From IMG/VR virus record IMGVR_UViG_3300009151_000241, positions 1 through 31,778 of that record: a DNA stretch of 31,778 nucleotides; one strand, 5' to 3'. This document shows, piece by piece, positions 1 to 31,778 of the stretch. The first letter of the stretch is position 1, and the number at the start of each line of letters is the position of its first letter. Both the position numbers and the translations under genes were made by a program. Below the pieces are notes generated by a model. That model saw only the letters and a list, made by a program, of their open reading frames with translations, was not told where the DNA came from and did no database searches. This DNA comes from a virus.

Positions 1-110
1 CCACGATTGCTGTCCTGCTTGATGTAGCTGGGGACTGCGGATTGTGCGAACGCCAGATCACTGTTCGCTTCGACCTTTGCGACTTCCGCCGACTTCTTTG
101 CTGTAGCCAT
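1..110 (-). CDS. Phage protein, N-terminal fragment (runs off left edge)
   Basis: Only the first 36 codons are visible; the gene continues past the left edge. The start is ATG at 110, preceded by GAGGTAATTAAA, a good SD. The peptide begins MATAKKSAEVAKVEAN and continues with AVPSYIKQDSNRG. That second stretch resembles the N-terminus of a widespread phage protein family of uncertain role, often found beside replication genes; this is recalled, not searched. It follows a terminator-like hairpin at 136-173, so it may be expressed less than the upstream early genes or need its own promoter. No function can be assigned from this fragment. Confidence 0.75.
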   Translation of the reverse strand, partial: MATAKKSAEVAKVEANSDLAFAQSAVPSYIKQDSNR

Positions 111-135
111 TTTAATTACCTCAGGTGCTGGTTGA

Positions 136-173
136 AAAACGGTCCCACTGTGCACCAATACAGGACGGGACCG
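136..173 (-). terminator. Rho-independent terminator between early genes
   Basis: Read leftward, CGGTCCC pairs with GGGACCG (arms 167-173 and 140-146). A further inner CTGT/ACAG pairing is possible, and the stem is followed directly by TTTTT. It lies between the stop of the 73-residue gene and the start of the leftmost gene. It fits an intrinsic terminator or attenuator. Confidence 0.6.
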
Positions 174-179
174 GGGGAA

Positions 180-401
180 TTAGGATTTCTTGGAGGCGAG
201 ATACTCTTCGCGGGTAGCGGGGAGTACGCAAGCCAGACGGGGCTGACCGGGTTCTTGATGTTCGTTCAACTGAGCGCAGTCTTTAAGACGTGCGGCCAAG
301 AAACGATCGAAATCCCAGACAGAGTGACATTGAATAGTTTTCTTACCGTCACAAGCCACGTGAGTGATGTAGACATCACGAGAAATTGATTGGAGTTCCA
401 T
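180..401 (-). CDS. Hypothetical early protein, 73 aa
   Basis: The product is a small soluble protein without signal peptide or membrane segment, beginning MELQSISRDVYITHVAC and ending in a basic YLASKKS tail. It has three cysteines (residues 17, 25 and 42) but no clear zinc motif. The start lies a few bases after the stop of the upstream 134-residue gene, and the SD is weak (GTGAAAGCTTAACATT), so translation is probably coupled. The gene ends just before a terminator-like hairpin. I do not recognise the family. Confidence 0.7.
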   Translation of the reverse strand: MELQSISRDVYITHVACDGKKTIQCHSVWDFDRFLAARLKDCAQLNEHQEPGQPRLACVLPATREEYLASKKS

Positions 402-405
402 AATG

Positions 406-810
406 TTAAGCTTTCACGATGGAGGCGCGGATGAACGGGGTAACGTTCAGGAATTCGGGGATTTCGACGCCCTGTTCGATCAGGCGACGAACCAATGCTT
501 TCATGGACGAGGCGTTGTACGTCTCGGAAATCATGTCGGGCAAATCCATGTCACGGAGCCACTGCATCGCTGCATCCTTCTGACCAGCTTTTGTGGAGCA
601 GTACAGATCGGTAGCCAACTGAACACGTCCAAGTCCTTCGAACGTAGCATTCTTGACTTCGAGTGCTTCCATCATTTCTGGGATCTGCTTCAAACGGAGG
701 TCATCGAGTTGAGCAGTGATTTCTTTGGAGTGCTCGTCCAGACCTTCTTTCTGGGCTTGCAAATCCTTCATTCGGGCGACAAGATCACGGAGATTGTTTA
801 AATCAGCCAT
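406..810 (-). CDS. Conserved phage early protein with N-terminal coiled coil, 134 aa
   Basis: Residues about 1-50 are heptad-rich and charged (MADLNNLRDLVARMKDLQAQ onward), predicting a coiled coil. Residues about 75-134 form a compact domain with a WLRDMDLPDMI stretch, then NASSMKALVRRLIEQG and VTPFIRASIVKA. This C-terminal pattern is one I associate with a common tailed-phage early protein of unknown function, often near recombination or single-strand-binding genes. The start at 810 is supported by AATAGGAAATAGAA just upstream. The gene lies between two small early genes and is probably co-transcribed from the promoter near 1195. No catalytic residues are apparent. Confidence 0.8.
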   Translation of the reverse strand: MADLNNLRDLVARMKDLQAQKEGLDEHSKEITAQLDDLRLKQIPEMMEALEVKNATFEGLGRVQLATDLYCSTKAGQKDAAMQWLRDMDLPDMISETYNASSMKALVRRLIEQGVEIPEFLNVTPFIRASIVKA

Positions 811-828
811 TTCTATTTCCTATTTACG

Positions 829-1164
829 TTATGAACCGAGGACGCAGTAATCGTTGTCCTCACGACGCCACACGAGGTAGCGGGGCGACTTACCAGCCTT
901 GCCCAAGGCGTGACCGATTGCGAAAATCGCTGTCGGCTGTCCGGTGGTGATGATGAAGTCCTTGGACTCATCATACTTATCTACGAAATTCGCCACATCC
1001 GTGACCCAATTAGCCAAAACGGATGAATTCTTGTGCATCGGCATGTCAGAACGGGTGATGAACTCCAGATCCCCGTGGCGCATTGCCGGGGTGTAGTCCA
1101 TCGCGTTGTGGCCGATCGCATTGCGAACGACCTGCTCTTTGACAATCCATACTTTCGGTTTCAT
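829..1164 (-). CDS. Hypothetical early protein, 111 aa
   Basis: The product has a basic N-terminus (MKPKVWIVKEQVVRNAIGH) and a C-terminal alpha/beta-like stretch, DFIITTGQPTAIFAIGHALG, then a YLVWRREDNDY motif. It is soluble with no membrane segment. The SD is ATAGGATATCAAA before ATG at 1164. It is the first gene after a near-consensus promoter whose -10 is at 1195-1200, so it probably heads a leftward unit with the 134- and 73-residue genes. The fold hints at a small enzyme or nucleotide-binding protein, but I cannot place it in a family. Confidence 0.75.
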   Translation of the reverse strand: MKPKVWIVKEQVVRNAIGHNAMDYTPAMRHGDLEFITRSDMPMHKNSSVLANWVTDVANFVDKYDESKDFIITTGQPTAIFAIGHALGKAGKSPRYLVWRREDNDYCVLGS

Positions 1165-1194
1165 TTTGATATCCTATCTTCTATCGATACACCG

Positions 1195-1223
1195 AGTATA
1201 TCACAGTCCGGGGGGCGCGTCTA
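1195..1223 (-). promoter_or_regulatory. Sigma70 promoter with -35 in a hairpin loop
   Basis: Leftward: -35 TAGACG (1218-1223), a 17-base spacer, -10 TATACT (1195-1200) preceded by TGA, giving an extended -10 GTGATATACT. Predicted start of transcription is near 1188, about 24 bases before the ATG at 1164. The -35 lies in the loop of the 8-bp GC hairpin at 1208-1231. The TGA of the extended -10 is also the stop codon of the upstream gene. Confidence 0.65.
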
Positions 1224-1518
1224 CCCCCCGGAGACGTGGTTCCAGAGCATCAATCGAAAATGTTTTACGAAATGAATCATCTTCCCAGATTTGTAACCCA
1301 CCGATTTTGTTAACTACAATCCAATCACTTACCTTTGCTTCAACTTCATCACCATCAATGTCGCGGAATTGAATGACTCGATCAATGGGAGGTAATCTGG
1401 TTCCTCTTACGGAACCTTTGAATTTGTCTGCGATGGCTTCCATCGTTATTTCGTCTGGAATAACCTGAATGACGTAAAATTCAGGGTCGCGCATAACAGC
1501 TTTATATCCGTAAACCAT
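1201..1518 (-). CDS. Conserved phage protein, 105 aa
   Basis: The N-terminus is MVYGYKAVMRDPEFYVIQVI. Residues about 67-89 (WIVVNKIGGLQIWEDDSFRK) match a pattern seen in many phage hypotheticals, with a tryptophan or glycine turn followed by a W/Y-x-D-x-F ending. The SD is GGAAGGATAAATC before ATG at 1518, overlapping the end region of the helicase gene. The last dozen codons (PRLRGVDAPPGL) are encoded by the GC hairpin and downstream promoter, so the C-terminus may be shaped by DNA-level constraints. No enzymatic function is visible. Confidence 0.8.
   Translation of the reverse strand: MVYGYKAVMRDPEFYVIQVIPDEITMEAIADKFKGSVRGTRLPPIDRVIQFRDIDGDEVEAKVSDWIVVNKIGGLQIWEDDSFRKTFSIDALEPRLRGVDAPPGL
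1208..1231. repeat. GC-rich 8-bp inverted repeat (hairpin)
   Basis: CCGGGGGG (1208-1215) and CCCCCCGG (1224-1231) pair perfectly around an 8-base loop that holds the -35 box of the leftward promoter. There is no T-run on either side, so it is a poor intrinsic terminator. It belongs to a recurring class of GC hairpins in this genome (also 6967-6985, 13311-13327, 13220-13233, 15642-15660). Confidence 0.8.
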
Positions 1519-1521
1519 GAT

Positions 1522-3261
1522 TTATCCTTCCAATTCAATAGGGGCACCTTCCTTGAGGCGCGTCATGATGTAATCCTCTACGTTCATCTTTAGAGCATTG
1601 GACGCGATGGTTTGTTCGTCGAGCGTCTTTTCGGCCACCATATCAACGACCACCACGGAATTTTCCTGTCCAATTCGATGAGCGCGATCTTCTGACTGAG
1701 CGCGATCGATATAAGCATTAGTACCAGTGTAATACACCATAATGTCGTTAACACCAGATATGAGAGTAAGACCCAGCCCGGCTGTTGCGGGATTACCAAC
1801 AAAAAACTGCATAGAAGAGTCGTTACAATAAGCGTCTTCAATAATCGAACGCTCATCCTTATTTGTTGCCCCGTAATACTTCCGTACGGAATTAGGTCCG
1901 TATTTTTCAGCGAGTTTGTCCGCGATGTATTCGATTTCATGAACAAATATACTCCATATGATGAATTTCGACCCGGCCAAGTTATCCTCGATCATCGTAA
2001 AGAAGTCATCCATCTTCGGGTTCGACTTCAATGGTTCGAGTGTAACCTTCATTGTCTCCGGGTCTGTACGGGGTAACCATCCACCGATTACCTGTCGCAT
2101 CCGGAGATTGCGTTCCAAGACGTTATCCACCTTGATGAATGGTGCATTTGGGTCCGGGCTGGTGCCTTTCTTGAGCAAACGCAGCAAGGATTTTTGCTCC
2201 GGGGTCATCTGGACGTAGCGGACCATTGGGACCTTCGGAGGCAGTTTGAGAACGTCCTTGCCGACTTCTACCGTATACGGCTCGATCAGCTTCATCAATT
2301 CTTCGACGTTCTTGTAACCTACGATTTGCTTGCCCTCGTAGCCCCCCATTTCAATGTACCGAGTCTTGAACGACCAATAATCACCTGACCCGATAATATT
2401 AGGGTCCAAGAACTCGTACTGGCTCCATAAATCTTGAATACCGATCGCAATAGGTGTGCCGTTGAGTATGATTCGATATTTGGAAGCATCGCGAAATTCA
2501 ATCGTGCGTTTCGTCCGGAGTGCAGAAGGCGATTTAATGCGACTTGACTCATCATTGATAATAAATACGTCTCGTCCGACGAAGAAACCACAAACCGAAT
2601 CGAAGAGGGCTTCTGATACGCCAAGACCTTCCACCGAAACCGCGAGGATTTGTAACTTGCCTGATTTTCTATCACTGTAGAACTCCTGTAACCATGATGC
2701 CTTCGTTTCGTGGACCTTGTATTCGTATTCTACCGTCGCGTACTTGACCAACTCTTTGCGCCACGTAGATCGGAGGGTGGAGGGGCAAATAATGACAACT
2801 GAATCGATAAGCCCCGCTTTGAACCGAGCGCAAGCCAGATGGATCGCAGCGAATGTTTTACCAGTTCCCATTTTGGCGAACCATGCAGCGGCAGGAAGGT
2901 TCCACACTTTATCGAGCATCCGACGCTGATGTTCCATAGGATCGTATGCAAGGGTCGACTTCTTAAAGTCATAAAGATGATACGGGAACTCTTGGTACAC
3001 AGGCCCGGTAGTGAGTTGCTCGAAATTGTGAATCGCATCTTGTGCCTCCTGAGTGCTGACGTATTCGATGATGTGCCGGGTGGCGTTCAGATGTTCAATG
3101 TTTTGCTTGGTGAGCGGCATCCGCCATGTCTTGCTCTTCGGATCGAACTTCCGGGCCGGGAAATTCCGGGCGGCATCGGCCAAGAAAAATGGGAATGCCA
3201 TTTTCAGGCGCTTGGTCTTCTGGTCGTAATCGACTTTGACCTGCTTATTGAGTGCGTTCAA
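1522..3261 (-). CDS. SNF2-like superfamily 2 DNA helicase/ATPase, 579 aa
   Basis: A superfamily 2 ATPase that would move on or remodel DNA, likely in replication or recombination. Residues about 1-90 form an N-terminal domain resembling the HARP/SMARCAL1 annealing region (KSKTWRMPL). Motifs in order: Walker A AKMGTGKT (~130), motif II NDESS (~236, in place of DEAH), motif III LNGTP (~266), motif V GLGLTL (~495), and motif VI QSEDRAHRIGQ (~522), the last diagnostic of SNF2. Start choice: TTG at 3261 has AAGGAG six bases upstream and overlaps the previous stop as TTGA. A TTG at 3282 extends the frame by seven residues but lacks an SD. No ATG start is available without losing the conserved N-terminus. 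Confidence 0.92.
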   Translation of the reverse strand: MNALNKQVKVDYDQKTKRLKMAFPFFLADAARNFPARKFDPKSKTWRMPLTKQNIEHLNATRHIIEYVSTQEAQDAIHNFEQLTTGPVYQEFPYHLYDFKKSTLAYDPMEHQRRMLDKVWNLPAAAWFAKMGTGKTFAAIHLACARFKAGLIDSVVIICPSTLRSTWRKELVKYATVEYEYKVHETKASWLQEFYSDRKSGKLQILAVSVEGLGVSEALFDSVCGFFVGRDVFIINDESSRIKSPSALRTKRTIEFRDASKYRIILNGTPIAIGIQDLWSQYEFLDPNIIGSGDYWSFKTRYIEMGGYEGKQIVGYKNVEELMKLIEPYTVEVGKDVLKLPPKVPMVRYVQMTPEQKSLLRLLKKGTSPDPNAPFIKVDNVLERNLRMRQVIGGWLPRTDPETMKVTLEPLKSNPKMDDFFTMIEDNLAGSKFIIWSIFVHEIEYIADKLAEKYGPNSVRKYYGATNKDERSIIEDAYCNDSSMQFFVGNPATAGLGLTLISGVNDIMVYYTGTNAYIDRAQSEDRAHRIGQENSVVVVDMVAEKTLDEQTIASNALKMNVEDYIMTRLKEGAPIELEG

Positions 3262-3464
3262 GTATTGCTCCTTGAATTCCAACGATGAAAAACAACTGTG
3301 CCTTTATCAGTAACAGGTAGGTCACGTGGGATGATAGCGTTTTCGAACTGCTGAATGGTAGCTTCGATTAGCTCGGATTGAGCTTGCCGAACTTTGGTTT
3401 TCCAGTATTCGCGATTGGCCGCTTTTCCAGCAGGACCAAGATCAGGTTTGGGGTCTTGTTTCAT
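3258..3464 (-). CDS. Hypothetical early protein, 68 aa
   Basis: Begins MKQDPKPDLGPAGKAANREY; a charged, soluble protein with a central helix (KVRQAQSELIEATIQQFENA). ATG at 3464 is chosen because GGAGGATAAAAGT precedes it. A TTG or GTG start further upstream would run through the microprotein gene. Its stop overlaps the TTG start of the helicase gene (TTGA), implying translational coupling. Its position directly before the helicase suggests a partner or small regulator, but this is inference only. Confidence 0.75.
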   Translation of the reverse strand: MKQDPKPDLGPAGKAANREYWKTKVRQAQSELIEATIQQFENAIIPRDLPVTDKGTVVFHRWNSRSNT

Positions 3465-3468
3465 ACTT

Positions 3469-3594
3469 TTATCCTCCGAACCAACCAGCAAGCCAACACA
3501 CGAAAACAAACACAAGCATCAGAAACGCAACGATGCCGGGAATATTGCTTTCACCTTCTTCTTTGGCCTTTTCTGGGATGTGATCATAAAACAT
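3469..3594 (-). CDS. Single-pass membrane microprotein, 41 aa
   Basis: Too short for usual gene callers. It reads MFYDHIPEKAKEEGESN, then a hydrophobic helix at residues ~19-38 (PGIVAFLMLVFVFVCWLAGW), then FGG and stop. The ATG at 3594 overlaps the TAA of the upstream gene as TAATG, with GGAAGGG about ten bases before it. Its last codons (GGA GGA TAA) supply the SD of the next gene, so it is embedded in the translation chain. The N-terminus is acidic and probably cytoplasmic. Possible roles are superinfection exclusion or membrane anchoring, neither supported by homology. Confidence 0.65.
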   Translation of the reverse strand: MFYDHIPEKAKEEGESNIPGIVAFLMLVFVFVCWLAGWFGG

Positions 3595-3806
3595 TATGCT
3601 TTTACCCTTCCAGCGTTGAGGGCATCGCACCGGGCCTCAGCAAAACTCCGGGTACGGCAGTCTTCGACCACATCGTAAGTCACCGATCCGAACACTTTGC
3701 GTCCGACTTGGAATCGACCGTTATTCTCGAAGACCCGGTACTTGGGGGGTTCCGGTGGGGGAGGGGTCAGCAGCGACGCTTGAACCATTTGTACACCATT
3801 ATTCAT
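3594..3806 (-). CDS. Hypothetical early protein, 70 aa
   Basis: N-terminus MNNGVQMVQASL followed by a proline run (TPPPPEPPKYRVFE), then a small beta-rich or mixed domain ending in a helix (SFAEARCDALNAGRVKA). ATG at 3806 is chosen for its strong SD TTTAGGAGAAGTAATA; an in-frame longer start at 3860 overlaps the upstream gene and lacks one. The C-terminal part looks like a short single-domain phage protein of the kind with a YxVxE...A..A.ALN pattern, function unknown. It overlaps the next microprotein start by one base. Confidence 0.7.
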   Translation of the reverse strand: MNNGVQMVQASLLTPPPPEPPKYRVFENNGRFQVGRKVFGSVTYDVVEDCRTRSFAEARCDALNAGRVKA

Positions 3807-3817
3807 TATTACTTCTC

Positions 3818-4048
3818 CTAAAATGTGCATTCTGTCGAGGGAATGCCGGGATTGGACCACGCTACGTCTACAATCAGATCGAGCCTCTCGTCTTCGGTCA
3901 TTCCGAGTCGGTCGGCCAGTAAGTGTGCCACCTGAATAACATCCGGGTTGTGTTCACACGTGCCACTAGCCTTGCGGTGCGGGAACCAGTACCCGGAACA
4001 CCAGCAGGGCTTAGGCTTCTTCCAAGTCTTCATCGCGGCGATTGTCAT
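3818..4048 (-). CDS. Small Cys/His-rich phage protein, 76 aa
   Basis: Residues ~14-33 carry a compact Cys/His cluster, KPCWCSGYWFPHRKASGTCEH, in which CxC, H and C-x-H could hold one zinc ion. The pattern recalls small conserved phage proteins with a CxCGYWFPHR core. The rest (ADRLGMTEDERLDLIVDVAW) is helical. The start at 4048 has GGAGCAAGAAA upstream; a second ATG at 4033 has no SD. The gene overlaps the acidic 42-residue gene by 38 bases in another frame. It may bind nucleic acid or a host protein; no direct evidence. Confidence 0.75.
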   Translation of the reverse strand: MTIAAMKTWKKPKPCWCSGYWFPHRKASGTCEHNPDVIQVAHLLADRLGMTEDERLDLIVDVAWSNPGIPSTECTF

Positions 4049-4139
4049 TTTCTTGCTCCGCCAGATCCCATTCCAAGTCTTCCGCTTCGTCCGGGGTCAG
4101 ATCGTCGGCAGCGATTCGGCGTCGGATTGATTGGTCCAT
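4011..4139 (-). CDS. Acidic small protein, 42 aa
   Basis: Reads MDQSIRRRIAADDLTPDEAE then a very acidic tail with EDLEWDL and NRRDEDLEEA before TAA at 4011. ATG at 4139 follows TGGAGGATTTAATC, an excellent SD. It overlaps the start of the Cys/His-rich gene by 38 bases. Its charge (about 16 acidic residues of 42) would suit a DNA-mimic or an inhibitor of a basic host protein, a common role for phage early proteins, but that is speculation from composition. Confidence 0.65.
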   Translation of the reverse strand: MDQSIRRRIAADDLTPDEAEDLEWDLAEQENDNRRDEDLEEA

Positions 4140-4141
4140 GA

Positions 4142-4201
4142 TTAAATCCTCCAGAGAATGTTAATGACGAGGCACAGGATGAAAAATACGGCCATGATCA
4201 T
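4142..4201 (-). CDS. Hydrophobic membrane microprotein, 19 aa
   Basis: A 19-codon ORF, MIMAVFFILCLVINILWRI, almost entirely a single transmembrane helix. The ATG at 4201 overlaps the upstream TAA as TAATG. The 3' end of the ORF contains the SD (TGGAGG) of the following acidic gene, so it fills the otherwise empty 61-base gap in a chain where nearly every gene touches the next. It could also be a translational relay rather than a functional peptide. Confidence 0.45.
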   Translation of the reverse strand: MIMAVFFILCLVINILWRI

Positions 4202-4506
4202 TAGACCGCCACGATAAAAGCGTCTTCAAAGCGGACGACGTTGGTGAAACCACCAGAGTCACGGGATTTATAGGCGTCAACCCACGCACCATGAAACGGC
4301 ACGACCTGACCGACCTTATCGGCGTACCACATCAGCGGGTCCGAGCAGCGAACGATGAGAAGGCCGTACTTTCGAGCCTCTCCGAGCCTCTCTGGAGGTG
4401 TCGGGCTATGTCCACCCGTGCTGGATGTCTCCGGGGCCGGGGAGATACCACGGGAGTACCCGGACGGGGCCTCGTCGCGGGGGCGCTGCATCAGGACGAT
4501 GATCAT
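4201..4506 (-). CDS. Conserved phage early protein, 101 aa
   Basis: Residues 1-45 are low-complexity, proline and serine rich (APSGYSRGISPAPETSST). Residues ~48-101 form a small beta-rich domain: LLIVRCSDPLMWYADKVGQV, then a tryptophan, then GGFTNVVRFEDAFIV. This DPLMWYA...VG...G..N.V...DA pattern recurs in small phage proteins and resembles an SH3-like barrel; function unknown. The start ATG overlaps the preceding stop (ATGA) without a clear SD, implying coupled translation. An in-frame ATG five codons later is a possible alternative. Confidence 0.7.
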   Translation of the reverse strand: MIIVLMQRPRDEAPSGYSRGISPAPETSSTGGHSPTPPERLGEARKYGLLIVRCSDPLMWYADKVGQVVPFHGAWVDAYKSRDSGGFTNVVRFEDAFIVAV

Positions 4507-4709
4507 AGTGATTTCGGCAGTGTCTGCTCGACCTCAAGGATGTAGCCCAATTTCTTCATGGACTGAATGGTGTTGGTGGTCAGGATCTTAGTTCCGGCGA
4601 TGTTGGCGAATTCCTGTGCGATGGGGCACACGGGTTGCACGACCTCTTGGCCGTACTGATGCTTGATTCGGACCAGCGCCTTCAAGCTGTCGTCTTGGAG
4701 TTCAATCAT
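4503..4709 (-). CDS. Hypothetical early protein, 68 aa
   Basis: Reads MIELQDDSLKALVRIKHQYG and ends in YILEVEQTLPKSL; two cysteine- and proline-containing turns (VVQPVCPIAQEF) link short helices. ATG at 4709 is chosen because CTAATAGGATTTAAA precedes it, the same leader style as other genes in this block. An upstream in-frame start at 4757 lies inside the structured leader and is rejected. It is the first gene of a leftward unit running down to at least the helicase and is preceded by a folded 5' leader. Confidence 0.7.
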   Translation of the reverse strand: MIELQDDSLKALVRIKHQYGQEVVQPVCPIAQEFANIAGTKILTTNTIQSMKKLGYILEVEQTLPKSL

Positions 4710-4737
4710 TTTAAATCCTATTAGAGCTATGGGGGGT

Positions 4738-4842
4738 GCAAGCAGCGATGTCAACATCTTTGATGAACCGTTCGCAGGGAGGAGACGTCTAGTTCATCAG
4801 GCCACTGCTTGCGCTGGCCTAGGGCGTGTGATCACAGCCCAC
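4738..4842 (-). ncRNA. Structured 5' leader, candidate cis-acting RNA
   Basis: In the leftward transcript, GCAAGCAG (4805-4812) pairs with CTGCTTGC (4738-4745), and wobbles can extend this to about 11 bp. Inside it, TGATGAAC (4792-4799) pairs with GTTCATCA (4761-4768) and GATG/CATC (4747-4758) forms a small hairpin, giving a three-way junction. Upstream, GGGC(U)GUG-AUCA-CACGCCC folds as another hairpin and GGCCA/TGGCC can compete with the outer helix. It lies between a weak promoter at 4849 and the 68-residue gene. Class unknown. Confidence 0.45.
4827..4836. promoter_or_regulatory. Palindrome TGTGATCACA, possible operator
   Basis: A perfect 10-bp palindrome located about 6-15 bases after the predicted start of transcription of the leftward promoter at 4849. 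It could be a repressor operator. It resembles a shortened CRP half-site pair but lacks the usual 6-base spacer. Confidence 0.3.
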
Positions 4843-4848
4843 ATCTGG

Positions 4849-4877
4849 ATTCTACCACACCCCCGGAGAGGTGAGTA
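4849..4877 (-). promoter_or_regulatory. Weak promoter with extended -10
   Basis: Leftward TGGTAGAAT: -10 TAGAAT (4849-4854) preceded by TGG. The -35 at 17-base spacing is TACTCA (4872-4877), only three matches. It would drive the structured leader and the early genes below 4709. Confidence 0.35.
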
Positions 4878-4885
4878 GTATCGGT

Positions 4886-5671
4886 TCAAGCGGGTTGCGC
4901 TTCGGGTTCAGCCTTGGCTTTGGCTGCTTTAGCAGCAGCGGCTGCAGCGGCCTTGGCTTCGCGTTCGGCTTTCAATTCGGCCTGACGTGCTGCTTTGGCT
5001 TCAGCTTTCGCCTTCACATCAGCGGAAACGTCCAGATCGTTGGCCTTCACGTAATCACGCACTGCCTCGATGGAGAGCAGACCCTTGCGAATCGCGCCAC
5101 GCATCTTGTTGCGCAGATTCATGGATTGCTGGCCCACGTTCAGGTGGCTGTAAGGATTGGCTTCCAGCGTCAACACGGCTTTGGCAGTCTGGATGACGCC
5201 ATTGGGGGTCACACCGTCGAGTGCGATGGCCAATTCATCATTGGAACGCAACTGGCCTGTAGCGGATTTCACGTACTGGCCTTCCTTCACACGGTCCGAG
5301 AGGGCCAACATGGAACCCACGTACTTGCGGCCCGAAGCGGCCAGTTCAGCCATACGTGCTTCACGAGCGGCTTTGGCAGCAGCGCGTTGTTCAGCGGTAG
5401 CGCCTTTCAGGGCTTCCTTCTCGGCTTTGGCGGCTTCGCGTTCAGCCTTGGCCTTGGCAGCAGCTTCTTGCTTTGCGGCCTTGGCAGCGATTCTGGCTTG
5501 AGCTTCGGCGGCTTTCAGTTCCTGCTTGGTGGGTTCCTTGACCGGGGTGGGGTTCAGAGTTTCGGTGGAACCGTCTTCGTGCTTGATGACGGTGTTGGCT
5601 TCCGGGGTGCCGGATTCAGCGGTAGCGGTAGATTCAGCGGCCTTAGCTGCAGAGGGTTTCGATTTTGCCAT
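4886..5671 (-). CDS. Ala/Lys-rich early protein with NPY-HLN-GQQSMNLRN domain, 261 aa
   Basis: Residues 1-115 and 215-261 are low-complexity Ala/Lys/Glu helices, like a histone-H1 tail or long coiled coil. Between them, ~118-200, is a domain with VGSMLALSDRVKEGQYVKS and ANPYSHLNVGQQSMNLRNK. The same domain occurs in the 207-residue gene at 6994-7617, so the two are paralogs. ATG at 5671 is supported by CAGGAG eight bases upstream and its own promoter at 5726-5754. The frame stays open to an upstream ATG at 5869 with its own SD, which would give a 327-residue form. Basic composition suggests DNA or RNA binding. Family not recognised. Confidence 0.8.
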   Translation of the reverse strand: MAKSKPSAAKAAESTATAESGTPEANTVIKHEDGSTETLNPTPVKEPTKQELKAAEAQARIAAKAAKQEAAAKAKAEREAAKAEKEALKGATAEQRAAAKAAREARMAELAASGRKYVGSMLALSDRVKEGQYVKSATGQLRSNDELAIALDGVTPNGVIQTAKAVLTLEANPYSHLNVGQQSMNLRNKMRGAIRKGLLSIEAVRDYVKANDLDVSADVKAKAEAKAARQAELKAEREAKAAAAAAAKAAKAKAEPEAQPA

Positions 5672-5869
5672 GGTTAGCTCCTGTGTGATGGTCGTATCGA
5701 CCGGGTTTAAAACTTGAGAACCTTGATTAGAACACGCTCTGACTTGGGTGTCAAGATTGTCTGAGGGGGTGTTCACGGACCATTCATCTTTCCGGGGGTC
5801 CGATTTCAGTATTTCAATAGCCGACGAAAGCAGTAACGCTTCGTACGGGGTCGCGGGTGAATGCTTCAT
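5672..5869 (-). other. In-frame 66-codon extension of the 261-aa gene
   Basis: ATG at 5869 overlaps the TGA of the TraR/DksA-like gene (ATGA) and follows GAGGAGAAACAGAA, a strong SD. The frame starts MKHSPATPYEALLLSSAIEI and runs without stop into the 261-residue gene. The first 30 residues look like a genuine amphipathic helix. The remaining stretch contains the promoter at 5726-5754. Either a 327-residue long form is made by read-through from the upstream genes, or the open frame is fortuitous. Confidence 0.45.
5726..5754 (-). promoter_or_regulatory. Sigma70 promoter for the 261-aa gene
   Basis: Leftward: -35 TTGACA (5749-5754), 17-base spacer, -10 TCTAAT (5726-5731). Predicted +1 near 5719, giving a leader of about 48 bases before ATG 5671 with SD CAGGAG. 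It lies inside the open frame of the long form of this gene. Confidence 0.75.
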
Positions 5870-6078
5870 TTCTGTTTCTCCTCGATGGTTCGGCATGCGG
5901 TGCATTGGCGTACTCCGGGGAGAGCCACCCGGCGTGATTCCGGGATTGGTTCACCGCAGGTCGTACAGTATTTCGCGCTCATCCCCGTATATACGTGGGC
6001 ACGGGCGGCATGAATTGCGTTTTCGGCCAGAATCGCGGCATGAATAGCCTCGTCATCCGGTGAACCGTATCCGCTCAT
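5866..6078 (-). CDS. TraR/DksA-like C4 zinc finger protein, 70 aa
   Basis: The length matches plasmid and phage TraR (about 73 residues). The N-terminal ~33 residues form a helix (DDEAIHAAILAENAIHAA), followed by the C4 finger YCTTCGEPIPESRR and GVRQCTACRTIEEKQ, with four cysteines in C-x2-C...C-x2-C. TraR/DksA proteins enter the secondary channel of RNA polymerase and alter promoter choice, mimicking DksA plus ppGpp. It probably modulates host transcription early in infection. SD is GAGGAGCTACCAG; the start overlaps the upstream stop as ATGA. The N-terminal acidic tip typical of TraR (D at residues 8-9) is present. Confidence 0.88.
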   Translation of the reverse strand: MSGYGSPDDEAIHAAILAENAIHAARAHVYTGMSAKYCTTCGEPIPESRRVALPGVRQCTACRTIEEKQK

Positions 6079-6344
6079 TCTGGTAGCTCCTCAGGGTCGG
6101 TAACCATTTTCTGCTGAACGGTGGTCATGTTGTCGATCCACGTTTCGAGGTCGGCGGCTGCAAGGTCGTGGGACCCGCGAGTGTACGTCTTCCCGGTGAT
6201 CAGCCCCGCTTCCCGGAGCATCGCGCCGGGGGTGTAGGCCCGGTTCACACGGATTCGGTGCTTGGCGTAGAGGGTCAGTGCGGCCTTGAGGACTGCGGCC
6301 CGGTAGAGGGGTATTTGTGCCCCGGTCAGGATTACGGCGGCCAT
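6075..6344 (-). CDS. Conserved phage early protein, 89 aa
   Basis: The product begins MAAVILTGAQIPLYRAAVLK and contains YAKHRIRVNRAYTPGAMLRE and AGLITGKTYTRG. It ends with a DLETWIDN helix and acidic tail. This arrangement (a short helical core, then TPGAMLR...ITGK.Y.RG) is a pattern I recall in small phage proteins of unknown function, possibly a winged-helix-like DNA-binding domain. The ATG at 6344 directly follows the upstream TAA by one base, so translation is coupled. The end overlaps the TraR-like start. Confidence 0.75.
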   Translation of the reverse strand: MAAVILTGAQIPLYRAAVLKAALTLYAKHRIRVNRAYTPGAMLREAGLITGKTYTRGSHDLAAADLETWIDNMTTVQQKMVTDPEELPE

Positions 6345-6345
6345 G

Positions 6346-6639
6346 TTACATCTGCCCTTTCACGGCTACATTCAGGTAGTAGACGTTGCGAACCCGTCCG
6401 TCTTCGACGCCGAATGAGGCGTATTTCCGGAGTTGCCCGGTCAGGGTCCAGCCCCGGCATTCGAGGTCTGGTCGCTGCTTGCGGATCATGTTCATCACAC
6501 GGGTCCGTGCCGACAGAGCAAGCTTGGCCGCTTCGCGTTCATTCGTAGAGGTCGAGACGTAATCGAGGGGATCCCAGCGATACTGGCCGGGGAAGACGTC
6601 TTTCGGGCTGTTGATGGTTCCGTGTTGGTCCCGGTTCAT
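6346..6639 (-). CDS. Hypothetical early protein, 97 aa
   Basis: A soluble basic protein: MNRDQHGTINSPKDVFPGQY, a central helix (TNEREAAKLALSARTRVMNM) and a beta-rich C-terminus (GWTLTGQLRKYASFGVEDGR, then VYYLNVAVKGQM). The SD GGGGAGCAGCAGA precedes ATG 6639, which overlaps the upstream stop as ATGA. The helix-plus-strands plan could be a small nucleic-acid binder. The family is not recognised. Confidence 0.72.
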   Translation of the reverse strand: MNRDQHGTINSPKDVFPGQYRWDPLDYVSTSTNEREAAKLALSARTRVMNMIRKQRPDLECRGWTLTGQLRKYASFGVEDGRVRNVYYLNVAVKGQM

Positions 6640-6917
6640 TCTGCTGCTCCCCGTGTCGTGTTGCCGTGAATATCGATGGTCAGGATTTCGTCGCCCCCGT
6701 TCAGGACGATTCGGATTTCGTCCCCGTCATCAGTCACGCTGATTTCGTCGAGGGTGTCCTCCTCCGTGATGGTCTGCGTCTCCAGCAAGGCCGCTTCGAG
6801 GGCGAGGTCCGCTTCTGCTGTTTCCGGGTCCGTGGGCATCCATGCCTCAAATGCACGGCTGAGGATGGCGCGACGGGTGGCCGCGAGGGTCTTGGGGTGT
6901 TGGGTCTTGATGGTCAT
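6636..6917 (-). CDS. Hypothetical acidic early protein, 93 aa
   Basis: The N-terminal 30 residues are basic and helical (MTIKTQHPKTLAATRRAILS); the rest is very acidic (ETQTITEEDTLDEISVTDDG) and ends in beta-strand-like DEIRIVLNGGDEILTIDIHG. ATG 6917 has SD CAATAGGAGTAACACC. It is the first gene after a strong promoter with -10 at 6950-6955, so it heads the five-gene leftward unit to 5866 (or to 4886). No catalytic signature is visible. Confidence 0.75.
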   Translation of the reverse strand: MTIKTQHPKTLAATRRAILSRAFEAWMPTDPETAEADLALEAALLETQTITEEDTLDEISVTDDGDEIRIVLNGGDEILTIDIHGNTTRGAAE

Positions 6918-6949
6918 GGTGTTACTCCTATTGGCTATTGTGAGATTCT

Positions 6950-6978
6950 ATTTTATCACGGGTGGTGGGGGGCGTCAA
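6950..6978 (-). promoter_or_regulatory. Strong sigma70 promoter, -35 in hairpin loop
   Basis: Leftward: TTGACG (6973-6978), 17-base spacer, TAAAAT (6950-6955) preceded by TGA. The -35 sits in the loop and closing pairs of the 7-bp GC hairpin at 6967-6985. Predicted +1 near 6943, about 26 bases before ATG 6917. Confidence 0.8.
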
Positions 6979-6985
6979 GCCCCCC
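6967..6985. repeat. GC-rich 7-bp hairpin with TTGAC loop
   Basis: GGGGGGC (6967-6973) and GCCCCCC (6979-6985) around GTCAA, just downstream of the stop of the 207-residue gene at 6994. It could work as a terminator for that gene, but no T-run follows. It overlaps the -35 of the next promoter. Confidence 0.8.
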
Positions 6986-6993
6986 GACCCGGA

Positions 6994-7617
6994 TTATTCC
7001 TCGCTGTCGTCTTCGTCTGTCTCGGTGTCCTCGAATACGTCCGATTCCACGCCTGTGACCTCTTCCACGGCCTCCCGGATCACGCCGAATCCGAATTCGC
7101 CCCGCTTGTAGGCATTCCGTACGCGATTCCGGAGGTTCATGCTCTGTTGGCCGATGTTCAGATGGGTGTAGGGGTTATGGCCGATTCCGAGGGCGATCAC
7201 ACATGCCCGGATGGTGTCTTCGGGCTTGAGGGTCCCGAATATCGTAGCGATCAGGTCGCCACAGCAGGGCTGACCATTCGCGGCCTTCTGATATTTCCCG
7301 GCCTTCAGGCGCTCCCGGAGCTTGAGCATGGGTCCTGTGTAACCCGTGGCGTCTGCTGTCTCGGATTCGGCGGCTTCGTCCTTCACGGCCTGAATCAGGT
7401 CGGCCAGATCGCCATTGGGGTCATTGATTTCTGCGCCGAGGGTCTGGACGTCTTGCAGGTACTGGCTCCGTCCGTCTGCTGCGAGGGCACGGCTGATGTT
7501 GGTCCCGTCGCTGATGTTCACCCAGCGGCCCTTGATGGCGACGATCTGGAATATCTCTCCGCCGATCACGATGGATTGGCCTGCTTCGATTGCGGGGGTG
7601 GCGTTGGTCTGTGTCAT
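6994..7617 (-). CDS. Early protein with NPY-HLN-GQQSMNLRN domain, 207 aa (paralog)
   Basis: The paralog of the 261-residue protein. Residues ~1-60 look like a small beta barrel (GQSIVIGGEIFQIVAIKGRW). Residues ~95-172 hold the shared domain, with TGPMLKLRERLKAGKYQKA and HNPYTHLNIGQQSMNLRNR. The C-terminus is acidic (EDTETDEDDSEE), the opposite charge to the basic tails of the paralog. ATG 7617 has TAATAGGATATAGCATC upstream; the frame extends to 7683 but lacks an SD there. It is the first leftward gene next to the large non-coding region, so probably the first early product. The family is not recognised. Confidence 0.8.
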   Translation of the reverse strand: MTQTNATPAIEAGQSIVIGGEIFQIVAIKGRWVNISDGTNISRALAADGRSQYLQDVQTLGAEINDPNGDLADLIQAVKDEAAESETADATGYTGPMLKLRERLKAGKYQKAANGQPCCGDLIATIFGTLKPEDTIRACVIALGIGHNPYTHLNIGQQSMNLRNRVRNAYKRGEFGFGVIREAVEEVTGVESDVFEDTETDEDDSEE

Positions 7618-7696
7618 GATGCTATATCCTATTAGGGGTGCGGGTCCGGGGGAATCCCGGCTTGCCGCTGGAGCCTCTTTCATCTCTCTGGGTTCT

Positions 7697-7725
7697 ATTA
7701 TATCACGGCGTCAATGGGTCCGTAA
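7697..7725 (-). promoter_or_regulatory. Extended -10 promoter for the first leftward gene
   Basis: Leftward GTGATATAAT: consensus -10 TATAAT (7697-7702) with TGA in front. At 17-base spacing the -35 is TTACGG (7720-7725), poor; a TTGACG lies closer (7709-7714) but at only 6 bases. Tandem palindromes at 7737-7775 lie just upstream and may bind an activator or repressor. Confidence 0.65.
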
Positions 7726-7736
7726 TCCCCTAAGAC

Positions 7737-7775
7737 ATACCGTTCGTCGGACGAGAAATACCGTTCGTCGGACGA
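7737..7775. repeat. Two tandem palindromic repeats, 21-bp period
   Basis: ATACCGTTCGTCGGACGA occurs at 7737-7754 and 7758-7775, exactly 21 bp (two helical turns) apart. Each contains TTCGTC-G-GACGAA, a 6-1-6 palindrome (one end base differs in the first copy). This is the form of a dimeric regulator's tandem operators, located upstream of the leftward promoter at 7697. Confidence 0.8.
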
Positions 7776-7870
7776 ATAGGGGGAGGGGTGCTGGCAAGAA
7801 ACGTGCCAACCCCGTCCGTGGAACAGTCTCGTGGAACAGATGTCCGGGAAGGTATCTCGGAGGCTCTCCG

Positions 7871-7897
7871 TTGACATCAGACGGGCCGGGCTATATT
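7871..7897 (+). promoter_or_regulatory. Possible promoter, short spacer
   Basis: TTGACA (7871-7876) and TATATT (7892-7897) with a 15-base spacer, two bases short of optimum. No convincing gene follows; a 41-codon ORF at 7943-8068 has AAGGAG too close to its ATG. It might make a non-coding transcript or primer RNA. Confidence 0.3.
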
Positions 7898-7943
7898 AGT
7901 ACCGGACATATCGACAGAGCGCAAGGAAGATACCAAGGAGACA

Positions 7944-7960
7944 TGCACTATCTTAGTGCA
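7944..7960. repeat. 17-bp palindrome, 7-3-7
   Basis: TGCACTA-TCT-TAGTGCA is a perfect 7-bp inverted repeat with a 3-base centre. It could be an operator or a small hairpin. Confidence 0.6.
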
Positions 7961-8007
7961 CGGGAGGGTTGGCACGAGTCTTGCCTTATCGGGCGAGGGG
8001 TCTGGAC

Positions 8008-8021
8008 GTTCCACGTGGAAC
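8008..8021. promoter_or_regulatory. parS-like palindrome GTTCCACGTGGAAC
   Basis: A perfect 14-bp palindrome flanked by C and A. It matches the bacterial chromosomal partition site parS (consensus TGTTnCACGTGnAACA) at all palindrome positions; only the first flanking T is missing. A second copy lies 140 bp to the right. Confidence 0.6.
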
Positions 8022-8147
8022 AGGGGAGCGGGGTCCGGGGGCGCGAGGCCGGGATGTTAGGACCCTGAGACGTGGACCTTGGAACACGGGAGAAGGAATA
8101 CGAACCAAGAGCGGCTCCGCGATCCAGCGTCTCTGACTTGCTAGTCC

Positions 8148-8161
8148 GTTCCACGTGAAAC
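8148..8161. promoter_or_regulatory. parS-like site GTTCCACGTGAAAC
   Basis: Second parS-like site, with right half CACGTGAAACA identical to consensus and left half CGTTCCAC. It begins exactly 140 bp after the first. Half-site heptamers CGTGGAA or TTCCACG also occur at 7817, 7830, 8507 and 8571. Confidence 0.6.
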
Positions 8162-8164
8162 ACA

Positions 8165-8464
8165 AAACCTGCTCCATACCCCTCCATTCCCCACTCCATA
8201 TATCTCTCCACTCGACGCTCTATACCCCTCCTACCCCTCCTATATCTGGGAGTGTCGGAGAGGGAGATGGGGTCCGGTGGGGGAGTAGGACGGGGGAGAC
8301 GTGACGTAGAGAGTCGCAGATGGGGTCTGAGGTAGGATGGGGGGTATCTCGGAGGGGGTCATGGTCCCACAGGCCGCGTCGGACGGGCCTCGGGTGCTAT
8401 CAGCCTGATAGCGGAGCGGGGGTGGAGGGGTATCAGAGGGGTATAGGAGGGGTGGAGGGGGTAT
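8165..8464. repeat. Polypyrimidine/polypurine tracts with inverted repeat and G4 motif
   Basis: From 8165 to 8245 the + strand is pyrimidine-rich with repeated TACCCCTCC words; from 8245 to 8461 it becomes G-rich. The segment at 8220-8243 (TATACCCCTCC... form) is nearly the reverse complement of 8441-8464. At 8418-8461 five runs of four or more G are separated by 4, 7, 7 and 4 bases, a classical G-quadruplex motif. Confidence 0.7.
8396..8412. repeat. 17-bp palindrome, 7-3-7
   Basis: GCTATCA-GCC-TGATAGC, a perfect inverted repeat with the same 7-3-7 plan as the one at 7944 but a different sequence. It lies immediately before the G-quadruplex motif. Confidence 0.6.
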
Positions 8465-8480
8465 CCCGTGTTGCGCCACT

Positions 8481-8582
8481 GCAACGTGGGGCTGGAGCAA
8501 CGTATCTTCCACGCAACGTGGCGACCGTGCAACGTGGTTCGTGTACAACGTGCCGTGAATCCAACGTTGGTTCCACGCAACG
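8481..8582. repeat. Iteron array: seven NCAACG(T) boxes every 16 bp
   Basis: The word NCAACG starts at 8481, 8497, 8513, 8529, 8545, 8561 and 8577, a spacing of exactly 16 each time. The best copies read GCAACGTGG (8481, 8513, 8529). The intervening 7-10 bases are not conserved, so this is a phased array of protein-binding sites, not a copied tandem repeat. The array ends about 260 bp before the small terminase start. Confidence 0.9.
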
Positions 8583-8806
8583 CAGGCCCCCTAGCCGTGA
8601 ATCCGCGAATGCCACCCCGGATGCCCCGACGAGCCGCGACCCGATTGGCATGCTTGGCCGGGGCCTCTGGTTACCGTCCAGTGTATAATATACCCTCCCC
8701 CTTGGTCTGCGCCTTTCGTCGAAAATATACGTCCCAATTGCCATATCTCCCGAAACAAAAAACCCGCCGAAATATAGGGGGTCTATGAACTATGTCTCTC
8801 GGGGGG

Positions 8807-8835
8807 TTGACACCCGTACCCGCACGTGCTACACT
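8807..8835 (+). promoter_or_regulatory. Late promoter, near-consensus sigma70
   Basis: TTGACA (8807-8812), 17-base spacer, TACACT (8830-8835). Seven bases separate the -10 from the ATG at 8843, so the predicted +1 falls on or next to the start codon. It shares CACGTGnTACACTC with the promoter at 13316. Confidence 0.85.
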
Positions 8836-8842
8836 CGTGGTT

Positions 8843-9346
8843 ATGTCCGAAGTACTCGATTCAACCCACACACACCTTGATATCATCACGGCGGTTGAGG
8901 CGTCTCCGGTTGCGGTAACCCAACCTGCAGAGCCTGTTTATCCCCCTTGCACTCAGGATGAAGAAACGTTCGCGCTGGCGGTAATCGAATCAGGCGGTAA
9001 TATTGCGGCTGCTTACCGTATGGCATTCGGTCAAGAGGAGCGGATGGCGTTGGCTCGTGGTAAGGAATTGCTGGCCCGTCCTCAAGTAGCACTCAAGATA
9101 CGTGACATTACGGATGCAATTTCGGATTCTGCTCTGATTTCAGTAGGCGCTCACCTGCACGAACTGGCGGAAATCCGGGATCTGGCGAAGGGCACGGGGC
9201 AACTCAAGACTGCATTGGCAGCTGAACGGGCACGTGGGGAAGCGGTTGGAATTTACCAGAAGCACGATGCGGCTGCTAAGGGTAAGACCATTGGGACCAC
9301 CAATATCCAGATTAACGTGGCGTCGAAATTCGACGCGGATATATAA
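8843..9346 (+). CDS. terS: Terminase small subunit, 167 aa
   Basis: Recognises packaging sites on phage DNA and recruits the large subunit. Residues ~38-90 show the usual helix-turn-helix-like region: DEETFALAVIESGGNIAAAY, then GKELLARPQVALKIRD. Residues ~100-140 (HLHELAEIRDLAKGTGQLKT, then AERARGEAVGIY) match the oligomerisation part of Terminase_2-like subunits. Its gene directly precedes the large subunit. ATG 8843 is chosen over 8792 because the longer frame would translate the promoter itself; no SD can precede 8843 if transcription starts where the promoter predicts, so the mRNA is probably leaderless. Confidence 0.88.
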   Translation: MSEVLDSTHTHLDIITAVEASPVAVTQPAEPVYPPCTQDEETFALAVIESGGNIAAAYRMAFGQEERMALARGKELLARPQVALKIRDITDAISDSALISVGAHLHELAEIRDLAKGTGQLKTALAAERARGEAVGIYQKHDAAAKGKTIGTTNIQINVASKFDADI

Positions 9347-9347
9347 T

Positions 9348-9425
9348 ATGCTCGGCTTCATAACAGGATTTGTAGTCGGCGCGCTTGCGATGTGTGTTTG
9401 GCTCGTGTGGAGCACATATCCATGA
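9348..9425 (+). CDS. Membrane microprotein, 25 aa
   Basis: MLGFITGFVVGALAMCVWLV then WSTYP and stop: a single hydrophobic helix with GxxxG-type spacing (residues ~3-21). It fills the 75-base gap between the terminase genes, begins one base after the terS stop and ends ATGA on the large-subunit start. No strong SD. It may be a functional membrane peptide or a coupling relay. Confidence 0.5.
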   Translation: MLGFITGFVVGALAMCVWLVWSTYP

Positions 9426-10765
9426 GCGAATTCAAGTTCACGGTGAAGCAGAATGAAGCTCAACAAATTCTGGCTGGCGGTGCAACCCATGGGATGTTAT
9501 ATGGCGGGTCACGTTCAGGAAAGACATTTCTTCACACACGGAATACCGTGTTCCGCGCTCTTAAAGCCTCAGGATCACGACACGCCATTCTCCGTTTCCG
9601 TTTCAACCACATCAAAGCCTCCATCATCCTCGACACGTTCCCGAAAGTAATGAATCTATGCTTTCCGGGCGTTGAGTATAACCTCAGTAAGACGGACTGG
9701 TACGCGACACTTCCTAATATGAGCCAGATTTGGTTCGGCGGATTGGATGACAAAGAGCGAACAGAAAAAATTCTCGGGCAAGAGTACGCGACAATGTACC
9801 TGAACGAGTGCTCCCAAATCAACAAAGAATCACGGGATATGGCGGCAACCCGGCTGGCGCAGTTGGCCAAGTCCTCGTTCGGTTCTAGCGAGTTCCTCAA
9901 ACCCCGGATGTTCTATGACTGCAACCCAACCAATAAGATGCACTGGTCGTACCGCATGTTCATCCAAAAACAAGACCCGGATACACGGATAGCACTGCCC
10001 AATCCTCAGGATTACGTCTACTGCAAGATGAATCCGGAAGACAACAAAGAGAACTTGAGCGCCACTTATTTGGACACGCTGCAAGCGCTCAGTCCTCGTC
10101 TACGTAAACGCTTCCTGCTTGGAGAATTTGCAGATGCCACACCCAATGCTCTTTTTACTGATGAGTGTATTGATATGTGGCGGGTCATTGACGGTGATAT
10201 ACCGGATATGGTCCGAATCGTGGTCGCAGTTGACCCATCAGGAGCTGGAGACACGGATAATGCAGACAATGATGCTATCGGTATCGTCGTTGTTGGCCTT
10301 GGCGTCGATGGCAATGCTTATGTTCTAGAGGATTGTACTGTCAAAGCAGGTCCGAAGACATGGGGAACGGTGGCCACGACTGCTTATGACCGCCACGAAG
10401 CTGACGCGATAGTAGGTGAAACCAATTACGGCGGTGCGATGGTGAATTTTGTGATTCAAACACAACGTCCCCGGACCCCATTTAAATGCGTCACGGCCTC
10501 TCGCGGCAAAGCAGTACGGGCAGAACCCTTTTCGGCACTCTATGAGAGTGGCAAAGTGCGTCACGTAGGCACCTTCGATGAACTCGAAGAAGAAATCGTA
10601 CACTTCTCTACACACGGATACGTGGGCACGGGTTCCCCGAACAGGGCCGACGCATTATTCTGGGGGCTGGCTGAACTGTTCCCCGGCATCGTGAAGGGTA
10701 AGAAAGAGGTCAAAGAATTCGATGACCGTGACGCTGAACATGAAATGATGGATTGGATGGGCTAA
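9422..10765 (+). CDS. terL: Terminase large subunit, 447 aa
   Basis: The packaging motor ATPase and nuclease. Walker A is GGSRSGKT (28-35), Walker B hydrophobics plus acid YLNE (126-129), followed by the coupling motif CNPTN (~172-176). The RNase H-like nuclease domain shows the first catalytic aspartate in VAVDPSGAG (D271), a second acidic site at VGETNYGG (~331-338), and a third in SPNRADALFWGLAEL (~412). The length is normal for a P22 or Terminase_3/6-type subunit. ATG 9422 overlaps the microprotein stop. An upstream in-frame start at 9392 is not needed. Confidence 0.95.
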   Translation: MSEFKFTVKQNEAQQILAGGATHGMLYGGSRSGKTFLHTRNTVFRALKASGSRHAILRFRFNHIKASIILDTFPKVMNLCFPGVEYNLSKTDWYATLPNMSQIWFGGLDDKERTEKILGQEYATMYLNECSQINKESRDMAATRLAQLAKSSFGSSEFLKPRMFYDCNPTNKMHWSYRMFIQKQDPDTRIALPNPQDYVYCKMNPEDNKENLSATYLDTLQALSPRLRKRFLLGEFADATPNALFTDECIDMWRVIDGDIPDMVRIVVAVDPSGAGDTDNADNDAIGIVVVGLGVDGNAYVLEDCTVKAGPKTWGTVATTAYDRHEADAIVGETNYGGAMVNFVIQTQRPRTPFKCVTASRGKAVRAEPFSALYESGKVRHVGTFDELEEEIVHFSTHGYVGTGSPNRADALFWGLAELFPGIVKGKKEVKEFDDRDAEHEMMDWMG

Positions 10766-10766
10766 A

Positions 10767-11177
10767 ATGGTCGAATCAATATTCAAAGAAATGAAACCGG
10801 GGGTCCGGTTCTATGAAAACGCCACCTGCAAGGTATCCATCTGCACTGCGATACCCAATCGGCTGCGTCTTAAGACCCGCGAAATCACTCACGTGGATGT
10901 TCCAGAGAATCTCCGGAAGCAAGGAATGGCCACACAGATGCTTCTGAACGTTTGTGATGAGGCCGACGCCCATAAGATAGTACTCGTATTATTTCCGAAA
11001 CCATTCGGAGAAGGTGTGAAAATGGATCAAGAACAATTGATCCGCTGGTACTCGGAAAAATTCGGGTTTAGCGTGATTCAGGGAAAGCCCATCATGATGG
11101 CTCGAATGCCTTTCAGCACTCCCGGAGTGTTTAAACCGAATTATTTGGGCCAAGTCGCCCCTAAGGACTTCAAATGA
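10767..11177 (+). CDS. GNAT-family acetyltransferase-like protein, 136 aa
   Basis: Shows the GNAT core: a strand ITHVDVPENLRKQGMATQML, whose R-x-x-G-M/I-A/G loop binds the pyrophosphate of acetyl-CoA, then a strand IVLVLFP and the C-terminal LIRWYSEKFGFSVIQG typical of motif B. Residues after ~120 (STPGVFKPNYLGQVAPKDFK) form a tail. Placed between the large terminase and portal, it could modify a structural or host protein. Many P22-like phages carry a GNAT here. Its end overlaps the portal start as ATGA. Confidence 0.8.
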   Translation: MVESIFKEMKPGVRFYENATCKVSICTAIPNRLRLKTREITHVDVPENLRKQGMATQMLLNVCDEADAHKIVLVLFPKPFGEGVKMDQEQLIRWYSEKFGFSVIQGKPIMMARMPFSTPGVFKPNYLGQVAPKDFK

Positions 11178-13312
11178 ATGAAAATGGAATGCCCGAAAAA
11201 TCGGGGGATCAAGGTAAAGCCAAGTCCAAAGAACACATGGATATCGTCGCGGAGATAAAAGCCCGCTTCGAAATGTGCAACTCCGCTGACGGGGATAACT
11301 GGAAAGAAGGCAAAGACGATCTGGAGTTCTTGAAGGGCAATCAATGGCCTGAGAAACAGCGTCGGAGCCGGGAAGCAGACGGTCGGCCTTGTCTGACTAT
11401 CAACAAGCTCCCAACGTTCCTCGCACAGGTCACGAATGATCAACGTCAGAACCGGAACCAGATTAAAGTGTCCCCGGTGAGCGAGAAAGCAGATCCGGAA
11501 ACTGCTGAAATTATTCAAGGCATGATCCGCCATATTGAATATGATTCGGCTGCTGACGTCGCTTATGACACTGCAGTCAACTCCGCTGCCGCTATCGGTT
11601 TCGGGTATTTCCGATTGGTCACCGACTACGAATCCGAGGATTCCTTCGATCAAGTGTTGCGCTTCAAGCGTATTCGGAATTCGTTCACTGTTTCCTTCGA
11701 CCCAGCAAGCGTCGAGCCTGATGGTTCAGATGCTCAATTCGTCATCATCAGCGAAAAGATGACCCAAGACGAGTTCAAAGCTCGTCACCCGAACGCCGAA
11801 ATTCCCGCAGGTGGTTTCAGCACTATTTCGATCGGTAGCTCCCAAGCGACAAACCAAAAATGGGTTTGGGAAAACATGGTCCGTGTGGCCGAGTACTACC
11901 GTATTGAATTCGAACCCGCGACACTCTACCAATATTCTGACGGAACCACTGGCTGGACCAAAGAAGGTCTGGCCGATGGTTTGTACGTCAAGGGAGAACG
12001 TCCGAGTTACAAGAAAAAGGTCATGCACTACCTCGTGACCCCGTACGAAGTATTGAAGTCGACCGAAATCATGTGCAAGTGGATTCCGGTTTTCCCGGTA
12101 TACGGCACAGAAATCGACGTTGACGGAAAGATTTACCGGGCTGGCGTGATTCGCAACGCTAAAGATCCCGCCATGATGTACAACTTTTGGATGACATCGG
12201 CTACTGAGGAAGTATCGCTTCGTCCTAAGACCCCGTATATCGGGGCGGAGGGTCAATTTGAAGGCCAAGAAAAACGCTGGGCGCAAGCGAACAATCGTTC
12301 GTTCCCATATCTCGAATACAAGCCCGTCGGTATCGATGGCCAACTCGCACCACCTCCTTCGCGTCAACCAATGGTTGATGTGCCCGTTGGCGTTCTTACA
12401 ATGGCTAGCCATGCGGCTGATAACATCAAAGCTACAACTGGCTTATTTGATAGTTCTCTCGGTGCTGCTGGTAATGCCACAAGCGGTAAGCAGGAAATCG
12501 CACAGCAGCGACAAGGCAACGTAGCCAACTTCCATTACACCGACAACCTGACTCGTACACTTCGCCACGCTGGTAAGTGCTTGATTTGCATGATTCCATA
12601 TTACTACGATACTGAACGTGCTGTTCTGATGCGTGGTGAAGACGGAACAGTTAAGTCGGCCTATATTAACAAGCTTGACGAAGCCGCTAACCGTGTTATT
12701 AATGATGTTCGTGTCGGTAAATATGAAGTCGCTGTTACGACAGGCCCATCTTACGCCACAATGCGCGCTGAAGCAGCGGACGCTATGGTACAGTTCGGTC
12801 AAAGCTGGCCGAAGCTGATGGATATCGCGGGTGATCAAGTTGTCAAGGCCATGAATTGGCCCGGCGCCGAAGAGATTTCAGAGCGTATTGCTCGTACCAT
12901 TCCTCCGGAGATTCGCAATGATCCAGAAGATGGCCCGGACCCCGTGCAGCAGGTGCAACAGCTTACACAAAAGCTTCAACAAGCCGAGCAAGCTATGCAA
13001 GAGCTGCAGAAAAATGCAGACGCCAATTACGCCAAAGTCACTGCAGAACAGATTAAACAAGAAACAGCTGTCGAAGTCGCGCACATCACGGCGGAAAGCC
13101 GAAAGGATGTACAAGAACTTGCAGGGATGGTGCAGCTTCTCCTTGCACGTATCCCGGTTCCACAGGAACTTGCAACGGACGTCGCAGAGGACCTTGTTAA
13201 TGAGACAACCGAAACGCAGGGGGGTCAACCCCCTCAGGACCCCGAAATGGTGGCTCCTCCAGCGTCTCAGCCGACCGGGAACATGAACCCAGATATGAAC
13301 TATCAGGAGTAG
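11174..13312 (+). CDS. Portal protein, P22 type, 712 aa
   Basis: Forms the dodecameric ring at the packaging vertex. The length is close to P22 portal (725). Early residues contain DDLEFLKGNQWPEKQRRSRE and DGRPCLTINKLPTFLAQVTN, a typical P22-like portal N-terminus, followed by SAAAIGFGYFRLVTDYE. Later, TGLFDSSLGAAGNATSGK and QRQGNVANFHYTDNLTRT match the stem/crown region. The final ~130 residues are a Q/E/A-rich coiled coil (QQVQQLTQKLQQAEQAMQEL), as in barrel-bearing portals. SD is CTAAGGACTTCAA. A GC hairpin occurs near its 3' end (13220-13233). Confidence 0.93.
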   Translation: MNENGMPEKSGDQGKAKSKEHMDIVAEIKARFEMCNSADGDNWKEGKDDLEFLKGNQWPEKQRRSREADGRPCLTINKLPTFLAQVTNDQRQNRNQIKVSPVSEKADPETAEIIQGMIRHIEYDSAADVAYDTAVNSAAAIGFGYFRLVTDYESEDSFDQVLRFKRIRNSFTVSFDPASVEPDGSDAQFVIISEKMTQDEFKARHPNAEIPAGGFSTISIGSSQATNQKWVWENMVRVAEYYRIEFEPATLYQYSDGTTGWTKEGLADGLYVKGERPSYKKKVMHYLVTPYEVLKSTEIMCKWIPVFPVYGTEIDVDGKIYRAGVIRNAKDPAMMYNFWMTSATEEVSLRPKTPYIGAEGQFEGQEKRWAQANNRSFPYLEYKPVGIDGQLAPPPSRQPMVDVPVGVLTMASHAADNIKATTGLFDSSLGAAGNATSGKQEIAQQRQGNVANFHYTDNLTRTLRHAGKCLICMIPYYYDTERAVLMRGEDGTVKSAYINKLDEAANRVINDVRVGKYEVAVTTGPSYATMRAEAADAMVQFGQSWPKLMDIAGDQVVKAMNWPGAEEISERIARTIPPEIRNDPEDGPDPVQQVQQLTQKLQQAEQAMQELQKNADANYAKVTAEQIKQETAVEVAHITAESRKDVQELAGMVQLLLARIPVPQELATDVAEDLVNETTETQGGQPPQDPEMVAPPASQPTGNMNPDMNYQE
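13220..13233. repeat. GC hairpin inside the portal 3' end
   Basis: GGGGG-TCAA-CCCCC, a 5-bp perfect stem within coding sequence (codons for GGQPP). The reverse strand reads GGGGG-TTGA-CCCCC, the same form as the promoter hairpins, but no good -10 lies 17 bases away (TCTCAT, four matches). Confidence 0.6.
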
Positions 13313-13327
13313 GGGTTGACAGCCCCT
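13311..13327. repeat. Hairpin carrying the -35 of the scaffold promoter
   Basis: AGGGG (13311-13315) and CCCCT (13323-13327) enclose TTGACAG. It begins on the last two bases of the portal TAG stop codon. Confidence 0.7.
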
Positions 13328-13344
13328 CTCTCACGTGATACACT
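13316..13344 (+). promoter_or_regulatory. Late promoter upstream of scaffold and coat
   Basis: TTGACA (13316-13321), 17-base spacer, TACACT (13339-13344) with TGA before it. Seven bases then lead to ATG 13352, as at the terS promoter. A second promoter just before scaffold and coat genes would raise their expression relative to terminase and portal. Confidence 0.85.
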
Positions 13345-13351
13345 CATACCT

Positions 13352-13453
13352 ATGAATAACATTCGCACCCTAAAGGACCCTGTTGGGGGAAATGCGCAAC
13401 TTGGGCACAGCTTACCTATGAGCATGAATATAGGGCCGGAGTTCACTCAATGA
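13352..13453 (+). CDS. Small leader-like ORF, 33 aa
   Basis: Reads MNNIRTLKDPVGGNAQLGHS and ends GPEFTQ; the TGA overlaps the scaffold start as ATGA. The ATG lies at the predicted +1 of the promoter at 13316, so it would be translated without a leader. It has no membrane segment. Either it is a genuine small head-region protein or a leader peptide that couples ribosomes to the scaffold gene, which also has its own SD (GGAG eight bases before ATG 13450). Confidence 0.55.
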   Translation: MNNIRTLKDPVGGNAQLGHSLPMSMNIGPEFTQ

Positions 13454-14403
13454 GTGCTGATAACCAAGGTGCCTCTGCAGGTACAACTGACACCCCAAAA
13501 GATGCAGGTCCGGTCGAGATTACTTTGATCGCGCCTGAAACTCCCAAGGTGGAAACACCCGCTCCGAAAGCGGATGTGACAGATGTAACTCCTAAAGCAG
13601 AGAAAACCACGACTGAAACGACGAATGATTCAGAAATCGACGAGATAGAGTCCAATCCTGATAACCGTGATAACAAGGGCCGATTCAAACCCGGCGTCCA
13701 AGCACGGATCGATGAATTGACACGTTCTCGTCGTGAAGCTGAACGGGAAGCAGCCTATTGGAAGGCTCGTGCTCAAGGACCAGATACGGCGCAACCTCCG
13801 GCCCAACCCGCCGCTACATTCAAGCCACCTGTCCAGACCGATTACGCTACCCCAGAAGAGTATCAGGATGCTTTGGTCGATTACAAAGTCGAGCAGAAAC
13901 TCGCTCAAAAAGACAATCAGAAGTCCGCTGAAAAGGCTGTGACTGAACGTGCTGCTTCTTGGCAGTCGCGTTTGGAATCGGCCCGTACTGCGATTCCTGA
14001 TTTCAATGATGTGATGGACGCAGCCGAAGTACCCGTCGCGAAACACGTAGCCGATTTAATCTTCGAACATGAACTCGGAGCCAACATCGCTTACCACTTC
14101 GCGAAGAACCCTGATCTTCTCGACAAGTTGAACTCGATGTCACCCGCTAAAGCAGCGTTTGAGATTGGGAAACTTGGCGATAAACTGGAGGCAGCAGCAG
14201 CCCCCGCTAACGGCACGGATAAATCCGATGTTGCCGATTCAGCCAAACCCGTTGTTAAAGTCGTGGAGAAACCAACCTCCAAAGCTCCACCACCCGCAAG
14301 TACTATCGGACAGGGCCGTACCATGACCCCTTCACTCGATGAAATGTCGATGGAAGACTATGTGGCACAGCGCAATCTCCGGAAGTACGGTCGGGCGGCT
14401 TAA
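13450..14403 (+). CDS. Capsid scaffolding protein, 317 aa
   Basis: Directs coat assembly and then leaves the capsid. The position between portal and coat, the length (P22 gp8 is 303) and the highly charged, low-hydrophobicity composition support this. Residues 1-80 are acidic and low-complexity. RDNKGRFKPGVQARIDELTR and REAEREAAYWKAR start a coiled coil, a common opening of phage scaffold-like proteins. The helical middle includes PEEYQDALVDYKVEQKLAQ. The C-terminus SMEDYVAQRNLRKYGRAA is basic, as expected for the coat-binding helix-turn-helix of gp8-type scaffolds. Confidence 0.85.
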   Translation: MSADNQGASAGTTDTPKDAGPVEITLIAPETPKVETPAPKADVTDVTPKAEKTTTETTNDSEIDEIESNPDNRDNKGRFKPGVQARIDELTRSRREAEREAAYWKARAQGPDTAQPPAQPAATFKPPVQTDYATPEEYQDALVDYKVEQKLAQKDNQKSAEKAVTERAASWQSRLESARTAIPDFNDVMDAAEVPVAKHVADLIFEHELGANIAYHFAKNPDLLDKLNSMSPAKAAFEIGKLGDKLEAAAAPANGTDKSDVADSAKPVVKVVEKPTSKAPPPASTIGQGRTMTPSLDEMSMEDYVAQRNLRKYGRAA

Positions 14404-14419
14404 TCCTTAAGGACCCCAA

Positions 14420-15631
14420 ATGTCAAACGTACTCGCGACGACCAGCGTAGTAGCTAAAGAAGCTCTCGCTGTTCTCGAAAACATGTTGTCTTTCTCCTCC
14501 ATGGTCAACCGTGATTGGGAAGACGAATTCACCAGCAATATGAGCCGTGGCTATGCCCCCGGCCAGACGATCAACATCAAGCGCCCCCCACGTTACACAT
14601 ATCGTGAAGGCCGTGTTGCTGTTCCTCAAGGTACTGTTGAATCCACCATCCCTTTGACCCTTTCTCAGGGCGGTGTGGACTTGCAGTTCACCGCAAACGA
14701 GCGCACTCTGTCCTTGCAGAAGTTGGAAGACAAGCTGACCGCTGCGATGGCTACCGTGGCCAACGAAATCGACCGTCGCGGTCTGGAAATGGCTCGTCTG
14801 CAGTCGAACAACGTGATCGGTACTCCCGGCACTCCTCCCAACAGCCAATTGTTGGCACTCCAAGCTATCACAGGCTTGAACCAGCGTCTGGATGAAATGG
14901 GTGCACCCCGTGACAAGCAACGTGGTCTGATCCTGTCTCCTGCTTTGAATGCTCCATTCATCGTCGGTATGGCTGGCATGTTCAACGGTCAAGACGTCCT
15001 GACTCGCCAAATGAAGCAAGGCATGATGGTTGACTCGTTGGGTCTGGCTTACGCCATGGACCAGAACGTGCAAACCCATACCAACGGCACTGCTGTTGTG
15101 ACCACCAACACGGTCAACGGCGCTGGTCAAACTGGTTCCACTATTACCGTGGCCGCTTTGAATGGTACCGTCACTCGTGGTTCGAAGATCACCTTTGCTG
15201 GCGTGTTTGCGGTCAACCCCCAATCCCGTCAGTCTACTGGTACTCTCCAGCAATTCACGGTGACAGCCGATGCTGCAGCTTCTGCTACTTCGTTGAGCAT
15301 TTCCCCGGCCATCGTTCCTGCTGGCGCATTCCAAAACGTGACTGCTTCTCCTGCCAACGGCGCTGCGATCACCATTTTCGGCACTGCCTCCGGTAGCTAC
15401 ACCTTCAACCCTGCATTCCACAAAGATGCATTCACTCTGGCCATGGTCCCCATGTGGGCACCTGCTGGCGGTAAAGGCGTAGTCGATGTTTCCCAAGTGG
15501 AATACAAAGGCTTCCGCCTGAAAGTGACCGAGTTTTACGACGGTATGGGTGATGTCTCCATCATGCGTATTGACGTACTGTACGGATGGGCAGCTCCCTA
15601 TCCTGAACTTTCTGTGGGCTACGCGCTCTAA
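14420..15631 (+). CDS. Major capsid protein, P22 coat-like, 403 aa
   Basis: Builds the icosahedral shell with an HK97 fold. It matches the P22 coat family: the start SNVLATTSVVAKEALAVLEN, then FSSMVNRDWEDEF, GYAPGQTINIKRPPRYTYRE and DLQFTANERTLSLQKLEDKL. Residues ~235-330 (TITVAALNGTVTRGSKITFA, then SATSLSISPAI) form an inserted beta-rich domain in the position of the P22 I-domain, and SYTFNPAFHKDAFTLAMVPM returns to the core. Length is close to P22 gp5 (430). SD is TTAAGGACCCCAA. Codon use is noticeably biased to C-ending codons, as in highly expressed genes. Confidence 0.95.
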   Translation: MSNVLATTSVVAKEALAVLENMLSFSSMVNRDWEDEFTSNMSRGYAPGQTINIKRPPRYTYREGRVAVPQGTVESTIPLTLSQGGVDLQFTANERTLSLQKLEDKLTAAMATVANEIDRRGLEMARLQSNNVIGTPGTPPNSQLLALQAITGLNQRLDEMGAPRDKQRGLILSPALNAPFIVGMAGMFNGQDVLTRQMKQGMMVDSLGLAYAMDQNVQTHTNGTAVVTTNTVNGAGQTGSTITVAALNGTVTRGSKITFAGVFAVNPQSRQSTGTLQQFTVTADAAASATSLSISPAIVPAGAFQNVTASPANGAAITIFGTASGSYTFNPAFHKDAFTLAMVPMWAPAGGKGVVDVSQVEYKGFRLKVTEFYDGMGDVSIMRIDVLYGWAAPYPELSVGYAL

Positions 15632-15641
15632 GAAAAAGAAT

Positions 15642-15660
15642 GGGGGGTCACAAGCCCCCC
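15642..15660. repeat. GC hairpin after the coat gene
   Basis: GGGGGG (15642-15647) and CCCCCC (15655-15660) around TCACAAG, 11 bases after the coat stop. No T-run follows and no promoter is apparent, so it may stabilise the coat mRNA 3' end or weakly terminate. Confidence 0.7.
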
Positions 15661-15689
15661 TATCTGAAACTTTCACTCAAGGACCCGAA

Positions 15690-16247
15690 ATGAAATACAT
15701 CCTTCCTTTGCTGGCAATTGCCGCATCGTTGTTCTTGCTGGCGATCGCCCCGATCGTTGCAAAACATGTCATCGCCTTCACCAAAGACGTGGTGCAAGCG
15801 TTCAAACAGCCCGGCATCAAGGTGTCCGGTCACCGTCTATACCAAGGTGGTTTCGTTACCCTCTTGCGTAACTATGGTGGCTATACTGCTGGCCAAGTGG
15901 TTGAACTGCCTGCTTCTACCGAAGCTGCTCTGATCGCAAGCGGTGGTGCTACCACTTCTACAGGTCCTGCAACGTCCGGTGCGTTGACTACTGCTCAAAC
16001 CCAAGGTGCTGGTACATTCCCCGCTGCCGCAGGTTCGGTTACGATCACGAATGCTTTGGTGACCCCACAATCGATCATCTTCGCTCAGTTGAATCAAGCT
16101 GCTGCTGACGGTACTCTGTTGTACGTGGCACGTGTTGTGGCCGCTGCTGGCTCGTTCACCGTTTACGGTAACGCCAACGCGACTGCCGCTACTGGCTTCG
16201 ATTGGGCCATCGTCAGCGCCACTGGCACCTCTTCTAACCCTAACTAA
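15690..16247 (+). CDS. Putative head-associated structural protein, 185 aa
   Basis: The N-terminus is a membrane-type helix (MKYILPLLAIAASLFLLAIA), unusual for a capsid protein. It is followed by a small domain with YQGGFVTLLRNYGGYTAGQV and ELPASTEAALIASGGATT. The C-terminal ~75 residues (TITNALVTPQSIIFAQLNQA, then AGSFTVYGNANATAATGFDW) form a beta-rich domain seen in phage head fibre or decoration-type proteins. Its location after the coat gene supports a capsid role. SD is CTCAAGGACCCGAA. The hydrophobic start could be a signal anchor or an internal capsid interaction helix; undecided. Confidence 0.65.
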   Translation: MKYILPLLAIAASLFLLAIAPIVAKHVIAFTKDVVQAFKQPGIKVSGHRLYQGGFVTLLRNYGGYTAGQVVELPASTEAALIASGGATTSTGPATSGALTTAQTQGAGTFPAAAGSVTITNALVTPQSIIFAQLNQAAADGTLLYVARVVAAAGSFTVYGNANATAATGFDWAIVSATGTSSNPN

Positions 16248-16264
16248 GGTTAGATCCCTCGGAC

Positions 16265-16292
16265 CCCGGATATCGAAAGGTATCCGGGTTTC
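16265..16292 (+). terminator. Probable terminator after the head-protein gene
   Basis: CCCGGATA (16265-16272) pairs perfectly with TATCCGGG (16281-16288) around an 8-base loop, followed by TTTC. The U-tract is short, so termination may be partial, adjusting expression of the downstream tail genes. A smaller CTAAC-TAAG-GTTAG hairpin lies just upstream. Confidence 0.55.
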
Positions 16293-16312
16293 AAACTTAA
16301 CTGGAGTAAATC

Positions 16313-16468
16313 ATGGAACATCAAGAATTTCCCAAGATGCTGTACAAAAACGGCCTAGTGACCGAGCAAAAGATCGTCAATTCCCAAGAGGAAGAGGATG
16401 CTCTCGGTGACGCATGGCTCGACAGCATCATCGACCCGGCCAGTATCCCCCCGGCCCCCGCTGCCTAG
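16313..16468 (+). CDS. Small conserved head-region protein, 51 aa
   Basis: Reads MEHQEFPKMLYKNGLVTEQK, then IVNSQEEEDALGDAWLDSI and a proline-rich end (ASIPPAPAA). A short protein with the pattern FPKMLY...IV....EE..AL...W is common in head modules of podoviruses and siphoviruses, near the coat gene; its function is not established. ATG 16313 has the SD CTGGAGTAAATC. It was not obvious as an ORF because of its length. The stop codon lies in the left arm of the hairpin at 16466-16515. Confidence 0.75.
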   Translation: MEHQEFPKMLYKNGLVTEQKIVNSQEEEDALGDAWLDSIIDPASIPPAPAA

Positions 16469-16515
16469 TCCGGGCGCTGCGCATAGTCCAGTCGCTATGT
16501 ATATAGCCCGGACTA
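16466..16515. repeat. Nested hairpin between head and tail genes
   Basis: TAGTCCGGGC (16466-16475) and GCCCGGACTA (16506-16515) are a perfect 10-bp inverted repeat with a 30-base loop that itself contains CATAG-TCCAGTCG-CTATG. No T-run follows. A structured intercistronic element that could act as an RNase site, mRNA stabiliser or weak terminator. Confidence 0.7.
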
Positions 16516-16552
16516 TCCAGAGCGTCTCCCAGAGCCATCCAACAGGACACCC

Positions 16553-17266
16553 ATGACACAGAGCATCATCACTAGTGATCTGATTCGCAGGTCGTTCTAC
16601 CTCATCAATGCAGTTGCTGCGGGTGAAGTTCCGGACGATATGATGATGAACGACGCGTTATCGACTTTAAATGAAATGATCGATAGCTGGTCTATTGAAA
16701 CTCTGTCGGTTTATGGTACGGACAACGATGAGTTTACGTTAACTCCCGGTAAATTTAACTACACATATGGTACTGGCGGTGATTTTAATGTTCAACGTCC
16801 AGTTTATATAACTGACATGTACATGATTCGCCAAGGTGTCACTACCCCGGTGAAAATCATCCCGATCGAAGCGTACAACGCGATCGCTATTAAGGCTCAG
16901 TCCCAGCCCCTAGTTGAACGCGCATATATCACGACTTCTTTTCCATTAGTCGAAGTTAACCTCTGGCCAATCCCGTCTGAGGCGAACACGATCGGTTTCA
17001 CATCTAATCGGGTATTAACTAATATTCCGAATCTGACCACCGCTATTTATTTACCCCCCGGCTATCTTCGGGCTTTGCGGTACTGTTTGGCTGTGGAACT
17101 CTGGCCTGAGTACCCGAATCAAGCAACTGATATCGGTACGGTGAAAGCGATCGCGATCAAGGCCAAAGCCAACATCAAAACTGCCAATATGTCGGACATC
17201 GAAATGTCTTTCGAAGACGTGCCTAAGGTAGAAGCAGGTCGCTCTTGGGATTGGAGGGGCGGTTAA
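16553..17266 (+). CDS. Tail accessory factor, P22 gp4-like, 237 aa
   Basis: Connects the portal ring to the tail and helps retain packaged DNA. Reads SDLIRRSFYLINAVAAGEVP, then MNDALSTLNEMIDSWSIETL, the hallmark opening of the gp4/head-to-tail adaptor family. LPPGYLRALRYCLAVELWPEYP and a C-terminal helix region follow, ending near WDWRGG. The length is longer than P22 gp4 (166), as usual in this wider family. SD is CAACAGGACACCC. Its stop overlaps the next start as TAATG. Confidence 0.9.
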   Translation: MTQSIITSDLIRRSFYLINAVAAGEVPDDMMMNDALSTLNEMIDSWSIETLSVYGTDNDEFTLTPGKFNYTYGTGGDFNVQRPVYITDMYMIRQGVTTPVKIIPIEAYNAIAIKAQSQPLVERAYITTSFPLVEVNLWPIPSEANTIGFTSNRVLTNIPNLTTAIYLPPGYLRALRYCLAVELWPEYPNQATDIGTVKAIAIKAKANIKTANMSDIEMSFEDVPKVEAGRSWDWRGG

Positions 17267-18690
17267 TGCCAATGCTTCAAGGATTCATCGGCGGCGCTTA
17301 TCTAGCACGGAGTTCCAACTTCGATGCACAGCGTTGCGTGAATCTGTTTCCGGAAAAATCCGATTCTGGATCATCCAAGGACGTTGCAATGTTAGTCGGT
17401 ACTCCCGGCCTTTTGTCTTGGGCACAGCTTAATGGTCGTGCTGTCCGGGGCATGATCAACTTCAATGATATTTATGGATTTGTGGTTATTGGTCAGTACG
17501 TGTACCGTGTTGATACTTCTGGTGTGGGAACTCTTACGGGATTGATTAATAATGACGTCACTCCCGTAAGCATGGCTTCCAACGGATCGAAGATTTTCGT
17601 CGCCACTGGACCCAAAGGCTTCGTGATCGATGCCAATGCCAACACGATGACTGAATATATCGATGTCTCATTCAAGGGTGCGAATAAAGTCGACTTTTTG
17701 GATGGATCATTCATTTTCAATGAACCCGGTACCGGACGGTTCTGGGCAATGAATCCATATAGCACGACCCTTAACCCATTGTACTTTGCTACTGCGGAAG
17801 GATCCCCCGATGCTCTGGTTTCTCTTATTGTTGATCATCGTGAGCTTTGGCTGTTTGGAACCAATACCGTAGAGGTCTGGTATAACACCGGGGACACCAC
17901 CAACTTCCCATACTCTCGCGTTAACGGCGCATTTATCGAGCAGGGATGTGCGGCTACTCATAGTGTGGCGAAGCTCGATTCCTCCGTGTTCTGGCTATCG
18001 TCTAATGAGCGTGGTCAGGGTATGGTGATGAGGGCTACCGGGTACGCCCCGCAACGGATAAGCACTCACGCGCTGGAAAGAGCAATTGGTACATACTCAG
18101 TTATTACAGATGCTGTTGCATATACTTATGAACAAGAGGGCCATTCTTTCTATGTTCTCAACTTCCCAACAGCCAACAAAACATGGGTCTTTGATGCTTC
18201 CACAAATCTCTGGCACGAACGCGCATGGCGGCAATCGGATGGCCAGTTCGGGCGTCATCGTTCTAATTGCCATATGTTCTTTGCTCGTAAAAATATTGTC
18301 GGAGATTGGCAGACCGGGAATCTTTATGTACTGGACCCCGATACTTATACCGATAATGGTAACCCGTTAGTCCGTTTGCGCTCGTCGCCGCACATTAGTT
18401 CAGAAATGTCTCGTATTGCTCATACGGCAGTGCATTTCGACATGGAAACTGGCGTCGGTACAGCAAATGGTACAGACCAAGGTACTGACCCGGTTTGTAT
18501 GCTCCGTTGGTCGGATGACGGTGGCCACAAGTGGAGCAATCAACGTACCGCGAAAATCGGTAGAGTCGGCCAGTATCGGACCCGCGCTCGGTTCACCCGT
18601 TTGGGTCAATCACGTGACCGAGTTTACGAATTATCTATTTCTGATCCTGTGAAGGTCGCGATCATTGGAGCAATACTCAATGGCCAGTGA
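17266..18690 (+). CDS. Packaged-DNA stabilisation protein, P22 gp10-like, 474 aa
   Basis: Forms the hexameric tail hub that follows gp4. The size equals P22 gp10 (472). Recognisable stretches: GGAYLARSSNFDAQRCVNLF near the start, LFGTNTVEVWYNTGD mid-protein, VFWLSSNERGQGMV and a beta-propeller-like series of aromatic repeats. ATG 17266 overlaps the gp4 TAA; an earlier start at 17245 would need to lie in the gp4 gene and has no SD. Confidence 0.92.
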   Translation: MPMLQGFIGGAYLARSSNFDAQRCVNLFPEKSDSGSSKDVAMLVGTPGLLSWAQLNGRAVRGMINFNDIYGFVVIGQYVYRVDTSGVGTLTGLINNDVTPVSMASNGSKIFVATGPKGFVIDANANTMTEYIDVSFKGANKVDFLDGSFIFNEPGTGRFWAMNPYSTTLNPLYFATAEGSPDALVSLIVDHRELWLFGTNTVEVWYNTGDTTNFPYSRVNGAFIEQGCAATHSVAKLDSSVFWLSSNERGQGMVMRATGYAPQRISTHALERAIGTYSVITDAVAYTYEQEGHSFYVLNFPTANKTWVFDASTNLWHERAWRQSDGQFGRHRSNCHMFFARKNIVGDWQTGNLYVLDPDTYTDNGNPLVRLRSSPHISSEMSRIAHTAVHFDMETGVGTANGTDQGTDPVCMLRWSDDGGHKWSNQRTAKIGRVGQYRTRARFTRLGQSRDRVYELSISDPVKVAIIGAILNGQ

Positions 18691-18919
18691 TCTTGTTTAT
18701 ATATCGGCTCGTGTCCCGCTTATTGATGAGCGTACGGGAATGCTTAACCGTGATTGGTTTCGTTTTTTCGAGCAGATCGGCCAAAAGGCACAGATTATCA
18801 ACGGTAATTTGGCTACTTCGGCACTTGCTGGTTCAGCTTCCGCGCTCCCGGCGTTTCCAGCTGGATACATGATAGTTACTTTAAACGGACAGGACTATAA
18901 AGTTCCGTACTACAAATGA
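18680..18919 (+). CDS. Small virion-region protein, 79 aa
   Basis: Begins MASDLVYISARVPLIDERTG, then NRDWFRFFEQIG. This R.PL.D..TG....W..FF pattern is common in small proteins encoded near phage tail genes. The C-terminal part is Ala-rich and ends with GYMIVTLNGQDYKVPYYK. ATG 18680 is preceded by GGAG at nine bases and overlaps gp10 by 11 bases; the longer TTG start at 18665 is less likely. Probably a small virion or assembly protein. Confidence 0.75.
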   Translation: MASDLVYISARVPLIDERTGMLNRDWFRFFEQIGQKAQIINGNLATSALAGSASALPAFPAGYMIVTLNGQDYKVPYYK

Positions 18920-19413
18920 AAATCGCTTGTGAACATCTTACCGCAGAAATGTTATCTGGTGAAATCACAACACTCGGCCAGAAGAATTGGAACGAGTGCA
19001 GTATCATCAAGAAAGACACTTGCTCTTTTCACGGGGACCGTGATTTTAAAATCGAATTGAATGCCCCTGTGTACTTAGGGTTTGCTGAAAGCGGTCAGTT
19101 AATCGTAATGACTTTACGCGATGAAGAAGGTACTTTACAAGGTTTCTCATTAGTCATTTTTTACAACAGTCTTCATCATGCGCCTGTTTTGTGCGCTAAT
19201 GTTGATGCCTTTTACATAGAACCCGGTCACAGGGCTTATATGCGTAGTTTCATTACCGCGATCGAGAAACAATTCTCTGACCGTGGGGTCGTGGTGGTCG
19301 GTTGGCCTGTAAGCCCTTTCGGTAAATTGTTCGACATTCTCAAATTGATGGGGTATGCCCCTGATGATGTCGTTATGGAAAAACGTTTTGCGGAGTTCAA
19401 ACCATGTGCATAG
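18916..19413 (+). CDS. GNAT-like protein of the ejection region, 165 aa
   Basis: A second acetyltransferase-like protein: strands LIVMTLRDEEGTLQGFSLVI, a conserved HH then NVDAFYIEPGHRAYMRSFIT, an AIEKQFSDRGVVVVGWPVSP strand-turn and LMGYAPDDVVMEKRF as the last motif. Similar GNAT-like proteins sit just before ejection proteins in P22-like and N4-like phages. The acetyl-CoA loop (R/Q-x-x-G-x-G/A) is degenerate (EPGHRAYM), so enzymatic activity is uncertain. It starts ATGA on the previous stop; its end overlaps the next gene by ten bases. Confidence 0.72.
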   Translation: MKIACEHLTAEMLSGEITTLGQKNWNECSIIKKDTCSFHGDRDFKIELNAPVYLGFAESGQLIVMTLRDEEGTLQGFSLVIFYNSLHHAPVLCANVDAFYIEPGHRAYMRSFITAIEKQFSDRGVVVVGWPVSPFGKLFDILKLMGYAPDDVVMEKRFAEFKPCA

Positions 19414-20309
19414 CAGCAGCAATTGTCGGTGGAGCGGTTATAGGTGGCGCTATTCAGGGCAATGCGGCTCGTGGCGCTGCCTCTACTCAAGCTCAAGCGG
19501 CCACCGATTCCGCAAATATTCAAGCTCAATCCGCCGAAAAAGCAGCAGCTGCTCAAGTAGAAGCAGCACGTATCGCGGCTGATTCAAGCTTGACTGCATC
19601 ACGGGAGTCTAATCAGGTACTCCGGGATCAATACAACCAAAATCGTGCAGACAGCGAACCGTGGCGTACTGCCGGGGCTGGTGCGTTACAGCAGCAAGTA
19701 GCAGGTCTTGTGCCGGGCGGTGAGTTTAACCGTTCTTTCACGATGGCTGACTTCAACAAAGATCCGGGCTATGACTTCCGAATGGGCGAAGGTACTCGTG
19801 CTATTGAGGGCGGTGCTGCTGCTGCCGGGGGCCTACTATCCGGGGGCACTCTAAAAGCGCTCACCCGGTACGGCCAAGACTACGCCTCAGGTGAGTACTC
19901 GAAGGCGTACGACCGATTCAACAATGACATGACTACTCGCTTTAATCGTTTGGCTGGTGTCGCGGGTACTGGTCAAGCTGCTACTGCTCAGACTGCCGCA
20001 GACGGAAGCAACACTGCTAGTGGTATTTCTTCGAATACGATGTCCGCTGGTAACGCTCGTGGCTCTGCTTACACGAACGCTGGTAACGCTACCGCTCAGG
20101 GCTATTTGGGCGCAGGATCTGCTGCGGCTAATGGAATGATCGGTGCAGCTAATGCAGGCGCTTCGGGTATGATCGGTAGTGCGAACGCGTTGTCGGGCGC
20201 TATCAATAATGGTCTAAATGGATATATGACCATGAACATGTTGAATAGAATGCCTACCTACACTCCAAGTTACGGCGCATCGACTACCGTTGGATCTTAC
20301 ATCGGCTAA
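19404..20309 (+). CDS. DNA ejection (internal virion) protein, 301 aa
   Basis: Rich in Ala, Gly, Ser and Gln. The N-terminus is a short hydrophobic helix (CIAAAIVGGAVIGGAIQG) followed by a long Ala/Gln coiled coil. Residues ~105-190 carry FTMADFNKDPGYDFRMGEGT and LTRYGQDYASGEYSKAYDRF, the typical motif of a phage ejection protein family in P22-like phages. The end is low-complexity (NARGSAYTNAGNATAQGYLG). It is predicted to be packaged in the capsid and released to help DNA cross the envelope. SD GCGGAG lies eight bases upstream. Confidence 0.82.
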   Translation: MCIAAAIVGGAVIGGAIQGNAARGAASTQAQAATDSANIQAQSAEKAAAAQVEAARIAADSSLTASRESNQVLRDQYNQNRADSEPWRTAGAGALQQQVAGLVPGGEFNRSFTMADFNKDPGYDFRMGEGTRAIEGGAAAAGGLLSGGTLKALTRYGQDYASGEYSKAYDRFNNDMTTRFNRLAGVAGTGQAATAQTAADGSNTASGISSNTMSAGNARGSAYTNAGNATAQGYLGAGSAAANGMIGAANAGASGMIGSANALSGAINNGLNGYMTMNMLNRMPTYTPSYGASTTVGSYIG

Positions 20310-20317
20310 GGACTACC

Positions 20318-21733
20318 ATGGCAGAACTGAACACTAACATCGCTCTGAGCGGGACACAAGTTGCCCCGGTGGACCCCTTGGCTATATATTTGAAGGGTGC
20401 ACAACTCCAAGCATACCAGCAACAAGCACAACTTCACGAGTTGACCGCTCGTAAAGAAGAGCAAGATTATAACGACAGCCGCACATTGGCCGATTTATAT
20501 AAAGGCGCTGTTAATCCTGATGGTACGGTAGACCGTACTAAAATTTATCAAGGCGCTGCTGAAAGAGGACTCGGCGCAAAAATTCCCGCTCTGCAAAAGA
20601 GCTTTTTGGATGCTGATACGGCTGGTGCGACATTAAATAAGACCAGAGCCGACACTGCTAAGACACATCAAGAAATCCTTCACGCTGGTTTAAAGGAAAC
20701 AGATAACACTATTGCTTCGTTATTAGCTCGGCCAGATGTAAACGAGAACATGGTGATGAGTGAATTGGGTCGCTTGGTTCGGGTTGGTGCGTTCAATGCC
20801 CAAGCCGCTAATTTGAACACAACGCCTGATGAATACGCCAAGCAAATGGTATCTACGATGCCCTTGGGTAACCCACAAGCTTTGCGCAACTGGTTGACTC
20901 AAACCGGGATGCGCGTTATGGACGCATCCAAGCGTGTTGAAATGGCTTTGCCGAAATACGACGAGCAGGACCGTGGTGGCGTCATCAATGAAGGTACGAT
21001 TAATCAGCTTACTGGTCAACGTACGAGCGGCACGAACCAAGTCAAGACCCTTACTCCCGAGGGCGCAGCAATCGATCGACGTCAAGGCGAGGCCAACGCA
21101 ATCGCTAAAGAAGCTGCTGCTTCTCAAGTTGTGGAGACACCACAAGGTTACTCGGTTATCAATAAAGGCGCTGCCGATGCCCGACCCGTACGCAACGTTG
21201 ATGGTCAGCCTGTGCTTTCTGCTAACTCTACTGTGGCTAAGAATGCTAGCATGGCTCGTAACATGACGGGCGTGATTCCATATGCTCGTGAATTGCTAAA
21301 GTCCGATCCTACTTCTTCCGGTGTTGGTGCGCTGGCTGATAAGCTTTCCGGCCAAATCGGTCTGCCGTTGAAGAGCAAGGATGTCGCAGGACAACTGGAA
21401 ACACTCGGCGGGTGGATGACATCCAACGTCCCACGTTTCGAGGGACCACAAGGCGTTCAAGACGTTATCATCTACCAGCAAATGGCTGGCGCTGTTGGTG
21501 ATCGTACCAAATCGGTATCCGAGCGTTTGAAGGCTGTGGATACCGTCGAGCGTCTTATGCAGAAGTACTCCGGGGCACCGGGGACCGATCCCGCTACTCC
21601 TATAGCTCCCCGTCCCGTGCTGCCCGTCCGTGGTACCACCGCTGCTGCTCCTCGGGGGTCCTCTCCCATGCGGGGAGGTGGTGCTCCCGCTGCCCCGGCT
21701 GCAGCGCCCGACATCAATTCTTTCTTCCGGTAA
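20318..21733 (+). CDS. DNA ejection (internal virion) protein, 471 aa
   Basis: The N-terminal helix is MAELNTNIALSGTQVAPVDP, then QLQAYQQQAQLHELTARKEE (Gln-rich coiled coil); the middle domain has IPALQKSFLDADTAGATLNK. The C-terminal third is linker-like, Pro/Ala-rich. The position between two other ejection genes supports the role; P22 has three (gp7, gp16, gp20) in this place. SD is GCTAAGGACTACC. Confidence 0.75.
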   Translation: MAELNTNIALSGTQVAPVDPLAIYLKGAQLQAYQQQAQLHELTARKEEQDYNDSRTLADLYKGAVNPDGTVDRTKIYQGAAERGLGAKIPALQKSFLDADTAGATLNKTRADTAKTHQEILHAGLKETDNTIASLLARPDVNENMVMSELGRLVRVGAFNAQAANLNTTPDEYAKQMVSTMPLGNPQALRNWLTQTGMRVMDASKRVEMALPKYDEQDRGGVINEGTINQLTGQRTSGTNQVKTLTPEGAAIDRRQGEANAIAKEAAASQVVETPQGYSVINKGAADARPVRNVDGQPVLSANSTVAKNASMARNMTGVIPYARELLKSDPTSSGVGALADKLSGQIGLPLKSKDVAGQLETLGGWMTSNVPRFEGPQGVQDVIIYQQMAGAVGDRTKSVSERLKAVDTVERLMQKYSGAPGTDPATPIAPRPVLPVRGTTAAAPRGSSPMRGGGAPAAPAAAPDINSFFR

Positions 21734-21739
21734 AACTAG

Positions 21740-23833
21740 ATGCCAAGTCTTAACTTCGATGTTGATGGTGCCCGGAAAGCTGGGTACACGGACACCCAGA
21801 TTGCGGACGTACTCGCGTCGAAAGCGAATTTCGATAGCGCTGGCGCTCGTGCTGCCGGGTTCAAGGATACGGACATCATTGCTCGTCTTACAACACCTGC
21901 TGCCCCGGTTGCTCCGAAAGTAGAAGCCGAAGATCCGGGTGTTGTAGGTGCGGCAGTGATTGGAGCTGGTCGTACATTTGATCGTGTTGGCAAAGGCATG
22001 AAGCAGATTTACCTCGGACTCCGGGGTGACCAGAAAGGTCTGGCCGATCTGAAAGCTCAAGCAGCTGAAGATGATAAAATCTACGCTGGGTTGCAAGAAC
22101 TCCACCCTATCGCTACCGGGATCGGTGAAGCTGCTCCTTCAATGGTGATTCCAGTGGGCACTACTGGCACGGCTCTTGCTACTGCTGCGAAACTTGGGGC
22201 GTCTGGTGCTATTCCCGCTGCTCTTGAATACGGCAGTGTCGAGGATCGTGCAAAGGCTGCATTGGCTGGCGGTGCGGGAGCGGTAATCGGTGGTCAAGTG
22301 ATCCCGAAAGCCGTTGGTGCTGTAGTTCAAGGTGGTAAAAACGCTCTGCGCGGACTAGCCGGAACGGTTACTCCCGAAGCTCTAGCTCTGGCCGCGAAAG
22401 CAGAAGCCATGGGTATCAAGGTCAACGCTGCCCAACTCGGGGATAGCAAGCTCCTCAAGACACTAGCCAGTTCACTAGAGCAAATGCCATTTACTGGTGC
22501 TGCCCAAGCATCAAGCGCTCAACGTGGTGCGTTCACCCGTGCTGTGTCCAAGACATTCGGTGATGACGTCGACAAGATCACCCCGGAAATCTACGCCGCT
22601 AATCGTACCCGGCTTGGAGCGCAGTTCGATGATCTAGCAATGCGCAACACTCTCAATATCGACAATACGTTAACGGGTCGCTTGAACGCGATTCTTGATG
22701 AGGCTCGGCAATTCGGTGATGATTCTACTATCCGGGCGGTCAATAACGCTTATGACCGATTAATGAAACAGTCTACAACTGGAGGTAAACTATACCACAG
22801 TGGTACTTATAAAGTCGGGGATGATATCAATAATGTGTTGTATGCTGCTTCACATCCTGATGATGTTGCTTCATATGTCACCATGGCCACTGAAAGAGGC
22901 ATGAAAAATGTTAAAACTTCAAATTTCAATGCTGATTTAAAACTACCTGCTCCTGAATCAGTGGTCAGGGCGGAAGCCAAAAAAATAGGAATAGATCCAG
23001 ATGCCGGAACCCCAGCTTCTGTATTTGATTCAGAATTGCACGGCCCAGAAGCGGTAAAAGCGTTGGTATCTAATTTGAAGAAAATTGGGTATGATCATGC
23101 AGTGTTAGGAGATATTCCATATGGCGCTGGAAAACAATTTAATTCAACAGTAATATTTCCCGGCGTTAAAACATCACAATCGGCTACAAATGCTCTTGAA
23201 CTCCCCGGCGCTGCTTACTCATCGCTAGACCGGGAGTTGGGCAACATCATCAAAGGCGGTGGTGAAAAGGGTAACTACCTTAAGCAAATGCAACTCGCGA
23301 TCCGGGAAGCGATGGACCGTTCCATCAACCCGGAAGATAAAGCCTTGTGGGACCAGACCCGAACACAATACAAGAATCTGAAAGCGGTACGCAATATTGT
23401 GTCCCGCGACGGTGGTGATGGAAATATCCCTCCTGCTCAACTGCTCAACGCGCTCAATAGCACCGAAGCTGGGAAAGAGGCGATGGCGATGGGTAACCGT
23501 GGAACCCTCGGTGAACTTGGTCGTATCGGCAAACAGTTCGTCAAAGATTCGGTTCCCAATTCCGGTACTGCCCAACGTGCTGTCGCCATGGGCCTTATCG
23601 GTGGTGGCGGATTCGCTTTCGGCGCAAGTCCTGCAGAAGTCGCGGGAATGCTGGCCGGGGGAGCCACAGCAGGTAAACTAGTCAACAAAATTCTGATGTC
23701 CCCCAAGGTCATCGAGTCTCTCAGCAAGCAGGGCTTGACAGTCAAAGACCTGATGAAGCTGCCACCAGCAACTATAACCCAAATTATCGGTGGCGCGTCG
23801 GGAATGGCCGCTGCCGAAGGAATGAGGAACTAA
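21740..23833 (+). CDS. Large ejection protein with an inserted ART-like domain, 697 aa
   Basis: The N-terminus has two copies of an F-x-x-x-x-A-R-x-A-G-y/f-x-D-t-x-I-x-x-x-L repeat (residues ~6-25 and ~31-50). A hydrophobic/Gly-rich region (~125-200) could enter membranes. Residues ~350-482 form a separate domain beginning KLYHSGTYKVGDDINNVLYA and ending KIGYDHAVLGD... and FNSTVIFPGVKTSQSA; this order (YHxGT, Dx-A-xY, GYD, VxFP...) resembles ADP-ribosyltransferase-like domains found in phage polyvalent proteins. That segment is distinctly AT-rich. The C-terminal part (GAAYSSLDRELGNIIKGG) resumes the ejection protein. A polymorphic domain inserted in a virion protein is likely. Confidence 0.8.
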   Translation: MPSLNFDVDGARKAGYTDTQIADVLASKANFDSAGARAAGFKDTDIIARLTTPAAPVAPKVEAEDPGVVGAAVIGAGRTFDRVGKGMKQIYLGLRGDQKGLADLKAQAAEDDKIYAGLQELHPIATGIGEAAPSMVIPVGTTGTALATAAKLGASGAIPAALEYGSVEDRAKAALAGGAGAVIGGQVIPKAVGAVVQGGKNALRGLAGTVTPEALALAAKAEAMGIKVNAAQLGDSKLLKTLASSLEQMPFTGAAQASSAQRGAFTRAVSKTFGDDVDKITPEIYAANRTRLGAQFDDLAMRNTLNIDNTLTGRLNAILDEARQFGDDSTIRAVNNAYDRLMKQSTTGGKLYHSGTYKVGDDINNVLYAASHPDDVASYVTMATERGMKNVKTSNFNADLKLPAPESVVRAEAKKIGIDPDAGTPASVFDSELHGPEAVKALVSNLKKIGYDHAVLGDIPYGAGKQFNSTVIFPGVKTSQSATNALELPGAAYSSLDRELGNIIKGGGEKGNYLKQMQLAIREAMDRSINPEDKALWDQTRTQYKNLKAVRNIVSRDGGDGNIPPAQLLNALNSTEAGKEAMAMGNRGTLGELGRIGKQFVKDSVPNSGTAQRAVAMGLIGGGGFAFGASPAEVAGMLAGGATAGKLVNKILMSPKVIESLSKQGLTVKDLMKLPPATITQIIGGASGMAAAEGMRN
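22787..23200 (+). other. AT-rich domain insertion within the ejection gene
   Basis: About 400 bases with clearly lower GC and more AAA/AAT/TTA codons than the flanking parts of the same gene, encoding the ART-like domain. Before it the protein reads NNAYDRLMKQS, and after it LPGAAYSSLDRELG, the kind of helical stretch that would otherwise be continuous. Signs of recent acquisition. Confidence 0.7.
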
Positions 23834-23834
23834 C

Positions 23835-24692
23835 ATGGCAAGTTTACTGCCTACCACAAAGCTTTGCTTCTTGGGCAACGATGGGAAACCATTGGTCGGG
23901 GGCAAGCTTTACACATACGATAGCGGCACAACGTCGCCTCGTGCAACATATCAAGACGCTGCTGGTCTGGTCCCGAACACGAATCCGATTATCCTCGACA
24001 GCCGGGGTGAAGCATTGGTGTTCTGGAATGGCTCCTATCGGGTCAAGTTGAATGACGCGTTAGATAACACCATCTGGACCGTAGATTCTGTCAGCGAGAT
24101 TATCCTGACTTACCGTACCGGGAGTAATGGCTCCCTCATAGTACCCGCTGGCACTACCGCTCAACGTGACGCGGTGCCTCAAATAGGCTACTTCCGATAT
24201 AATTATGACGCCTCGGCTTTCGAGGGTTACGGTGCATTCGGCTGGGGACCGATCACCGGGGCCGGATCTGGTGCTGCCGGGGGTGGTTCCGATTTGGCCT
24301 TCTATGAAGGTGACGTGTTCATAGCGTCGTCTTACGTGGTCGGGGATTCAGTCTATAAATCCGGTCTTACGATCACCCTGACTTCCCCTGCTGTCTTCAC
24401 TCTCGCTAATCACGGATTCGTAGCCGGGTCGGTGGTTCACTTGAAGACTACCGGGGTTCTACCTACCGGATTTGCGGTGGATACTCCGTATTACGTCATC
24501 GCTACTGGCTTGTCTAGTATCGCATTCCAACTGGCTCTTACTCCCGGTGGTGCTGCCATCAATGCTTCTGGTGGTCAGAGCGGGGTACATTCGGTCGGTA
24601 AGATCAAAAATGCCATGATAGTTGGCCCCGTTACTATTGGTGATGCCGCTGTAGTTACCATTCCCACTGGTTCTACCCTGACCATCGTTTAA
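23835..24692 (+). CDS. Tail fibre/spike N-terminal (virion-binding) protein, 285 aa
   Basis: Residues 1-85 carry the common phage fibre N-terminal domain: NDGKPLVGGKLYTYDSGTTS, then NPIILDSRGEALVFW and YRVKLNDALDNTIWTVDSV. This attaches fibres to the tail. Residues ~90-285 are Gly/Thr/Ser-rich beta (LTITLTSPAVFTLANHGFVA and GLSSIAFQLALTPGG), similar to short repeat domains in fibres. It is separate from the receptor-binding genes downstream, so the fibre may be a complex of several chains. SD is GAGGAACTAAC. Confidence 0.8.
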   Translation: MASLLPTTKLCFLGNDGKPLVGGKLYTYDSGTTSPRATYQDAAGLVPNTNPIILDSRGEALVFWNGSYRVKLNDALDNTIWTVDSVSEIILTYRTGSNGSLIVPAGTTAQRDAVPQIGYFRYNYDASAFEGYGAFGWGPITGAGSGAAGGGSDLAFYEGDVFIASSYVVGDSVYKSGLTITLTSPAVFTLANHGFVAGSVVHLKTTGVLPTGFAVDTPYYVIATGLSSIAFQLALTPGGAAINASGGQSGVHSVGKIKNAMIVGPVTIGDAAVVTIPTGSTLTIV

Positions 24693-24701
24693 GGAACAAA
24701 C

Positions 24702-25196
24702 ATGACATTACCGATTTCAGGGTCTAAACCCGGATCACAGTTTCAAGACGGACCTGCTTTTAGTGTAAGAGGCACAACTACAACTCAAATAGTGCCTAGT
24801 GTTACATTGACAAAAGTAATACTACAAGCTGAGGATTTTGACACTGGTAATGCTTTTGATAGCACTACTAATTATCGATTTCAACCAAGTGTCGCAGGGT
24901 ATTATTTTTTTACTGGAGTAGTTCGAGCTACCGCTAATGCCAATAGTATGACAGTGTGGTTCGCTGAACTATGGAAAAATGGTGTGGCCGAAATCAGGGG
25001 AATCGAAAATAATCAAACAGCTTCTAATGCTGGGTCAACACAAGCCCCTGTTTCTGGGTTAATATATTTAAATGGCACTACTGATTATGTTGAATTATTT
25101 GGGTACATAGCCGGAACAAGCCCTGCATTTCAAAATGCAACTGCGAATAAAGCTGGTTCCTGTTTTCTACAAGGCTTCTTAGCGAGGGCTGCATAA
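24702..25196 (+). CDS. C1q-like tail fibre tip protein, 164 aa
   Basis: Residues ~17-164 resemble a C1q/TNF-like jelly roll: PAFSVRGTTTTQIVPSVTLT at the start, NYRFQPSVAGYYFFTGVVRA in the centre, and a final strand AGSCFLQGFLARAA. Such domains trimerise and often bind receptors at phage fibre ends. The gene has lower GC than its neighbours, indicating exchange of fibre cassettes. SD is TTTAAGGAACAAAC. It ends TAATG on the next gene. Confidence 0.7.
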   Translation: MTLPISGSKPGSQFQDGPAFSVRGTTTTQIVPSVTLTKVILQAEDFDTGNAFDSTTNYRFQPSVAGYYFFTGVVRATANANSMTVWFAELWKNGVAEIRGIENNQTASNAGSTQAPVSGLIYLNGTTDYVELFGYIAGTSPAFQNATANKAGSCFLQGFLARAA

Positions 25197-25759
25197 TGGC
25201 TGGTCAAATCAAAGCAAATCAAATTCAGTTGGGTGATGATGCGGTTGCCTCTCGTAATTTTGTCTGGCAGACCAACATTGATGGTACAGCGAAGTTGGCT
25301 CGGGGTAATGTCGGGGCCACGACCCAAGACATCCTGACTGTTGGTGTAGATGGTGTTATTAAATATCCTCAGCTCCCGTACACTGTAGCGGCATGGAATG
25401 GTTCTATTGCTGCACAATCTACAGCCACGACTGTACCGATTACTCTTACCGCTTTAAACAACAATTTTACTTTAAACGCTAATAGGCTAGTCGTTCCTGT
25501 GACTGGTGTTTATTCGATTACTTATGCTATCACATTTGACGCCACTTCAGATGCTCAAATATCTCAGTTATATGTGAACGGAATAGCGGTTGATGGTCAA
25601 CAAGCGTTTTCTGCTAGCGGATTTGCGAGTAAACCAAGAGCTACTTGCCTGCAAAGTTTAACTGCAGGAGATTTGGTGGATGTTCGTGGAATTAGAGGCA
25701 GTACAGCTTGCAATATGACTGCTGGTTATTTAACAATGCACCTAGTAGCAAAGGCGTAA
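25196..25759 (+). CDS. Second C1q-like tail fibre protein, 187 aa
   Basis: The first ~55 residues repeat a short fibre-like stem (NFVWQTNIDGTAKLARGNVG). Residues ~65-187 form another C1q-like beta domain (VPITLTALNNNFTLNANRLV, then TGVYSITYAITFDATSDAQI). The pairing with the preceding gene suggests tandem receptor-binding modules. Also AT-richer than the head genes. TAATG overlap with the upstream gene. Confidence 0.7.
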   Translation: MAGQIKANQIQLGDDAVASRNFVWQTNIDGTAKLARGNVGATTQDILTVGVDGVIKYPQLPYTVAAWNGSIAAQSTATTVPITLTALNNNFTLNANRLVVPVTGVYSITYAITFDATSDAQISQLYVNGIAVDGQQAFSASGFASKPRATCLQSLTAGDLVDVRGIRGSTACNMTAGYLTMHLVAKA

Positions 25760-25760
25760 C

Positions 25761-26831
25761 ATGACAACTTCTGTTCAGAGCGTGTCGGCCACGCAATCGA
25801 AAATCCAAGTCAACAACCAAGACTCGTTCAGCTTCGACAGCGCTGGCGGGTTAGCTGGAATCTCGTCAATCAACTCCGGTTATTTGTACGGTAATCGCGT
25901 CATCAACGGCGCACAGGAGATTGATCAGGTTAACTCTGGTGCTGCTGTTACTCCTGGCGCTGGTACGTCGTATTTGACAGATATGTTTGGGTATCAATGC
26001 TCGGTGGCTTCAAAGCTCACATTTCAACAAATTACTGATGCACCAGCGGGTTTAAAGAGCAGCTTAAAAGTAACAGTTGCTTCTCAGTATTCACCAGCGG
26101 CGGCAGAGTTTTTTGGTGTACTTACAGCGGTTGAAGGAAAAGACATCATTGATTTCCAGTTTGGAACTGCTGGTGCTGTAACTATCACGTTGAGTCACTG
26201 GATTAAAAGCTCTATTGCAGGAACATATTGCGTTGCCATCCGTAATGGCGCATTAAATAGAACTTATTTGGGAACCGTTGCAGTTGGCACCACTTGGTCG
26301 CAAGTGAAGATTACTTTGCAAGGCGACACCTCTGGAACTTGGGCCACTGACACAACTACTGGCCTCAACATTTGGTGGGATTTGGGTTCTGGTTCCAACT
26401 TCAACACCACCGCAGGTTCTTGGCAAGCAGGAGCATTGACCCGCACTTCTGGCTCCGTAACTTTCGTCAACCAAGTAGCTGGCTCTACTCTTAACATCAC
26501 AGGCGTTGATTGCCGTTTGGGAAGCGTTGCTCCGACAGTATTTGAGCGTAGGGCTAATGAGTTGCAGTTGGCTCAGCGGTATTACGCAATAGTTGATACG
26601 CGGCTTGCTGGATATACATCTGTGGGTGTGGCAAATCAATACAACATGCAACTCTGTACGCAGATGCGAACGACCCCCACTATTACGGTTGGAACAACTA
26701 CAAATACAAACACTACTGGTGCAACAGTTGTGAACAGCGGGAATGGTCACGTAACTCACTCATCAACAGGAGTTGCAACTGGAGGATTTATTTCTGCTGC
26801 TATTGCAACTCTTTCCGCGAGGCTCTTCTAA
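25761..26831 (+). CDS. Receptor-binding tail fibre protein, 356 aa
   Basis: Opens with a fibre stem, then [20 protein letters not shown], a pattern typical of phage fibres and carbohydrate-binding modules, where an N-R-x-I/V-N-G-x-x-x-I-D-Q element starts a jelly-roll domain. Residues ~90-255 ([20 protein letters not shown] and [11 protein letters not shown]) form that domain. The region [19 protein letters not shown] ends it, followed by a beta-rich tip. Likely recognises a cell surface polysaccharide. SD is weak (AAAGGCGTAAC). Confidence 0.78.
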
Positions 26832-27178
26832 TGTATAAACGTACAAATTCAACCTCTATCATTCGTCTCGCTGATGGAGCACACATCCCAGCAGACCCGG
26901 CAAACACAGATTACCAAGCCTACCAAGCGTGGCTCGATGAAGGTAATTACCCGCAAATGCCAGACCCGGAGCCAGTGCCCGATCCCAAAGTCGCGATCAA
27001 AGAGCGGATCGACATGTTGGAGCGCAAAGAAATGCTTCCCCGGTTGGTACGGGAGTACATGTTGGCTGACGCTGCACAGAAAGCCGCAGCACTAGGACTC
27101 GATCCCATGGATAATTATGGTTATCGTCGACTCAAAGAGTTTGATTCTTATATCGCTTCATTGAGGGACCAACTATGA
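26831..27178 (+). CDS. Tail fibre-associated protein, 115 aa
   Basis: Begins with a short conserved segment, [20 protein letters not shown] then [17 protein letters not shown], common in small proteins encoded directly after phage tail fibres (often called tail fibre assembly or adaptor proteins). The C-terminus is helical ([20 protein letters not shown]). The TAATG overlap with the fibre gene suggests coupled synthesis. Confidence 0.75.
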
Positions 27179-27549
27179 ACTGGATTGACGTCATCCTGTG
27201 GATTTTAGGCGTGATAGCCGCGAGTCCCTTCCTGCTCTGGCCGATTTATTACCTGCTGTTCCACACTTGGGCGGAGGCCACTCAAGGTCGCGCCCGTCGA
27301 GGGTTCTGGTATTATTTTTGGGGTGTGATTGGATACGTACTGGACATCATCGTGAACGTCACGTGGGGGACAGTGCTTTTTGCTCAAAGACCGAGCCTCC
27401 AACGTCTACTTCTATCTCCCCGGATGGACGATCTGATTCGCAATGGTTCCGGCTGGCGTCGGGTCCGCGCTATATTCATAGTAGGTGAGTTTCTTGAACC
27501 CTACGACCTCACTGGCCAACACACTACTTACGGATTATATCATGCCTGA
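27175..27549 (+). CDS. Conserved phage membrane protein, 124 aa
   Basis: Two transmembrane helices: [20 protein letters not shown] (residues ~3-28) and [20 protein letters not shown] (~46-68), then a soluble C-terminus [20 protein letters not shown] and [15 protein letters not shown]. The latter motif is shared by a phage protein family commonly found next to lysis genes, role unknown. It may help lysis or membrane takeover. ATGA overlap with the upstream gene. Confidence 0.75.
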
Positions 27550-27772
27550 TCGTACATTCCCACAAATCGAGCGTCGCAAAGAACTGCAGCTTTCCGATGA
27601 ACATATCGAGCAGATCGCAGAACGTGCTGCTGAAAAGGCCGTAAAGAAAATGACGGATCAGGTTTATAAGGCAGTAGGTAAGAGCGTCTTGCAAAAGCTG
27701 TTTTATATTACGGGGGCCATCGCTGTCGCTGGCTATTTCTGGCTTCAATCTAAAGGACTGTTACCAAAATGA
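27542..27772 (+). CDS. Small membrane protein of the lysis cassette, 76 aa
   Basis: The N-terminal half is charged and helical (FPQIERRKELQLSDEHIEQI, then ERAAEKAVKKMTDQVYKAVG); the C-terminus is one transmembrane helix (KLFYITGAIAVAGYFWLQSK). ATG 27542 overlaps the previous stop region by eight bases; a longer frame from 27485 is a shadow of the preceding gene. Topology and place suit a holin-associated or antiholin-like protein. Confidence 0.65.
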   Translation: MPDRTFPQIERRKELQLSDEHIEQIAERAAEKAVKKMTDQVYKAVGKSVLQKLFYITGAIAVAGYFWLQSKGLLPK

Positions 27773-28236
27773 TCACCGCACTCCTCTCTTTTCTCGGCGG
27801 TAATGTTTTCCGGATGATCTTCGGGGAAATCATCGCGTACTTCAACAAAAAGCAGGACCATTCGATGGAAATCGAGCGGATGAAACTACAGAACCAGTTC
27901 GATGGTGAACAACACACTCGAAACCAAGAAGCGATCAAGACCCAAGCCCAACTCGGCATCCAGACGATTCAGGTTCAATCGGAAGCAAATATTGCGGACA
28001 AAGAATCAGAAGGCTGGGTGGAGACAATCAAGACTACTGCTATCAAATCGGGGATCGCTTGGATTGACGGGTGGAATGCAGTCATCCGTCCCGGTGTTGC
28101 CACTTGGTCGGTGGTCATGATGACGCTGGCTGAAATCGGCGCGGTCGCTCAACTGTCCGAACAGACTTGGGCGATTTGTGGCGCAGCACTCGGTATTTAT
28201 CTGGCTGATCGTTCATTATTCAAGCGTGGTAAATAA
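27769..28236 (+). CDS. Putative 3-TM holin, 155 aa
   Basis: An N-terminal hydrophobic segment (ITALLSFLGGNVFRMIFGEI), a coiled coil (residues ~27-80, EIERMKLQNQFDGEQHTRNQ), and two further hydrophobic helices after IDGWNAVIRPGVATWSVVMM. The WxxxxRP element is like that in the 3-TM holin family known from gene transfer agents. Directly precedes the endolysin, as expected. The long coiled coil is unusual for a holin. Confidence 0.65.
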   Translation: MITALLSFLGGNVFRMIFGEIIAYFNKKQDHSMEIERMKLQNQFDGEQHTRNQEAIKTQAQLGIQTIQVQSEANIADKESEGWVETIKTTAIKSGIAWIDGWNAVIRPGVATWSVVMMTLAEIGAVAQLSEQTWAICGAALGIYLADRSLFKRGK

Positions 28237-28685
28237 TGGCTAACGCTATCGATATTGCGGCGGCACTAGCTCGAAGATTCGAGGGTCTATACCTGACCCC
28301 CTATCTTTGCCCGGCTGGTGTCCCCACTATCGGGTACGGTGCCACGTACTATGAAAACGGGGTCCGGGTGAGCCTCAAAGATGGAGCCATCACACGGGAA
28401 CGGGCGGAGGCGCTACTGCTCTGGATGATTCAAACCGTTTACCTCCCGGCAGTCGTGAAGCTCTGCCCCGGTATCGAGAAAGAATCGGCCCCCCGGATCG
28501 CGGCAATCATCGACTGGACGTTCAATCTGGGATCTGGTAATCTCCGTATTTCAAATCTCCGGAGGCGCGTGATCGCCGGGGATTGGGAGTCAGTCCCGGC
28601 AGAGATTCGAAAATGGAATAAAGCGGGTGGTAAGGTCCTCCGGGGGCTGGTCATTCGACGTGAAGCGGAAGCGGTACTGATATGA
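28236..28685 (+). CDS. Endolysin, T4-type lysozyme (GH24), 149 aa
   Basis: Cleaves peptidoglycan. Active site: E16 in RRFEGLYLTPY, then C25 after eight residues and T31 after five more (PYLCPAGVPTIGYGAT), matching the E-8aa-D/C-5aa-T triad of T4 lysozyme with cysteine in place of aspartate. This variant is common in phage lysozymes. Later features IDWTFNLGSG and SNLRRRVIAGDW are typical. No signal peptide or SAR helix, so it depends on a holin. TAATG overlap with the holin gene. Confidence 0.93.
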   Translation: MANAIDIAAALARRFEGLYLTPYLCPAGVPTIGYGATYYENGVRVSLKDGAITRERAEALLLWMIQTVYLPAVVKLCPGIEKESAPRIAAIIDWTFNLGSGNLRISNLRRRVIAGDWESVPAEIRKWNKAGGKVLRGLVIRREAEAVLI

Positions 28686-29014
28686 ACCTCAATGAAATGG
28701 CGGCTGGCCCTCTGACTGACGACCAGTTGGAACAGATGACTCACGCTCAACTTTGGAGTCTTCGGGATGCCTATAAGGACGACCCCAAAATGCAAATGCG
28801 GCTGGCACCGTACGAGCATCAGGCATTTGCCAGAGAGTTCACAAAAGAAAGGCCCGTACTTGGGCCTATGAGTATGGCTGCCGCCATTCCGCTTTACCAA
28901 TTAGCGAAAATGGGCGGCATGATGATCAACGGTGGAACAGCTACTCCCCCTTCTTTGAATCAGATGGTCCAAAGCTATAAAGGTGTAGCTCAGGGTCTTG
29001 GATTGTCCAAATAA
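28682..29014 (+). CDS. Conserved phage protein after endolysin, 110 aa
   Basis: LTDDQLEQMTHAQLWSLRDA, then RLAPYEHQAFAREFTKE and AAAIPLYQLAKMGG is a recognisable pattern of a podovirus protein of unknown role (APYEHRAFARE family), usually found in the late region near lysis or tail genes. The C-terminal 25 codons overlap antisense with a leftward gene and contain its terminator. The start overlaps the endolysin stop (ATGA). Confidence 0.75.
   Translation: MNLNEMAAGPLTDDQLEQMTHAQLWSLRDAYKDDPKMQMRLAPYEHQAFAREFTKERPVLGPMSMAAAIPLYQLAKMGGMMINGGTATPPSLNQMVQSYKGVAQGLGLSK
28842..28867 (-). terminator. Intrinsic terminator for the leftward gene
   Basis: Leftward AGGCCC-AAGTAC-GGGCCT followed by TTCTTTTGT; stem arms 28850-28855 and 28862-28867, T-run 28842-28850. 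It lies within the rightward gene on the other strand, about 75 bases past the stop of the leftward membrane protein gene. Confidence 0.7.
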
Positions 29015-29321
29015 CGCCACACATCAAGTATAGACAAAGGGAAAGGGGCCATTGAGCCTCCCTCGAATCCAAAAGTACGGAACGGTTCACGAAGAACCAA
29101 TAAATCGAATAAATTCCGTCAACTGCAAACCATGTGTCCAGCGCAGCGATATGGAATCGACGCCAGTTCAAAGTGACCAGCGTTCGCATAGTTCGTTCTG
29201 CCGTGAACCACGTACAAATCCCCATCGCGAAACTGACACCATAATCCCAATCGGGAGCTACATTCAAATAAGCCCCCGTAAGCAGCGCTGACATTCCAAG
29301 ACACCAAGTAATGAATTTCAT
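28941..29321 (-). CDS. Multi-pass membrane protein, 126 aa
   Basis: Three or four hydrophobic helices: KFITWCLGMSALLTGAYLNV, then GVSFAMGICTWFTA, a central one (DTWFAVDGIYSIYWFFV) and LSLCLYLMCGVIWTI, with an acidic/basic tail SFGPSDSKKGE. It has its own promoter (29344-29372), the SD TATAGGAGATAGATC before ATG 29321, and a terminator (28842). Its last 74 bases overlap the rightward lysis-cassette gene. Topology would suit an exclusion or superinfection protein. The family is not recognised. Confidence 0.72.
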   Translation of the reverse strand: MKFITWCLGMSALLTGAYLNVAPDWDYGVSFAMGICTWFTAERTMRTLVTLNWRRFHIAALDTWFAVDGIYSIYWFFVNRSVLLDSREAQWPLSLCLYLMCGVIWTIQDPELHLYSFGPSDSKKGE

Positions 29322-29343
29322 GATCTATCTCCTATAAATTTCC

Positions 29344-29372
29344 ATTTTATCACATCGTGCTGTCAGTGTCAA
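29344..29372 (-). promoter_or_regulatory. Near-consensus sigma70 promoter
   Basis: Leftward: TTGACA (29367-29372), 17-base spacer, TAAAAT (29344-29349) preceded by TGA. It lies in the 3' end of the primase gene; the TGA of the extended -10 is that gene's stop codon. Predicted +1 near 29337, about 16 bases before ATG 29321. Confidence 0.85.
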
Positions 29373-31778
29373 TGTCCTGTTCGATGCGTTTCGGGAATTT
29401 TACACTCCTCCGAGCTTGGTCAATGGCTGGCCACAGGTGGGGCATGGCGTCAGAAGCCAAATCATGAGCATATGTGCTTCCCATCCATTTCTGGCTCGGG
29501 CGGACTTTTTTGAACCCGATTCCCCGGATAATTTTTTGCAGCCGAATTACGTCCATTTGGGATTGGCGGCTCGTGTCGATCTGAAGGATCATCCCTAAAA
29601 TCTGGTGCATCGCTCCCATCCGAATGCAAAATTCTCCGGTATCCTGTCCATTCACATAACGGGGGACGGCAAAAAATAACTCATTCGCATAGCTGTCCGG
29701 GTCGGTCAGAGCGTTCCGAATCTTCAAGAACCATGGTTCCGTGTTCTCGATCGACATTTGGCGGTCTGTCTGCTCTTCCGCGACGATTTCTTTCGGGACG
29801 GTATACCAATCTTCCCCGGATTCGTACGCTTCCACTGCCTCGGCCCACAAAAGGTCCCGGTCTTGTTTCAGCAGCACTGTCCGCACCGGGCCACTCTCAC
29901 CCACGTGGCATGGCCAGAAGCGACGTGCACCTGTTAAATCAGCGATGTACGCCTGTCCGACCTCGTTCGTAGTACCCGCAAATACGCAAGTCCGGGGGTA
30001 AGATTTCGCGTCACGTTCGTAACTTAGTCGTGCGTCATCCACTGTTGTGGTCAGTACGGCTTTCAACGCTTCCATATCGCCTTTACGGACGGTGGCCAAT
30101 TCGGACATTTCGACAATCAACTTTCCCGCGATCACGGCCACCAAGTCCTTATGTGCCGTTCCCTGCCCGGTCATACCACCAGAGTATTCACAATAGAACT
30201 GGCCCCCGATCGCCCGGAGCGCTTGAGACTTACCGATACCCTGTACGCCTTCGAAAATCAACATGTGGTCGGCTTGGCACCCCGGCTCCATGGCACGGGC
30301 AACAGCGCTTATCAGCCACTTGCGGCCAATGGCACGGGTATATTCAGTGTCTTTGGTGCCCATATAATGAGAAAGCCACGTATCCAGACGTTTGGTGCCA
30401 TCCCAGCGTAATTGTTTCAAGTGCACCCGAAGCGGGTTGACCCGGTATTCCTCAGCACAGAATTTAATAACCTGTGCAGCGTGTGATTGCTTGACCCATG
30501 AATCGCCCATCGAGTGAAACTTGACCATCAACGCGATTTCATCATGCTCGGATACTTTTGGCGAGTCGATGTCCCCGATCTTGCCGACGCGAATCCGGTG
30601 GTCGTAGTCCGCAATCCAGAACATGGAGACGATTCCCTCCGATTGCATTGCTTTGGTGCGGTTAATAAGGCCAACAATATTCCCTCGTTCGTTGTTCTCA
30701 CCGATCGTAGCCGCTTGAAATCGCTTCCGCTCAACTTTGACCAGATCTTCCAAGAGCAATACGCGAGGCCGAGGGCACTCCGTCTTGAGCTTCTTGATGA
30801 TACCAGCCAACTGCTTCCCCGTCGCGCAAGCAGTCTGGACCAATTCAGCATCCATTTCGGCCTGTTCACTATTACACCAAGTTTTAAGTCTATCGTAAAC
30901 CGTCTCTGGGTCCTTGTAGGTAGGATCGATTTTCTCCCGGAATTCTTTCCAGCGGAAAGCGGAGCATGAATCATGGAGGCATCGGTAGACGGGCCGATTA
31001 TTGACCAGCCCAACCATAGGAGATTGATGGGTTTCATTGAATGGGCACTTCGAAATAATCCATTTTTGACCCTCATTTCCGAACATGGGACGGGGGCCGC
31101 TCGTTATCGTCTGGCCGCGATCACCCAGCCATTTGACCATATCCGTAATGAATTCCCCGGTCATGTCCCGGTATTCATCGCTCTTCGCGTCCCGGATCGG
31201 ACGGGCCACGTTTTCGATTTGCTCCCGTGTCAACAGCTTTAATTCTGCCGGGAGCTTGGTGATCATAGCCACCCGGTGGGGGCGGTCTTCTGTATTTGAT
31301 CCCTTGGCGCTGATCGTGCCGTAAACTTTCCAGACCCGGCTGGCATTGAACACGGTGACGTCTACCTTTACCCGCTCGTCCGAAAAAAGGGAGGACAACA
31401 TCTTGAGGGCACACTCGAAGTCAATCCGGGCGGCATCATCATTAGGCTCGTCGACCCGGTACATCACGTGGACACCGTTACCAGAATCGGCGCGTATTGG
31501 TTCGGGCCACCCAATAGAGGAAAGCCAATCCACCACGAAATCAGCTTTATCGCGGGATTCCAGTAATTCGGCGTCACTCGATGAAATACCAGCAGGGCGA
31601 ACCGGGTCGAAGTCCATCAGGAACCAGCGGCGTCGTGTTACATCCCCGTCCGATGACGTCATGAACGACCCGTACGTTAGACGGTTCTCGCTCCGGGCCA
31701 AGAGGTCGGGATTGACCGGGTTGACGGTCACATAAATCGATTGGTGTTTACCATTTTCCTTGGCGATAAGTGCAGCAG
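29350..31778 (-). CDS. Primase-helicase (AEP primase plus VirE/SF3 helicase), partial
   Basis: The gene runs past the right edge; a GTG at 31731 is not a real start because the frame stays open upstream with fitting residues (GKHQSIYVTVNPVNPD). The N-terminal visible part is archaeo-eukaryotic primase-like: LMDFDPVRPAG (metal-binding acids), RADSGNGVHVMYRVD (sGxH), VDVTVFNASRVWKVYGT. A zinc-ribbon-like stretch CPFNETHQ ... CLHDSC follows. The C-terminal ATPase domain has Walker A FEGVQGIGKSQALR and LIVEMSELATV (Walker B), matching VirE/phage D5-like helicases. It makes primers and unwinds DNA at forks. The 3' end contains the next promoter. Confidence 0.9.
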   Translation of the reverse strand, partial: AALIAKENGKHQSIYVTVNPVNPDLLARSENRLTYGSFMTSSDGDVTRRRWFLMDFDPVRPAGISSSDAELLESRDKADFVVDWLSSIGWPEPIRADSGNGVHVMYRVDEPNDDAARIDFECALKMLSSLFSDERVKVDVTVFNASRVWKVYGTISAKGSNTEDRPHRVAMITKLPAELKLLTREQIENVARPIRDAKSDEYRDMTGEFITDMVKWLGDRGQTITSGPRPMFGNEGQKWIISKCPFNETHQSPMVGLVNNRPVYRCLHDSCSAFRWKEFREKIDPTYKDPETVYDRLKTWCNSEQAEMDAELVQTACATGKQLAGIIKKLKTECPRPRVLLLEDLVKVERKRFQAATIGENNERGNIVGLINRTKAMQSEGIVSMFWIADYDHRIRVGKIGDIDSPKVSEHDEIALMVKFHSMGDSWVKQSHAAQVIKFCAEEYRVNPLRVHLKQLRWDGTKRLDTWLSHYMGTKDTEYTRAIGRKWLISAVARAMEPGCQADHMLIFEGVQGIGKSQALRAIGGQFYCEYSGGMTGQGTAHKDLVAVIAGKLIVEMSELATVRKGDMEALKAVLTTTVDDARLSYERDAKSYPRTCVFAGTTNEVGQAYIADLTGARRFWPCHVGESGPVRTVLLKQDRDLLWAEAVEAYESGEDWYTVPKEIVAEEQTDRQMSIENTEPWFLKIRNALTDPDSYANELFFAVPRYVNGQDTGEFCIRMGAMHQILGMILQIDTSRQSQMDVIRLQKIIRGIGFKKVRPSQKWMGSTYAHDLASDAMPHLWPAIDQARRSVKFPKRIEQDIDTDSTM

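Follow-up and report, generated by a model that had tools for sequence, protein, structure and literature searches.

Which protein reads the short, evenly spaced repeats that lie just before the small terminase gene of a phage, and to what end? The window, that is, the whole stretch of DNA that was analyzed, is a 31,778-base virus record holding the incomplete genome of a freshwater-type bacterial virus. Its early genes run leftward from position 7683 and its late genes rightward from terS at 8843; a VapE-type primase-helicase gene is truncated at the right edge. The repeats occupy the gap between the two gene sets (Table 1). Clusters of the words CCCCTCC and GGAGGGG are also found across this gap (8171-8242 and 8425-8453 in the window, and in relatives), their style being kept but not their position.

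Table 1. Layout of the early/late control gap and its flanking genes; unit sequences read 5'->3'.
Feature	Position	Strand	Remark
First early gene, par2	6994-7683	-	Paralogue of 4886-5905; common GQQSMNLRN domain, no known fold
Early/late gap holding the array	7684-8842		1.16 kb; homologous gap in relatives
Perfect sigma54 -24/-12 match TGGCACGTTTCTTGC	7794-7808	-	Faces the early genes
Perfect sigma54 -24/-12 match TGGCACGAGTCTTGC	7970-7984	+	Faces rightward
parS-like palindrome GTTCCACGTGGAAC	8008-8021		
parS-like palindrome GTTCCACGTGAAAC	8148-8161		
Array of inverted-repeat units GTKG-N8-CAAC	8470-8581		Seven abutting 16-bp units
Unit 1, GTTGCGCCACTGCAAC	8470-8485		
Unit 2, GTGGGGCTGGAGCAAC	8486-8501		
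Unit 3, GTATCTTCCACGCAAC	8502-8517		
Unit 4, GTGGCGACCGTGCAAC	8518-8533		
Unit 5, GTGGTTCGTGTACAAC	8534-8549		
Unit 6, GTGCCGTGAATCCAAC	8550-8565		
Unit 7, GTTGGTTCCACGCAAC	8566-8581		
AT-rich stretch of the gap	about 8685-8790		
Sigma70-type late promoter TTGACA-17-TACACT	8807-8835	+	Immediately 5' of terS; type and place alike in relatives
Small terminase gene, terS	8843-9346	+	Weak Terminase_2 match, PHROG 51
Large terminase gene	9392-10765	+	

An earlier note, made from the sequence alone, had described seven NCAACG words at an unbroken 16-bp step about 260 bp before terS. These words do begin at 8481, 8497, 8513, 8529, 8545, 8561 and 8577, every step being 16 bp, and about 260 bp separate the array end from the terS ATG. 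The run observed in the gap is 7 long; when every 4-mer and all periods from 10 to 40 are considered, 1000 dinucleotide shuffles of the gap give runs of at most 4 (reached in 7 of them), and shuffling the whole window ten times gives none above 3. An improved parse begins 11 bases earlier, at 8470. Because GTTG opens the array and CAAC closes it, and lone copies in relatives have these ends too, the unit is GTKG-N8-CAAC rather than the 6-mer alone. Its left end is deviant in two array units (GTAT and GTGC), and the last unit is the exact reverse complement of an isolated site, GTTGCGTGGAACCAAC, in L015 and L017. Identity between units is 85% over the outer 4+4 bases and 33% over the middle 8. 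The claim that the sequence between the words is not conserved is thus borne out, and a recent slippage origin is excluded, since the copies are not alike over the whole unit. An array of RNA hairpins was also rejected, as the GTGG/CAAC ends pair incompletely and there is no Rfam match. The choice of Y or R at unit positions 5 and 12 looks independent, for example in GTTGCGTAGAAACAAC; this favours half-sites in DNA over a hairpin in RNA.

Relatives of the phage were gathered by TerL and par2 searches, and 24 homologous early/late gaps were compared. On either strand, GTKG-N8-CAAC is observed 40 times where 1.3 are expected, in 15 of the 24 phages. Removing three big arrays still leaves 24 sites, and spacers of 2-7 and 9-16 stay at background in these gaps, except spacer 3 (8 matches). 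Given this excess, a spacer that is essentially 8 only and the presence in 15 phages, the unit is genuine: an inverted-repeat site conserved among these phages. Its arrangement differs among relatives. A phased array with different middles is kept in L023, L003 and L043, and nine units occur in L049, whose TerL is unrelated to that of the window and whose early genes are the same. Elsewhere there are two GTGG-TGTCGGAA-CAAC copies 51 bp apart (L007), GTTGCGTGRAACCAAC repeated at 21-bp steps (L010, L015), two abutting units and one more (L014, L019), two units at 32 bp and one more (L082), or a single unit (L017, L069), and copy number shifts quickly from one relative to the next. The earlier note had inferred selection on phasing, with sites alternating faces every 1.5 helical turns. 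Selection on phasing is only partly borne out: units are found across the relatives at steps of 15, 16, 21, 32, 42 and 51 bp, and because the unit is carried at 21-bp and other steps, exact 1.5-turn phasing is no requirement. A pair 112 bp apart in L186 and single sites in L078, L080 and L081 lie within coding genes and were taken as chance. In the Synechococcus phages whose TerL is nearest, the stretch examined contains no sites. A similar 16-bp element, GTTAGYGCYCACTAAC, replaces or accompanies the unit in L013, L019, L066 and L072. This second inverted repeat, of like geometry and place, also occurs in the gap of L007 and in L425 and L451.

Sites of this class are found well outside the group. 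The exact form GTTGCGTGRAACCAAC has matches in 44 viral stretches, where single matches are at the chance level that we estimate and multi-copy ones occur in unrelated phages. Tandem GTTGYRTNNAYRCAAC-like copies occur in at least 115 further viral loci, against about 2 expected by our estimate for a pattern with free positions. Together with the five found before, these loci form 55 clusters among the matches listed, 52 of them usable and independent. A seemingly distinct paired element, GTTGCCTTGAAGCAAC-15 bp-GTTGCCTTGACTCAAC, is seen in L384, L390, L393, L401 and others; it was excluded from the protein scan, yet is still within the 52 clusters. Tandem sites are absent from 373 cellular genomes of two classes, a sample too small to prove phage specificity, and the cellular matches listed from genome_contigs include no phased CAACG arrays of the GTKG-N8-CAAC type with a free middle. 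A search of the open literature for six exact forms of the unit found no paper. As the same site class occurs in many otherwise unrelated phages, the array unit looks like a widespread site, so far undescribed, at which a DNA-binding protein docks.

The kind of protein is suggested by the build of the sites and by what surrounds them. Inverted ends, a free middle, abutting or spaced copies and a quick change in copy number fit dimer sites of a sequence-specific regulator. An exact sigma54 match (TGGCACGNNNNTTGC) lies in the gap of nearly all phages with the site there, mostly facing the early genes, and in most such phages at least one site is upstream of an exact match. Our preferred reading, still a tentative one, is that the array works as an operator/enhancer cluster. 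Its regulator would be a dimer, probably encoded by the host, and its target is most likely early transcription from sigma54 promoters. Each 16-bp unit would be read by one dimer through its GTKG and CAAC ends, the half-site centres lying about one helical turn apart and the middle remaining mostly free. Several dimers of a single regulator, probably supplied by the host, would sit next to one another on the array and influence the gap's early promoters of the sigma54 type, as at the upstream activating sequence (UAS) of an NtrC-family enhancer-binding protein. Dimer binding, the host origin of the protein and sigma54 promoter activation are what we infer here rather than what was observed. 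A host enhancer-binding protein is the leading guess because sigma54 matches are nearby and no phage activator was found: neither the sigma54-activator domain (PF00158) nor ParB_N (PF02195) was detected in 22 phage records, with positive controls. Several of these records are fragments, so the absence of activator and ParB_N genes from the phages is unproven.

The sigma54 promoter matches in the same gap, and the inverted-repeat sites upstream of the leftward match in the window and of a match in most relatives with sites, count for the enhancer reading. Distance counts against it in the window, where 660-770 bp separate the array from the leftward match, beyond the usual enhancer distance of about 80-200 bp; in L005, L072, L074, L430, L464 and L475 it is about 100-250 bp. 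Also against it, sites lie downstream of a sigma54 match in L006, L014 and L049, and six relatives have matches without sites (L066, L073, L076, L081, L176, L177). In the independent tandem-site phages among the matches listed, the density of strong sigma54 matches within 400 bp of sites is 8.7 times that found elsewhere (11 in 44.5 kb versus 13 in 459 kb, p 2e-6), an enrichment that is suggestive only, because near-site regions are noncoding and this by itself enriches promoter matches. Their orientation is mixed, 6 upstream and 5 downstream. Perfect matches with enhancer geometry, 150-240 bp from sites, occur in L430, L464 and L475. Further points against are that only 7 of the 16 promoter-like matches near the tandem sites of other phages have the site upstream, and that L084, L341 and L448 carry the sites in the interval from HNH to terS, a place where one would not expect an early promoter. 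Perfect TGGCACGNNNNTTGC matches are present in the gaps of nearly all relatives, among them L005, L006, L007, L010, L014, L015, L017, L019, L023, L049, L066, L072 and others. Phage sigma54 promoters seem to be hardly described in the open literature, and the gap suggests, contrary to common expectation, that a whole phage group relies on host sigma54 promoters to start its early genes.

Among known systems, the UAS of NtrC-family proteins, such as the LuxO, GcsR and CbrB sites, resembles the array in that tandem inverted-repeat sites share a gap with -24/-12 promoters, and the TTGYR half-sites of the array are reminiscent of TTGCA, the half-site of the LuxO type. The array differs in its seven to nine abutting sites, its free middle and a promoter distance that reaches 770 bp, as well as in the lack of an activator gene in the phage records searched (22, several of them fragments). 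We know of no site with this spacing. Another likeness is to the BkaR-type TetR operator, a 16-bp GTTA(N)T(N4)A(N)TAAC (PMC3920632), which has the same inverted-repeat length and GTT/AAC ends. Some relatives' gaps carry GTTAGYGCTCACTAAC, similar to the BkaR operator, whereas the array has G/C instead of A/T end bases and a tandem abutting arrangement. In the BkaR paper GTTAGTGAGCGCTAAC is listed as unbound by BkaR. The GTTAGYGCYCACTAAC of relatives' gaps resembles a TetR-type operator (PMC3920632).

The earlier note had read the array as protein-bound and, from its position, as probably recognized by the small terminase. The first part of that idea survives: the array looks functional, a set of protein-binding sites and no product of slippage, and in unrelated phages its site class is enriched near terminase genes. 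Recognition by TerS, however, is unlikely, because the array does not go with TerS type. TerS is 67% identical to that of the window in L023 and 26% in L049, both with an array, and 63% in L006 and 58% in L013, neither with a tandem one, which led to the rejection of TerS as sole explanation. The sites also lie beside HK97/P27, Nu1/GpA, Sf6-like and T7-like terminases, several families being confirmed when the adjacent proteins were compared with PHROG and Pfam, and one specificity common to the TerS of all these types is improbable. Since sites cluster by terminases of such unrelated kinds, a packaging-region role for another protein was kept, though it is unlikely too. The array would then be a packaging-start or genome-end element, not itself the TerS recognition element, at which a bound phage or host protein helps to cut or mark the end of the DNA or to protect it; IHF at lambda cos is a model for such aid in DNA-end processing. 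Like cos/pac subsites of small terminase and IHF at lambda cos, the array consists of repeated short sites just 5' of terS. Among the matches listed, TerL is within 3 kb in 23 of 52 clusters, where about 18% are expected from geometry (binomial p 2e-5), and in 19 of the 52 the sites precede it by 0-2 kb; the comparison with controls is weaker (6/26; Fisher p 0.056), this set being small and including some similar elements (L028, L042, L046). In L430, L395 and L464 the sites are 570-1050 bp downstream of TerL, the place of the terminal repeat in T7-like phages, and this TerL is T7-like at least in L430 and L464. In the cos-type L084, L341 and L448, the interval between HNH and terS is the expected place of cos. 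Yet TerS relatives of L084 lack sites though a conserved cos-like block is kept, the examined stretches of LUZ100 and S2B, T7-like isolates whose terminal repeats are annotated, contain no site of this kind, and about half of the loci among the matches listed are distant from any terminase.

Replication-origin iterons, the main alternative in the earlier note, are less probable still. Here an initiator, the VapE-type primase-helicase or another early protein, would bind the units and melt the AT-rich stretch. Plasmid and lambda-type iterons are likewise fixed-length short repeats adjoining AT-rich DNA, those of lambda being inverted repeats too, and the array has such a neighbour within the main noncoding gap. 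TTATCCACA DnaA boxes are somewhat enriched near sites in other phages (5 in 34 kb versus 14 in 469 kb, p 0.008). The array departs from iterons in its unconserved middle and the lack of an adjacent initiator gene, and neither the gap of the window nor eleven related gaps hold a DnaA box. VapE and the main early genes are common to the compared relatives with or without sites. These shared genes and the missing DnaA boxes make an origin less likely; no GC-skew turning point lies at the gap, GC skew being an uninformative marker here. It is highly doubtful that the gap acts as a decoy, gathering sites for host proteins (ParB, sigma54 and the reader of the 16-bp site) and titrating these proteins on multiplying phage DNA. 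The parS-like and sigma54 sites fit such a role, as do the failure to find a phage ParB_N or sigma54-activator domain in the 22 records, several of them fragments, and the fast change in unit number; but the sigma54 matches are positioned and directed like real promoters, and seven or nine sites per genome are few for titration. Separately, TTATCCACA boxes lie 35-165 bp from tandem GTTG-N8-CAAC in L430, L464, L470 and L474, two of which have a T7-like TerL.

Both window palindromes match the parS consensus GTTYCACGTGRAAC, and many relatives have one to three parS-like palindromes. Such GTTYCACGTGRAAC sites lie in or near the gap in L005, L006, L008, L010, L013, L014, L015, L049, L069, L072, L074 and L082. 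Beyond the enhancer reading of the window, a wider proposal may hold, although we regard it with some doubt: tandem GTTGYRTNNAYRCAAC would be an undescribed cis-element of unrelated phages at the genome-end and early/late control junction, its reader being a host protein that is conserved across many hosts, and the group of the window would also exploit host sigma54 and host ParB while encoding neither activator nor ParB. If so, a single protein would encounter many phages at one common place on their DNA, giving a general handle on gene control, packaging or defence.

Among phage proteins, par1/par2 are a possible reader of the unit. They were set aside as a candidate for their unknown fold, with weak PDB matches only, and because relatives with a close par2 lack a tandem array. 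The paralogous early proteins at 4886-5905 and 6994-7683, both on the minus strand, share the GQQSMNLRN domain, and two copies are also present in L049, L006, L010, L013, L014, L023 and L007. They belong to no Pfam family and give no confident fold match. INPHARED contains no par2 relatives, and par1/par2 were not found in the cellular genomes of genome_contigs. The window contig breaks between 31778 and 1, at the PurZ/DpoZ place, so that its own copies are not visible. In the sister genome G010 (L201, 3788-8873), PurZ (NF038379), DpoZ (NF038380) and a YfbR-like HD phosphohydrolase lie between VapE and the early genes, and this predicted PurZ/DpoZ set is that of a 2-aminoadenine (Z-genome) phage group.
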